A stretch of DNA of 48,769 bases from a virus: positions 1 to 48,769 of the IMG/VR virus record IMGVR_UViG_3300031975_001983. One strand, 5' to 3'. Made by a program: the position numbers and the translations under genes. Shown here piece by piece: positions 1-48,769 of this stretch; positions within the stretch are counted from its first letter, which is position 1; the number at the start of each line of letters is the position of its first letter. The notes beneath the pieces are model-generated. The model had not been told where the DNA came from, searched no databases, and saw only the letters and a list, made by a program, of their open reading frames with translations.

Positions 1-91
1 GCGGTCGGGCCGTGTCCGGGCTGCGGCGGGCGCGACCGGTTTTCCGTGTCGCGGTCGAAGAACATATGGCGCTGCCGCCAGGGCGGCGGCG
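1..91. repeat. Assembly overlap, left copy (circular contig)
   Basis: These 91 bases are identical to 48679-48769. They lie inside the primase coding sequence and keep its reading frame across the join, so they are best read as the k-mer overlap of a circular or circularly permuted assembly. A physical terminal repeat would rarely sit inside an essential gene. Confidence 0.93.
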
Positions 92-1143
92 ACCCGATCG
101 GCGGCGATGCGATCGCGCTGGTCGAGCATGTCGAGCGCTGCTCCTTCCGCCGCGCCGTCGAGATCCTGACCGGCGACCTCGCCGGCGTGAAGGCGCGCGA
201 AACCGCGCCCGATCCGGCGGCCGAGAACGAATTCCGGGAGAAGGAGCGGCGGCGCGCCTATCAGCTCTGGCGCGAGGGCTCGGCGTTTCCCGACGGCGGT
301 CCCGTCGCCGGCTATCTCGCCGGACGCGGCATCGATCCGGCCTATGCCCGCATGGCCGGCGCGTTCTGCCGCGAGCATGCCGACATGCCGTACTGGCATC
401 ATTTTCCCGACACCGCGCCCGTCCTGCCGGGCAGGCAAAGAGGCAAGGGCGAATGGCGGGTGATCCATCGCGGCCCGGCCATGCTGTGGCCGATCCAGGC
501 GCGCGACGGCCGCTTCCTCGGCCTGCATGCGACCTGGCTCGACCCGCGCGGCGACAAGGGCAAGGCGGAAATCGTCCATCCCGAGACGGGCGAGATGCTG
601 CCGGCGAAGAAGGTGCGCGGATCGAAGAAGGGCGGGCGCATCGTCCTGCGCGACGTCATCAAGCGCGCGCCGGGCGTCGCGGTCGGCGAGGGCGTGGAAT
701 CCGTCCTGTCGTGGTTTCTGCTGCGCGAGCGCGACGTGTCGATCGAAACGTCGGTCGACCTCGGCAATCTCGCCGGCCGCGCCGCGCGCACCGTGGCGCA
801 TCCGACGCGAAAGATCGAACGCCGCGACGGGCGCATGATGCCGGTGCGCGTGCCCGGTCCCGAGCCGCTGGAGGGCGAGGACCCGTCGACCCTTTGGGCG
901 CCGCATCCGGGCGCTTCCTTCCTGATCCTGATCGCCGACGGCGATTCCGACGCCTTCGCCACGCATGCCGCCATGCTGCGCGCCCGCGCGCGGCTGACCG
1001 GGAGTCTTGCCCCACGATCCGTGGGAGGATCGGCCTTGTCCGGTGCCGAGATCACGACCGACTGGCCGCCCGACGGCCGCGACTTCAATGCGCTGCTGAT
1101 GGGGCGGCCCTTCGACAGGCTCAGGACAGGGGTCAGCCGATGA
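1..1143 (+). CDS. Phage DNA primase, CHC2 zinc finger plus Toprim (3' part; starts at 48565)
   Basis: This is the C-terminal 380 residues of a 418-residue primase whose first 38 codons are at 48565-48678. It should synthesise RNA primers at the phage fork. The zinc-finger signature CPGCGGRDRFSV and WRCRQGGGDPIGGDAI follows the join (Cys43, Cys46 and Cys63 of the whole protein). A Toprim-like core carries GEGVES near residue 268 and ADGDSD near 351, the expected acidic positions. No helicase domain is present; that is supplied by the separate gene at 4650. The 3' end is odd: the last codons (PFDRLRTGVSR) come from a dispersed repeat at 1110-1137. The stop overlaps the next start (ATGA), so the two genes are probably translationally coupled. 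Confidence 0.9.
   Translation, partial: AVGPCPGCGGRDRFSVSRSKNIWRCRQGGGDPIGGDAIALVEHVERCSFRRAVEILTGDLAGVKARETAPDPAAENEFREKERRRAYQLWREGSAFPDGGPVAGYLAGRGIDPAYARMAGAFCREHADMPYWHHFPDTAPVLPGRQRGKGEWRVIHRGPAMLWPIQARDGRFLGLHATWLDPRGDKGKAEIVHPETGEMLPAKKVRGSKKGGRIVLRDVIKRAPGVAVGEGVESVLSWFLLRERDVSIETSVDLGNLAGRAARTVAHPTRKIERRDGRMMPVRVPGPEPLEGEDPSTLWAPHPGASFLILIADGDSDAFATHAAMLRARARLTGSLAPRSVGGSALSGAEITTDWPPDGRDFNALLMGRPFDRLRTGVSR
1110..1137 (+). repeat. Dispersed CTTCGACAGGCTCAGG-type repeat
   Basis: A 28-base element beginning CTTCGACAGGCTCAGGAC forms the last sense codons of the primase. Read on the other strand it encodes the peptide SLSKG, which I recognise from memory as a recurrent string in alphaproteobacterial proteins. 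A related copy lies at 47123-47150, also at the 3' end of a gene. It looks like a small mobile or REP-like insertion that added a new C-terminus. Confidence 0.6.
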
Positions 1144-1649
1144 ACTGGACCGACGAAATCCGCCGCGCGGTTTGCGATGCCTTCTATCGCGATTGCGAGA
1201 GCGCCAGCCTGATCGCCGGGCGCATCGGCGTCTCGCGCAATGCCGTGATCGGATGCGCGCATCGCCACGGAAAGCGTTTCGGCTACACGAAGTTGAAGGG
1301 CGCGCCGCGCCAGGTCGTCAAGCGCACCCGCGGCAAGGACGTTCGGCCGCGCCAGACCGCCAGATCCGCGCCGGTCCGTCCGCAGCCGCCGCGACCCGTT
1401 TCCGACGCCAAGCCGAAACCCTTGCCGCCGGCGCCGGAGCTCCCTGCCGAACCGCTGCGCCTGGCGCTGGCCGGGCTCGGCACCCGGAACTGCCGCTTTC
1501 CCGTCACGCCGCACCATGCGCCGCCCGCCGGACACCGGTTCTGCGGCCTGACGGTGGCCGACGGCTTCGTCTACTGCGCCGCTCATGCGCGGCTTGCCTA
1601 TCAGCCGGCCGCCGAGCGGCGCCAAACCCGAAACAGAGGGGGACATTGA
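1140..1649 (+). CDS. gcrA: GcrA-like cell-cycle regulator homologue
   Basis: The 169-residue product has the two ends of alphaproteobacterial GcrA. The N-terminus is MNWTDEIRRAVCDAFYRDC followed by SASLIAGRIGVSRNAVIG, matching the GcrA DNA-binding part. The C-terminus has CRFPV, FCG and YCAAHARLAYQP, matching the domain that contacts sigma-70. A basic, proline-rich linker joins them, and the length is close to chromosomal GcrA. The host protein activates promoters carrying methylated GANTC sites. A phage copy could redirect host RNA polymerase or cell-cycle timing, which is inference. The start overlaps the primase stop. It sits among replication genes, two genes before a helicase and DNA methyltransferase pair. 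Confidence 0.85.
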   Translation: MNWTDEIRRAVCDAFYRDCESASLIAGRIGVSRNAVIGCAHRHGKRFGYTKLKGAPRQVVKRTRGKDVRPRQTARSAPVRPQPPRPVSDAKPKPLPPAPELPAEPLRLALAGLGTRNCRFPVTPHHAPPAGHRFCGLTVADGFVYCAAHARLAYQPAAERRQTRNRGGH

Positions 1650-1654
1650 AACCG

Positions 1655-2146
1655 ATGCTGGACGAACTCGCCGAGGGCCGAACCTTCGACCCGCCGATCT
1701 ATCGCTACACGGTGCGCACGCCCGAAAGCCGCGAGCGGGCGATCCGCGCCGCCGCCGAGGCGGCCGGCATGACGCCCGGCCAGCTCGTCCAGGCGCTGTT
1801 CGACCGTCTCGACCTGTCGGACATGCGCGCCGTGATCGCACCCGCCACGGCGCGGTTCGCGCGGCTGTTCCGGCCGGGAGACGACGGGGCCGCGGTCAAG
1901 GCCTATGCCGACCGGCTCGGCCTGACCGTGGCGGAGCTGCGCGTGTTCCGCGCGCTGGCCGAACTCGCCTCCGGCACCGGCATCGTGCGGCCGTCGCCCG
2001 GCGACGTCTTCGCCCGCTCGGGCGTCGCCGAGGCTCGCCTCGCCGGCGCCTATGAGGGGCTGCTGCGCAAAGGCTTCATCGGCGCGGCGCCGAGCCAGGG
2101 CCGCGGGCGCACCGCCTACGCGATCCGCCGCTGTCCGGAATTGTGA
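1655..2146 (+). CDS. Unknown protein with helical, winged-helix-like C-terminus
   Basis: The 163-residue protein is not recognised. Its first half includes a segment typical of short helical DNA-binding domains (SRERAIRAAAEAAGMTPGQL). Its second half (about residues 88-155, from YADRLGLTVAELRVFRAL to GLLRKGFI) has the rhythm of a winged-helix domain. The ATG at 1655 is chosen because AGAGGGGG lies about 12 bases upstream; an in-frame TTG at 1646 is a less likely start. The gene follows gcrA by 5 bases in the same operon, so a regulatory or replication-accessory role is plausible but unproven. Confidence 0.7.
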   Translation: MLDELAEGRTFDPPIYRYTVRTPESRERAIRAAAEAAGMTPGQLVQALFDRLDLSDMRAVIAPATARFARLFRPGDDGAAVKAYADRLGLTVAELRVFRALAELASGTGIVRPSPGDVFARSGVAEARLAGAYEGLLRKGFIGAAPSQGRGRTAYAIRRCPEL

Positions 2147-2155
2147 GGGGCGACC

Positions 2156-2281
2156 ATGAAGAACGATCGATATCTTTGGCTCGCCCTGTGCGCGGGGTTC
2201 GTCCTGATGGCCGCAGCGATGTTCTCGACCGTCATGGAAGACCGCGGCGCCGACGCCTCGATCGTCGAGGTCCGGCCATGA
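2156..2281 (+). CDS. Small single-span membrane protein
   Basis: The 41-residue product starts MKNDRYLWLALCAGFVLMAA, one hydrophobic span near residues 6-24 followed by a short polar tail ending IVEVRP. A GAGGGG motif lies about 6 bases upstream of the ATG, and the stop overlaps the start of the helicase gene (ATGA). That spacing and coupling support a real gene. The function is unknown. Confidence 0.6.
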   Translation: MKNDRYLWLALCAGFVLMAAAMFSTVMEDRGADASIVEVRP

Positions 2282-3669
2282 CCGTCCAGGCCTATCGCCA
2301 GTTTCTCGAAGCCAAGCGGCTCGCTGATCCCGCGACCGGCATTCCGATCCCGCCCGATCTGCCCGACTATCTGTTCCCGCACCAGCGCGACATCACCCGA
2401 TGGGCGCTGCGGCGCGGTCGCGCGGCGATCTTCGCCGGGACCGGTCTCGGCAAGACGTTGATGGAACTCGTCTGGTCCTGTGCCGTCGCCCGCCACACCG
2501 GCCGGCCGGTGCTTCTGCTCGCGCCGCTTTCGGTGTCTCACCAGCATGCCCGCGAGGCCGGCGCATTTGGGATCGATGTGCGCGTCGTCTCGGCCAACGC
2601 GACGGGCGAGGCGCTGATCTCCAATTACCAGAAGCTCGACCATTTCGATCTGTCCGCCTTCGGCGGCATCGCGCTCGACGAGAGTTCGATCCTGAAGGCC
2701 TATGACGGACATTACCGCACGCGGCTGATCGAGGCGGCGCGAACGATCCCGTTCCGCCTCGCGGCGACCGCGACGCCGGCGCCGAACGACTTCATGGAAC
2801 TCGGCAACCACGCCGAGTTCCTCGGCGTCATGTCCTACACGGACATGCTGGCGACCTTCTTCGTGCACGACAATTCCGAGACCCGCGTCTGGCGCCTCAA
2901 AGGTCACGCCGAGGACGCCTTCTGGAAATGGATGGCGTCATGGGCGGTCATGCTGCGCAAGCCGTCGGACCTCGGCTATCCCGACGACGGCTACGACCTG
3001 CCGCCGCTCGTCAAGCGGTCTCACGTCGTCGAGACCGGAACCCACATCACGGCCGATGGTCTCTATTCGATGTTCCCGATCGAGGCGAGGACACTCCAAG
3101 ATCGCCGCGCCGCCGCGCGCAATTCGATCGACGATCGCATCGCGCTCGGCGCGCGGATCACGCCCGCCGATACGCCCTATGTGTGGTGGTGCAACCTCAA
3201 TGCCGAAAGCGAGGGGCTCGCGAAGGCGATCCCCGGCGCGGTCGAGATCGCGGGCGCGCACACCGACGACGAAAAGGAGCGGCGGATCGAGGCCTTCGGC
3301 CGGGGCGAGATCCGCGTGCTGGTGACCAAGCCGACGATCTGCGGATTCGGCATGAACTGGCAGCATTGCCATCGGACAGGCTTCGTCGGGCTGAATGACA
3401 GTTTCGAACAGGTCTATCAGGCGGTGCGCCGCTTCTGGCGCTTCGGCCAGACGAACACCGTCACGGTCGACTTCATCCACGCCGACACCGAAGGCGCGGT
3501 GATCGCCAATCTCGACCGCAAGGAACGCGATGCCGAGCGCATGGCCGCCGCCATGGTGCGCCACATGGCTGATCTGTCGGCGGCGACGATCCGCGGCGCG
3601 GCGCGCGAGCGGCCGACCTATGACCCGTCTCTTCCGGTGACGCTGCCGCAATGGGAGGAATTCGCATGA
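2278..3669 (+). CDS. SNF2/DEAD-like phage helicase
   Basis: The 463-residue superfamily 2 helicase has Walker A GTGLGKT at residues 54-60, a Walker B variant LDESS at 132-136 and a motif III-like ATATPAPND. A C-terminal motif VI-like stretch, QAVRRFWRFGQ, begins near residue 380. The N-terminal FPHQRDITRWAL resembles the Q-motif region of phage SNF2-type helicases. It probably remodels or unwinds DNA during replication or recombination. It overlaps the genes on both sides by four bases, so it is tightly coupled with the methyltransferase that follows. Confidence 0.88.
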   Translation: MTVQAYRQFLEAKRLADPATGIPIPPDLPDYLFPHQRDITRWALRRGRAAIFAGTGLGKTLMELVWSCAVARHTGRPVLLLAPLSVSHQHAREAGAFGIDVRVVSANATGEALISNYQKLDHFDLSAFGGIALDESSILKAYDGHYRTRLIEAARTIPFRLAATATPAPNDFMELGNHAEFLGVMSYTDMLATFFVHDNSETRVWRLKGHAEDAFWKWMASWAVMLRKPSDLGYPDDGYDLPPLVKRSHVVETGTHITADGLYSMFPIEARTLQDRRAAARNSIDDRIALGARITPADTPYVWWCNLNAESEGLAKAIPGAVEIAGAHTDDEKERRIEAFGRGEIRVLVTKPTICGFGMNWQHCHRTGFVGLNDSFEQVYQAVRRFWRFGQTNTVTVDFIHADTEGAVIANLDRKERDAERMAAAMVRHMADLSAATIRGAARERPTYDPSLPVTLPQWEEFA

Positions 3670-4637
3670 AGCTCGACATCCATGCCGTCGACCAGGTCGT
3701 CACCGACCGATATGCCATCTATCAGGGCGACAGTTGCGAACTGATCCGAGCGATCCCCGGCGACACGATCCATTTCGGCATCCACTCGCCGCCCTTCGAG
3801 GGGCTTTACAAGTTTTCCAATTTCGATCGCGACCTGTCGAATAGCGAGGGCGCCGACTTCTGGACGCACTACGCCTTCCTGATCGCCGAACTCCTGCGCG
3901 TGACGAAGCCCGGCCGCCTGCATTCGGTGCATGTGATGCAGCTCCCGACATCGAAGATCCGCCACGGCTTCATCGGCATGCGGGACTTCCGTGGCGAGGT
4001 GATCCGCGCTTTCGAGGACGCGGGGTGGATCTTCCATTCCGAGGTCTGCATCTGGAAGGACCCCGTCGTGGCGCAGCAGCGCACGAAATCGATCCGGCTC
4101 CTCCACAAGCAGATCGTGAAGGATTCGACCATCTCAGGGCAGGGGCTCGCCGATTTCGTCGTGACCTTCCGCAAGCCCGGCGACAATCCCGAGCCTGTGG
4201 CGGGCTGTTTTCACCGCTATGTCGGCGAGGGCGATGGTCCGGATTTCGCCAAGTACACGACCGCGACGGACGGACGAAACTGGTATTCGATCGAGGTTTG
4301 GCAGCGCTACGCCTCGCCGGTGTGGATGGATATCAGGCAGTCGAACACGCTGTCGTTCCGCGAGGCGCGCGACGACAAGGACGAGCAGCACATATCGCCC
4401 CTCCAGCTCGACGTGATCGACCGATGCATCGATCTGTGGACCAACCCCGGCGACATCGTGCTGACGCCATTCCTTGGCATCGGGTCGGAAGTGTGGTGCG
4501 CCCTCCGGTCGCGCCGCCGCGGCGTCGGCTTCGAACTGAAGCCGAGCTATTTTTCGCAGGCGAAGGCGAATTGCGCCCGCGCCTGCGTGGATGAACCGCG
4601 ATCCGACGACATCTTCGCCGCCATCGCGGCGGGCTGA
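3666..4637 (+). CDS. DNA (N4-cytosine or N6-adenine) methyltransferase, beta class
   Basis: The 323-residue protein has the catalytic motif IV as SPPF at residues 41-44 and the AdoMet-binding motif I as TPFLGIGSE near 267-275. Motif IV before motif I marks the beta class (N4-cytosine or N6-adenine). SPP(Y/F) is commoner in N4-cytosine enzymes than the DPPY of CcrM. The target-recognition part lies between the motifs. Start 3666 is preferred over ATG 3651 because GGGAGG lies 7 bases upstream. No cognate restriction gene is present, so this is an orphan enzyme, probably for anti-restriction or for marking phage DNA. Confidence 0.87.
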   Translation: MKLDIHAVDQVVTDRYAIYQGDSCELIRAIPGDTIHFGIHSPPFEGLYKFSNFDRDLSNSEGADFWTHYAFLIAELLRVTKPGRLHSVHVMQLPTSKIRHGFIGMRDFRGEVIRAFEDAGWIFHSEVCIWKDPVVAQQRTKSIRLLHKQIVKDSTISGQGLADFVVTFRKPGDNPEPVAGCFHRYVGEGDGPDFAKYTTATDGRNWYSIEVWQRYASPVWMDIRQSNTLSFREARDDKDEQHISPLQLDVIDRCIDLWTNPGDIVLTPFLGIGSEVWCALRSRRRGVGFELKPSYFSQAKANCARACVDEPRSDDIFAAIAAG

Positions 4638-4649
4638 CAGGGGCCATTC

Positions 4650-6350
4650 GTGGGGGAATCGGACGATCAGGACGATCGCGCCATCCTGGAGGCGTGCGCG
4701 CGCGAGCCCGAGCACGACATCGGCAATGCGCGCCGCTTCCTGAAATGGGCGGGCGAGGATGTGCGGCACGTCACGCATGTCGGCTGGCACGCCTTCGACG
4801 GGCGGCGCTGGCGCGAGGACGAATCGAGCGCCATCACCCGGCGCATGGCGCACCGCGCGGCCGAGGCGATCCTGAAGGAGATCCCCGTGCTCGGCGTCAC
4901 CGCGCGCGAGCAGGAGATCCTCGACGCCGCCGCGATCGCCGCCGACATGCTGGCCGCGCCCTTCGATGCCAAGTCGGCCTCGCGCGAGGATCTTCGCCAG
5001 CATACAGCCGCCCGCAAGGAATGGCAGGACGCGGTCGACGCCGGTGCCGCGATCAAGGATATCCTCGCCGATCGCCGCGCCTCGCGGCACCGGCATTACA
5101 AGTCGACCTGCGGACACTCCAAGCTTAACGCCATGATGCACGAGGCCGCCGCCTATCGCCCGGCATCGGTCGACGATCTCAATCGCGATCTTTACGCTTT
5201 CAACGTCGACAACGGCACGCTGCGCTTCGCGTGCACCGGCGAGGACCCCGAAAGCGACCCCGCCGACCCGCGCCGGATCTGGGAAGCGCGGCTCGACCCG
5301 CATTGCCGCGACGACCTGATCTCGAAGCTCTGCCCTTTCCCCTATTTCGCCGACGCCCCGCGCCCGGTCGCGTGGGAGCGCTTCCTTGCCCGCGTGCAGC
5401 CGTCGAAGCCGATGCGCGACTATCTGCGCCGGCTCGCCGGCTATGCCATGCTGGGCTTGAACACCGAACAGATGATCGCCTTTTTCTACGGCATCGGCCG
5501 CAACGGCAAATCGACCTTCGTCGACACGCTGGCGAAGATCTTCGCCGACTACGGCGTGACGCTGTCGATCGACAGCTTTGCCGGCGACGACCGGCGCGGC
5601 GGCGGCGAGGCGACGCCGGACCTCGCGCGCCTGCCCGGCGCCAGGCTGGTCGCCGCATCCGAGCCGGAGTCCGGCGTGCGGTTCAAGGAAGCGCTGATCA
5701 AGCGCCTGACCGGCGGCGAGGCGATGCCGGTGCGACGCCTGCATCAGGACTTCTTCGAGTTCTCGCCGCAGTTCACGCTGATCGTCTCGGGCAACCACAA
5801 GCCGGTGATCGTCGGAAACGACGACGGCATCTGGCGCCGCATCCATCTCGTGCCGTGGAACGAGCAGATCCCGAAGGACGATGTCGACAAGGATTTGCCG
5901 CGCAAGCTGATCGCCGAGGCGCCGGGCATCCTGAAATGGTGCGTCGACGGCGCGCTCGATTTTCTCGCGGCCGGCGGCCTTCACCCGCCGCGCGACATTC
6001 TGGACGCCACGCAGGAATACCGCGAGGAAGAGGACCCGATCGGCTCCTTCATCCGCCACGCCTGCGACGTGACCGGCGAGGACCACGACGAGGAAAAGCC
6101 GGTCGACCTGTTCATGGCCTACGAGAAATTCTGCATCCAGACCGGCACGATCAAGGTGAAGGACACGACCTTCTTCCGCCGCCTGCCCGACCAGGCGCGC
6201 CGCGGCTGGCCGTCGGCCGCCGATGCCGGCACGACGGCGCAATTCCACAAGATCAAGACCATGGGCGCCCCGGTCTATCGCGGGATCAGGGTGCGCGACG
6301 AATGGCGGCCGAGCGCGGCCGTCGAGGACAGGGAAAGGGAAAGAGGATGA
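4650..6350 (+). CDS. P4/D5-type primase-helicase (SF3 helicase)
   Basis: The 566-residue protein starts with GTG. The C-terminal half is a superfamily 3 helicase: Walker A GIGRNGKST at residues 281-289, then a D5-like core with LVAASEPESG, LTGGEAMPVR and LIVSGNHKPVIVGNDDGIWRR, the usual string of this family. The tail includes PIGSFIRHACDV and a final winged-helix-like region. The N-terminal 200 residues lack a Toprim domain; that activity is on the separate primase spanning the join. The two proteins together correspond to a split P4-alpha-like replication initiator. The stop overlaps the next ATG. Confidence 0.9.
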   Translation: MGESDDQDDRAILEACAREPEHDIGNARRFLKWAGEDVRHVTHVGWHAFDGRRWREDESSAITRRMAHRAAEAILKEIPVLGVTAREQEILDAAAIAADMLAAPFDAKSASREDLRQHTAARKEWQDAVDAGAAIKDILADRRASRHRHYKSTCGHSKLNAMMHEAAAYRPASVDDLNRDLYAFNVDNGTLRFACTGEDPESDPADPRRIWEARLDPHCRDDLISKLCPFPYFADAPRPVAWERFLARVQPSKPMRDYLRRLAGYAMLGLNTEQMIAFFYGIGRNGKSTFVDTLAKIFADYGVTLSIDSFAGDDRRGGGEATPDLARLPGARLVAASEPESGVRFKEALIKRLTGGEAMPVRRLHQDFFEFSPQFTLIVSGNHKPVIVGNDDGIWRRIHLVPWNEQIPKDDVDKDLPRKLIAEAPGILKWCVDGALDFLAAGGLHPPRDILDATQEYREEEDPIGSFIRHACDVTGEDHDEEKPVDLFMAYEKFCIQTGTIKVKDTTFFRRLPDQARRGWPSAADAGTTAQFHKIKTMGAPVYRGIRVRDEWRPSAAVEDRERERG

Positions 6351-6700
6351 AAACGCTTAACGACTTCGCAACCGAATGCCACGCCGCAAATGCGAAATGG
6401 TGGCAGGACATCGCCACCGGCAAGCAAATCGAACGAAACAAGGGTGAACTTCTGATGCTGATCGTTTCGGAGGTTGCCGAGGCCATGGAGGGCGAGCGGA
6501 AAGACCTCATGGATGACAAGCTGCCGCACCGACGTATGGCGGAAGTGGAACTCGCCGACGCGTTGATTAGAATCTTCGACTATGCAGGGGCCTTCGGCTA
6601 CGACATCCAAGGCGCCTTCGACGAGAAAATGGCGTTCAACGCGGTTCGTGAGGACCACACGCACGAAGCCCGCGCCCGCGCCGGCGGAAAGGCGTGGTGA
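6347..6700 (+). CDS. MazG-like nucleotide pyrophosphohydrolase
   Basis: The 117-residue protein has the all-alpha NTP pyrophosphatase signature: LLMLIVSEVAEAMEGE, then EVELADALIRIFDYA, i.e. an E-x2-E pair followed by E-x2-D for magnesium binding. Such enzymes hydrolyse nucleoside triphosphates or alarmones and tune nucleotide pools during infection. AAGAGG lies directly before the ATG, which overlaps the primase-helicase stop. A second MazG-like gene of different sequence is at 41191 in the leftward operon. Confidence 0.82.
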   Translation: MKTLNDFATECHAANAKWWQDIATGKQIERNKGELLMLIVSEVAEAMEGERKDLMDDKLPHRRMAEVELADALIRIFDYAGAFGYDIQGAFDEKMAFNAVREDHTHEARARAGGKAW

Positions 6701-6906
6701 GAAATCCAAACCGCCTATCGACCGGCGCGCCCTTGCCGCCGCCGGCTTGGCAGATGTTGTGCACCTTCGCCAACGGCACGTGCCTGTGCGCGGCGAAGGG
6801 CACGGCGCCGTGCCCGACGGTCGAGCGCGAGACCGAACGCATCCGGGGCCGCATCTGGCACGACCTGGCGGCGGAGTATCACATGCGACGGAAGGAGAAG
6901 GGATGA
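6697..6906 (+). CDS. Small cysteine-rich protein, unknown
   Basis: The product is 69 residues from GTG 6697 (GTG 6694 is also possible). The start overlaps the upstream stop as GTGA, a pattern seen elsewhere in this genome. The middle carries MLCTFANGTCLCAAKGTAPC, four cysteines in a tight cluster suggestive of metal binding or a disulfide knot. No family is recognised. Its stop overlaps the next start. Confidence 0.6.
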   Translation: MRNPNRLSTGAPLPPPAWQMLCTFANGTCLCAAKGTAPCPTVERETERIRGRIWHDLAAEYHMRRKEKG

Positions 6907-7142
6907 CGATCCAGCAAGACAAACTCCCGTGGGTATGGTGGGATCGCGACGAGCCCGAAGATGGCCTTACCGGGTTTCACACGGCCGAAGACCGCGACAG
7001 ATTTAGCCGGGGCGATCCAGGACCATTCCGCCGCCGCATTTCCGAGGACGGCCACACCGTTTCGCAAATGTGGGAGTGGGCCGACTTCATGGCGGATGTT
7101 CGCGCGAGTCTCCGCACCTCCGATCGCAGGGACCGCCGATGA
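6903..7142 (+). CDS. Small acidic, tryptophan-rich protein, unknown
   Basis: The 79-residue protein starts MTIQQDKLPWVWWDRDEPED, with two further tryptophan-rich strings (MWEWADFM). GAAGGAGAAGGG immediately upstream gives a strong ribosome-binding site. It overlaps both neighbours by four bases, so it is part of the same coupled operon. No function is recognised. Confidence 0.6.
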   Translation: MTIQQDKLPWVWWDRDEPEDGLTGFHTAEDRDRFSRGDPGPFRRRISEDGHTVSQMWEWADFMADVRASLRTSDRRDRR

Positions 7143-7327
7143 CCGAGACCGAACGGCTTTGCAGGGCGGCGAAAGCGGTCGTCGACGCGATCTCGTTCGA
7201 CGTCAACGGCATCGCCCTGCCGACCGGCTTCATGGGCGGCAATGGCGGTCTGATCTCGCGCGAGACCATCGCCAAGGCCGACGAGCTGCGCCGCGCGCTC
7301 GCGGCCATGGAGGCGACCGGGAAATGA
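7139..7327 (+). CDS. Small unknown phage protein
   Basis: This 62-residue protein begins MTETERLCRAAKAVVDAISF and ends with a helix (KADELRRALAAMEATGK). It overlaps the preceding gene by four bases (ATGA) and is the last gene before a minus-strand gene. Helical content suggests a small interaction module, but nothing identifies it. Confidence 0.55.
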   Translation: MTETERLCRAAKAVVDAISFDVNGIALPTGFMGGNGGLISRETIAKADELRRALAAMEATGK

Positions 7328-7329
7328 CG

Positions 7330-7689
7330 CTACCGGTCCGCCTTCATCAATCCCGGCACGTTGGCGCCTTGCGGGCCGAACAGGAACATGGCCGTCGCGC
7401 AGGCGGCATCGGCGCTCATGTCGCCGATCTCGCCGCGCGCCCTCTCGAAACTCTGGCGCATCGCCGCCTCGAACGGACCGCCCGGCGAGAACGCGGTCAC
7501 CGGCATGTCGTGATAGACCATCATGCCGGTGACGAAGACCATGTCGACCTCCGCCCGGCCGCATCGCTCCGCCAGGACCGCCGCATTGCCGACGTGCTTG
7601 ATGACGTTGGCCTGCGCTTCGGTCGGTGTATCGGCCCGCGCGACCCCGGCACCCGCGAGCAGCGCGGCGGCGAGCAGCATCCATCGCAT
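7330..7689 (-). CDS. Secreted small protein on the opposite strand, possible moron
   Basis: The 119-residue product begins MRWMLLAAALLAGAGVARA, a typical Sec signal peptide with a cleavage site after ARA. The mature part of about 100 residues has two cysteines (AERCGRAEVD and AACATAMF) that could form a disulfide. AGCGGAGGAATGTCAA precedes the ATG at 7689, a strong binding site that rules out the longer upstream start. It is the only minus-strand gene in this rightward stretch. Its stop lies two bases from the stop of the 7139 gene, and it is divergent from the 7758 gene. Position and secretion suggest a gene expressed in the lysogen that alters the envelope, which is inference. Confidence 0.72.
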   Translation of the reverse strand: MRWMLLAAALLAGAGVARADTPTEAQANVIKHVGNAAVLAERCGRAEVDMVFVTGMMVYHDMPVTAFSPGGPFEAAMRQSFERARGEIGDMSADAACATAMFLFGPQGANVPGLMKADR

Positions 7690-7757
7690 TTGACATTCCT
7701 CCGCTTTGGTCCGGTTATTCCGCATCATCGCGACGCCCATTGCAAGGAAACGTCATC

Positions 7758-8192
7758 ATGAAACTGTTCCGTGGCCGAAATCTCGAAACGACCGCCGACT
7801 GGCTGCGCGACCTTGGCTGGCCAGCGCGCGCGGCCAAGCGTATGGCCGCCTTCCTGACCGGCGATACTGCCTCTCCGCCGACATGGCGCGAGCTGACGAC
7901 GCTTCCGGGCGTCCACGCGTCCCCGCCACGGACGATTGGTCTTCGCGACGCCCTACGCGATGCCGGATGGCCGCCCGAGGACGTCGAGGCCGCAGGGGAA
8001 CTCGACGACATCCTCGGCGGCGCGGCCTTTGCCGCACCCGAGCCCTTATCCCCTTCCAAGATCAGCAGCGAAGCGGAAAGGGACCCTGATACGGAAACAG
8101 GGTCGGTAGGGACGGAACGATCCGGCTCGGGGACGGAAGGAAACGGGGTGTGGGGGCGAAAAAATCCAACGAAATCAAGCGATGGCGACTGA
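7758..8192 (+). CDS. Unknown protein next to the repeat cluster
   Basis: The 144-residue product has an N-terminal helical part (WLRDLGWPARAAKRMAAFL, then LRDALRDAGWPPEDVEAAGE). The tail is low complexity, rich in Ser, Thr and Gly, and ends ESD-like in KSSDGD. AAGGAAA lies upstream of ATG 7758. The 3' end of the gene overlaps the first AGGGACG-type repeats, so part of the low-complexity tail may reflect those DNA repeats. It could be an origin-binding or regulatory protein by position; no family is recognised. Confidence 0.55.
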   Translation: MKLFRGRNLETTADWLRDLGWPARAAKRMAAFLTGDTASPPTWRELTTLPGVHASPPRTIGLRDALRDAGWPPEDVEAAGELDDILGGAAFAAPEPLSPSKISSEAERDPDTETGSVGTERSGSGTEGNGVWGRKNPTKSSDGD

Positions 8193-8413
8193 AATAGGGA
8201 CGGAAGGACGATAGGGCGGCAGATCGGCGACCTTTTTGCCATGCGCGGCGGCGCATGAAAAAAATCCGGCAAGCCTCGTGATGTTACACGGGACTTATCG
8301 TCCCTATCGTCCCTATCGTCCCTCTCTTGATCGAAATTTGAATGAAAACAGAGGGTTAGATCAATGGATGTCAGGGACGCAAGGGCTGAAAAGAGGGTCG
8401 CTAGGGACGCAAG
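8108..8413. repeat. AGGGACG repeat cluster, candidate replication origin (iterons)
   Basis: AGGGACG occurs at 8108-8114, 8196-8202, 8373-8379 and 8403-8409. A GGGGACG variant is at 8129-8135. On the opposite strand three perfect tandem 9-mers ATCGTCCCT occupy 8297-8323. The copies at 8373 and 8403 share the longer AGGGACGCAAG and are exactly 30 bases apart. An A/T-rich patch (8327-8365) and a 7-base hairpin (8240-8257) lie between them. Repeats in both orientations around an A/T-rich segment beside primase and helicase genes look like iterons of an origin. A regulatory array is the alternative. Confidence 0.55.
8240..8257. other. Hairpin CATGCGC-GGCG-GCGCATG
   Basis: A perfect 7-base stem with a 4-base loop lies in the 171-base gap between 8192 and 8364. 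It is followed by a run of A rather than T on the plus strand, and there is no T-run on the minus side, so it is not a standard terminator. It may be structural within the candidate origin. Confidence 0.5.
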
Positions 8414-9362
8414 CGGCCGGACGCGACGGAAAATGACGGTCTCGACCGCGCTGCAATGGGCGTGGGGCGACGAATTGCCGAAGATGCCGGCCGACTTTGG
8501 CGCCGCGGGTGCCGCCCTGCGGGCTGGCAATGCGTGGAACTCGATCCTCGCCTTCGGGTCGCTTGGCACGGTCGTCGACCGCCAGCCGAACCGTTTCGGC
8601 TGCATTCCCTTCGACCAGGCCGGATGGCCGCACCCGGACGCGCTGGAGATCGCGCATGCGGTCGAGCGGCTGGCCGAATGCGTCGTCGACGTGCCGCAGG
8701 ACTGGCATCCGATGCCCGAGATCGCGGTGATCGATGCCGGGCTCGGCGCGCGCGCGGTCGGCGAGGCGCTCGAAAAGGCGACCGAGCCCGGCGAGGACGG
8801 CCTGCGCTTCCGCACCCGGCCTGACCTACTCGTCGTGCGGCACGCGATCCTCGGCACGGTGCCCGACTGGCGACTTTACGAAACGCCGGAAACGAAGTTC
8901 GAGGCGCATGCCAACGGCGCGCCGAAATGGTTCGTGCGGCGCGAGACGCGCATGGTGATCGGCGAGGAAGCCGACGGAAGCGACCGCGTCGACGTCGTGA
9001 CCGTCGAGGCGGACGGATGGTCGGCGAGGCTGCGCCGGCCGGTCTCTGGCGCCTATCGCAAGCCGTACCTCGATCCCGACCCCGTGCCGGTCATTGTGGC
9101 GCGGGCCGAATACGAGATCTTCGCCGCCGCGATGTTCATGCTGTTCGACGATCTCGACGACAGGCTCGGCACGATCGACCTCGTGCCGATCGACTGGCCG
9201 GTGCAGCCATGGTCGGGCGATTCGGCCAGGATGGCGGAAGGCGGACGGATGCCGAAAATCCTGCCCGATCTGTCCGCCCTGCGCGCGCAGCTCGCGGCGG
9301 CGGATATGGTAACGAAATCAACGCCGAAGCGGGCGCGCAAAAAGGCCGCGAAAACCGCTTGA
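8364..9362 (+). CDS. Unknown conserved-looking phage protein, last early gene
   Basis: The 332-residue protein has no recognisable domain. It has a basic N-terminus, a middle with tryptophan and proline-rich strings (WPHPDALEIAHAVERLAEC) and a lysine/alanine-rich C-terminus (TPKRARKKAAKTA) that could bind nucleic acid. GAGGG lies 8 bases before ATG 8364; ATG 8433 is an alternative that would drop the repeat-encoded N-terminus. It sits directly before a promoter-like site and terminator and then the late genes, the position of lambda Q. A late-regulator role is therefore possible but unsupported by sequence. Confidence 0.65.
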   Translation: MDVRDARAEKRVARDASGRTRRKMTVSTALQWAWGDELPKMPADFGAAGAALRAGNAWNSILAFGSLGTVVDRQPNRFGCIPFDQAGWPHPDALEIAHAVERLAECVVDVPQDWHPMPEIAVIDAGLGARAVGEALEKATEPGEDGLRFRTRPDLLVVRHAILGTVPDWRLYETPETKFEAHANGAPKWFVRRETRMVIGEEADGSDRVDVVTVEADGWSARLRRPVSGAYRKPYLDPDPVPVIVARAEYEIFAAAMFMLFDDLDDRLGTIDLVPIDWPVQPWSGDSARMAEGGRMPKILPDLSALRAQLAAADMVTKSTPKRARKKAAKTA

Positions 9363-9376
9363 CGGGCGACCGGGAT

Positions 9377-9393
9377 TTGGCGCATATCTTGCC
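9377..9393 (+). promoter_or_regulatory. Sigma-54-like -24/-12 element before a terminator
   Basis: TTGGCGCATATCTTGCC has the GG and GC dinucleotides with first bases 12 apart, as in the TGGCAC-N5-TTGC consensus. It lies 15 bases after the last early gene and 16 bases before an intrinsic terminator. Such sites arise by chance in GC-rich DNA, so this is a weak call. Confidence 0.3.
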
Positions 9394-9408
9394 ACGGAAA
9401 AAAGGCGA

Positions 9409-9443
9409 CCCGCCCGGCCAAACGGCCCGGCGGGTTTTCTTTT
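9409..9443 (+). terminator. Intrinsic terminator between early and late genes
   Basis: Arms CCCGCCCGGCC and GGCCCGGCGGG pair with one mismatch around an AAAC loop and are followed by TTTTCTTTT. An A-run (9398-9403) precedes the stem, so it may work in both directions. It would end the rightward early transcript after the gene finishing at 9362. Confidence 0.8.
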
Positions 9444-9474
9444 GGCAAGAGTCAGGCATCGGCGGGAGGATCGC

Positions 9475-9651
9475 ATGCTTACGGCACTGTACATGCACGG
9501 TGCGCCGTGGCTGAACATGGCGCTCGCGCCATTTGGTTTGACCTTGTGGGGGATGTTCGACTTTCCGACGGATGAGGAAGGGATGCCATGCGGTTCGCCT
9601 CGCGTGGTCGGTCTGAAGATCGGTCGCCGTATAAGGCTTGATCGTTCATGA
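9475..9651 (+). CDS. Small unknown protein, first late gene
   Basis: The 58-residue product begins MLTALYMHGAPWLNMALAPF. It is partly hydrophobic at the start and basic at the end (GLKIGRRIRLDRS). GGGAGG lies 6 bases upstream of ATG 9475. Its stop overlaps the next ATG (ATGA), coupling it to the gpZ-like gene. Function unknown. Confidence 0.55.
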   Translation: MLTALYMHGAPWLNMALAPFGLTLWGMFDFPTDEEGMPCGSPRVVGLKIGRRIRLDRS

Positions 9652-10175
9652 TCATCGCCGATGCCGCCGAGTATCTCGCGCTGTCGCGGGCGATCCGCAA
9701 GCTGCCCGACGAAATCAAGGCGAAGGCCTTCGCCAGGGCGGGACGGCGCGTCACGCAGATGGCGCGCACGCGCTATATCCGCCGCGCCGCGCCGCGCCTG
9801 AAGCTGTCGCAGAAGGTGATCCGCGAACTGACGACCGCGCGGTTCAACGCGGGCGGCAACACGTCCGAGGTCGTGGTGCGCTCGGGCTGGATACCGCTCC
9901 ACAAGCTCGGCGCGACGCAGACGTCGAAAGGCGTGCGCGTCAGGCTGCGCGGGTCGTATCGGTCGGCCTTCATCGCCGGCATGAAATCCGGGCACGTCGG
10001 GGTGATGATGCGCCAGGGCGCGGCACGGTTGCCGATCCGCGAACTGTTCGGGCCGAACCCTGCGCACGACATCACGAACAACGATCAGGTCTATCTCGAA
10101 CTGATCGCCGAGGTGATCGAGGAGGCCTTGGCGCCGCGCGTCCTTCACGAGATCGGCCGCCTCCTTCCGAAGTGA
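9648..10175 (+). CDS. Tail completion protein, lambda gpZ-like
   Basis: The 175-residue protein resembles the minor tail protein Z family. It has an N-terminal IRKLPDEIKAKAFARAGRRV, a basic middle, and the family-like string ARLPIRELFGPNPAHDI. GpZ-type proteins finish the head-proximal end of the tail so that it can join the head. Its position is unusual: it precedes the candidate cos region and the terminase genes, far from the tail block at 18-28 kb. In a cos-cut virion genome it would lie at the right end. Confidence 0.72.
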   Translation: MIIADAAEYLALSRAIRKLPDEIKAKAFARAGRRVTQMARTRYIRRAAPRLKLSQKVIRELTTARFNAGGNTSEVVVRSGWIPLHKLGATQTSKGVRVRLRGSYRSAFIAGMKSGHVGVMMRQGAARLPIRELFGPNPAHDITNNDQVYLELIAEVIEEALAPRVLHEIGRLLPK

Positions 10176-10211
10176 CGGGCGAGCGTCGAGGGTCGAGGGC
10201 GGGCGAGGGCA

Positions 10212-10346
10212 CGCGAGGGGTCGCGGGTCCTTCCCGGCCCCTCCCACCACACGGGCCGGGGCGACCCCGGAATATCGCTAGCGAGGCTGCCGAAATCCTG
10301 GGTTAACAGGGTTGACACCTTGCGCGGCGGTTAACGGTTTACACCC
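10212..10346. other. Candidate cos / terminase-binding region
   Basis: This 263-base gap between the gpZ-like gene and the small terminase has no gene. It contains an inverted repeat CGCGA-GGGG-TCGCG (10212-10225) followed by GGTCCTTCCCGG, similar in flavour to lambda-type nicking sites. Downstream are two direct repeats, GGTTAACAGGGTTGACACC (10301-10319) and GGTTAACGGTTTACACCC (10329-10346), spaced 28 bases apart like cosB binding sites. A Nu1/gpA terminase predicts a cos site here. The exact cut cannot be read by eye. Confidence 0.45.
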
Positions 10347-10438
10347 GGTCGCGGCGCGATCCGCAGCGCCGGGCCGCATCTCTTGCGTCGTCGGGGCGAC
10401 CCCAGCCGGCGGCGCCTTTCTCCTGGAGTTCCGACCGC

Positions 10439-11056
10439 ATGATCCCGAACGATGCCGGCGCCGGCGGCGTTTGGGTGACGTGCGCGGACCTGGCGCGCCG
10501 GCGCAACGTCAGCCGCGCCGCGATCTCGAAGCGCGTCAAGAAACTCGAAGCCGACGGCCTGATCGCGACCCGCACGAACGGCGCGTCGAAGGAGGTCGAA
10601 CTCGCATCCTTCGACCGGGCGATCGGCGAGACCGGCGACGCGGTGAAGGAGCAGGCCGCCGAGACGCGGCGGACCCGCCAGGCCGACAAGCCGTCATCCG
10701 GCGGCTCGGGGCCGATGCGCGACGCGCAGACCGAGCGTGCGCAATACGAGGCGCGGCTCAAGGCGCTCGACCTCGCCGAACGGCAGGGCCAGATCCTGCC
10801 GATCCGGGGCGAGCACGGGATCGAGGCGGCGGCAGTGGCGATCGGCATCGCGATCGCCCGCGATGCCGACGGACTGATCCGCTACGCCGACGAGATCGCG
10901 ACGGCCGTCTCGAAGGAGGGCACGGCCGGCGCGCGGCGGGTGCTGAAACAGATCGGGACGCGGTTTCGCGAGCAGGTCGCGGCATCGCTCGGCGAGATCG
11001 CCGCACGCGGAACCGCCGCCGAACGGGCCGGCCCGATCGAGACGGAAGTCGAATGA
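10439..11056 (+). CDS. Terminase small subunit (Nu1-like, HTH)
   Basis: The 205-residue protein has an N-terminal winged helix-turn-helix (VTCADLARRRNVSRAAISKR) that should bind the cos region just upstream. An acidic/basic linker follows, then a helical C-terminal half for contact with the large subunit. GGAG lies about 10 bases before ATG 10439. Its stop overlaps the large-subunit start as ATGA, fitting the fixed partnership of the two subunits. Confidence 0.82.
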   Translation: MIPNDAGAGGVWVTCADLARRRNVSRAAISKRVKKLEADGLIATRTNGASKEVELASFDRAIGETGDAVKEQAAETRRTRQADKPSSGGSGPMRDAQTERAQYEARLKALDLAERQGQILPIRGEHGIEAAAVAIGIAIARDADGLIRYADEIATAVSKEGTAGARRVLKQIGTRFREQVAASLGEIAARGTAAERAGPIETEVE

Positions 11057-13077
11057 AGGTCACGCATTCCCGATCGGCGATGGCGGTTCTCGCCGCCGCG
11101 ATCGCGAGCGCCGCGACGCCTCCGGCGCCGATGTCGCCGTCGGCATGGGCGGCGAAGAACCTGGTCCTTCCGGACGGGCCGCACGCGAACGATTACTGGT
11201 CGCCGGACCTCGCGCTTCACATGGTCGACATCGTCGACGCGCTCGGGCCGGACGAACCGGACAACGAGATCACGGTGATGAAGTCGGCGCAAACCGGCTT
11301 CACGACCGGGCTGATCATCCTGGCCGGGCACTCGATCGACCGCGATCCGTGCCGCATGATGATCGTGCAGCCGACGTCCGGGGCGCTGTCCGACTTTAAC
11401 AAGGAGAAGCTGCAACCGGCGATCGAGGCCTCGCCGGTCCTGGCGCGAAAGGTCCGGGGGATCACGTCGCGGTCGGCGGAAGGATCGACCGCGACGTCGA
11501 AGCAATTCGCCGGCGGGTCTCTGACGCTGGCGATCGCCAGCTCGGCGGCGGACCTTCGGTCGAAGACGATCAAGAAAGCCTTCCTCGACGAGATCGACGA
11601 ATATCCCGACGATCTCGATGGCCAGGGCGACCCGATCGAGATGGTCGAGGCGCGCCAGATCTCGTTCCTGAATTCGGCCGACTGGAAACGGCTGAAAATC
11701 TCGACGCCGACGGTCAAGGGCTCGTCGAAGATCGAGGCTGACTATCTCGCCGGCGACCAGCGCCGGTGGCACGTCGGATGTCCCGGATGCGGCGACCGCT
11801 TCGTCTTCGAGTTCGACCGGACGCATTTCCGGTTCGACGAGGCGCCGCCCTATCTGGCGCATTACGTGACGCCGTGCTGCGGCACGATCATCGAAGGGCA
11901 CGAGAAGAACGCGGTCTATCGGACGGGCCGATACATCGCGACGGCGCCCGGACATGGGAAGCGCAAGAGTTTCCACTTTTGCGCCATGTCTTCGCCGCTC
12001 GTTCCCTGGAACGAGGTCGCGCGCAAGTTCGTCGAGGCCGCCGGCAATCCGCTGAAGCTCAAGGCGTTCTATAATCTTTGGCTCGGCCTGCCCTATGAAG
12101 TGCGGGGCGACGCGCCCGACCACGTCAAGCTGATGGAGCGGCGCGAGCACGACCTGATCCGCGGCCATATTCCGCCGCTCGGCCTGATCCTGACCGGCGC
12201 CGCCGACGTCCAGATGAACGGCATTTACTGGGAGGTGAAGGCTTACGGTCCGGACCGGCAGAAATGGATCGTCGACGCCGGCGTGATCGGCGGTGACACG
12301 ACCGATCCGCATGGCGGCGCCTTTCTCGAACTGGCGAAGGTTCACGACCGGGAATGGCCGGACGCCTATGGCAGCACGCGGCGGGTCGACGGGTTCGGGG
12401 TCGATTCCGGGTTTCGCAGCCATGTCGTCTATACGTGGTGCCGGAACCGCACGGGTGCCTTTGCGCTCGACGGTCGCGACGGATGGTCGAAGCCCGCGCT
12501 CGGCATGCCGACGCTTCAGGATATCGACTTCGGCGGCAAGCGCATCCGAAAGGGCGTGCAGCTCTGGCCGGTCGGGACGTGGCCGCTGAAGGGCGCGCAT
12601 TACGACGACCTGCGCAAGGACGGGATCAAGGCCGGCAAGGAAGCCGATCCGACGGGCTATTGCCATTTCGGCACATGGCTCGACGAGAGCTACTTCCGCC
12701 AGGTCACGTCGGAATACCTGGCGACAGAAAATTTTCGCGGCCGGACGCGGCGGATCTGGAAGGTGCGCGCGGGCGAGGAAAACCACTTCCTCGATTGCAC
12801 GATCTACAATGACGCGCTTGCCGACTATCTCGGCCTGTCGCGGATGACGGCGGACGAATGGGCGGCGCTCGCATCGGAGAGGTGCGCGCCTGAGATCGTG
12901 AAGCATCCCGACCTTTTCGCGGTCGCGCCGCTCGCGGTGCAAAAGCCGCGGGCGAACGAACCGCCGCCGCGACCCGCGGCCGACGACGACGCCGCGGACG
13001 ATGCCGCGGGCGATGACGACACCTACGGATGGCGCGCGGTGCGGCATTCTCACTTCGAGGACGAGGACGGCTTCTAA
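11053..13077 (+). CDS. Terminase large subunit, lambda gpA family
   Basis: The 674-residue packaging motor has a gpA-type deviant Walker A region (VMKSAQTGFTTGLII, near residue 80), a Walker B-like AFLDEIDEYPDDLDGQGDP near 178 and a C-motif-like ISTPT. Zinc-finger-like pairs CPGC and CC follow. The C-terminal nuclease region includes GAADVQMNGIYWEVKAY, in which the Asp is a likely metal ligand. The size matches gpA (about 640 residues). It pumps DNA into the prohead and cuts at cos. The last residues are a low-complexity acidic tail before GYGWRAVRHSHFEDEDGF-like sequence. Confidence 0.92.
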   Translation: MKVTHSRSAMAVLAAAIASAATPPAPMSPSAWAAKNLVLPDGPHANDYWSPDLALHMVDIVDALGPDEPDNEITVMKSAQTGFTTGLIILAGHSIDRDPCRMMIVQPTSGALSDFNKEKLQPAIEASPVLARKVRGITSRSAEGSTATSKQFAGGSLTLAIASSAADLRSKTIKKAFLDEIDEYPDDLDGQGDPIEMVEARQISFLNSADWKRLKISTPTVKGSSKIEADYLAGDQRRWHVGCPGCGDRFVFEFDRTHFRFDEAPPYLAHYVTPCCGTIIEGHEKNAVYRTGRYIATAPGHGKRKSFHFCAMSSPLVPWNEVARKFVEAAGNPLKLKAFYNLWLGLPYEVRGDAPDHVKLMERREHDLIRGHIPPLGLILTGAADVQMNGIYWEVKAYGPDRQKWIVDAGVIGGDTTDPHGGAFLELAKVHDREWPDAYGSTRRVDGFGVDSGFRSHVVYTWCRNRTGAFALDGRDGWSKPALGMPTLQDIDFGGKRIRKGVQLWPVGTWPLKGAHYDDLRKDGIKAGKEADPTGYCHFGTWLDESYFRQVTSEYLATENFRGRTRRIWKVRAGEENHFLDCTIYNDALADYLGLSRMTADEWAALASERCAPEIVKHPDLFAVAPLAVQKPRANEPPPRPAADDDAADDAAGDDDTYGWRAVRHSHFEDEDGF

Positions 13078-13274
13078 TGGCTTGGACGCAAACCGACCTC
13101 GACGCGATCGAGAAAGCGATCGCGTCCGGCGCCAGGCGCGTCCGGTTCCAGACGCACGAGGTCGAGTATCAGTCGACCGGCGACATGCTGCGCGCGCGCA
13201 ACCTGATCGCCTCCGAACTCGACGAGGCGCGGCGTCCCGGCGTGATGTTCACCGAATACGAAAGCGGGAACTGA
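13077..13274 (+). CDS. Head-tail joining protein, gpW family
   Basis: The 65-residue protein matches gpW in size and pattern: MAWTQTDLDAIEKAIASGAR, then VRFQTHEVEYQSTGDMLRAR. In lambda gpW closes the portal after packaging and allows tail attachment. The ATG shares one base with the large-terminase stop, and the stop shares a base with the portal start, giving the expected order gpA, gpW, gpB. Confidence 0.88.
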   Translation: MAWTQTDLDAIEKAIASGARRVRFQTHEVEYQSTGDMLRARNLIASELDEARRPGVMFTEYESGN

Positions 13275-14770
13275 TGAATGTTCTCGACCGTCTGATCGCG
13301 AGCGTCGCGCCGACGTGGGGCGCGCAGCGCGCCGCGGCGCGGCATGCGATCGACACTTATGCCGAGCGCACCTATGCCGCCGCCGGGCGGGGCCGCCGGT
13401 CGAAATCGTGGACGGGTCGCCCGACATCGGCGAACGGCGAGATCGGCCAGTCGCTGTCGAGGCTGCGCGACCGAAGCCGCGAGTTCGTGCGCGACTCCTG
13501 GGCCGGCGGTCGCATGCTCGACGTGCTCGTCGGGCATGCGGTCGGAACCGGCATCATGGCGGTGCCGAACACCGGCAGCGACCGCGCCGACAAGGCCGCG
13601 AAGCTCGTTCTCGAAGAATGGTCGGATGCGGCCGACGTCGAGGGCGTGCTCGACTGGCCGGGCATGCAGGCGCTCGCGGTGCGATCCATGGTCGAAGGCG
13701 GCGACTGCGTCGTGCGCCATATCGACATCACCATGCAGGCCGCCGGGCGAACGATACCCTTCCGCCTGCAGGGTCTCGAAGGCGACCAGATCGACACCGG
13801 ACGAGATGCCGTCGTCACCGACGGATCGGTCCGCCTCGGCGTGAAGCTCGGCCCGTGGGGCCGCCGCGAGGGGCTTTGGCTGTTCGAGGACCACCCGGCC
13901 GAACTGCGATTGAACTCGATCAATTCGAACCTCGTCGCGTGGGATAGCCTGTCGCATCTCTATCGGCCCCTCCGCTTCGGCCAGGTCCGCGGGGTGCCGT
14001 GGTTTTCGGCGGTCCTGCTCAACGCGAAGGAAGTCCAGGACCTGATCGACGCCACGCTGATCAAGGCGCGGGTCGAAGCGTCCTTCGCCGGGTTCGTCAC
14101 CCGCAACAGCAGCGGCCATTCGCCGTTGATGAAGCAGACCAAGGATGGCGAGAACGGCGACAAGGTCACGCGCATCGAACCCGGCATGATCGCCGATATC
14201 GGCGACGGGGAAATCACCTTTGCCAATCCGTCGTCGCAGACGGCGTTCGGCGAGGTGTACAAGTCGGCATTGCAAGCGATGGCCGCCGGCGCCGGCATCA
14301 CCTACGACCAGCTTACCGGCGACTTGAGCCAGGCGAATTATTCCTCGCTGCGCGCCGGCAAGATCGAGTTCCGGCGGCTGGTCGAGCAGTTGCAGTGGAC
14401 GATCCTCGTTCCGCGATTCATGGCGCCTGTCACGCGCCGCGCCATCGATCGAGCCATCATTGCGGGGCGGCTTCGTCCTCGGTCGGACGGCTATCCGCTC
14501 GACTTCATCATGCCGGGCATCGAACCGATCGATCCGAAGAAGGATCTCGAAGCCGACATCCTGGCGGTGCGCGCCGGCCGCTTGTCGCCGCAGGAATTCA
14601 TCGCCGCATGGGGCCGCGACTGGCGCAAGGTCGTCGAGGACACGGCAAGCTTTTATAAATTCATCGACGGGCAGCGCGACGGGGCCGGCCTGTCGTTCGA
14701 CATCGATCCCCGCAGGCCCATGAAAGGAAAAGCCGATGTCGCAGGCGCAAAGCCATCAGATGGCGAGTAG
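13274..14770 (+). CDS. Portal protein, lambda gpB family
   Basis: The 498-residue protein follows gpW. Family-like strings include RLRDRSREFVRDSWAGGRML, a VEGGDCVVRHI segment, and the stem/clip part around YKSALQAMAAGAGITYDQLT and DLSQANYSSLRAGKIEFRRL. It forms the twelve-fold ring through which DNA enters and leaves. The length is slightly below lambda gpB (533). The protease gene begins 35 bases before its stop. Confidence 0.9.
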   Translation: MNVLDRLIASVAPTWGAQRAAARHAIDTYAERTYAAAGRGRRSKSWTGRPTSANGEIGQSLSRLRDRSREFVRDSWAGGRMLDVLVGHAVGTGIMAVPNTGSDRADKAAKLVLEEWSDAADVEGVLDWPGMQALAVRSMVEGGDCVVRHIDITMQAAGRTIPFRLQGLEGDQIDTGRDAVVTDGSVRLGVKLGPWGRREGLWLFEDHPAELRLNSINSNLVAWDSLSHLYRPLRFGQVRGVPWFSAVLLNAKEVQDLIDATLIKARVEASFAGFVTRNSSGHSPLMKQTKDGENGDKVTRIEPGMIADIGDGEITFANPSSQTAFGEVYKSALQAMAAGAGITYDQLTGDLSQANYSSLRAGKIEFRRLVEQLQWTILVPRFMAPVTRRAIDRAIIAGRLRPRSDGYPLDFIMPGIEPIDPKKDLEADILAVRAGRLSPQEFIAAWGRDWRKVVEDTASFYKFIDGQRDGAGLSFDIDPRRPMKGKADVAGAKPSDGE

Positions 14771-15401
14771 CCGCGATCGCGAGCTGCCGCTCGCGCTTCG
14801 AGAGGCGCCGATCACCGAAATCCGCGCCGACAAGCGGACGATCGACGTCGTGTGGACGGCGGGTGCCAAGATCGAGCGATACGACTGGTTCTCTGAAAAG
14901 CGCTATGTCGAGGAACTCGTCATTTCCGACGCCGCGGTGCGCCTCGCTACATTGAATGCAGGCGCGCCCGTTCTCGATAGTCACAACCGCTATGCGGGCC
15001 TTGCATCCATGCTGGCCGTCGTCGAGCACGCTTGGCTCGAAGGCGGGAAGGGAATGGCGACGATCCGCTTTCCGAAAGAGGGAATCGATCCCGATATCGA
15101 TCGCACGTTCGGCAAGATCGCCGACCGGATGATCACGAAACTTTCGTGCGGCTACCGGCGCCACAAGATCGAAGTGGACAAGGCAAAATCGCCGGAGGTC
15201 TGGCGGGTTATAGACTGGGAACCCTTCGAAATATCCTTCGTCACGATCCCGGCCGATCCCGAGACCGGGCTGCGGTCCGGCAGCAAGTCACACGCCGATC
15301 TCGAAAAGTACCGGTGCGAGTTCGTCGCGCCGCCGCCGAATGCCGGCGCCCGACTGGCGCGCATGCGCATGCGCAACCGCGCGGCCGGCATCATCGGCTA
15401 G
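14736..15401 (+). CDS. Prohead maturation protease, HK97-type
   Basis: The 221-residue serine protease cleaves scaffold and capsid during maturation. The catalytic His lies in DSHNRYAG (His83) and the Ser in KLSCGYRR (Ser137), the usual spacing for the HK97-type herpesvirus-like fold. A later EPFEISFVTIPADPETGLR is also typical. AAAGGAAAAG upstream supports ATG 14736; ATG 14760 is possible. It overlaps the portal gene by 35 bases in another frame. Confidence 0.87.
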   Translation: MSQAQSHQMASSRDRELPLALREAPITEIRADKRTIDVVWTAGAKIERYDWFSEKRYVEELVISDAAVRLATLNAGAPVLDSHNRYAGLASMLAVVEHAWLEGGKGMATIRFPKEGIDPDIDRTFGKIADRMITKLSCGYRRHKIEVDKAKSPEVWRVIDWEPFEISFVTIPADPETGLRSGSKSHADLEKYRCEFVAPPPNAGARLARMRMRNRAAGIIG

Positions 15402-15492
15402 ATTCAAGCAACACCGCCTGCGATCCGCCGGGGCCGCAGGGCGACGGTCGATCGAACACGCCCCGGATTCCGCAACCTCCAGGAGAAGTAAC

Positions 15493-17139
15493 ATGCTCAA
15501 GAAGCATTCTCTTTTCATGACCGTCGCCCTGACCCTTTGCGCCGGCCTGATCTTCCTTTCGCCCGACCTCGCGCACGCCGCCGCCGGGTCGTTCAACATC
15601 CACGACATGAACTGGCACGACCTCGTGCAGGCATCCCCGGTGCTCGTCACCCTGCGCGGACGGCTCGACCGGCTGAAGAAAAAGGCCGAAAAGAAGATCG
15701 GATCGATCGGTGACGACACGACCGAAGATCAGGCGCGCGCGATCGAGACCGAGCACGAAACCATCCTGCGCGAGATCGAGACCGTCCAGGGCGAGATCGT
15801 CACCGAGGAAGCCCGCATCGCCGCCGAAGGGGCGCCCGGAGCCGACCCCGAAGACGTCGACGCTGCCCGCCGCGCCGCGCCTCCCACCGGCCAGATCACG
15901 ACTGCGCAGGCGGTCGACATCATGGATATTGGCGAACGCGCGGGCATGGCGCTTGCCGACATCCGCGAGGCAGTGCGCCAGGGCGTCACCGTCGACGCCT
16001 TCCGCCAGCGCGCGTTCGACCATCTCGCCGGCCAGTCCGCCGGCCAGCGGACCGCGCCCGGTCGCGTCGTTCGCGACGAGGCCGAGACCAGGCGCGCCGC
16101 GATGATCGAGGCGATGGCCTATCGCATGGGCGCCGAGGTGCCGCAGGCCGGTCCGTCCGAAGTCGCCCGCGGCTTCATGGATTTCGTCGACGTTCCGGAG
16201 TTCGCCGCCGCCGCCATGGGCTATCGCGGCAGGCTTGCCACGGTGCGCGAGCGCGAGGATCTCCTGACCCGCGCCTTCCATACCACGAGCGATTTTCCGA
16301 ACATCTTCGGAAGCGCGATCAACACCGTCCTGGAGCGGCGCTATGCGCTGGCGCCGCAGACCTATCGCGCCATCTCGCGGCGTCGGGACTTCATGGATTT
16401 CCGCCCGCACTACGCGGTCGGGATCGGCGAGTTTCCGATGCTGGAAAAGCTCACCGAAGCCGGCGAGATCAAGTTCGGCACCTTCGGGGAATCGAAGGAG
16501 ATGATCGCGGTCATCCCCTACGCCAAGGGCATCCGCGTTACCCGGCAGATGCTGGTCAATGACCGCCTCGGCGCGATCGCCGAGATCATGGGCGGCTACG
16601 GCCGGACGGTTTCCCGGTTCGAGGAAATCACCTTCTACGCGATGATGCTGTCGGCGAACACGAGGCTGTCCGACAATCAGGTCGTGTTCCATGCGGATCA
16701 CAATAACCTCGCCGGCGCCGGTGCCGCGATCGGCGTCGCCTCTCTCGGCGCTGGTCGCGCGGCCATGCGAAAGCAGAAAAACATCGACGGCGCGCAGTTG
16801 AACATCGCGCCCTCGACCCTGCTGGTCTCTCCCGACAAGGAAACGGAGGCGCAGCAGTACCTCGCGGTGATCGTTGCCAACGACTCCGCCAAGGTCAACC
16901 CGATGGCGAGTTCGCTCGATCTCGTCGTCGCCGGTCAGTTGTCGGGAAATGCCTGGTATCTGTTCGCGAGCCCGGAAGATGTTCCGACCTATCAGTGGGG
17001 ATATCTCGACGGCTACACGGCGCCGCGCGTGCGCCTCGACGAGCCGTTCGGGACGCAGGGCATCGGCATGACGGTCGAACACGACTTCGGCGTCGGCGCC
17101 GTCGATTTCCGCGGCGGTTACAAGAACCCCGGCGCGTAA
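15493..17139 (+). CDS. Major capsid protein with scaffold region and signal-like N-terminus
   Basis: The 548-residue product has three parts. Residues 1-31 (MLKKHSLFMTVALTLCAGLI to LAHAAAG) look like a Sec signal peptide with an AHA-A cleavage site, which is very unusual for a capsid protein. Residues about 50-230 are charged, coiled-coil and Ala-rich, the expected scaffold or delta region. Residues about 250-548 form the capsid domain. AGGAGAAG 6 bases before ATG 15493 makes this start convincing; an internal ATG at 15607 has no such site. The neighbouring protease would be expected to remove the N-terminal part during maturation. Confidence 0.85.
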   Translation: MLKKHSLFMTVALTLCAGLIFLSPDLAHAAAGSFNIHDMNWHDLVQASPVLVTLRGRLDRLKKKAEKKIGSIGDDTTEDQARAIETEHETILREIETVQGEIVTEEARIAAEGAPGADPEDVDAARRAAPPTGQITTAQAVDIMDIGERAGMALADIREAVRQGVTVDAFRQRAFDHLAGQSAGQRTAPGRVVRDEAETRRAAMIEAMAYRMGAEVPQAGPSEVARGFMDFVDVPEFAAAAMGYRGRLATVREREDLLTRAFHTTSDFPNIFGSAINTVLERRYALAPQTYRAISRRRDFMDFRPHYAVGIGEFPMLEKLTEAGEIKFGTFGESKEMIAVIPYAKGIRVTRQMLVNDRLGAIAEIMGGYGRTVSRFEEITFYAMMLSANTRLSDNQVVFHADHNNLAGAGAAIGVASLGAGRAAMRKQKNIDGAQLNIAPSTLLVSPDKETEAQQYLAVIVANDSAKVNPMASSLDLVVAGQLSGNAWYLFASPEDVPTYQWGYLDGYTAPRVRLDEPFGTQGIGMTVEHDFGVGAVDFRGGYKNPGA

Positions 17140-17159
17140 GTCCTCTCGCCATGACAGGC

Positions 17160-17184
17160 GCCGGGCGGCATCGGGCCGCCCGGC
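17160..17184. other. Strong hairpin after the capsid gene
   Basis: GCCGGGCGGC and GCCGCCCGGC pair perfectly over ten bases around a 5-base loop in the 113-base gap before the 17253 gene. There is no T-run, so it is more likely a transcript-stabilising or RNA-processing element, or a weak attenuator, than a terminator. Confidence 0.55.
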
Positions 17185-17252
17185 AGCCTTCCACCCTTCC
17201 CGTTCCATTGCGCGGCGGATTGCCGCCTCTCTCGTGAAAAGGAAACGAGACC

Positions 17253-17585
17253 ATGAAGAACTATGTTCAGCCCGGCAATTCGCTGACCGTTCCGGCGCCG
17301 TCCGGCGGCGTCGTTTCCGGCCAGCCGGTCGTCATTGGATCGCTGCGCGGCTTCGCTTCGGCGACCGCGGCCGAGGGCGAGGACGTCGCGATCCCGCGTA
17401 TCGGCGTTTATGAAGTCGTCAAGGAAGCGGGCGTCGCATGGTCCATCGGCGACAAGCTCTATCTGAAGGCCGACGGGAGCGGTTTCAACAAGACGGCTTC
17501 AGCGAACACGCTGTTTGGCTTCGCTGCCCTCGCCGCCGCGTCGGGCGACGTCGTCGGATATCTATGCCTCGGCGACACGCTCTAA
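17253..17585 (+). CDS. Capsid-associated protein, DUF2190-like
   Basis: The 110-residue beta-rich protein begins MKNYVQPGNSLTVPAPSGGV and has VYEVVKEAGVAWSIGDKLYL, the pattern of DUF2190 proteins found next to capsid genes. Such proteins are thought to decorate the capsid or form head fibres. AAAGGAAACGAGACC precedes the ATG. Position directly after the capsid gene supports a head role. Confidence 0.75.
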   Translation: MKNYVQPGNSLTVPAPSGGVVSGQPVVIGSLRGFASATAAEGEDVAIPRIGVYEVVKEAGVAWSIGDKLYLKADGSGFNKTASANTLFGFAALAAASGDVVGYLCLGDTL

Positions 17586-17594
17586 GAGCCTGCC

Positions 17595-17987
17595 GTGACG
17601 AACTTCGCCGACCTCGCCGCCATTGCCCGCGTCACGCTCGACGCGGTGCATGGCGAGGTCGCGCGCCTCAAGCCGCAGGACCGCACGCGCGGTCCGCACG
17701 GCCGCAAGACGCAGTCGGTCGACCGGCCGGCGACCGACATCACCGTCGCATTCTATCGCGACACGGAATTGCAGGCGCGCAAGCGGGCGCAGCCGATGAT
17801 CGGGCAGACGGGGGAACGGATGTTGAACCGGTCGCCGGAGATCTTCGGGTCGACGGCGTTTTCAGGCGCGATCGCCGAGGGCGATCACCTGGCGAGGCCG
17901 AAGACCGGCGAACTGTTCGAGATCGTATCGAAGGACCCGGATGATCTCGGCAATTTCATCCTCGGCCTTTCCGCGATCAAGGCCTAG
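17595..17987 (+). CDS. Probable head-tail connector protein
   Basis: The 130-residue protein starts at GTG 17595 (MTNFADLAAIARVTLDAVHG) and contains RPATDITVAFYRDTELQARK and a beta-rich end (HLARPKTGELFEIVSKDPDD). Position between the DUF2190-like gene and the gp37-like tail gene is where head-completion or FII-like proteins lie. The family is not certain. Confidence 0.62.
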   Translation: MTNFADLAAIARVTLDAVHGEVARLKPQDRTRGPHGRKTQSVDRPATDITVAFYRDTELQARKRAQPMIGQTGERMLNRSPEIFGSTAFSGAIAEGDHLARPKTGELFEIVSKDPDDLGNFILGLSAIKA

Positions 17988-17990
17988 CAG

Positions 17991-18713
17991 ATGCTGTCCG
18001 CCGAAGCCGCGCGGCTCGCCGCCCTCGAAGTCCTTTGCCCGAAGGCCGCGCTCGACGCCGACGACGGCTATCCGACGCTTGCCAGGGCGCGGGTCTTCGA
18101 CTGCCGCAGCGTCGGCCTCGACGACCTCGACAAGACCGAAATGTTCACGCCGGTCCTGTCGCTCTACACGCCCGACAGCGCATCGGCCGCCCGCGGCGCG
18201 ATCGCCGACGCGACCGATACGGATGCGAGGGCTTCCCTCGACATCGTGGCCGAACTGGCGGTCGCGGCGAGGGACGAGGATGGAACATTGTTCGCCGACG
18301 CGATGGCCGGTGACGATTGGGAAGCGCGGCTCGTTCTCGCGGCGCTTTGCGCGCAGGTCCGCAAGCTCCTGACCGACGACCCGCGCGGATACCTGTTCCG
18401 CCGTTTCGTGCGCCAGGTCGAACGGGTGACCGAAGAGACCTTCGCCATTCCGCAGCTCGGCGCGCGGTGGCAGCGCATCACCATGCGCTTCGACCTGTCG
18501 CTGCCAGACGACGAGTTCACCGACGCCGCCGGCCTGCCGGAACCCCTCAAGGCGCTCGCCGCGCTCCTGCCGGACGGCTCGGCCGCGGCGGCGAAGCTGG
18601 CGGTACTGGCCGGCCACTTCACGGGAACGACCCGCACGCCCTTCGAAGGCGTCGATTTCACGGCGGCCGGCAAAGACGAGCCGCGCGGAATAGGGATGAA
18701 GGCGGACACATGA
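17991..18713 (+). CDS. Tail terminator-like protein, Mu gp37 position
   Basis: The 240-residue protein lies immediately before a DUF2635 gene and the sheath gene. In Mu that is the place of gp37 (DUF1834), which ends the tail tube. The middle, RFVRQVERVTEETFAIPQLG followed by RWQRITMRFDLSLPDDEF, fits an alpha/beta terminator fold. It is longer than Mu gp37. The call rests mainly on gene order. Confidence 0.6.
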   Translation: MLSAEAARLAALEVLCPKAALDADDGYPTLARARVFDCRSVGLDDLDKTEMFTPVLSLYTPDSASAARGAIADATDTDARASLDIVAELAVAARDEDGTLFADAMAGDDWEARLVLAALCAQVRKLLTDDPRGYLFRRFVRQVERVTEETFAIPQLGARWQRITMRFDLSLPDDEFTDAAGLPEPLKALAALLPDGSAAAAKLAVLAGHFTGTTRTPFEGVDFTAAGKDEPRGIGMKADT

Positions 18714-18913
18714 AACGCATGCGATGCAAGCCGGCCGATCCGGCCGCCGCGATCCCCATGCCAAGCCGCGGCAGCCTGATGCCCGCCGACGGCGCGAACG
18801 TCGACGCCGCGGCACCCTATTATGCCCGGATGCTGGCGGACGGGGACATCGTCGAAGTGACGCCCGAGAAACCGCGGCCGGACCGCCGCCGACGCAACCG
18901 CAAGAAAGGCTGA
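18710..18913 (+). CDS. DUF2635 protein, Mu gp38-like
   Basis: The 67-residue protein begins MKRMRCKPADPAAAIPMPSR and has the DUF2635 pattern: a Lys/Pro start, a LMPADGANVD segment, then YYARMLADGDIVEV and a basic tail. It overlaps the upstream stop (ATGA) and sits before the sheath gene, as in Mu. Confidence 0.75.
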   Translation: MKRMRCKPADPAAAIPMPSRGSLMPADGANVDAAAPYYARMLADGDIVEVTPEKPRPDRRRRNRKKG

Positions 18914-18918
18914 ATTCC

Positions 18919-20409
18919 ATGGCGCTTTTCAACACCATTCCCGGCAACCTGGTCGCCCCGCTGATCACGTTCGAGGTTAATTCCGGCGGGCAGTTCGAGA
19001 ACCGTTCCCGGCTGCTTTTGATCGGCCACAAGAATTCCGGCGGCCTGCTCGCCGAAAACGTGCCGGCGCCTTGCCCGACGGTGGCGGAAGCCCGCCGGCT
19101 GGCGGGCGCCGGATCGATGCTCGACGACATGGTGCGGCTTGCGCGGCTCAACGCGCCGGCGCAGGAAATCTGGATCATGGCGGTCCCGGCCTCCGGCACC
19201 GCGAGCGTTCGCACGCTGACCGTGAACCCGGCGCCGGACGCAGGCCAGGGCGCATTCGTGATCGCCGGCCAGGTCCTGCAGATCACGGTCGAGACCGGCG
19301 ATACCGTCACCGACGTCGCGACCGCGATCGCCGCGGCGATCAACACCTATTTCGACCAGTCGACCAAGGCGTCGCTTCCCTACACGGCGACGTCGACCGC
19401 CGGCGTCGTCAGCCTGACCGCGCGCCATGCCGGCGTGCTTATGGAGGACATCGTGATTTCGGTGCCGACGCTCGACGGCGGCAACGTGTTTTCCGGCAAG
19501 GTGGCTGTCGGCTCGACCACGGCGGGCAGCGGTTCGCCCGACCTGTCGACCGGCATCGCCGCGCTCGGCGACGCCGAGTTCGACTGGATCGTCTCGCCGT
19601 TTTCGGATGCGACGAACATCGGCCGGTATTCGGCACTGCTGTCGGACGTTTCCGGTCGCTGGGCTTGGAACCGGCAGATCTATGGACACGTCTTCTATCC
19701 GCTCGCCGATTCCATCGCCAACCTGACGTCGCACGGGCTGGCGAAGGACGATCGACACCTGACGATCATCCCGACGATCAAGGCCGCCAATGCGCCGCAT
19801 CCGACCTGGCAATGGGCGGCCGCCTTCGCCGCGCGCATCGTGCCGTGGCTGTCCGACGGCGCGACCGGCAACGTGGCTCGCAACCAGACAGGGCTTGTCG
19901 TCGAAGGCATCGATCCTCCCCTCGACCGCACCGGCTGGCCGGACTATGCGACCCGCGACGCGTTCCTCGGTTCGGGGCTGTCGACGTGGAAGGTGAATAC
20001 CGGCGGCGACGTCGTGATCGACAAGATCATCACCACGGCGAGGACATTCAACGATGTCCCGGATACGACCTTCCGGGACATCCAAACCATGGGCCAGCTC
20101 GTCTATGCCCTTCGGCGGTTCCGCACCGACCTGACCGTCGAACACGGCCAGAAGTCGATCGCCGACGACAACCCGGCAAACCTCGCGGCAATCTCGACCG
20201 TGAAGGACATCAAGGCGACCTTCATGCATTCTTATGAACGCATGGTGCGCACTGGCGTCTTAGGGAATGCCGTGCGGGCGGCCGAGATCATCACCGTCGA
20301 GCGCAATCCCGACAATCCGAACCGGGTCGACATCATGGCGCCGCTCGAAATGGTGAAGCCGCTCGACATCATCGCCGCGAACGCCGCGGTGTACAGCCGC
20401 TTCCGCTAG
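18919..20409 (+). CDS. Contractile tail sheath protein, Mu gpL family
   Basis: The 496-residue protein is the outer contractile tube that drives injection. It begins MALFNTIPGNLVAPLITFEV, close to Mu sheath starts, and contains RLLLIGHKNSGG, PAQEIWIMAVPASGTA and DRTGWPDYATRDAFLGSGLS. The conserved C-terminal part MVRTGVLGNAVRAAEIITVE completes the match. Its presence identifies the virion as a myovirus. Confidence 0.92.
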   Translation: MALFNTIPGNLVAPLITFEVNSGGQFENRSRLLLIGHKNSGGLLAENVPAPCPTVAEARRLAGAGSMLDDMVRLARLNAPAQEIWIMAVPASGTASVRTLTVNPAPDAGQGAFVIAGQVLQITVETGDTVTDVATAIAAAINTYFDQSTKASLPYTATSTAGVVSLTARHAGVLMEDIVISVPTLDGGNVFSGKVAVGSTTAGSGSPDLSTGIAALGDAEFDWIVSPFSDATNIGRYSALLSDVSGRWAWNRQIYGHVFYPLADSIANLTSHGLAKDDRHLTIIPTIKAANAPHPTWQWAAAFAARIVPWLSDGATGNVARNQTGLVVEGIDPPLDRTGWPDYATRDAFLGSGLSTWKVNTGGDVVIDKIITTARTFNDVPDTTFRDIQTMGQLVYALRRFRTDLTVEHGQKSIADDNPANLAAISTVKDIKATFMHSYERMVRTGVLGNAVRAAEIITVERNPDNPNRVDIMAPLEMVKPLDIIAANAAVYSRFR

Positions 20410-20467
20410 AGCGACGACGCACCATCCGACCGGGGCGTGCCGTCGCCCGCCCGGCCTTCCCTGCGGC

Positions 20468-20481
20468 GCGTTCTAGAACGC
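20468..20481. repeat. Perfect palindrome GCGTTCTAGAACGC
   Basis: This 14-base palindrome lies in the 118-base gap between the sheath and tube genes. No T-run follows. It could be a protein-binding site or an RNA structure slowing readthrough from sheath to tube; no promoter is visible beside it. Confidence 0.4.
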
Positions 20482-20527
20482 TCCGCCCTCCTTCATCCCT
20501 CCACATGACCGCAAGGGAGTTTTCACG

Positions 20528-20899
20528 ATGGCCGGCAAAGATTTCGGCGGGACGATGACGTTTCGCGACAGTTCGGGCCGCAACGTGTCGCTGCGCGGCA
20601 CCTTCACCGTCTATCCCGGCCGGTTCTCGATCGAGGGCGTGACGAACCAGGACGGTTCGGCCGACCGGGTCGCGACGCCGGTTTCGCCGCGCGCCGAGAT
20701 CGTCTTCGCCGACAAGAACATCGATCTTGCCTCTCTCATGGGGGACCAGCGCCGCGACATGACGATCAGCGAGGAATTCACCGGCGTTCAGCATCTTTAC
20801 ACCGAAGCGTTCTACACCGGCGAGGTGGCGTCGAACCGGGTGAACGGCGAGGTCACCGGCGTCGGCATCATGGCCGAAGCCTATCGAAAGCTCGGCTGA
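20528..20899 (+). CDS. Tail tube protein, Mu gpM-like
   Basis: The 123-residue beta-rich protein begins MAGKDFGGTMTFRDSSGRNV and contains FTVYPGRFSIEGVTNQDGS. It follows the sheath gene and has the size of Mu-type tubes (118 residues). AAGGGAG lies 8 bases upstream of the ATG. It forms the inner tube through which DNA passes. Confidence 0.88.
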   Translation: MAGKDFGGTMTFRDSSGRNVSLRGTFTVYPGRFSIEGVTNQDGSADRVATPVSPRAEIVFADKNIDLASLMGDQRRDMTISEEFTGVQHLYTEAFYTGEVASNRVNGEVTGVGIMAEAYRKLG

Positions 20900-20901
20900 C
20901 C

Positions 20902-21279
20902 GTGACCGCGAAGAACATAAAACTGTCGCGGACCTATACCGAACTCGGGCGCCCGTTCTCGGATCTGGCATTCCGGGTTCCGCGGTGGAACGACTTCGTC
21001 GATCTCGGCGATATCGAGGAATGGCAGCCGATCGAGACGGCGGACGGCGAACCGCGGCGCTTCATGCTCGTGCGATATCCCGATGTCGTGGCGAAGTATG
21101 CGGAAAGGTGCGTCCAGGAACCGGCCTCGGCGGCGCATCTTGCGATCCTAGACCTGGTCGATACGATCGCGGTTCACGAGGCGATCAAGGATTTTTTCTC
21201 CGAAGCCCGACCTTCGAGGCCGACGCAGACCGGCTCCTCTGGCGGTACGGCAAAAGCTTCGAAGACGTCGGGCGCCTGA
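20902..21279 (+). CDS. Tail assembly chaperone, short form (Mu gp41-like)
   Basis: The 125-residue protein starts at GTG 20902, three bases after the tube stop, and lies between tube and tape measure, the fixed place of tail assembly chaperones. The middle, QPIETADGEPRRFMLVRYPD then LVDTIAVHEAIKDFF, is followed by a low-complexity tail (SSGGTAKASKTSGA) that has the look of readthrough of a non-conserved frame. A slippery site at 21192-21198 allows a longer product. Confidence 0.82.
   Translation: MTAKNIKLSRTYTELGRPFSDLAFRVPRWNDFVDLGDIEEWQPIETADGEPRRFMLVRYPDVVAKYAERCVQEPASAAHLAILDLVDTIAVHEAIKDFFSEARPSRPTQTGSSGGTAKASKTSGA
21192..21198 (+). promoter_or_regulatory. Programmed -1 frameshift site T_TTT_TTC
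   Basis: In the frame of the chaperone gene the bases read GAT-TTT-TTC, so the heptamer T-TTT-TTC fits X-XXY-YYZ exactly. A -1 slip joins AIKDFF to LRSPTFEADADRLLWRYGKS, which continues to a stop at 21344, just past the tape-measure start at 21337. The downstream frame has sensible coding character, unlike the unshifted tail. Confidence 0.85.
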
Positions 21280-21344
21280 CCTTCGGGCAGATCGTGACAT
21301 ACGCCGCGCGCGCCGCGGCATGGGAACGCAAACCGCATGGCTAA
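21198..21344 (+). CDS. Frameshift extension of tail assembly chaperone (GT-type)
   Basis: These 48 codons are read only after a -1 shift and give a 147-residue fusion with the first 99 residues of the 20902 gene. The sequence LRSPTFEADADRLLWRYGKS then FEDVGRLTFGQIVTYAARAA resembles the second chaperone domain that recruits tape measure and tube. There is no independent ribosome-binding site near 21198. It overlaps the tape-measure start by eight bases. Confidence 0.8.
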   Translation, partial: LRSPTFEADADRLLWRYGKSFEDVGRLTFGQIVTYAARAAAWERKPHG

Positions 21345-23148
21345 CCGCACGATCGAGGCGATCCTTCGCCTGTCGTCGAAGCTCGGCAGCATGGATGCCT
21401 TTCGCCGGCTTTCGGGCAATCTCGACGCGGTCGACCGCAGGGCCAAGGCCTTCAACCGCTCGCAGGCGCTGATCGGCCGCGGTGCCCGCGAGATGCATGC
21501 GACCCTGATGCGCTACGCGGCGCCCGCGGCGCTCGTCGCCGGCGGCGTGATGTCGGCCAAGGCCTTCGCCGACATCGAACGCCGCATGGAACGGATCGGC
21601 ATCACGGCCGACGCATCGGCCGAACAGACGACCGCCGCGCTCGACCGGGTGCGGCAGATCGCCAACGATCTCGAAGTCCCGGTCGACAATGTGATCGAGG
21701 GGCTGGAAAGCCTCGTCGCATCCGGCAAGAGCCTCGACGAGGCGCTCGCCTTCCTGCCGTCCGTCGCCGGCACCGCGCACGCCGCCGACGCCGCCTTCGG
21801 CGACATGGCGACGACGGCCGACGCGATCGGCTCGTCGCTCAAGATCGCAACCGGCGGCATGCAGAATGCCTTCGACATCATCGCCAAGGGCGGCAAGGCG
21901 GGAAAGTTCGAGCTGAAGGACATGGCGTCCGAACTGCCGTCTCTGGCGCCGGCCTTCGCCGCGCTCGGATACGAGGGCGAGGCCGGCCTGAAGCGCCTGG
22001 TCGCGTCGCTCCAGACCGTGCGACTCGAGACCGGCTCGTCGAGCGAGGCGGCGACGTCGTTCATGGATGTCCTGACGAAAATGCAGTCCGAGACGATCAC
22101 GAACAATTTCAAGAAATTCGGCGTCGACCTGCGCAAGGAAATGGCGAGCGCCAGGAAGGAAGGCGAGGACACGCTCGAAGCCTTCATCCGTCTGTCCAAC
22201 AAGGCGGTGAAAGGCGACCTCTCGAAGCTGCCGCAACTCTTTACCGATAAGCAGATGCTGATCGGCATGCGCGCACTCATGAACAACACGCAGGAATTCA
22301 CCGGCTTTATGAACGAGCTGGGCAATGCCGCGGGAACCGTGCGCAAGGATCTGATCCGCCTCTCCGACGACGCACAGGGTTCGTTCGACAAGCTGGGCAA
22401 CGCCTGGACGAAGCTGAAACAGTCGGTCGGCAAGGGGCTCGTTAAGGCGGGCGCCGCCGATGCCATGAGCGACGTCGCCGACAGCTTCGACTATGCGACC
22501 GCCGTCAATTCCGGGCTCGAAAAAAAGGGCGTCAACGGCTTCGTCGACCGCAGCATATGGGGCATCCGCAACGACCGATCGGCAAAGGATTCCATGGCGT
22601 GGGTGGGCGGGCTTCGCACCGCGGACCAGCGCCGGGCGATCGACGAATATGGCGCCTATGCCGAGTCGCGCGCGGCGGGCGCGTCCGGACCCCTGGTCAC
22701 GCCGGCGTTGCCGCGCGGTCCCGGCGGGCTCCCGTCCGTCGGACCCGTTCCCCTTTCGCGGCCGAGTGCTGCCAATTTCGATCAGGAGATCGCACGCCAG
22801 GCGGCGGCGCGGCCTTACTCGCCCGGCCGTGCTGCTCATTTCGCGGCCGGGGCGACGCCGCGCGACGCCGAGCGCGATTCGATGAAGGCGCTTCGGTCGG
22901 ACCCGAACGGCGTCGCCGACGCGATCGACGCGGCGCTATCCGAGGGCAGCGAAAGGGCGGCCTCGAAGATCGCCGACAGCGGCGGCCAGATGGCCGATAC
23001 CGCGACGCAAAAACTGAAGTCCGAAGCCGCGACGGTGGGCAACGCGATCGGTGAGGCGGCGGCTTCCGCCTTCAATCGCAACGTTCGCGCACCGCGCGCC
23101 TTCCCCGGCAACACCGGGCAATCCATCACAAGCCCGGACGATCTCTGA
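21337..23148 (+). CDS. Tape measure protein
   Basis: The 603-residue, mostly helical protein follows the chaperone. The N-terminus (MANRTIEAILRLSSKLGSMD) is followed by the phage tail tape measure domain, including a hydrophobic AAPAALVAGGVMSAKAFADI and QTTAALDRVRQIANDLEVPV. The last 150 residues are proline/alanine-rich with a final helix. At about 1.5 angstrom per residue it would set a tail of roughly 90 nm. Confidence 0.88.
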   Translation: MANRTIEAILRLSSKLGSMDAFRRLSGNLDAVDRRAKAFNRSQALIGRGAREMHATLMRYAAPAALVAGGVMSAKAFADIERRMERIGITADASAEQTTAALDRVRQIANDLEVPVDNVIEGLESLVASGKSLDEALAFLPSVAGTAHAADAAFGDMATTADAIGSSLKIATGGMQNAFDIIAKGGKAGKFELKDMASELPSLAPAFAALGYEGEAGLKRLVASLQTVRLETGSSSEAATSFMDVLTKMQSETITNNFKKFGVDLRKEMASARKEGEDTLEAFIRLSNKAVKGDLSKLPQLFTDKQMLIGMRALMNNTQEFTGFMNELGNAAGTVRKDLIRLSDDAQGSFDKLGNAWTKLKQSVGKGLVKAGAADAMSDVADSFDYATAVNSGLEKKGVNGFVDRSIWGIRNDRSAKDSMAWVGGLRTADQRRAIDEYGAYAESRAAGASGPLVTPALPRGPGGLPSVGPVPLSRPSAANFDQEIARQAAARPYSPGRAAHFAAGATPRDAERDSMKALRSDPNGVADAIDAALSEGSERAASKIADSGGQMADTATQKLKSEAATVGNAIGEAAASAFNRNVRAPRAFPGNTGQSITSPDDL

Positions 23149-23149
23149 C

Positions 23150-24208
23150 ATGCGCGACTGGCTTTCCGCTTTCCGTCCGGCGTCCTTCCGGGGCGTTCCG
23201 TTCCGGGTCGACGCCGAGGACGTTTCCGGCGCGCGCCGTCTTTCGATCTCGCCGATCGCCTATGCCGAGACGAGCGTGATCGAGGACATGGGCCGCGATC
23301 CGTCGCGGTTCAACGTCGCCGCCTATGTCGTCGGCGACGCCGCCGACCTCGCCGCCCTGGCGCTCGCCGCGGCCTTCGAACTCAAGGGGCCGGGAACGCT
23401 CGTGCTTCCGATGCGCGGCGCCGTGCGCGCCCGCGTCGAGGGGTGGGCGCTCGTCCGCCTGAAGGACCGCGCCGGGATTGTCCGCTTCGACGTCGGCTTC
23501 GTCGAGGAAGGCCTCGCCGCCGTCCCCTTCCTGCCCTCCTTCGCCGCCGGTGCGCTCGCGGCGCGCATGACGACTGGCGCCGTCTTGCTGGCCGCGCAAA
23601 CCGCCATGGCGGCAGCGGGTGCCCTGACCCGGATCGCCGGTATCGCCGGCGCCGTCGGGATGGCGGCGAACGCGGCATGGCTGGCGGCGCAGACGGCGCT
23701 TGCGGAAACGGGATCGACGGCGAGCCTCGTCGAGGCGTGGCGGGTCCTGGCGCAACGCGGATCGGCCGCCGGCGTCGCCGCGCTCGCCGAGGCCGCGCTT
23801 ACGGCGCCGGACACCGAGGGCGACGCGGCCGAACGGCTGACGATGGCCGCCGCGCTCGCCGTGGCGATCGTGCGGGTGGACTATGCGTCCCGGCGCGATG
23901 CCATGAAGGCGCGCGAGCGGTTCGCGGCGACCGTGGCGCCGGTCGTCGAGACGGCCGGCGCGTTTTCCGGCGAGGCGTTCGGGTGGATCTCGGAGATCAC
24001 CGGCGAGGCGGCGCTTGCCCTGTCGCGCGCCGCCGCCGACAGGGCGCCGGTCGTGCGCGTCGAGGCGGGGATATCGATGCCCTCGACCGTGCTCGCGCAT
24101 CGGCTTTACGGCGACGCCACGCGCGCCGGCGAACTCGTCGAGCGCAACAGGGTCGCGACGCCCGTCTTCATGCCGGCGACGATCGAGGCGCTGTCGCCCT
24201 ATGCGTGA
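23150..24208 (+). CDS. Mu gpN-like DNA circularisation/baseplate hub protein
   Basis: The 352-residue protein begins MRDWLSAFRPASFRGVPFRV and continues with ISPIAYAETSVIEDMGRDPS, the DNA_circ_N (Mu gpN) pattern. An Ala-rich helical middle and a conserved-looking end (STVLAHRLYGDATRAGELVE, RVATPVFMPATIEALSP) complete it. It lies after the tape measure and before gp44, as in Mu. Its role in Mu is baseplate hub assembly; the circularisation name is historical. Confidence 0.85.
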   Translation: MRDWLSAFRPASFRGVPFRVDAEDVSGARRLSISPIAYAETSVIEDMGRDPSRFNVAAYVVGDAADLAALALAAAFELKGPGTLVLPMRGAVRARVEGWALVRLKDRAGIVRFDVGFVEEGLAAVPFLPSFAAGALAARMTTGAVLLAAQTAMAAAGALTRIAGIAGAVGMAANAAWLAAQTALAETGSTASLVEAWRVLAQRGSAAGVAALAEAALTAPDTEGDAAERLTMAAALAVAIVRVDYASRRDAMKARERFAATVAPVVETAGAFSGEAFGWISEITGEAALALSRAAADRAPVVRVEAGISMPSTVLAHRLYGDATRAGELVERNRVATPVFMPATIEALSPYA

Positions 24209-25313
24209 TCCGCTGGAAACCATCGTCGTTACCGTCGGCGGCCGCCGCGTGTCCGGCTTTTCCGACATCTCCATTTCGCTGTCGGTCAACGCAGCGGCGC
24301 GCACGGCGACGATGACGATCTCGGATTTCGCCGGCCGCTTCCCGCTGATGCCGGGCGAGGAATGCACGATCGAGGCGACGGGCGATCTTGTCCTGACCGG
24401 ATATGTCCGGGAGATCGGACCGTCGCACGACGAGCAAAGTCACAAGATAACCGTAAGCATCGCGTCGCGGGCGATCGACGCGGTCGAGGCCTCGATCGAC
24501 CATCCGTCGGGGTTCGCCGAGGACAAGGATCTGATCGAGATCGCGCGCGAGTTCGACACGGCCGGCGTCGGCATTGCCGCCGACGAGAGTTTCCCGAAGG
24601 AAAAGGCGCGCTTCGTGAACACGGGGGAAAGTCTCTTCGCCCATATCGATCGGCTGGCGCGTTCGCATGGCGCGCTGATCTATGACACGCCCGAGGGCGA
24701 ACTGCGGATCGCGAAGAAGCCTCGCGGGCGCCATGCCGGCATCCTGGCGATCGGTGACGGCGGCAACATCGTTTCCGCCAGCGCGACGCTAAGCGAGCAG
24801 GGCAGGCACGACGAGGTGATCGTGCGCGGCCAGTCTTCGCGAGGCTTCGGCGAGACGGCGCTGCGCATAGAAGCAAGAGCGAAGGATGCCGGCGTGGGGC
24901 GCAAGCGTGCGCGCATCATCGTCCACGAAAGCGAGACGGATTCCGGCAAGCTGAAGGAAAGAGCCGAGAGGGCGGTGAAGCGGTCCGCCGGCTACTCCCG
25001 CAAGGCATCGATCGTCGTGGCCGGATGGCGGGATGCCGGAGGCCGGATCTTCGAGCCGCATTTCCTGGTCGGCATCCACGATCCCCGCATCTATGTCAGC
25101 CAGGACATGGCGATCGAGACCGTCACGCTGACGCAATCGATCGATGCCGGCGGACCGGGGACGCGCGCGACGCTGTCCCTCGTCGACCCGGCGGCATTGA
25201 ACGGAGAGGCCGGATCGGGCGGGACGTCAGGAACGGCCGGGCAACCCGGCGAGGCATCCGATCCCGTGTGGCAGGCACCGGAGCCGTCCGGCGTCGTCGG
25301 CGTGGATTACTGA
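24201..25313 (+). CDS. Baseplate hub protein, Mu gp44 (gpP) family
   Basis: The 370-residue protein resembles the T4 gp27-like hub: MRDPLETIVVTVGGRRVSGF, CTIEATGDLVLTGYVREIGP and SIASRAIDAVEASIDHPSGF. The last 35 residues are Gly/Pro-rich. It overlaps gpN by eight bases and precedes the spike gene, matching the gp44-gp45 order of Mu. Confidence 0.87.
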   Translation: MRDPLETIVVTVGGRRVSGFSDISISLSVNAAARTATMTISDFAGRFPLMPGEECTIEATGDLVLTGYVREIGPSHDEQSHKITVSIASRAIDAVEASIDHPSGFAEDKDLIEIAREFDTAGVGIAADESFPKEKARFVNTGESLFAHIDRLARSHGALIYDTPEGELRIAKKPRGRHAGILAIGDGGNIVSASATLSEQGRHDEVIVRGQSSRGFGETALRIEARAKDAGVGRKRARIIVHESETDSGKLKERAERAVKRSAGYSRKASIVVAGWRDAGGRIFEPHFLVGIHDPRIYVSQDMAIETVTLTQSIDAGGPGTRATLSLVDPAALNGEAGSGGTSGTAGQPGEASDPVWQAPEPSGVVGVDY

Positions 25314-25314
25314 C

Positions 25315-25776
25315 ATGGCCGGTTATTCGAACCAGTTCATCCGCGTCGAGGTCGAAAGCGCGCGCTTCGAGGCAGGGCAACTCCTGGTCACCGGTCGGGG
25401 CATGGCCGGCGAGCGCTTCGTCGACCTGCCCTGGTACGAACCGCACGGCTTCGCCAGCCACCCGATGAAGGGCGCCGTCGGGACCATGATGGCGCCGGGC
25501 GGGCGGCGCGAGCAGGCGATGATCATGGCCGCGACCGACCCGTCGCTGCGCCCGGCGATCGAGGCCGGCGACGGCGCGTTGTACGACGCGCACGGCAATC
25601 TGATCCGGCTCTATGCCGATGGCGCCATCTTCAATTTCGAGGACCGCGAGATCACGCTGACCGGCGGGCAGTGGACGATCAACGGGCCGGTAACGATCAA
25701 CGGCGACGTGCAGTTGAACGGCAGCATGACCGCAACGGGATCGATCGTCGACGGCGACGGAAACAACGGGGCCTGA
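25315..25776 (+). CDS. Baseplate spike, Mu gp45 / P2 gpV-like
   Basis: The 153-residue protein has an OB-like start (VEVESARFEAGQLLVTGRGM), a middle resembling Mu gp45 (DGALYDAHGNLIRLYADG) and a C-terminal beta-helix (GQWTINGPVTINGDVQLNGS). It should puncture the outer membrane. The family usually ends in an HxH iron-binding apex; here the sequence ends IVDGDGNNGA with no histidines, so the tip may be reduced or supplied by another protein. Confidence 0.8.
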   Translation: MAGYSNQFIRVEVESARFEAGQLLVTGRGMAGERFVDLPWYEPHGFASHPMKGAVGTMMAPGGRREQAMIMAATDPSLRPAIEAGDGALYDAHGNLIRLYADGAIFNFEDREITLTGGQWTINGPVTINGDVQLNGSMTATGSIVDGDGNNGA

Positions 25777-25777
25777 C

Positions 25778-26299
25778 GTGCGCATCATTCCCTTGACCGA
25801 CGCGCCCGAGCCGACGCTGTCGCCCGACCTCTTATGGAATGGCGTCATGGCGGACCTGGCCCCGGCCGGCGATGGCGAGGCCGGCAACCGCGGCGGGTTG
25901 CGCGCGAGCGCCGCACTGGAAACGGCGGTCCTGATCTGTCTCATGACGGACGCCCGCGTGTCGCCCGACGAGCTGCGCGACGGCGACGTCAATCGCGGGT
26001 GGATCGGCGACAGCTTCGATCTCGACGCGGCGGCCGGCGAGGCGCCGATCGGCTCGCGCCTGTGGCTGCTCATGCGCCGCACGGTCGACGCGGTCGAGGT
26101 GCCGCGGCTGGCCGAGGATTACGCGGTCGCGGCATTGCAGCCGCTGATCGACCAGGGCGCGGCGGCAAAGGCGACGGCGACTGCCATGGCCGACCCGGCG
26201 CGCAACCGGCTGGAACTGGCGATCACGCTGACCGATCGCGACGGAAGCGTGATCGTGGCGCCGCGCTATCGGGTGCTTTGGGAAGGTTTGGGCGCATGA
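25778..26299 (+). CDS. Baseplate protein, Mu gp46-like
   Basis: The 173-residue protein begins at GTG 25778 one base after the spike stop. RGGLRASAALETAVLICLMT, the NRGWIGDS motif and GSRLWLLMRRTVDAVEVPRL match the Mu gp46 (gp25-like wedge) family. It lies between gp45 and gp47 as in Mu. Confidence 0.85.
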   Translation: MRIIPLTDAPEPTLSPDLLWNGVMADLAPAGDGEAGNRGGLRASAALETAVLICLMTDARVSPDELRDGDVNRGWIGDSFDLDAAAGEAPIGSRLWLLMRRTVDAVEVPRLAEDYAVAALQPLIDQGAAAKATATAMADPARNRLELAITLTDRDGSVIVAPRYRVLWEGLGA

Positions 26300-27372
26300 G
26301 TTTCACGGTCCGCACGCTCGACGCGATCTCGAAGGCAATCCGCGGCGACATGCGCCGCGAGATGCCGGGAACGGATGCCAACGTCTGGCCGAACAATCTT
26401 TCGATTTTCGCCAAGGTCTTCGCCGCGGCGATCCACGAGGTCGACCTTCGCGCGCGCTACATCTACCGCCAGATCTTCGTCTCGACCGCCGACGAGGAAC
26501 ACGTCCTGCGCCATGCCTACGAATTCGGCATGGCGCGCAAGTCGGCATCGCGCGCGACAGGCACGATCGCCACGACGGGAACGCCGGATACGATCTATCC
26601 GGCCGGCGCCGCATGGCTGTCGGCGGGCGCCCGCTTCATCGCGTCGAGCGACGCGCGGGCGGACGGCGCCGGCGACATCGTCTTCCTCGTGCATTCCGAC
26701 GCGCGCGGCATCGCTTCGAACCGCGGCGCCGGCGAGACCATGCAGCTCGCCGACCCGGCGCTCTATCCGACCCTGGGCGCCACGGCGACGGTCGGCGAGG
26801 ACGGTCTCGGCGGCGGCGCCGACCTGGAAACGATCGAAAGCCTGCGCGCCCGCGTGCTCGACCGCCGTCGCCGTCCGCCGCAGGGTGGGGCGGAAAGCGA
26901 TTATGAACAGTTCGCGCGCGCCGTGCCCGGCGTCACGAAAGCATGGGCGCACCGCTTCGCCTACGGACCGGGCACGATCGGCGTCTGGTTCCTGTTCGAG
27001 GGGCGCGTCAACGGCATTCCCAACGAGGCCGACGTCGCGGCGGTGAAGGACGCGATCGAGGTGCGCCGCATGATCCGCGCCGAACTCGAAGTGCTGGCGC
27101 CGGTGGCCTATCCGGTCGCCGTCACGATCTCCGGGCTCGCCGCCGATACCGAGACCGTGCGCGCGGCGATCCGCGCCTCGCTCGAAGCGATGTTTGCCGC
27201 CCGCGCACGCCCCGGCGTCGCGGTCTCGCCGGCGACGTTCTCGCGATCATGGATCGCCGAGGCGATCTCCGCCGCGCTCGGCGAGGACCGTCACGTCCTG
27301 ACCGCACCGGCGGCCGACATCACGCTTGCGGACGGGTCGATCCCCGTGCTCGGGACGATCACCTATGTCTGA
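26296..27372 (+). CDS. Baseplate wedge protein, Mu gp47 (gpJ-like)
   Basis: The 358-residue protein has the baseplate J-like pattern: VWPNNLSIFAKVFAAAIHEV, DEEHVLRHAYEFGMARKSAS and a conserved GGGADLETIESLRARVLDRR. The next region, PPQGGAESDYEQFARAVPGV, is also typical. It forms the wedge that triggers sheath contraction. It overlaps its neighbours by four and eight bases. Confidence 0.9.
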   Translation: MSFTVRTLDAISKAIRGDMRREMPGTDANVWPNNLSIFAKVFAAAIHEVDLRARYIYRQIFVSTADEEHVLRHAYEFGMARKSASRATGTIATTGTPDTIYPAGAAWLSAGARFIASSDARADGAGDIVFLVHSDARGIASNRGAGETMQLADPALYPTLGATATVGEDGLGGGADLETIESLRARVLDRRRRPPQGGAESDYEQFARAVPGVTKAWAHRFAYGPGTIGVWFLFEGRVNGIPNEADVAAVKDAIEVRRMIRAELEVLAPVAYPVAVTISGLAADTETVRAAIRASLEAMFAARARPGVAVSPATFSRSWIAEAISAALGEDRHVLTAPAADITLADGSIPVLGTITYV

Positions 27373-28105
27373 CCGCTACGCGACGGCGCCCGGCGAGGAC
27401 CGGACGGCGCTCGTTCATTTGCGCCCGACAGAGTGGCCGGACCCGCCCCGGCCGGGGGTTGAGGACGCGCTTTCGGACCCGGCGCCGGCGGACCTGGTGG
27501 CGTCGCTCTACGTCATGCTGCCGCAGGGCGCCGCCTGGCGCACGCCGGACGGCGCGGCCTTCGAGGAAAAGTCGCTGCTCGGCGGCTTCCTGCGGTCGCT
27601 GACGGGCGCGCTCGCGGCGACCTATCGCAAGCTCGCAGGCATCACGCTCGAATCGACGGCGGTCACGCTTGTCGATTCGCTCGCCGAATGGGAGCACGAC
27701 CTCGGCTTGCCCGACCCGTGCCTCGACGAGGACATGACGACGGCGCTGCGCCGCCGCGCCGCGGTCGCCAAGGTGCGGCACCGCGGAACGGTCACGCCGG
27801 CCGACTTCGTCGCGCTCGCCGCGACGCTCGGCTACACGATCTCGATCAAGGAACCGAAGCCCTTCTCCTTCGGGGGTTCGGCCTTTGGCGGCACCGACCA
27901 GATGATCGGCGGGACGCTTCCCGGCAATGCCATCCAGTTTCATTTCGTCGTCACGGTCGAAGGTGTCGCGCTGGAGCATTTCGAGTTCGGCGCGTCGCAA
28001 TACGGTCTCGACCGCTATCTCGATTTTCGAACGGCCGCCGACCTCGAATGCGTCTTTCGTCGCGTCGCGCCGGCCTGGACGATGCCGGTTTTCGACTATT
28101 CCTGA
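27365..28105 (+). CDS. Baseplate/tail protein, Mu gp48 (DUF2313) like
   Basis: The 246-residue protein has YVMLPQGAAWRTPDGAAFEE, a helical middle, and LVDSLAEWEHDLGLPDPCLD, the DUF2313 (YmfQ/gp48) signature. A conserved-type end (LECVFRRVAPAWTMPVFDYS) follows. It is the last baseplate gene and directly precedes the fibre genes, as in Mu and P2 relatives. Confidence 0.85.
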   Translation: MSDRYATAPGEDRTALVHLRPTEWPDPPRPGVEDALSDPAPADLVASLYVMLPQGAAWRTPDGAAFEEKSLLGGFLRSLTGALAATYRKLAGITLESTAVTLVDSLAEWEHDLGLPDPCLDEDMTTALRRRAAVAKVRHRGTVTPADFVALAATLGYTISIKEPKPFSFGGSAFGGTDQMIGGTLPGNAIQFHFVVTVEGVALEHFEFGASQYGLDRYLDFRTAADLECVFRRVAPAWTMPVFDYS

Positions 28106-28119
28106 CCCGGAGACATTCC

Positions 28120-29178
28120 ATGGATTATTACCCGCCGCTCAACAATCCGGCGACCGAGGCTGTGCCTCGCCCGCCCTATCTGAACGGCAACGCGGCGGCG
28201 GCCATCGTGGGGAGCTATCCGCCGGCGGAGTCGGCCGAGCATCCGATGCGCGAGATCCTCGCGGTGATCGAGGCGGCGAACATTGTGCCGTCAAAGAACG
28301 ACCTGACGCAGCTTCTCCAGGCCATCAAGATCCTGATCGCGCAGCAGACCGGCACGACGCCGACGCCCGGCGGGCCGACGCCGTACAATTTCAAACAGGC
28401 CTTCGTCTACACCGGCGCCGACCAGGACTTCGTCGTTCCGGCGGGCGCCCTCATGCTCAAGTTCAAGATCTGGGGCGCGGCCGGCGGCATCTGGTCCGGC
28501 GATCCGAACGGCTCGGCGGGCGGCTTCACGCTGGCCGAGTTCAACCTCGCCGACGGGCCGATCGAGGCCGGGGATGCGCTGAAGATCATGGTCGGGCAGG
28601 GCGGGCTCGGGCAGGGCATCGCCTATTCGCTGATCAACGACCAGGACACCGGCGCCGCCTACGGCTTCGGCGGCACCACGCAGGTCGGCGGATCGGACAG
28701 CGGCTGGCCGGGTGGCGGCCTTAGCGGCATCTTCGCAGGCTCGGGCGCCATCGCGGCCGGCGAGGCGGCGACCCGCGCCATGGCGATCGCGGGCGGCGGC
28801 GGCGGCTCGGTCTACCGCTCGCGGCCGGGGCAACCGCATTCCAACGGCGGCTATGGCAACGCGGTCGGCGCCGGCGGCGAAGGCACCATGCAGGGCGGCG
28901 CCGGCGTCGACACGAACGACGGCGGCGGCGGCGGCGGCTATTTCGGCGGGTCCGACGCGGCGATTGCTTGGATCAACCCGACTGGCGGCGAGACGAGCGG
29001 CGCCGGCAAGGGCGGCACGGGGTTCGTGCATGCCGACGCGGTCGCCGCGCAGATCCTCGCCTCGACGGCCGGCGTCTCGCCGCCGAACCCCTACGACCCG
29101 GACTATCAGTCGGGCGTCGGGGTCGCGACCATGGCCGGCCACGGGCTGGTCGTGGCCGAATGGTACATCCCGGCATAG
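28120..29178 (+). CDS. Tail fibre with glycine-rich tip
   Basis: The 352-residue protein starts with a proline-rich adaptor-like segment (MDYYPPLNNPATEAVPRPPY), then a helical region and a beta region. Its C-terminal half has many glycine clusters (AGGGGGSV, GYGNAVGAGGEGTM, GGGGGGYFGGSD). Glycine-rich bundles of this kind are seen in receptor-binding tips such as the T-even-like gp38 adhesins. The start is about 14 bases after the gp48 stop with GGAGA upstream. Position after the baseplate supports a receptor-binding role. Confidence 0.78.
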   Translation: MDYYPPLNNPATEAVPRPPYLNGNAAAAIVGSYPPAESAEHPMREILAVIEAANIVPSKNDLTQLLQAIKILIAQQTGTTPTPGGPTPYNFKQAFVYTGADQDFVVPAGALMLKFKIWGAAGGIWSGDPNGSAGGFTLAEFNLADGPIEAGDALKIMVGQGGLGQGIAYSLINDQDTGAAYGFGGTTQVGGSDSGWPGGGLSGIFAGSGAIAAGEAATRAMAIAGGGGGSVYRSRPGQPHSNGGYGNAVGAGGEGTMQGGAGVDTNDGGGGGGYFGGSDAAIAWINPTGGETSGAGKGGTGFVHADAVAAQILASTAGVSPPNPYDPDYQSGVGVATMAGHGLVVAEWYIPA

Positions 29179-29188
29179 GAGCGGCACC

Positions 29189-30565
29189 ATGCCCGCAACC
29201 GATTTCTTCGGCGTGACCGACATGGTCAAACGCCTCGACCCTCCGGCCGGATACGAGGCCGTGCATCAGGACGGCCATTCCTGGGCGCGCGCTGGCACCA
29301 CATACGAAGATTCGACCCGGCTCGGGCCGGAGGCGTGGAACCAGCTCGTCGCCAATTTCCGCGCGCTGCTCACCATTCCCGGCGTGGTCTTCGAGGATGC
29401 CGACCCGCGTACGCCCTATCTGCTGCGCGACGTGATCACCGCCTATATCGGTATCAAGGGCGCGGCACTCCTGCCCGGCGTCCTGATCAGCAACATCCCG
29501 GCGCTGGCGGCCGACGAGGACTTCATGGCGGCGTTTGCGACGGCCGCCGCCGTCATCGTGCCACCGCCGCCCAAAGTGCCGAACGTGGTCCTGCGCAAGC
29601 ATGTAACCGGCGCGGCGTGGCTCGCGAGCACGAGCGCAGCGGACAACAACTGGTACGGCCTGTGCTGGTCGCCGCAGCTCGGCCTGTTCTGCGCGGTGGC
29701 CGCATCCGGCACCGGCAACCGCGTCATGACATCCCCCGACGGGATCACGTGGACCAGCCGGACGAGCGCGGCCGACAACGACTGGCGCAGCGTCTGTTGG
29801 TCGCCACAGCTCGGTCTATTCTGCGCCGTCGCCGCGACCGGAATCGGCAACCGCGTCATGACATCTCCGGACGGGATCAACTGGACTGTCCGGACGAGCG
29901 CGGCCGACAACGACTGGCGCAGCGTCTGTTGGTCGCCGCAGCTAGGTCTATTCTGCGCCGTCGCTTCGGCCGGCACCAGCAACCGCGTCATGACCTCTCC
30001 GGACGGGATAAACTGGACCGTCCGGGCGAGCGCGGCCGGCAATGGCTGGTTTGCCGTGTGCTGGTCGCCGGAGCTCAGCCTGTTCTGCGCCGTGGCGCAG
30101 TCCGGCACCAGCGGGTATCGCGTCATGACGTCCTATGACGGGGTCCTGTGGACGATCCGCGCGAGCGCCTCGGATAACAACTGGTACGGCGTTTGCTGGT
30201 CTCCTGAACTCGGCCTGTTCTGCGCCGTCGCCTATTCCGGCACGGGCAACCGGGTGATGACCTCTCCGGACGGGATCAACTGGACCGCCAGGTCGAGCCC
30301 GGCCGACATCGGATGGCGCAACGTCTGTTGGTCTCCGGAACTCGGCCTGTTCTGCGCGGTTGCGAACACCGGCACCGGCAACCGCGTCATGACATCCCCC
30401 GATGGTATCACGTGGACCACCCGGACTAGCGCAGCGGACAACGACTGGATTCCCGTATGCTGGTCGCCGGAGCTGGGCCTGTTTTGCGGCGCATCGATCA
30501 CGGGCACTGGCAACAGAATCATGACATCGGTTTCGGCATGGTCGTTCCCCTACAGGAGCGCGTGA
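29189..30565 (+). CDS. Propeller-like tail protein with seven 44-residue repeats
   Basis: The 458-residue protein begins with an adaptor-like domain (residues 1-145). It then carries seven tandem repeats of about 44 residues with consensus CWSPELGLFCAVA, GTGNRVMTSPDG, INWTxRTSAADNDW. A strand-turn-strand repeat with Trp and an Asp-rich turn, present seven times, predicts a seven-bladed beta-propeller, a common glycan-binding fold. Two cysteines ten apart occur in almost every blade. It lies among the fibre genes and is probably a receptor-binding protein. Confidence 0.8.
   Translation: MPATDFFGVTDMVKRLDPPAGYEAVHQDGHSWARAGTTYEDSTRLGPEAWNQLVANFRALLTIPGVVFEDADPRTPYLLRDVITAYIGIKGAALLPGVLISNIPALAADEDFMAAFATAAAVIVPPPPKVPNVVLRKHVTGAAWLASTSAADNNWYGLCWSPQLGLFCAVAASGTGNRVMTSPDGITWTSRTSAADNDWRSVCWSPQLGLFCAVAATGIGNRVMTSPDGINWTVRTSAADNDWRSVCWSPQLGLFCAVASAGTSNRVMTSPDGINWTVRASAAGNGWFAVCWSPELSLFCAVAQSGTSGYRVMTSYDGVLWTIRASASDNNWYGVCWSPELGLFCAVAYSGTGNRVMTSPDGINWTARSSPADIGWRNVCWSPELGLFCAVANTGTGNRVMTSPDGITWTTRTSAADNDWIPVCWSPELGLFCGASITGTGNRIMTSVSAWSFPYRSA
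29663..30541 (+). repeat. 132-base tandem coding repeats
   Basis: The codon for the first Cys of each unit falls at 29663, 29795, 29927, 30059, 30194, 30326 and 30458. Units are 132 bases, except the fourth, which is 135. Units 1-3 and 5-6 are very similar at DNA level, so unequal recombination could change the number of blades. Confidence 0.88.
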
Positions 30566-30567
30566 GC

Positions 30568-30924
30568 ATGATGCTTCAAATTCCGGTCGAGCCGATTCGG
30601 CCCGGCCATTCCCACACGATTGCGCTCGTCTATCCACAACCGTTCTGGGATGCCGAAGCGATGGCGACGGGTCGCATCACCGCGCATTTCCGCGCGACGA
30701 TCGACGGACCGCTTCTGTTTTCCGCCGACAGCGAGGCCGGACAGATCGTCCGGTCGCCCGCCGATCGGCGGATCGAGGTGACGCTGCCCGCCGCCACGAC
30801 CGCTGCATTCGACAGCGCGCGCGTCGTCTTCGACTTCGTCCGCACGCCCGATGACGCCGCCGCGCGCGTCCTTCCGGGGCTCTATTCCTGGCCGGTGAGA
30901 AAAGCGGTGACACGCAATGGCTGA
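30568..30924 (+). CDS. Small beta-rich fibre-associated protein, unknown
   Basis: The 118-residue protein (MMLQIPVEPIRPGHSHTIAL, then TLPAATTAAFDSARVVFDFV) looks like a single beta-sandwich. AGGAG lies 9 bases upstream. Its stop overlaps the start of the large spike gene by eight bases, so the two are coupled. It could be an attachment or trimerisation module for that spike; no family is recognised. Confidence 0.6.
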   Translation: MMLQIPVEPIRPGHSHTIALVYPQPFWDAEAMATGRITAHFRATIDGPLLFSADSEAGQIVRSPADRRIEVTLPAATTAAFDSARVVFDFVRTPDDAAARVLPGLYSWPVRKAVTRNG

Positions 30925-33481
30925 CAGTCTGGCGCTTATCGAATTTCCCGACGCCTTTCCAACGCTGCCCGCGGCGCGTGGCCGGGGCTGGATATGGGGC
31001 GAAGGTGAGCCGACCGCCGACATCGGGCTCGACGACGACCGCTACGTCGACGAGGCGACGCCCGAATATTTCGTGTGGAAGAAGGCCGACGGCGCGTGGA
31101 TCAACACGGGCAAGAAGGCCTTGACCTCCGAGGAGGCGGTTGCGGCCGCAGCCGCGGCGGAAGAAGCCAGGAGCCAGGCCGCCGGAGACCGGACGCAGAC
31201 CATGCTGGACCGCGCCGCCACGGCGGCGCATCTGGCGCAGGTCGAGATCGCCCGCAACGCCGCGCTGAACGACTGGAGGCAGACGGAACTCAATCGCGAG
31301 GCCACGGCCAGCGACCGGGTGGCGACGGGCCAGAAGTTTGCCGCCGCGCAGCAGCTCGTGACTGATCTCGACCAGTTGGCCAACCAGCGGATTCGCGTCG
31401 CCTCGCAATGGCGGACGATCGGCGCCGTTCTCGGCCTGGAGGATATCGATGGACCGGAAGACAAGTCGACCGGCGCGGTGCTCGGCCCGGACACGACCGA
31501 CTATCACGGCGGCGGGCCGGGGACGCATACCGACCCGGTCTCGGGTCTCACCGTCCCGAACGTCGGTCTCTACAGATGGGTTGCCGGCCCGGCCGTGTGG
31601 ACGTGGGTCGGCGTCGACGGGATCGACAGGGTCCGGGACCTTCTCTTGCCGGAGACGGCTTCGCTGCCGATCTTCGGATGGATCTTCGCCGTATACGGCG
31701 TCGTGGACGGAAGGAGGGTCGCGATCTGGGGTCGCCGATCGGCCGAGGTCTATCCCGACCGCTTCGGTGAGGACGTGAAGTTCCTTTCCAATCGCATCGC
31801 CGAGGCGCCGGTGGGGGCGATCAGCGAAGATCATATCTTCGGGTGGGAAGACATCCGCTACCTCGACGGAGTCGGCACGCGCGGCGTCGCTTCCGGCGAG
31901 ACGGACCGGCCGCGCGGCGAGGTCGTCTGGTTCCTCCATCGCACCGGCGGCGCGGCACCCGAGGAACCGGACCTGGTCGAGGCGGACGAAGCCAACTTCG
32001 TCGCGCGGGGTTACCCGGTCGTGGAGGCGCCGATCGCCGGCTACGAGCCGAATGTGACGTTCGCCGGCGCGTTCGATATCCCTCTCGTCGGCGTGGTGCC
32101 GCGCGCGACCTATTCCTATTGGGTGACGGCGCCGGTGGAATATGGCGGATACGCGGTCGGCGGTTTCGTCGGGCAGACGGACGACGCCGCCGAACCAGGC
32201 CCGATCCTCGCCGCCGAATGGGTGGAGTTCTCCACCACGGCGACGATTGCGCTCATCGGACAACAGGAAATCAAGGGCGACGACCACAACAGGGCCACGA
32301 CCTGGCCGTTGCCTTTCCAGAAGCGGAAGTCCTGGGTATCGCAGAGCGATCACGCCTCGTCCAGCAGGGGAAAATACGGATGGGCGGGATACGAAATGTC
32401 CGTGCGGTCGCTCGGCGCGCAGGTTCGCTACATCGATGCGACCGGAACGACTTACGGCAATGCGTTTCCGTTGCCCGACAACCCGAAAATCATCTGGGAC
32501 ATCTACAGGAGACCTCCGAGCAACCGGTGGAACTGGGGCGTCTGGGATAACGAGGTCGGCCAGTACGTGCTCGACAAGTCGGTCCTCGATGGCTCGGCAT
32601 CGCAGGACTATTTCACCGGCCGCCCGCGCCGCGACCGCACCGGGCGGATATTCTTCCACTATTCCAACCCGAGCAACGCCAACCCGGAGAACAACGACGA
32701 CGAGCGCGGCTTGTTTGGCTTCGAGGTCAAGTACAACGGCCAGGCCCTCGACCTCGAAGGCGAACAGATCGTCGCCGACATCTTCGATCCGTCCGCCCCG
32801 ACCTTCGACCCGCTGACCGTCGGCACGCCGCTCTACACTCCGCCGGCGGGATGGCGGTTACGGCAGAATTATTGCTGGGAAGGCGCGCCGGGCGTCGAAG
32901 ACGATATCTTTTATGTCGCCATCGTCGAATGGGAGGGCGGAGCGAACGATCCGATCGACGAGAACGAAAGTCTCAGTTCCCTGCTCAAGGTCGACAAGAC
33001 GGGCGGCGCTCCCGTGGTCACGAAGTATCCGGTCATCAAGGGCGGGAAGACGCATCACGAAGTCGGCATCGAAAGCTATGTCGGCGGCGGCGACGTCATC
33101 GTCGCGAAGAACGGCAACATCTATGCCGTCTTCGCCCGCTGGCAGCCGGGCGACACCAGCGACGGCGGCGCGAACAGGGGCAAGCTCGACATCATCGGGC
33201 CGATCGGCGGGACGCCGAAGAACATCGACGTCGATCCCTGGCCGGTGGTGTTCTCGATCCGCTCGCCGCACAAGATTTACCGCCCGTCCATGGGAAACAA
33301 GCTTTCCGTGCGGACCAAGATCCCGCTCGCCTACGACATCGAACAGGGGGACAGGCTCTATTACTGCCAGGGCGAAAGCCAGATCGAGGGCGGTGTGGAG
33401 CGGCACGGTTATTACACCTTCGAGAAAACCAAAGGGCACGTCCCCGTGCTCAACGTCTCTGATCTTAAAAGGAATGGATGA
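30917..33481 (+). CDS. Large tail fibre or tailspike
   Basis: The 854-residue protein begins with an attachment-like domain. An Ala/Glu-rich heptad region (about residues 68-150, SEEAVAAAAAAEEARSQAAG to AAQQLVTDLDQLANQR) is likely a trimeric coiled coil. The remaining 650 residues are beta-rich with many aromatic residues (FFHYSNPSNANPENNDDERG), as in receptor-binding or glycan-degrading spikes. No catalytic motif could be assigned by eye. It overlaps the next gene by four bases. Confidence 0.75.
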   Translation: MADSLALIEFPDAFPTLPAARGRGWIWGEGEPTADIGLDDDRYVDEATPEYFVWKKADGAWINTGKKALTSEEAVAAAAAAEEARSQAAGDRTQTMLDRAATAAHLAQVEIARNAALNDWRQTELNREATASDRVATGQKFAAAQQLVTDLDQLANQRIRVASQWRTIGAVLGLEDIDGPEDKSTGAVLGPDTTDYHGGGPGTHTDPVSGLTVPNVGLYRWVAGPAVWTWVGVDGIDRVRDLLLPETASLPIFGWIFAVYGVVDGRRVAIWGRRSAEVYPDRFGEDVKFLSNRIAEAPVGAISEDHIFGWEDIRYLDGVGTRGVASGETDRPRGEVVWFLHRTGGAAPEEPDLVEADEANFVARGYPVVEAPIAGYEPNVTFAGAFDIPLVGVVPRATYSYWVTAPVEYGGYAVGGFVGQTDDAAEPGPILAAEWVEFSTTATIALIGQQEIKGDDHNRATTWPLPFQKRKSWVSQSDHASSSRGKYGWAGYEMSVRSLGAQVRYIDATGTTYGNAFPLPDNPKIIWDIYRRPPSNRWNWGVWDNEVGQYVLDKSVLDGSASQDYFTGRPRRDRTGRIFFHYSNPSNANPENNDDERGLFGFEVKYNGQALDLEGEQIVADIFDPSAPTFDPLTVGTPLYTPPAGWRLRQNYCWEGAPGVEDDIFYVAIVEWEGGANDPIDENESLSSLLKVDKTGGAPVVTKYPVIKGGKTHHEVGIESYVGGGDVIVAKNGNIYAVFARWQPGDTSDGGANRGKLDIIGPIGGTPKNIDVDPWPVVFSIRSPHKIYRPSMGNKLSVRTKIPLAYDIEQGDRLYYCQGESQIEGGVERHGYYTFEKTKGHVPVLNVSDLKRNG

Positions 33482-34365
33482 TGGGCAGCACGCGCCTTAG
33501 AGAAGACCTGGAATATGAGATCAACGCCCGCACGCCGGCGCCGCCCCTCGATCTCCTGCAGTTCGAACACGCGATCCTGTTGCTCAGCGGACGCCAGCAG
33601 CCCTACTATGCTGGCGGCTCCTTCTATGCGCTGCAAGAAGCCAAGGGTGTCGGCGACCGCTACGATTACAGGCGCCGGGTCTGGAACGCGACCGATCACC
33701 CGCTCATCGGCGCCTCGGGCGCGACCGAGATGATCGTCAACGGCCAGCCGGTCATCGACTGCAACGGTTGCCCGGACACCTTCGGCGGTTTCGGCATACA
33801 GCCGTCGCGCTTCTCCGACAGGGCGGGGATGACTTTCGGCCTCGTCGCCCGGCGCCCGAACCTGCCGGCGTTCACGTCGAGCGAGGACGCCCTCTCGATC
33901 GCGGCGGACCCGACCGCTCCCGATCTCGTGATCTCCACCTATGAGACGGGGGGCGGCACCGCGCAGCGTTTCCGGATCTATGTCCGGACGATCGACCCCG
34001 TGACCGGGGAGCTGACCGGGCCGTTCTTCGCTCACACACCCGACATGCAACTCAACGCGTGGAACTACATGTTCGGGAGCGTGAACTACCCGACAGGCGA
34101 GATCAAGATCGCCCTCAACGGCGGCGACGTCACCACCGCGTCGTTCACGGTGCCGGCCGGCGGGGTTTCCGCCTTCGGCACGCGCAACCACAAGGCGGCG
34201 ATCTTCGGCCGCGCCGGCCAGGGCGCCCCCTACGTCAGCAGGCCGCACTCCAACTTCGACGATTTCATCGTCATGGACGGCGTCCACACCGAAACGGACG
34301 GCGGCGAGGGACAGAGGATCGCCGCGCACCTGATCGACCGGATCGAACGCCTTGAGCAGGCCTAG
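33478..34365 (+). CDS. Fibre-associated protein with LamG-like lectin domain
   Basis: The 295-residue protein (MMGSTRLREDLEYEINARTP) has a C-terminal half with the look of a concanavalin/LamG sandwich: WNYMFGSVNYPTGEIKIALN, a short hairpin, then AAIFGRAGQGAPYVSRPHSN and FDDFIVMDG. Such domains bind surface glycans. The ending IDRIERLEQA is helical. It is the last gene of the fibre block. Confidence 0.65.
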   Translation: MMGSTRLREDLEYEINARTPAPPLDLLQFEHAILLLSGRQQPYYAGGSFYALQEAKGVGDRYDYRRRVWNATDHPLIGASGATEMIVNGQPVIDCNGCPDTFGGFGIQPSRFSDRAGMTFGLVARRPNLPAFTSSEDALSIAADPTAPDLVISTYETGGGTAQRFRIYVRTIDPVTGELTGPFFAHTPDMQLNAWNYMFGSVNYPTGEIKIALNGGDVTTASFTVPAGGVSAFGTRNHKAAIFGRAGQGAPYVSRPHSNFDDFIVMDGVHTETDGGEGQRIAAHLIDRIERLEQA

Positions 34366-34388
34366 AGGCGGTCTAGGAAGGCAAGGGA

Positions 34389-34416
34389 TTGACGAGCCGA
34401 CGCGCTCATGTAGACA
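34389..34416 (+). promoter_or_regulatory. Possible promoter for the membrane glycosyltransferase pair
   Basis: TTGACG (34389-34394) and TAGACA (34411-34416) are separated by 16 bases in the 59-base gap after the fibre block. The -35 is good and the -10 is weak. An own promoter would let the next two genes be expressed in a lysogen. Confidence 0.35.
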
Positions 34417-34424
34417 GAAGCGCA

Positions 34425-35009
34425 ATGAGGATCCTTGTTCCGCTCCTGTTGTGCATCGCGTCCCTGGGACCGCTCGTTTATCCGATGGCCACGGTGCTAT
34501 GGCGGATCGATCCGACAGGCAAGATCGTATCGGCCCCGCTCATCGACGGCGAAATCCTTGAGCAGAAGGTCGTGCTCGATCCCGAACTCGCCGCCGTTGC
34601 CAGCCGGATTTGCGTCTCTCAGCACCTCTCCAACGAACCGGCGAACGGTGTGGTTTGGATCAGGATGAAGAGCTACTGGAAGGAGGTCGCGGTTCTGACC
34701 CGGGGGCGCGATATCACCCGGTCGCCGGTCGAGGTCTGCACCACGGAAAAGAACGATCTAACCGTGTCGGTCGAAGGCCCGTCGCGGTCCGCCGATACTC
34801 CAAACGCTCCAAAAGCCATTCTGACCGACAGCCTGAAGTTCGGGCATCTTGCCAGCGATCCGACCAAGGCGCTCCTGTTGCGGGTGAGCTATGAGGTGCC
34901 GCCGACGAGCGCTTGGCCGTTCCCATCCGTAGCGGTCGCGCTCACGCTGGCGATGCTACTTACCGCCGGACTGGTCGGGTTCAACGTCAGCCGATCCGAT
35001 GACGCGTAG
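34425..35009 (+). CDS. Membrane-anchored protein, partner of the glycosyltransferase
   Basis: The 194-residue protein has a hydrophobic N-terminal anchor (MRILVPLLLCIASLGPLVYP), a domain of about 130 residues with two cysteines (SRICVSQH and VEVCTTEK) likely on the periplasmic side, and a second span near the end (AVALTLAMLLTAGLVGF). The ATG at 34425 begins translation in the gap after the fibres. Its stop overlaps the start of the glycosyltransferase by 11 bases, indicating a functional pair. No family is recognised. Confidence 0.65.
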   Translation: MRILVPLLLCIASLGPLVYPMATVLWRIDPTGKIVSAPLIDGEILEQKVVLDPELAAVASRICVSQHLSNEPANGVVWIRMKSYWKEVAVLTRGRDITRSPVEVCTTEKNDLTVSVEGPSRSADTPNAPKAILTDSLKFGHLASDPTKALLLRVSYEVPPTSAWPFPSVAVALTLAMLLTAGLVGFNVSRSDDA

Positions 35010-36495
35010 ACGTTTCACACTGCTCGCCGTCGCGGCCGTCGCGTTCCTTAAGTTCGTGATACTCGGTCAGTTCGTCGTTCCGCCGTGGTCGAACGCCGAT
35101 GAGACCGCGCATTACAGTTATGTCATGCTGCTGGCGCGCGGGGATTTCACGCCCGAGCACGGCGTCGACCGGCAGGATCCGGCCGCCTTCGCCAGCCAGA
35201 ACGGCACCGGCCGGCCTGGCGTGCTTTATGTCTTGAGCCATCCGCCGCTCTACTATCTGGCGATGGCGCCGTTCGGGGCCGTAGCGGACGCGGTTTCCGA
35301 CGACCCGGTTGTGGTGCTGAAAACGCTCCGCCTGGTCACGTCGTTCGTCAGTACGATCGGTGTGGTTCTCATCGTCATGACGGCGATGACCCTGGGATTG
35401 TCGTGGGCGGCCGTCTGGCTGGTTGCGGGCATCACGCTTGCGACGCCGCATTTCGGCTCGCTCAGCGGCGGGGTGTCGAACGACATCGGCGTGTTCACGA
35501 CGGCGGCTATGGGAGCCTACTTCCTGGCACGCTTTCTCAAACAGGGGGCGAGGAAAGACGAGGCTCTGGCGATCGTCGGCTTTGCCGGCGCCGCGCTCTG
35601 CAAGGCGACCTCGCTGCCGTTCTTCGTGGCGTTCTCGCTGTTCTTCCTGCTGCTGCGTCTCTGGAAGCGGGACGTCCGGCAGATCGTGCTGACCGCGGCA
35701 ACAGTGGCCGCGGCCGGGTTGCCGATCTTCCTGTGGCATCTCGACAGCTTCATCCGGTACGGAAATTGGGTTCGCCTCGGCAGCCTGAAGACCGTGAAGG
35801 TGTTGTCGACGACCGAGCTTCCGCTGCTCGACTTCCTCGCCAGCGCGAAGCTGACGGACCATTTCCTTGCCAGCTTCCACGGCCATACCTGGCTGCGGCG
35901 GCTCTCCGACCAAATCGTGATGATCTATGTGCCCTCGGGTGGGGAGAGGACGGCGTACATTTCGCTGATAGCCGCGATGCTGGTTGTGGTCGTGCTCTGC
36001 ATGATCGTCCGGCGCGGGGCCATCGGCGAGCACTGGCTCGAGCGGGTAGGAGCCGTCGGCATTGCATTGGTCGCGGCGTACCTGTCCGGGTCGTTCGTTG
36101 CGGGGCAGCCGATAACGGAGGTCGTGATCGCGGCGATGACCTTCATGGGGGTGTACGCGATCGCGCGGTCGTACCGGCTACTGATCAGCGACGATGCTTC
36201 GGAGAAGTTTACGATCCTGGCGTTCGCGGCCATGTTCTGCATGGCGGTTCTGATGCTGTACCAGATCTGGCAGGTGACGCTGATCTGGGGAAAGCCGCGC
36301 GCCATGCACGGGAGATACTTCTACGCCGTGGCGCCGATGTTCCTGGTAGCGATCGCTGCGGCCATCGATCTGAAGCCGATCAGGAGATGGGTGTTCCCGG
36401 CGCTGCTGGTCGGGTTCTTTCTGCTCGAGTCCTACTACTGGAACCACTCTGCCTGGCCGATCTACCGGGCGTACTGGGATATCCGGGGCCTGTAG
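34999..36495 (+). CDS. Integral membrane GT-C glycosyltransferase (DUF2142/PMT-like)
   Basis: The 498-residue protein has about ten to twelve hydrophobic spans. After the first span comes VVPPWSNADETAHYSYVMLL, where the acidic/His pair in the first loop matches the GT-C pattern. It is followed by RPGVLYVLSHPPLYYLAMAP, typical of DUF2142 and dolichyl-type transferases. Such enzymes transfer a sugar from a lipid carrier on the outer side of the inner membrane. Location beside the fibre genes suggests it alters the host surface glycan, changing the phage receptor in lysogens. No gtrA or gtrB flippase or carrier-charging genes are seen. Confidence 0.8.
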   Translation: MTRRRFTLLAVAAVAFLKFVILGQFVVPPWSNADETAHYSYVMLLARGDFTPEHGVDRQDPAAFASQNGTGRPGVLYVLSHPPLYYLAMAPFGAVADAVSDDPVVVLKTLRLVTSFVSTIGVVLIVMTAMTLGLSWAAVWLVAGITLATPHFGSLSGGVSNDIGVFTTAAMGAYFLARFLKQGARKDEALAIVGFAGAALCKATSLPFFVAFSLFFLLLRLWKRDVRQIVLTAATVAAAGLPIFLWHLDSFIRYGNWVRLGSLKTVKVLSTTELPLLDFLASAKLTDHFLASFHGHTWLRRLSDQIVMIYVPSGGERTAYISLIAAMLVVVVLCMIVRRGAIGEHWLERVGAVGIALVAAYLSGSFVAGQPITEVVIAAMTFMGVYAIARSYRLLISDDASEKFTILAFAAMFCMAVLMLYQIWQVTLIWGKPRAMHGRYFYAVAPMFLVAIAAAIDLKPIRRWVFPALLVGFFLLESYYWNHSAWPIYRAYWDIRGL

Positions 36496-36507
36496 CGGCC
36501 GAATGGA

Positions 36508-36669
36508 TCAAGGGGCAACGCCCTGAAATCCAGTCATCCAGTCCGACACATACAGGATCACGCCCATCGCCAGCATGGCGCCGGCGAAGAGCAGGAAGGT
36601 GAGCCCGATGTATCGGGCGGCCGTACCCGCTGAAGCCATGATGCCCTTCGCGGTTCCTGAGTGCTGCAT
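36508..36669 (-). CDS. Small single-span membrane protein
   Basis: The 53-residue product begins MQHSGTAKGIMASAGTAARY and has one span (YIGLTFLLFAGAMLAMGVIL). AGGAG lies 6 bases before the ATG on the minus strand, which makes the gene credible. It faces the glycosyltransferase gene tail to tail and is divergent from the endolysin gene. Possible roles are lysis inhibition or exclusion, but nothing specific is visible. Confidence 0.58.
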   Translation of the reverse strand: MQHSGTAKGIMASAGTAARYIGLTFLLFAGAMLAMGVILYVSDWMTGFQGVAP

Positions 36670-36810
36670 CGGTCGCTCCTGTTGATGGGGTGCCTGTCCG
36701 ATACCATGCGCGGTTAGCCGGAGCAATTCCGCCGGTCGCCGCACCCACGACTGAACTCTCGATCGCACATCGAAGCGAACCGTCCCGATATCATCGGCGC
36801 GGCGCTTTGG

Positions 36811-36827
36811 CATGCCGGAACGGCATG
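36811..36827. other. Hairpin upstream of the endolysin
   Basis: CATGCC and GGCATG pair around GGAAC within the 193-base divergent gap 36670-36862. No T-run is present. It may be an operator or a structure in the leader of the lysis genes. No convincing promoter is seen. Confidence 0.35.
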
Positions 36828-36862
36828 AAGATGTACTTGCCACACTCCCGAAAGGACAGACG

Positions 36863-37705
36863 ATGAACGTCATCCCCGACGCATGGCTTCCGGCCGTGCC
36901 AATGAAACGCGTCCACGGCCACTGGACCGCCGGCGGCCATGAAGCCAACGCGACCGACCGCAAGGCCTATCACGTTCTCGTCGAGGGCGACGGGAAACTC
37001 GTGCGCGGTGTCCCTTCGATCGCCGCCAATTCCGCTTCGATCAAGGACGGCTATGCCGCCCACACGCTCAACGCCAACACCGACGCGATCGGCATTTCCA
37101 TGTGCGGCATGGCCGGTGCGGTGGAAAGCCCGTTCGTGCCCGGCCGCACGCCGCTCACCTTGCCGCAGTGGACCGCCTTCATCGCAGCCGTGGCGCAGCT
37201 CTGCCGGGTCTACGACATCCCGGTGACGCCGAAGACAGTGCTCTTCCACGCCGAGGTGCAGGCCAATCTCGGTATCAAGCAGCGCAACAAGTGGGACGTG
37301 ACGAGGCTGGTCTTTGATCCCGCGACGGTGGGCGCCAAGGTGATCGGCGACAAGATGCGCCGCGAGGTCTCGGCGCTGCTCGCCGGCAAGGCGCCGGCGG
37401 AGCCGGTCGAGCCGGTACCCGAGGGCGCCCGCGCCAGGGTGACCGCCGCCAGCCTTAATTTCCGCCGTGCCCCGGACGGCGAGATCACCGGCAGCCTGCC
37501 CGAGGGTCTTATCGTCGAGGTCATCGCGATCGACGGCGACTGGCTCAACATCGAGACGCCGGCCGGCTATCGCGGATGGGTGTCTCGCGCGCACGTCGTC
37601 ATGGTCGACGGTCCGCCAGCGGCCGAACCGACGAAGCCCGACCCGCGCCGCAAGATGATCGATGACATCCGCGCCATGCTCGACGACCTCGAAGCGGTGC
37701 TCTGA
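36863..37705 (+). CDS. Endolysin: N-acetylmuramoyl-L-alanine amidase with SH3 domain
   Basis: The 280-residue protein begins MNVIPDAWLPAVPMKRVHGH. The amidase-2-like part spans about residues 1-165 with HGHWTAGGHEAN, AYHVLVEGDGKLVRG, GISMCGMAGA and a late FHAEVQ...RNKWDVT; the histidines and Asp are the expected zinc-site positions. An SH3b-like domain (about 193-250, VTAASLNFRRAPDGEITGSL and YRGWVSRAHVVMV) should bind the wall. No signal peptide is present, so release depends on a holin. AAAGGA lies upstream. Confidence 0.85.
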   Translation: MNVIPDAWLPAVPMKRVHGHWTAGGHEANATDRKAYHVLVEGDGKLVRGVPSIAANSASIKDGYAAHTLNANTDAIGISMCGMAGAVESPFVPGRTPLTLPQWTAFIAAVAQLCRVYDIPVTPKTVLFHAEVQANLGIKQRNKWDVTRLVFDPATVGAKVIGDKMRREVSALLAGKAPAEPVEPVPEGARARVTAASLNFRRAPDGEITGSLPEGLIVEVIAIDGDWLNIETPAGYRGWVSRAHVVMVDGPPAAEPTKPDPRRKMIDDIRAMLDDLEAVL

Positions 37706-37761
37706 CCATTCATTCCCGATCCCCCGGACGATCCGGGGCAAAACCCCGAAAGGAAATCATC

Positions 37762-37929
37762 ATGGGTAACATCGAACAGCTCATCCGCATCGGCCTCTTC
37801 ACCGCCGGCGGCTACCTGCTTGGCGACGGGATCGCGCAGAGCGCAGAATTCCAGGGCGCCGTCGGCGGCATCATGCAGGTCGGCACCTTCGTGTGGTGGA
37901 TGATCCGCAACCGCGCCGCCGCCAGGTGA
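37762..37929 (+). CDS. Small holin-like protein
   Basis: The 55-residue protein, MGNIEQLIRIGLFTAGGYLL and onward, has two short amphipathic or hydrophobic helices separated by a turn and a basic end (WWMIRNRAAAR), the form of small phage holins. GAAAGGAAATC precedes the ATG. It follows the endolysin by 56 bases. Confidence 0.62.
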   Translation: MGNIEQLIRIGLFTAGGYLLGDGIAQSAEFQGAVGGIMQVGTFVWWMIRNRAAAR

Positions 37930-38054
37930 TGCCCTGGCGCGTCTGCCTCGCCGCCCTCATCGGCGGCGGGGTCATCATCGGGCTGGCGGCGCTGGTCCAT
38001 ACCCCGATCCCGAGAATGGACGGCCGGCAGCATGGCATCGACCAGCCTCAATGA
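37929..38054 (+). CDS. Small membrane peptide, lysis cassette
   Basis: The 41-residue product, MPWRVCLAALIGGGVIIGLA then ALVHTPIPRM, has one membrane span and a polar tail. Its ATG shares a base with the preceding stop, and its 3' end overlaps the next gene by 23 bases in another frame, a nesting typical of lysis genes. No lipobox is seen, so it is not a standard Rz1. Confidence 0.5.
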   Translation: MPWRVCLAALIGGGVIIGLAALVHTPIPRMDGRQHGIDQPQ

Positions 38055-38415
38055 AATTTACCGGGCAATCGGCGCTCTCACCGAAGCCGTCGAAGGGCTC
38101 AAGGACCAGATCGGCGCCAACGAAAAGCGCAACGAGGAAGCAATCCGCTCGGCCAACGAGAGTAGGGCCAATGTGCACCGACGCCTCGACGCGCTCGTCG
38201 AACGCACGACGGATCTGGAGACATCCATGTCCAACGTCAAGAAGACGATCGAGGAAGTCGAAGCCGTTACGGTCGAGGTCACGACCCTGCGCACGAAGGC
38301 GCAAGGGGCCGGGACTTTGGGCTATTGGCTGTTGCGGGCTGGCACCGTCATCCTGAGCGGTGCCGCCGGGTTCGGCGCCGCCTACACCTGGCTCACCGGG
38401 CGCCCGCCGCCATAG
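38032..38415 (+). CDS. Coiled-coil protein with C-terminal membrane span (DUF1515-like)
   Basis: The 127-residue protein has long amphipathic helices (IGALTEAVEGLKDQIGANEK to VKKTIEEVEAVTVEVTTLRT) and one membrane span near the C-terminus (LLRAGTVILSGAAGFGAAYT). It resembles the DUF1515 proteins of rhizobial prophages. Its place suggests a role in lysis, perhaps spanin-like or holin-regulating, which is inference. Confidence 0.68.
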   Translation: MASTSLNEIYRAIGALTEAVEGLKDQIGANEKRNEEAIRSANESRANVHRRLDALVERTTDLETSMSNVKKTIEEVEAVTVEVTTLRTKAQGAGTLGYWLLRAGTVILSGAAGFGAAYTWLTGRPPP

Positions 38416-38433
38416 CTGCAAGACCGTTTCCTT

Positions 38434-38473
38434 GGCCCCACCACCTCAGTTGACCGGGTGGCGGGGCCTTTTT
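38434..38473 (+). terminator. Intrinsic terminator after the lysis genes
   Basis: GGCCCC and GGGGCC, with further partial pairing inside (CCACC and GGTGG), are followed by TTTTT. The stem begins 18 bases after the stop of the 38032 gene. It ends the late rightward transcript. Confidence 0.8.
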
Positions 38474-38480
38474 GCGTTTC

Positions 38481-38582
38481 CTACAGCCAGGGAAGCAGGT
38501 AGGCCGAGACGGTGGAGACGAGCCAGACCGAGAGGATCAGTCCGGCCACCGCGGCAACGATATGTTTCCCGCGTGCTTTCAT
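38481..38582 (-). CDS. 33-residue membrane peptide
   Basis: MKARGKHIVAAVAGLILSVW continues as one membrane span and ends AYLLPWL. It follows the lipoprotein gene by nine bases on the same strand. The ribosome-binding site (GGCGG) is weak. It may act with the lipoprotein; the call is tentative. Confidence 0.42.
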   Translation of the reverse strand: MKARGKHIVAAVAGLILSVWLVSTVSAYLLPWL

Positions 38583-38591
38583 CCGCCGTCG

Positions 38592-38972
38592 CTATTCAGC
38601 ACCTGCCGTCATCGCTTCCACCTTGTCGCGCGCTGCGCGATAGGCATCCCGATCCCTCACGAACCGTCCTCGTGCCGGCTCGAGTTCGGCGCGCAAGGCG
38701 TTCTCCCGCGCAGTGTCACCCGCTTCCTTCGCCGCCAGAACTTCGTTGCGCTTGGCACGGTATTCGGCTCGGGACACAGCGAGCGTCGCCTGGAGTTCCT
38801 CCATTTCGGCGACAGCGGCGTCTCGCGTCTGGTCGGACGGATCGACGGCCGTCGACGCTGCGGCAGGTTCATTGCTGGAGACCGGCGCTGCGGGCGGCGT
38901 CTCCGGTTCATCCGAGCATCCGGCGAGCGCCAGTCCGGCGAGGACGGCGAGGGGTAGCAGTAGTCGCGTCAA
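38592..38972 (-). CDS. Phage lipoprotein with coiled-coil region
   Basis: The 126-residue product starts at TTG 38972 with AGGAG 7 bases upstream. The signal MTRLLLPLAVLAGLALAGC has a clear lipobox (LAGC), so Cys19 should be lipidated. A Pro/Ala/Ser linker is followed by a charged helical region (EMEELQATLAVSRAEYRAKR onward). It lies at the end of the prophage map farthest from int, on the opposite strand to the late genes, the usual place for lysogenic conversion genes. Superinfection exclusion is a reasonable guess. Confidence 0.7.
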   Translation of the reverse strand: MTRLLLPLAVLAGLALAGCSDEPETPPAAPVSSNEPAAASTAVDPSDQTRDAAVAEMEELQATLAVSRAEYRAKRNEVLAAKEAGDTARENALRAELEPARGRFVRDRDAYRAARDKVEAMTAGAE

Positions 38973-39007
38973 TTCCCATCTCCTGGTTCTTTGTTGCCGC
39001 GGCGAGT

Positions 39008-39313
39008 TTAGACGCAAGGGCCATGACGACAATATGGCGCCGGCTCCATTTCCGCCTCATCGCGGTCAATCATCACCATAGCCCTGCCCTCGATCGCCAG
39101 CATCGCCTCCCGCCGGCTGTTTTCGTGGCCGGCGTTCGGCACCACGCCTTCGCGCCAGACGAACCATTTCCAGATGGTGCCATAGACGCCGCCGATTTCC
39201 GCCATATAGACCCGTCCGACCTCTTCTTCGCCCGCAAGGGCGACGAGATCTGTGGCCTCGCGGGCGTCTTCGTCATCCGGCCAGGTGTAGCGCCATTCGA
39301 TTTCGACGGGCAT
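39008..39313 (-). CDS. Small acidic unknown protein next to attP
   Basis: The 101-residue product (MPVEIEWRYTWPDDEDAREA) is acidic and Trp-rich (GTIWKWFVWREG), with a conserved-looking middle. The start is 7 bases from the left arm-type repeat, and no clear ribosome-binding site is visible, so the mRNA may be short-leadered. It is probably co-transcribed with the lipoprotein. Function unknown. Confidence 0.55.
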   Translation of the reverse strand: MPVEIEWRYTWPDDEDAREATDLVALAGEEEVGRVYMAEIGGVYGTIWKWFVWREGVVPNAGHENSRREAMLAIEGRAMVMIDRDEAEMEPAPYCRHGPCV

Positions 39314-39320
39314 GGATAAC

Positions 39321-39338
39321 GGTGCGGAAACGGTGCGG
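39321..39338. repeat. Left attP arm repeat
   Basis: GGTGCGGAAACGGTGCGG is repeated exactly at 39516-39533. The two copies flank the tRNA-derived core at 48 and 84 bases, the arrangement of arm-type integrase sites. Each copy itself contains CGGTGCGG-like units twice. Confidence 0.7.
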
Positions 39339-39385
39339 CATTTCGATCCCGAGCCTCGGGAGAATGGGCAACTTATTGATTTCTC

Positions 39386-39432
39386 TGGTCGGAGTGGCAG
39401 GATTCGAACCTGCGACCCCATCGTCCCGAACG
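39386..39432 (-). other. attP core: 3' half of a tRNA-Pro(CGG)
   Basis: Read on the minus strand the segment is CGTTCGGGACGATGGGG, then the T-arm GGTTCGAATCC, an acceptor 3' strand CACTCCG, and ACCA. This is a tRNA from the anticodon loop (TTCGGGA, anticodon CGG, proline) to the encoded CCA. The 5' half is absent and pairing already fails in the anticodon stem, so it is not a working tRNA gene. It is the piece that restores a host tRNA-Pro on integration. The integrase gene lies 108 bases away. Confidence 0.88.
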
Positions 39433-39450
39433 TCGTAGGCTTCCCAAAAG

Positions 39451-39468
39451 TTCAACGAATTCAACGAA
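39451..39468. repeat. Tandem TTCAACGAA beside the attP core
   Basis: Two perfect copies of the 9-mer lie between the core and the right arm repeat. They may be excisionase or host-factor sites, or a second class of arm site. Confidence 0.45.
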
Positions 39469-39515
39469 ATTGATCAACGCCGATTTCGCTTCGTTCGTTT
39501 CATGTTCCGCGAAGC

Positions 39516-39533
39516 GGTGCGGAAACGGTGCGG
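39516..39533. repeat. Right attP arm repeat
   Basis: This is an exact copy of the 18-base repeat at 39321-39338, lying between the attP core and the integrase stop codon. Confidence 0.7.
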
Positions 39534-39540
39534 AGATGGA

Positions 39541-40647
39541 TCAGTAGGCATCGGCCGCGGCGCGCTGGAACGATGGATCGTTGTGCAGATAGGTGCGCTC
39601 GTATTCGTCGACGGTCAGGCCGAGTGAGGCCGCGGCCTCGCCGGACGGTACGCCGGCCTGCGCGAGCCATGTGCCGCGCGTGTGGCGCAGGACGTGCGGG
39701 GTGACTTCCCGAGGCAGCCTTGCCGCCGCGATGGCGCTGCGGAACGCCTTGTTCGGTTTCGTGATCGGGGCGCCGAGGTAGTGCACGGCGGGGCGGATGC
39801 CCGCCGACCCGTCCGTCCATCCGTCCATCCGCTTCCACCGGCGCAGATGGTTCATGAGCTTGCGGGCGATCTTGACCGGCGGCTTGCGCTTGTTGTGCGC
39901 CACGCGCTCGCCTTCGGCGCGCCGGAAGATGACGCCGCGATCGAGGTCGATCCATCCGCCGTCGGTGTTGCGCATCCATTGCAGCGCCAGGATCGCGCCC
40001 GGCCGCGTGCCGGTGTAGAGCCCGATCAGGATCAATCGCGCCAGGTGCGCCCGCTTCTGGTCGCGCCGTCGCGTCCACCGCGTCCCCTGCCGCTCCCAGC
40101 CGAGCGCGGCCCATAGCAGCGCCGCCGCCTCCGGCCGGGTGAGATAGACCTCGCGCGGCATGCTCTTGCCGGGCAAGGTGACGGACGGCAGGACGTCGAG
40201 GCCGTGTTCCTTGTGGTAGTGCCGCAGGGCCGCGCGCAGGACTTCGAGATCCCGCCGGCCGCCCGATTGCGTGCCGCGCATCGCGGCATAGTCCCGGCAC
40301 GCTTTTCCCTTGATGTCGGAAACGGCCATGGCGCCGAAGAATTCATTAAGCCGGCCGATGATCTGGTGCGTAGTCCGCGGCGCAGCGGTTCCCGCGGCCT
40401 TGTCGTCGAGATAGACGGCGAGGACGTCGCCTATCGGGATCTGAGAGGCACGACCGCCGCGCTGCGGTTCGTACTTTTGGGCGAGGTAGGCTTCGAGCTG
40501 GCGCTCTGCGTCTGCAATCTGATCCTCAAGGCATCCTGTGCGCTGATGACGTTTCCCGTCCTTGATGATCCATGTTCGCCGCACGACGCCGTCGGCGCCG
40601 GCCTCTCTTCGAAGCCACAGGCGGGGCGGCTTGCGTTTCTGCGGCAT
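39541..40647 (-). CDS. int: Tyrosine-family site-specific integrase
   Basis: The 368-residue protein has the catalytic residues of the family: Arg215 in TGTRPGAIL, HVLRHTRG (His318, Arg321), Trp327 and the nucleophile candidate Tyr353 in EYERTYLH. Residues 1-65 are an arm-binding-like domain and about 70-150 a SAM-like core-binding domain. It recombines the tRNA-derived core at 39386-39432. Its 5' end overlaps the preceding gene by 217 bases in another frame, which is unusually long. Confidence 0.93.
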   Translation of the reverse strand: MPQKRKPPRLWLRREAGADGVVRRTWIIKDGKRHQRTGCLEDQIADAERQLEAYLAQKYEPQRGGRASQIPIGDVLAVYLDDKAAGTAAPRTTHQIIGRLNEFFGAMAVSDIKGKACRDYAAMRGTQSGGRRDLEVLRAALRHYHKEHGLDVLPSVTLPGKSMPREVYLTRPEAAALLWAALGWERQGTRWTRRRDQKRAHLARLILIGLYTGTRPGAILALQWMRNTDGGWIDLDRGVIFRRAEGERVAHNKRKPPVKIARKLMNHLRRWKRMDGWTDGSAGIRPAVHYLGAPITKPNKAFRSAIAAARLPREVTPHVLRHTRGTWLAQAGVPSGEAAASLGLTVDEYERTYLHNDPSFQRAAADAY

Positions 40648-40823
40648 CTTTCCTTCATGTCCTCGATCGCCCGGCGCGTGACGAAGTCCTTGCGCGCGAT
40701 CTGCATCATGTCAAGATTGCCCTTCTTCGCCTCGGTCCGCAGCGCCGACGGCGTAAGGCGGCCGCCGAAGAACAGGCGGCAGGCCTCGGGAAGGGTGACC
40801 GGTTCGTCGTCGTCCACGGTCAC
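40431..40823 (-). CDS. Excisionase-like HTH protein overlapping int
   Basis: The 130-residue product starts at GTG 40823, which overlaps the HNH stop (GTGA). Residues about 9-55 (VTLPEACRLFFGGRLTPSAL and MMQIARKDFVTRRAIEDM) form a MerR/Xis-type helix-turn-helix. The C-terminal 70 residues are read from DNA that also encodes the integrase N-terminus and look like frame noise. It probably controls excision or int expression. Confidence 0.65.
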   Translation of the reverse strand: MTVDDDEPVTLPEACRLFFGGRLTPSALRTEAKKGNLDMMQIARKDFVTRRAIEDMKERCRRNASRPACGFEERPAPTASCGEHGSSRTGNVISAQDALRIRLQTQSASSKPTSPKSTNRSAAVVPLRSR

Positions 40824-41194
40824 CGGACAGGCTCCGCGGCCATCGCCTTGCGCCGGCGCTTCCTCGGGCGTCGCCGGACGCCGTTGGCATCGTCGCGGCG
40901 CTTCTGGTTTTGCTTGTGCGTGACGAGTTCGAGGTGATCCTCGCGCACGCATCGGCGCTGCCGGCATTTGTGGTCTATCTGTTTCTTGCCCGGCACGTAG
41001 CCGTGCTCGTTGGTCCACGAGACGATATGGACGGCGACGACCTGGCCGTCGAGCCACATGCGCGGATAACCGCCGCCGCGGCCGTTGCCGGAATCGCCGC
41101 CGGTCCAGATGTGGCAGGGCGAGAGGTAGCCCATGTCCACGACCTGGACCTGCGCGGCGATTTTTTCGCGGATCAGGGCGCGGCGATCGCTCAT
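40820..41194 (-). CDS. HNH endonuclease
   Basis: The 124-residue protein has the ββα-metal signature: PCHIWTGG, VHIVSWTNEHGYVPG and IDHKCRQRRCVREDHLELV, with four cysteines/histidines for zinc and catalysis. The C-terminus is highly basic. It may be a free-standing homing nuclease or a recombination aid. Its location in the middle of the leftward operon, coupled by four-base overlaps on both sides, suggests it belongs to the phage and is not a recent insertion. Confidence 0.82.
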   Translation of the reverse strand: MSDRRALIREKIAAQVQVVDMGYLSPCHIWTGGDSGNGRGGGYPRMWLDGQVVAVHIVSWTNEHGYVPGKKQIDHKCRQRRCVREDHLELVTHKQNQKRRDDANGVRRRPRKRRRKAMAAEPVR

Positions 41195-41481
41195 TGATGG
41201 TGCGTGTACCGGGTGAACTTGGCGAGCTTGGCGGCCTCGGCGTTGTCGCAGGCGTCGGCGTTGATATCGTCCATCGCCATCATACGAACGAGGACAGCAA
41301 ACACGTCGCCGATCTCGCGTTCCAGATCATGGCGGTTGGTATCCAGCCGGTCCGGATGATGCGATCCGTAGCCGTGGCGCAGGATCTTCGTCGCGGCCGT
41401 GATGACCTCGCCGCATTCCTCGATCAGCATCGCGAGGCGTTCGGCTTGGCCGGGCGTCAGGCCGTTGAAATGCAGGTTCAT
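41191..41481 (-). CDS. MazG-like nucleotide pyrophosphohydrolase
   Basis: The 96-residue protein has AMLIEECGEVITAATKILRH followed by DLEREIGDVFAVLVRMM, the paired E-x2-E and E-x2-D metal sites. It probably hydrolyses a nucleoside triphosphate. GGAGG lies 6 bases upstream of the ATG at 41481. It differs clearly from the MazG-like protein at 6347, so they are not recent duplicates. Confidence 0.82.
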   Translation of the reverse strand: MNLHFNGLTPGQAERLAMLIEECGEVITAATKILRHGYGSHHPDRLDTNRHDLEREIGDVFAVLVRMMAMDDINADACDNAEAAKLAKFTRYTHHQ

Positions 41482-41483
41482 CG

Positions 41484-41999
41484 CTACCTCCATTCCGGCG
41501 CGAAGGGGATTTCGTCGTCGAGTTCGCGGCCGAAGCCGCCGCCCGTCGACCCGCCGCGCACGAGGTCGGGCGCTTTCTGCCGGTCGGTCGCGCCGGACTG
41601 GCGGCCGTAATCGTCCTGACCCTCGGGGCCGGGCGGGCGTCCGCCGCCGGATTTTTCCAGCATCTGCAATTCGCCCTGGAACTTTTGCAGCACGACCTCG
41701 GTCGTGTAGCGGTCGACGCCGTCGGTGCCCTGCCACTTGCGGGTTTGCAGCTTGCCCTCGACGTAAACCTTCATCCCTTTTCTGAGATACTGCTCGGCGA
41801 CCTTCGCCAGGCCTTCGTTGAAGATGACGACCGAATGCCATTCGGTGCGTTCCTTGCGCTCGCCGGTGGCCTTGTCGCGCCATGTGTCCGACGTCGCGAT
41901 GCGAAAATTGACGATCGGATCGCCGGCATTCGTGCGGCGGATCTCCGGATCGGCGCCGAGATTGCCGACGAGGATGACCTTGTTGACCGAGCCTGCCAT
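41484..41999 (-). CDS. ssb: Single-stranded DNA-binding protein
   Basis: The 171-residue protein has a full OB-fold: [60 protein letters not shown] and [21 protein letters not shown] Gly-rich linker leads to the protein-binding tail [11 protein letters not shown]. The usual bacterial tip is DDDIPF at the very end; here five more residues follow, which might weaken contact with host partners. It shares one base with the upstream stop. Confidence 0.93.
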
Positions 42000-42178
42000 C
42001 ACTGTGCCCTCGCGCTGTCGCGGCTTCGCCGCTCGCTCCGGGCGGGGCGCGCGACGCCGCGCGACGGCCGGTCGGCCTTGCCGCCTGCGGCGGGATCGAA
42101 CGGGCTGACCGGCGTTCCTGGCAGGCGCTTGGCGCGGCCCATGAAGACGAAGCTTCGCAACGTTCGTTTGCTCGACAT
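41999..42178 (-). CDS. Small basic protein upstream of ssb
   Basis: The 59-residue product [20 protein letters not shown] to the end is rich in Arg, Pro and Ala. AGGAGG lies exactly 7 bases before the ATG, one of the best ribosome-binding sites here, and the stop overlaps the ssb start (TGATG). This supports a translated gene. It may bind nucleic acid; function unknown. Confidence 0.6.
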
Positions 42179-42189
42179 TTACAATCCTC

Positions 42190-42552
42190 CTATTCGGCCC
42201 ATAAAAACGGCTTGGCTTCGCGGATCGCCTCGATCCGACGCCACGAACGGCGACCGTCGCGCTCGGCCTGGTCCTGCTCGCGATAGAGCGCGGCAAGGCG
42301 GTTCATCGTGCGCCAGACCTTGAAGGCGGTCGCCTTCGACCGGTCGAAGCGGGCGGTCATGAGCAGGTCGAGGACCTCGGCGCCGCGCAGCATGCGGCGG
42401 TTGTTCCAGGTCCGGACGCATTTGCGGCCGCAGAACTCGGCGCGCCGTGCGCCGCGCGCGAAGGCCGCCCCGCATTCGAGGCACCGGCACTGCGCCACCG
42501 ACCCGGCTTTGCCGCTGGCGGGCTTTTGTGCGCTTTGTTCTAGAAGCGTCAC
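42190..42552 (-). CDS. Zinc-ribbon protein, unknown
   Basis: The 120-residue protein begins at GTG 42552, overlapping the previous stop as [24 protein letters not shown] then [12 protein letters not shown] holds two CxxC-like pairs for one zinc. The C-terminal half is helical and basic. It could bind DNA as a recombination or replication helper; no family is assigned. Confidence 0.65.
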
Positions 42553-42740
42553 GGCCTCGGAACCTTGTGCCTGCGCAAGTAGGCCGCGAAGACCTCGTCG
42601 CGCCGCGCTATCTCCCACATGAAGCCATCGCTAAGCAGACCCTTGCGCCATGTTGCGAGCGTCGAGGCGTATGTCGGCCGTTTCGTCGGCAGGAGCCGAC
42701 CGAAGTCGAAGCGTTGCGGCGCGATCAGTTCACTCTTCAT
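42549..42740 (-). CDS. Small unknown protein between dnaN and zinc-ribbon gene
   Basis: The 63-residue protein (MKSELIAPQRFDFGRLLPTK) starts 4 bases after the dnaN stop and overlaps the next gene by four bases. It is basic with aromatic residues (FMWEIARRDEVFAAYLRRHK). Coupling supports expression; no function is recognised. Confidence 0.58.
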   Translation of the reverse strand: MKSELIAPQRFDFGRLLPTKRPTYASTLATWRKGLLSDGFMWEIARRDEVFAAYLRRHKVPRP

Positions 42741-42744
42741 TGCG

Positions 42745-43875
42745 CTACACCCGCATCGGCATGACGATCGCCAGGAAATCCTCGTCGGCGGGATTTTCGA
42801 GGCGGATCGGATGGCCGGTTTCGGCGACGTCCATGCGCACCGTGTCGGCGCCGCGATCCTTCATGGCCGACAGCGTGGCGTGAAGGTATTTTCCGGACAG
42901 GCCGAAGGTGGGCATGTCGCCTTCGAATTCGCAGCGCACCGCGTCGACCGCGTCACCGAAGGCGGCGGCCTCGATCGTGATGCTGTCCTCGACCGGGCGG
43001 ATGCGCACGGCCGTTCCCGACTTGCTCTTCGCCTTGGCGTTCTCGACACTGGCATCCTGGATTTTCAGGACGCGCGACAAGGCCGCGATCATCTCGGCTA
43101 CGTCGAAGGTGGCGGCGACTCCGCTCGGCGCGGGGATGACCTTGCGATAGGGCGGATAGCGGTTCTCGATCAGCTTCGACACGATGCGCTCGCGCACCGT
43201 CGAGACGGCGACGGCATGGTCGCTCGCCTCCAGTCGCACCGTGTTTTCGCCGGCCTTGTCGGCGATCGCGATCATCTCCTTCGCAGCCTTGGCGCCGATG
43301 ATGATGCCGTCCGGCAGGGACAGGCCGTCCGGCGCGGGGATGCTGACGGTCTGGAACCGGTAGCCGTTCGTCCCGACGGCGCACAGGCGCCCGTCCAGCG
43401 TGTCGAGGAAGACGCCTTCGAGATAGAAGCGATCGTCCTGGCCGCGCGGGCTGACCGCGCCGATGCAGGCCGAGAGGATCGACACGAGATCCTTTCCGGG
43501 AATGTTTGCCGCCGTGGTGAAGTTCGGCCGGAAGCGCGGGAAGTCGCTGCCGGGCAGGATCTGGCCGGCGAAGCGCGCGCGGCCGGCGGAGAAGGCGGCG
43601 GTGCGATCGTCGACCGTCATCTTCACTTCCTTGGCGCCGAGCGCGCCGGCGGCTTCCATCAGGAAGGGAGGCAGGCAGACCGGCGCGAAATCAGCCGACG
43701 CCTCGATCGTCAGCGACAGTTCGAGGTCGCAGTCGGTGGCGGTGATCTCCATGCCGCCGTCGCCCGGCGTGAGCAGGAACATGCCGGCGACCGGGATGCC
43801 GTTCGCCCTGTCGGGAATGCCGCGCAGGGCGGAATGGGCGCCGGCGAGGATTTTTGGGTCGATCGCGAGGGTCAT
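42745..43875 (-). CDS. dnaN: DNA polymerase III beta sliding clamp homologue
   Basis: The 376-residue protein is the full length of DnaN. The N-terminal domain has GMEITATDCDLELSLTIEA, the middle has PFLMEAAGALGAKEVKMTVD and RFAGQILPGSDFPRFRP, and the third domain ends FLAIVMPMRV, close to the bacterial VMPMRL terminus that lines the protein-binding pocket. It should encircle DNA and tether a polymerase. No phage polymerase is present, so it probably recruits host Pol III. Its ATG overlaps the stop of the 43872 gene. Confidence 0.88.
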   Translation of the reverse strand: MTLAIDPKILAGAHSALRGIPDRANGIPVAGMFLLTPGDGGMEITATDCDLELSLTIEASADFAPVCLPPFLMEAAGALGAKEVKMTVDDRTAAFSAGRARFAGQILPGSDFPRFRPNFTTAANIPGKDLVSILSACIGAVSPRGQDDRFYLEGVFLDTLDGRLCAVGTNGYRFQTVSIPAPDGLSLPDGIIIGAKAAKEMIAIADKAGENTVRLEASDHAVAVSTVRERIVSKLIENRYPPYRKVIPAPSGVAATFDVAEMIAALSRVLKIQDASVENAKAKSKSGTAVRIRPVEDSITIEAAAFGDAVDAVRCEFEGDMPTFGLSGKYLHATLSAMKDRGADTVRMDVAETGHPIRLENPADEDFLAIVMPMRV

Positions 43876-44036
43876 GCCGGCACTCCCGACTGGCGGGTTT
43901 CGATCAGGCGCTGGCGCATGTGGAGCGGCCGCGTCGACGGATACTCGCGTTCGATCAGCTCATAGGCCTTTCGCGCATGAGGCGACGTGCGGGCGGCTTC
44001 CGCCAGCAGGTCGAGAAATTCCTCGTCACGATGCAT
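43872..44036 (-). CDS. Small unknown protein coupled to dnaN
   Basis: The 54-residue product (MHRDEEFLDLLAEAARTSPH, then ARKAYELIEREYPS) is helical and charged. Its stop overlaps the dnaN start (ATGA), and its own start is 5 bases from the HD-gene stop. It could be a clamp partner by position, but no clamp-binding motif is obvious. Confidence 0.55.
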   Translation of the reverse strand: MHRDEEFLDLLAEAARTSPHARKAYELIEREYPSTRPLHMRQRLIETRQSGVPA

Positions 44037-44040
44037 CGCC

Positions 44041-44691
44041 TCAATTCCCCTTCCCGTTGGCGCGGCGAGAGACCGCCGGGCACAGTTGCAAAAGGCGTTC
44101 GCGAAAGGCGTCGGCGGCCTGGGCGATCGGCCACGGCCGGATCGACCCGCGCATGCGGAGCGGCTCGGCGCGCTCGACGACGGCGCCCCACGACTTCACC
44201 GACGGCGACAGCATGTGGTTGCGCTCGGTCACCAGCGCGCGAAGATCGTATGCCTTCACGACGCGGACCTGATGCGGCGAGGGCAGCGGCATGCCGGCAG
44301 CGGCATAGATCGCCAGGTCGGCACGCCGCTTCGCCACGTTGATCGCGCCGCGAATGATCGCATCGGCTGGAATGTCCGGATAGGATTCCGCCGCGATCTC
44401 GGCCAGGCCGTCGAGCTGCGGCGTGGTGATGTCGCCCCACATGAATTCGTGCGCGTCGTGCAGCAACCCGTGCGCGGCGAGTTCGGCGTCGCCGCGCTCG
44501 TCGAGGATGGCGTCTGCCACGATGACGCAATGCTGCGCCACCGAATAGAGACCGGCCGGCACGGCGCCGTTGTAGCGGGTGATGCGGGCAAGGCCTTCCG
44601 GCACGTCGGTCAGAAGATCGATGTCGCGCGGGCTCGGGTTCGCCATCGCCAGCGCGCGGCCGGTCAGGGTTTGCATCCAGGCTTTCGTCAT
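44041..44691 (-). CDS. HD-domain phosphohydrolase (nucleotidase-like)
   Basis: The 216-residue protein has the HD motif set of YfbR-like 5'-nucleotidases: YSVAQHCVIVADAI, AAHGLLHDAHEFMWGDITTP and a later acidic position in VKAYDLRALVTERN. Metal-binding His and Asp residues are in place. It likely removes phosphate from deoxynucleoside monophosphates, complementing the two MazG-like enzymes. Confidence 0.82.
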   Translation of the reverse strand: MTKAWMQTLTGRALAMANPSPRDIDLLTDVPEGLARITRYNGAVPAGLYSVAQHCVIVADAILDERGDAELAAHGLLHDAHEFMWGDITTPQLDGLAEIAAESYPDIPADAIIRGAINVAKRRADLAIYAAAGMPLPSPHQVRVVKAYDLRALVTERNHMLSPSVKSWGAVVERAEPLRMRGSIRPWPIAQAADAFRERLLQLCPAVSRRANGKGN

Positions 44692-44712
44692 GTCGGTCGC
44701 CCCGTTCGCGAT

Positions 44713-45333
44713 TCAGTTCGCAGGATCATCGCCGCGCGCACCGGCGGTCACGTTTCCGGCGTCGTTGCCGATCCCCTGTCCGGGTCGCGGCTGCGCGGCG
44801 ATACGCTTGAGCAGAGCCGCCACCGGCACGATGACGCGGTTGCATTCCCGCGGTAGGATCGGCTGCATTGTCAGGAAGTCGGCCAGCGCGGCGATCGATC
44901 GGGCGCTCTGGCCGATCCACGGATCGAGGCGATAGGCGGCGCGCGCCCGGCAGTAGCGGTGCCACGCCTCGCGCAGGGCGTCGGTGACCGGCGCGCCGGC
45001 GACGACCGGCATGCGGGAAGCGATCGCGTCGGTTGCCTTGGCAATCACGTCGGCGATGCCGTCGGCGCGGCTTCCCGTCGTGGTGAGCACGAGCCTCGCC
45101 ATGCGGCAGGCCTCGTCGAAATGTTCGACGATCTCGGCGGCCGTAAAACCTTCGCAGATCAGCGCGGCGTCGGTCACCGATCCGTCGCGGAACAGGATCT
45201 CGCGGATCGCTTCCGACATGACGACCGCCCGAGCGCATGGGGCATCGGAACCGGAGCAGGTTCCGGGGATGCGCTCGGGCGGCGCCGGCCGCGCCTGGGA
45301 GGACGGGCGGCAGGGGGAAGCGTGAATGGTCAT
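44713..45333 (-). CDS. Unknown helical protein
   Basis: The 206-residue product starts at ATG 45333, where GGAG lies 7 bases upstream. ATG 45219 gives 168 residues but lacks such a site. After a Pro-rich start, the body is helical (MSEAIREILFRDGSVTDAAL, TAAEIVEHFDEACRMARLVL). The C-terminal end is Gly/Ala-rich. No domain is recognised. Confidence 0.55.
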   Translation of the reverse strand: MTIHASPCRPSSQARPAPPERIPGTCSGSDAPCARAVVMSEAIREILFRDGSVTDAALICEGFTAAEIVEHFDEACRMARLVLTTTGSRADGIADVIAKATDAIASRMPVVAGAPVTDALREAWHRYCRARAAYRLDPWIGQSARSIAALADFLTMQPILPRECNRVIVPVAALLKRIAAQPRPGQGIGNDAGNVTAGARGDDPAN

Positions 45334-45368
45334 GACGGGCTCCGAAAATGTGCGCGGGGAAAGAAGTC

Positions 45369-45560
45369 TCAATCGACAAAGCCGACCCGAAAAACCGGGG
45401 CCGCCCCGCCGCCCACGACCAGAAGATGATTGCAGGCTAAACCGCGGCAGGTCGCCTCATCGCCGACTTCGCCTTCGAGTTCATGGGCATTTGCTGCCCA
45501 GAAGGATTCCCATTCATCCATCCCGTTGATTGCGATGAATTCTTCCGAGCGTTCGGGCAT
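45369..45560 (-). CDS. Small acidic unknown protein
   Basis: The 63-residue product begins MPERSEEFIAINGMDEWESF and ends with a hydrophobic strand-like part (HLLVVGGGAAPVFRVGFVD). It has two cysteines. GGAG lies 8 bases upstream of ATG 45560. Its place as the second gene under the leftward early promoter fits a host-takeover peptide, which is inference. Confidence 0.55.
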   Translation of the reverse strand: MPERSEEFIAINGMDEWESFWAANAHELEGEVGDEATCRGLACNHLLVVGGGAAPVFRVGFVD

Positions 45561-45574
45561 TGGAGTGTCTCCGG

Positions 45575-45871
45575 TCAGACGATGAAGGCGTAGGCCGCGG
45601 CGACCGCGACGAGGAAGGCAAGGAAGCCGACGCAGGCGCCGGTCTCCTTCGCGGCGCTTCGCAGCATCGCGTCGCGGAGCCGGTCGGCCTCGTCGTCGAA
45701 GGGAAGGGGAACGATCTCGAAACAGGCGGGCAGGCCGTCCCGGTCGACGGATCGGCGCGCGGCGCGCTGCCGATCGAACGCGCGGCGCTCGGCGCGGATC
45801 AACGCTACGCGATGCGCCGTCGCGGCAGCGAGACCGTCATGCGGGCAGGCGAGGGGAGATGAAAGGCGCAT
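45575..45871 (-). CDS. First gene of the leftward operon, C-terminal membrane span
   Basis: The 98-residue protein has a basic helical body (RVALIRAERRAFDRQRAARR) and a C-terminal membrane span (GFLAFLVAVAAAYAFIV). GGAG lies 8 bases before ATG 45871, about 30 bases downstream of the likely start of transcription. It is the first early leftward product; function unknown. Confidence 0.6.
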   Translation of the reverse strand: MRLSSPLACPHDGLAAATAHRVALIRAERRAFDRQRAARRSVDRDGLPACFEIVPLPFDDEADRLRDAMLRSAAKETGACVGFLAFLVAVAAAYAFIV

Positions 45872-45901
45872 CGGGCCGCTCCGTTTTCCGTAACGGGCGG
45901 C

Positions 45902-45931
45902 ATAGAACTACGGAAATTTCCGTCCTGTCAA
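45902..45931 (-). promoter_or_regulatory. Leftward early promoter (PL-like)
   Basis: On the minus strand TTGACA (45931-45926) is followed after 18 bases by TTCTAT (45907-45902). The operator at 45910-45923 fills the spacer, so bound repressor would block polymerase. It drives the operon from 45871 to int. Confidence 0.7.
45910..45923. promoter_or_regulatory. Operator OL1, ACGGAAATTTCCGT
   Basis: This perfect 14-base palindrome lies between the -35 and -10 of the leftward promoter. It is identical to the cores at 45939-45952 and 46876-46889. Confidence 0.85.
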
Positions 45932-45937
45932 CAGGGA

Positions 45938-45953
45938 TACGGAAATTTCCGTA
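45938..45953. promoter_or_regulatory. Operator OL2, TACGGAAATTTCCGTA
   Basis: This perfect 16-base palindrome is centred 29 bases from OL1, upstream of the -35 element, suited to cooperative repressor binding. The rest of the 45872-46105 gap holds a half-site near 45957-45966 and GC-rich inverted repeats but no gene. Confidence 0.85.
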
Positions 45954-46105
45954 AGAATTTTTCCGTTGGTTCGATCCACTCACCATGGGGGAGCGCGGCC
46001 GAACAACGTGATTCGGGGCGCTCAGGCCGCGACCGCGGCCCGCCGGTCGTCCGGCGCGCCCGCGCAGGTCAGCGAGCGGAGCGAGCGCTCGACCGTGAGC
46101 GCTAA

Positions 46106-46789
46106 TCAGATCCCCACGAGTTCGTTGATCGGCAGGATGCGGTGGATCTCGACGATGCGGTCACGCTCGAAGACGATCTCGTCGGCGGGGTTGTGCTGGC
46201 GCGTGACGACCCGCTCGGGCGTGTCGCGCACCAGCTCCTTCACCCATGATTGCGTTTCGGCGCTGTCGGGCTCGCGCACCTGCACGACGATGTCGTCGCC
46301 CGGCCGCGGCGGCCGGTGCGGCGAGACGAAGACGATGTCGCCCTGGCGGAAGCGCGGTTCCATGGAATGGCCGACGACGTAGAGCGCATATGTGTCACGC
46401 AGGTTCGCGATGCCCGGCGGGCAGGATACCCACCCGATGGTGTCGGGCGAGATGTGCAGCGCGCCGCCGGCCGATCCCGCCGCCGTGCCGAAGATCGGGA
46501 TCTGATCGCCGCCGCCGCGCGCCGCCCGCGCCGCCCGCTCCGCCGCCCTCGGCGGCGCGATCTCGGGCATGGCCTCGTCGCCACCCTGCAGCCATGCGAT
46601 GGTGACGCCGAGTTCGCGGGCGATCGCGCCGAGCGCCTCGGTGCTCATCTTGCGCTTCCTGCCCGCAAGGAAGTCGCGGATGAAATCCTGGCCGTAGCCG
46701 GCGGCGCGGCTGATCGCCGATGCCGAGCGGCCGTCCTCGGCGATGCGCCGGCGGAGCCGGTCGACGACGATGTCGCGCTGCGCTGCCAT
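46106..46789 (-). CDS. CI/LexA-type repressor with S24 self-cleavage domain
   Basis: The 227-residue protein has an XRE-like helix-turn-helix (residues about 20-66, ASAISRAAGYGQDFIRDFLA then LGAIARELGVTIAWL). A C-terminal S24 domain has GHSMEPRFRQGDIVFV (Ser142) and SWVKELVRD (Lys184). An Ala104-Gly105 pair lies 38 residues before Ser142, the spacing of the cleavage site in LexA and lambda CI, so RecA-stimulated cleavage and SOS induction are expected. ATG 46789 is chosen because the region upstream carries the repressor's own promoter and operators. Confidence 0.92.
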   Translation of the reverse strand: MAAQRDIVVDRLRRRIAEDGRSASAISRAAGYGQDFIRDFLAGRKRKMSTEALGAIARELGVTIAWLQGGDEAMPEIAPPRAAERAARAARGGGDQIPIFGTAAGSAGGALHISPDTIGWVSCPPGIANLRDTYALYVVGHSMEPRFRQGDIVFVSPHRPPRPGDDIVVQVREPDSAETQSWVKELVRDTPERVVTRQHNPADEIVFERDRIVEIHRILPINELVGI

Positions 46790-46824
46790 GTCCCTGTTTT
46801 CCCTTCCGTTTTTCACGTAACCGC

Positions 46825-46852
46825 ATTGTCGGACTTTCCGTAGCGGCGGCAA
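46825..46852 (-). promoter_or_regulatory. Repressor promoter (PRM-like) with degenerate operator
   Basis: On the minus strand TTGCCG (46852-46847) is followed after 16 bases by GACAAT (46830-46825). The spacer contains TACGGAAAGTCCG, a one-base-shorter operator variant at 46830-46842. This looks like an OR3-type weak site for negative autoregulation. Confidence 0.5.
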
Positions 46853-46854
46853 AG

Positions 46855-46868
46855 CGGGAAATTTCCGT
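46855..46868. promoter_or_regulatory. Operator OR2-like, CGGGAAATTTCCGT
   Basis: It has the operator core with two changes in the left half. It lies just before the rightward -35 element, its centre 21 bases from OR1, two helical turns. Confidence 0.7.
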
Positions 46869-46896
46869 TGACAGTACGGAAATTTCCGTATCCCTT
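46868..46896 (+). promoter_or_regulatory. Rightward early promoter (PR-like)
   Basis: TTGACA (46868-46873) is followed by a spacer filled with the perfect operator; the -10 (TATCCC or TCCCTT) is weak. Transcription would start near 46903-46907, at or just before the ATG of the Cro-like gene, so a leaderless message is possible. Confidence 0.6.
46875..46890. promoter_or_regulatory. Operator OR1, TACGGAAATTTCCGTA
   Basis: This perfect 16-base palindrome is identical to OL2 and lies between the -35 and the start of the Cro-like gene. Confidence 0.87.
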
Positions 46897-46906
46897 TGCC
46901 GCCATC

Positions 46907-47167
46907 ATGACCGCGCCCGACCCCGACATCATCCGCGACCGTTTCGCCTTCGCCGTCACCGCATCGGCCAGGAGCGTCGCCGATATCGAGGCCGCCGCCG
47001 GCCTGCCGCGCGACCGGCTGCGCGACTTTCTCGCCCGCCGCAAGGCGTCTCTGACGCTGGCCGACGCGGCCGCCGTCGCGGCCGAACTCGGCCAGTCGCT
47101 CGAATGGCTGGCCGCCCGCGCCCCTCGACAGGCTCGGGATGAGGCTGGCGCGGAGGCGGCGGCATGA
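46907..47167 (+). CDS. Cro-like helix-turn-helix regulator
   Basis: The 86-residue protein has an HTH that parallels the repressor's: SVADIEAAAGLPRDRLRDFL then LADAAAVAAELGQSLEWLAA aligns with the repressor string ending RDFLAGRK and ARELGVTIAWL. The shared RDFLAxRK suggests common origin and shared operators. No ribosome-binding site is visible before ATG 46907. The C-terminal DEAGAEAAA comes from the dispersed repeat at 47123. Confidence 0.78.
   Translation: MTAPDPDIIRDRFAFAVTASARSVADIEAAAGLPRDRLRDFLARRKASLTLADAAAVAAELGQSLEWLAARAPRQARDEAGAEAAA
47123..47150 (+). repeat. Second dispersed repeat, CCTCGACAGGCTCGGGATGA type
   Basis: It is related to 1110-1137, sharing TCGACAGGCTC and the following G/A-rich part. 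It forms the 3' end of the Cro-like gene in a different frame from the first copy. Confidence 0.55.
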
Positions 47168-47234
47168 GGGCGGGTTCGTTTCCATGCCGCAAGGATGCGG
47201 CATTCCGCAGCGTCACGTCACGGAAAAAGCCGGG

Positions 47235-47248
47235 ACGGGAATTTCCAC
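47235..47248. promoter_or_regulatory. Operator-like ACGGGAATTTCCAC
   Basis: It matches the operator core in most positions and lies 14 bases before ATG 47262. It could extend repressor or Cro control to the CII-like gene, or be a chance match. Confidence 0.35.
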
Positions 47249-47261
47249 GGGGGAGCTTTCG

Positions 47262-47717
47262 ATGAAGGACAGGCCGACCAGCGACCACGACCGCCGCCGC
47301 CTCAAGGCCGCGACGGAACGGTCGATCCGCCGCGCCGGCGGCGGAACCGTGTTCGCGGCGCTGACCCGCGTCGAGCCGCCGGCGCTGTCGAAATATGCAG
47401 CTATGCACGACGACCACTTCATGCCGATCGACGTCGCGCTCGACTGCGACATGGCCGCCGGCGCGCCGGTGATCCTCGCCGCCATGGCTGCCAGTGCCGG
47501 CTACACGATCGCGCCGGCCGCCGCGGCCGCCGCGCCGCTCTGTCCCGTCATGGTCGGCACGCTGATCCGCGAGACCGGGGAGGTCTCGGCCGTGGTGCTC
47601 GAAGCCATGGCCGACGGGCGGCTGACCCCGCGGGAGCGGCAGGCGATCGCAAAGGAAATCGACGAGGCGATGGTCGCACTCTGGACGCTGAAGAACGCGG
47701 TGGCGGGGGATCAATGA
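47262..47717 (+). CDS. CII-like phage regulatory protein
   Basis: The 151-residue protein has RRRLKAATERSIRRAGGGTV, then SKYAAMHDDHFMPIDVALDC and AGAPVILAAMAASAGYTIAP, the pattern of the phage CII-type regulators of alphaproteobacterial prophages. Its C-terminal half is helical (LTPRERQAIAKEIDEAMVAL). GGGGGAG lies 6 bases upstream. Position directly after Cro fits a lysis-lysogeny activator. The stop overlaps the dpdA start. Confidence 0.72.
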   Translation: MKDRPTSDHDRRRLKAATERSIRRAGGGTVFAALTRVEPPALSKYAAMHDDHFMPIDVALDCDMAAGAPVILAAMAASAGYTIAPAAAAAAPLCPVMVGTLIRETGEVSAVVLEAMADGRLTPRERQAIAKEIDEAMVALWTLKNAVAGDQ

Positions 47718-48568
47718 CGCTCGTCTACGGGTCCGTCTGCTCGGGGCTGGACACCAATGCTCGCGAAAGCGGCCGCATATCGTTCTTCGTCGGACTTCAT
47801 CAGCCGGCGGACGCGAAGCACTTCAGTCTCGCATGTATCAGCATCAATCGGTTGCGCGGTCGGAAGAAGCCCATCTCCTGTCCTCGGGTTCTCGTCGATA
47901 GCGCGGCATTCACGGAGCTTAACCTGCATGGCACCTACCGCCACGATGTTGAGGAATATGCCACCGAGTTGTTTCGGCTTCACTCGACCGGGGTTGTCCG
48001 GATCGCCGCCGCCGTTGCGCAGGATTACATGTGCGAGCCGTTCATGCTCGCGAAAACCGGTCTAACGGTCGACGATCATCAACGACTGACGATCGAACGA
48101 TATGACGATCTGGTGGCATCTCTCGACCGTCTCTTCGATGGCGCATGCCCATTTCCGGTGATGCCGGTCCTTCAGGGATATGACCCTGCTGATTACGTCC
48201 GCCACGTGGCAGCCTATGGCGACCGCCTGCGCGATCGGATGTGGGTGGGTGTCGGAAGTGTTTGCAAGCGTAACGGCGCGCCTGCGAAGATCGTCGCCGT
48301 TCTAGAATGCATTAACGCCGTCCGACCCGATCTCGCGCTTCACGGCTTCGGCGTCAAGTATACCGCTTTGGAACATCCCGGCGTTCGCGCATTGCTGACG
48401 ACTGCCGACAGTATGGCGTGGTCGTTTGCAGCTCGCAGGCAGGGCCGCAACGCGAACTGCTGGCGTGAGGCGCTGAGCTTCGTCGCATCGATAGAATCCA
48501 TAGACGCTGGCGCCATGTGGCAGCCGTCACTCTTTACGGCGATCACTTGCCGAGAGATAGCGGCATGA
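47714..48568 (+). CDS. dpdA: DpdA-like 7-deazaguanine DNA transglycosylase
   Basis: The 284-residue protein resembles phage DpdA enzymes, relatives of tRNA-guanine transglycosylase that swap guanine in DNA for a deazaguanine. Family-like strings are FFVGLHQPADAKHF, VLVDSAAFTELNLHG (Asp62), VAQDYMCEPF, VMPVLQGYDPADYV, VGVGSVCKRNG, LHGFGVKYTAL and TADSMAWSFAARRQGRNANC. The usual DSGAF is DSAAF here. The first 12 residues, MTLVYGSVCSGL, look like the start of a cytosine-5 methyltransferase, not of DpdA. No queuosine-pathway genes are present, so the base would come from host preQ0. Its DNA is visibly less GC-rich than its neighbours. Confidence 0.82.
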   Translation: MTLVYGSVCSGLDTNARESGRISFFVGLHQPADAKHFSLACISINRLRGRKKPISCPRVLVDSAAFTELNLHGTYRHDVEEYATELFRLHSTGVVRIAAAVAQDYMCEPFMLAKTGLTVDDHQRLTIERYDDLVASLDRLFDGACPFPVMPVLQGYDPADYVRHVAAYGDRLRDRMWVGVGSVCKRNGAPAKIVAVLECINAVRPDLALHGFGVKYTALEHPGVRALLTTADSMAWSFAARRQGRNANCWREALSFVASIESIDAGAMWQPSLFTAITCREIAA

Positions 48569-48769
48569 CCGGCCCGGATCGCATTCCCGACGAGGCGGTC
48601 GACAAGGCGCGCGCGATCGACGTCGCGAGCGTCGCGACGCGCTACGGCTTCGCCAAGGCGATCCCGGCCACCGGCGAAGCGGTCGGGCCGTGTCCGGGCT
48701 GCGGCGGGCGCGACCGGTTTTCCGTGTCGCGGTCGAAGAACATATGGCGCTGCCGCCAGGGCGGCGGCG
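48565..48769 (+). CDS. Phage DNA primase, 5' part (continues at position 1)
   Basis: MTGPDRIPDEAVDKARAIDV begins the primase, with the zinc-finger half repeated in the overlap. The 38 codons before 48679 are the unique part. The ATG overlaps the dpdA stop (ATGA), so dpdA, primase and gcrA form one coupled run across the join. Confidence 0.9.
   Translation, partial: MTGPDRIPDEAVDKARAIDVASVATRYGFAKAIPATGEAVGPCPGCGGRDRFSVSRSKNIWRCRQGGG
48679..48769. repeat. Assembly overlap, right copy
   Basis: Identical to 1-91. Removing one copy gives a circle of 48,678 bases. Confidence 0.93.

Follow-up and report, generated by a model that had tools for sequence, protein, structure and literature searches.

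The early operon of a phage genome from IMG/VR encodes a DpdA-family protein whose first dozen residues resemble the start of a C5-cytosine methyltransferase (dcm), and this start segment is probably a dcm remnant that acts as the initiation site of DpdA, whichever route brought the two together. The window, i.e. the whole stretch of DNA that was analyzed, comprises 48,769 nucleotides (IMG/VR record IMGVR_UViG_3300031975_001983), and the features discussed below are collected in Table 1.

Table 1. Features of the window around the dpdA gene.
Feature	Position	Strand	Basis or remark
DpdA ORF, 284 aa, with a probably dcm-derived 5′ end	47714..48568	+	PF23859, phrog_1279, AlphaFold2 model, 7ui4 fold match
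Probably dcm-derived start segment, codons 1-12, possibly to 14 (MTLVYGSVCSGLDT)	47714..47755	+	Comparison with L101/L130 dcm
Junction codons 15-23 (NARESGRIS), without canonical start codon	47756..47782	+	Start-codon listing
DpdA core, FFVGLHQP motif to end	47783..48565	+	Alignments, third-position-biased divergence from relatives
CII-like regulator (PF06892), P0003, directly 5′ of dpdA	47262..47717	+	TGA stop inside the dcm-type ATGA
CHC2-type primase, first part	48565..48678	+	Continues at 1-1143 over the circular junction (418 aa)
CHC2-type primase, second part	1..1143	+	
Exact 91-bp terminal repeat of 1-91	48679..48769	.	Marks a circular record

Genome and early operon

The exact 91-bp repeat at both ends of the record indicates that the genome is complete and circular, with a length of 48,678 bp. 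It contains genes for terminase GpA, portal, a sheath-like protein, a Mu-like baseplate and an integrase, and the combination of structural genes with an integrase identifies a temperate myovirus-like phage. The relatives of its CII and primase indicate that the host group is probably Alphaproteobacteria. The early operon is arranged in the order CII-like regulator, dpdA, CHC2-type primase, helicase and N6/N4 DNA methylase. The last of these, located after the helicase (3666-4637; PF01555 2.7e-13), is a second DNA-modification gene in the same operon; in Pseudanabaena phage Pan4, a helicase and a methylase in the same order, each about 42% identical to its counterpart here, precede a dcm. A homologue of the DNA polymerase III beta-clamp with all three domains is encoded at 42745-43875 on the minus strand. 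The complete genome has no match to PF00145 anywhere, so a dcm located elsewhere in the genome is ruled out.

The body of the protein is a DpdA

The ORF at 47714-48568, for which the coordinates, plus strand and frame are exact, translates to 284 residues beginning MTLVYGSVCSGLDTNARESGRISFFVGLHQP. The earlier note, made from the sequence of this stretch, had read the body of the protein as DpdA, and this is confirmed by matches to PF23859 (9.2e-44, residues 43-253, profile positions 28-234 of 291) and to phrog_1279, ‘queuine tRNA-ribosyltransferase’ (5.4e-82, residues 22-252, profile positions 3-233 of 260). The first matched residues, 22 for PHROG and 43 for Pfam, are in agreement with its placing of the DpdA part from about residue 20. 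The ORF is a full-length DpdA-family gene, and its product is not a methyltransferase, as it has no PF00145 catalytic body. The AlphaFold2 model of the protein, based on a 36-sequence alignment, has an overall pLDDT of 90.9, and within its N-terminal tail residues 1-10 are disordered (mean pLDDT of 38) and residues 11-20 have a mean pLDDT of 60. The top fold match of the model in the PDB is the DNA preQ0 insertase DpdA (7ui4; E 2.5e-7, TM-score of 0.55 by query length), and the next matches are tRNA-guanine transglycosylases (TGTs). Residues D62, D104 and D232, for which a catalytic role may be proposed by analogy with TGT, are invariant in the 36 aligned sequences and kept in this protein. 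Divergence from relatives amounts to 56-59% at third codon positions and to 17-25% at first and second positions, and this third-position bias indicates that the dpdA family is under purifying selection. In one related dpdA frame (L031, 4001-4786; same stretch as L030), the sequence diverges abruptly from the family past approximately residue 212, in a frameshift-like manner.

The composition of the gene sets it apart from the rest of the genome. Its GC content is 59.6% compared with 66.7% for the genome, below that of every sampled 855-bp stretch, and the DpdA body has a GC3 of 0.667, compared with 0.901 and 0.873 in the two neighboring genes and 0.841 on average in 14 other genes, the lowest of which has 0.773. 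The low GC and GC3 of the DpdA body fit acquisition from elsewhere, in line with the recent arrival that had been proposed from the lower GC of the gene.

The N-terminal segment resembles C5-methyltransferases

Residues 1-12 of the ORF are MTLVYGSVCSGL, and the resemblance to C5-methyltransferases possibly extends through the next two residues (DT), i.e. to codon 14 (GLDT, compared with GIEA of C5-methyltransferases), after which about 8-9 linker codons precede the DpdA core. When IMG/VR was searched with degenerate codons for MTLVYGSVCSG, one locus was returned, L101, in which the same start opens a real C5-methyltransferase, MTLVYGSVCSGIEAATMAW (PF00145 3.7e-38). Over the shared codons, the DpdA ORF and the dcm of L101/L130 are identical at 11/11 residues and 29/33 nucleotides; degenerate third positions agree in only about 6/10, so this identity is mainly one of protein sequence and gives no date for the event. 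An exact 32-nt search with the start sequence gave no match.

In the whole of the DNA fetched, 57,801 start codons that open a frame of 40 or more codons were surveyed for the pattern [YFH]GS[VIL]C[SA]G no more than 13 residues from the start. The pattern was present near the start of six C5-methyltransferase genes, which were recognized as such by sequence and in several cases also by PF00145 or annotation, and otherwise only in this DpdA gene. Part of the surveyed DNA had been fetched because it encodes dcm and is hence dcm-enriched, so the survey gives the specificity of the motif, not its frequency. Among the 93 other viral DpdA relatives, none has the YGSVCSG start, which rules out a native DpdA N-terminus as the source of the segment. 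The native starts of these relatives are usually located about 2-8 residues 5′ of F[YF]VGLHQP, which corresponds to the junction stretch of the present gene. The likeness of the first dozen residues to C5-methyltransferases, on which the earlier note had been built, is therefore upheld. A chance or convergent resemblance of a random translated leader before DpdA was also considered, in view of the shortness of the segment (11-14 residues) and of the many families with which it might have been compared for the earlier note. However, the motif is C5-methyltransferase-specific among the surveyed starts, it is positioned precisely at the ATG and includes the MTL leader of the methyltransferase itself, and a dcm with an identical start occupies the corresponding operon interval of another phage (G777, see below). 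Chance resemblance is thus nearly refuted, and we rejected it as not reasonable.

The only canonical start is the dcm-type ATG

The upstream CII-like gene ends within the ATGA that contains the ATG at 47714, and this ATG, according to the start-codon listing, is the sole in-frame ATG, GTG or TTG before residue 47, which rules out canonical initiation further downstream within this region. If DpdA is made from a canonical start, it thus begins on the dcm start codon, and the remnant is then more than a passive leader. From these sequence features, the dcm start would be the one that is used for DpdA translation. The dcm genes of L101 and Pan4 (MTLRYLSVCSG) likewise begin with ATGAC and overlap the upstream stop, so that both the start of a dcm and its overlap with the upstream gene are probably retained here, as had been proposed. 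The codon for residue 22 is ATA, and relatives such as L017 and L019 have their ATG at this position, two codons before FF; the ATA may, as a conjecture, be the decayed native DpdA start.

The CII-to-primase interval in relatives

In G777, a distant relative, the interval that holds the dcm with the identical 11-residue start is bounded by a CII-like gene that shares 36% identity with P0003 (4e-24) and by a CHC2 primase with 31% identity (9e-36); other genes are also present in this interval, and G777 gave no DpdA match. Of the relatives that have both flanking genes, the closest is L033, which is matched by a Mesorhizobium albiziae prophage region (L059); its gene order is CII, a small ORF, a phrog_757 DNA methyltransferase (3.5e-61) and primase. 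The phrog_757 methyltransferase (L033 1762-2424) has no Pfam match and contains an HPPCT motif that is reminiscent of C5-methyltransferases. The slot is empty in L035 and L065, in which the primase is immediately 3′ of CII, and in L034 and L036 a small regulator-like ORF is immediately 5′ of the primase. Among Rhizobiales prophages with more distant primases, L138 and L140 have a PF00145 gene directly 5′ of the CHC2 primase; in L141 such a gene is part of the primase operon, just 5′ of the CHC2 primase, and others have N6/N4 and MT-A70-type methylases (both judged from motifs). The methyltransferases that the earlier note had expected at this locus are thus present in relatives, and neither of the two results that it had named as refuting its reading was encountered.

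A YGSVCSG-type dcm at the slot is absent from the nearest relatives (L033 with M. albiziae, L034, L035, L036 and G290). The searches yielded no nearly identical phage that retains an intact dcm exactly at this slot, and the class-level full-primase search, the genus search and a further viral scan returned no closer relative with a dcm there. Among 397 Rhizobiales genomes searched for dcm, eight were carriers, and in none was the dcm recognized beside a CII-like gene or CHC2 primase of the models used. P0003 as a single query had no relatives in viral contigs, and its alignment retrieved only one in the genome scan; a family-level genome search was more productive. Within the fetched flanks, no other DpdA locus is accompanied by a CII or primase of the type found here, which places dpdA in a new context in this phage. 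Positions 652-880 of the phrog_864 ‘DNA primase’ profile match YGSVCSG-type dcm at 1e-96, which suggests that primase and dcm may be fused or abutting in some phages.

Tentatively, the CII-primase interval of temperate alphaproteobacterial phages may be an exchange site for unrelated modification genes (dcm, phrog_757, CcrM-like, MT-A70 and DpdA), at which recombination in the conserved 5′ end of dcm would hand the incoming gene a ready-made start and coupling; we hold this generalization to be possible but rather doubtful.

Proposed origin of the fusion

We infer that the slot of this lineage formerly held a dcm. In the proposed sequence of events, the early operon of an ancestral temperate phage, probably alphaproteobacterial, would have included a YGSVCSG-type dcm, with the CII-like regulator on one side and the primase on the other. 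Recombination would then have placed a compositionally foreign dpdA behind the initial 12-14 codons of this dcm. With the native DpdA start lost, translation would proceed from the dcm ATG that overlaps the CII stop (ATGA), and the ~20 extra N-terminal residues would be a tolerated, unstructured tail.

The same product could have arisen by deletion in a tandem, with a dcm 5′ of dpdA and a deletion that begins at dcm codon 13-15 and ends shortly after the start of dpdA. C5-methyltransferase genes do adjoin dpdA elsewhere: they are immediately 5′ of it in L007/G783 and L018/G793, immediately 3′ of it in L016/G792 (where the dcm is of the YGSVCSG type) and in L023/G798, and close by in L197 and L203/L204. 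The existence of such tandems makes deletion a real competitor of direct replacement. However, a YGSVCSG-type dcm directly 5′ of dpdA was found in no phage, as the upstream genes belong to other C5-methyltransferase subtypes, and relatives of this phage have one or zero modification genes at the slot. We regard tandem deletion as a serious possibility, its probability being a share of that assigned to a dcm-derived start and not an addition to it. Direct replacement and tandem deletion leave an identical scar, and the data do not separate the two. From the earlier statement that dpdA replaced a dcm, the dcm-derived scar that supplies the start is therefore well supported, and direct replacement is one of two possible routes to it.

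As the record is an IMG/VR contig, an assembly chimera of two phages joined inside the dcm 5′ end also had to be weighed. CII and primase belong together in L033, L035 and L065, so a chimera would need two joins; moreover, the fusion is in frame, and the contig closes to a circle via the 91-bp repeat. We consider an assembly artifact very improbable, and a genuine dcm remnant at the start of DpdA is the preferred reading.

Predicted function

By homology, the putative activity of the enzyme would be the exchange of guanine in phage DNA for a host-made 7-deazaguanine, by a TGT-type mechanism. QueC and QueD have no match in the complete genome, and FolE and QueE have none among the other proteins of the genome that were scanned. 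The lack of QueC and QueD matches in a complete genome assigns the protein to the ‘singleton’ class, i.e. DpdA without biosynthesis genes, for which the modification status is not predictable (PMC6884629), and such an enzyme would rely on a host-made precursor. The DNA of Salmonella phage 7-11 contains a trace of dADG (PMC6884629).

The protein could instead be a non-functional passenger, or have a function other than 7-deazaguanine insertion into DNA. In addition to the missing QueC and QueD, this would be in line with its 35-37% relatedness to mycobacteriophage DpdA-like proteins, since the virion DNA of the singleton mycobacteriophage Orion is unmodified in M. smegmatis, a host without the preQ0 pathway (PMC6884629). 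Other hosts may, however, supply preQ0, and the full-length fold in the model, the conserved D62, D104 and D232, and purifying selection across the dpdA family all argue against loss of function, so we consider this alternative unlikely, though not negligible. An anti-restriction role of the putative modification would be plausible. The description of enzyme swapping as a modular anti-restriction ‘strategy’ in the earlier note goes beyond the evidence, and ordinary phage mosaicism is an alternative account of the exchange.

Comparison with known systems

The closest point of reference for the enzyme is the Sinorhizobium phage phiLM21 protein, which is about 70% identical to this DpdA over residues 22-274. 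It belongs, together with proteins of Rhizobium phage RHph_TM3_3_3 and the mycobacteriophage DpdA-like proteins, to the singleton DpdAs (phrog_1279/PF23859), which are of the type without preQ0 genes; the TGT-like fold is shared, and the present genome has no QueC/QueD. Unlike these proteins, the DpdA described here has ~20 extra N-terminal residues of probable dcm origin, and the native start codon is gone. The start itself is comparable to those of YGSVCSG-type phage C5-cytosine methyltransferases, i.e. the L101/L130 dcm and those of Caulobacter phage DMCA, Pan4 and P1 (Dmt): the first 11 residues are as in L101, the position between CII and primase is as in G777, and the ATGA-coupled start is as in L101 and Pan4. 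In contrast to these genes, only the start remains, and the methyltransferase body is nowhere in this genome.

DNA-modification genes differ between phages, and to our knowledge the passage from one modification enzyme to another is seldom visible. Lactococcal 936 phages have gained methyltransferases through mosaic exchange (PMC4190342), and their orphan modification genes are similarly located in packaging and replication regions. The present case is an instance of phage modification-gene mosaicism, an already known kind of process, with an intragenic junction; it differs from the 936 phages in that the junction is within coding sequence, two unrelated modification enzymes are joined, and the start codon has probably been donated. 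Here the junction is legible within one gene, in which a base-exchange enzyme is placed on what is probably a methyltransferase start codon. This architecture points to a site in the early operon of temperate phages where modification genes of unrelated chemistry may come and go, and a testable prediction on the translation start and on DNA chemistry follows from it.
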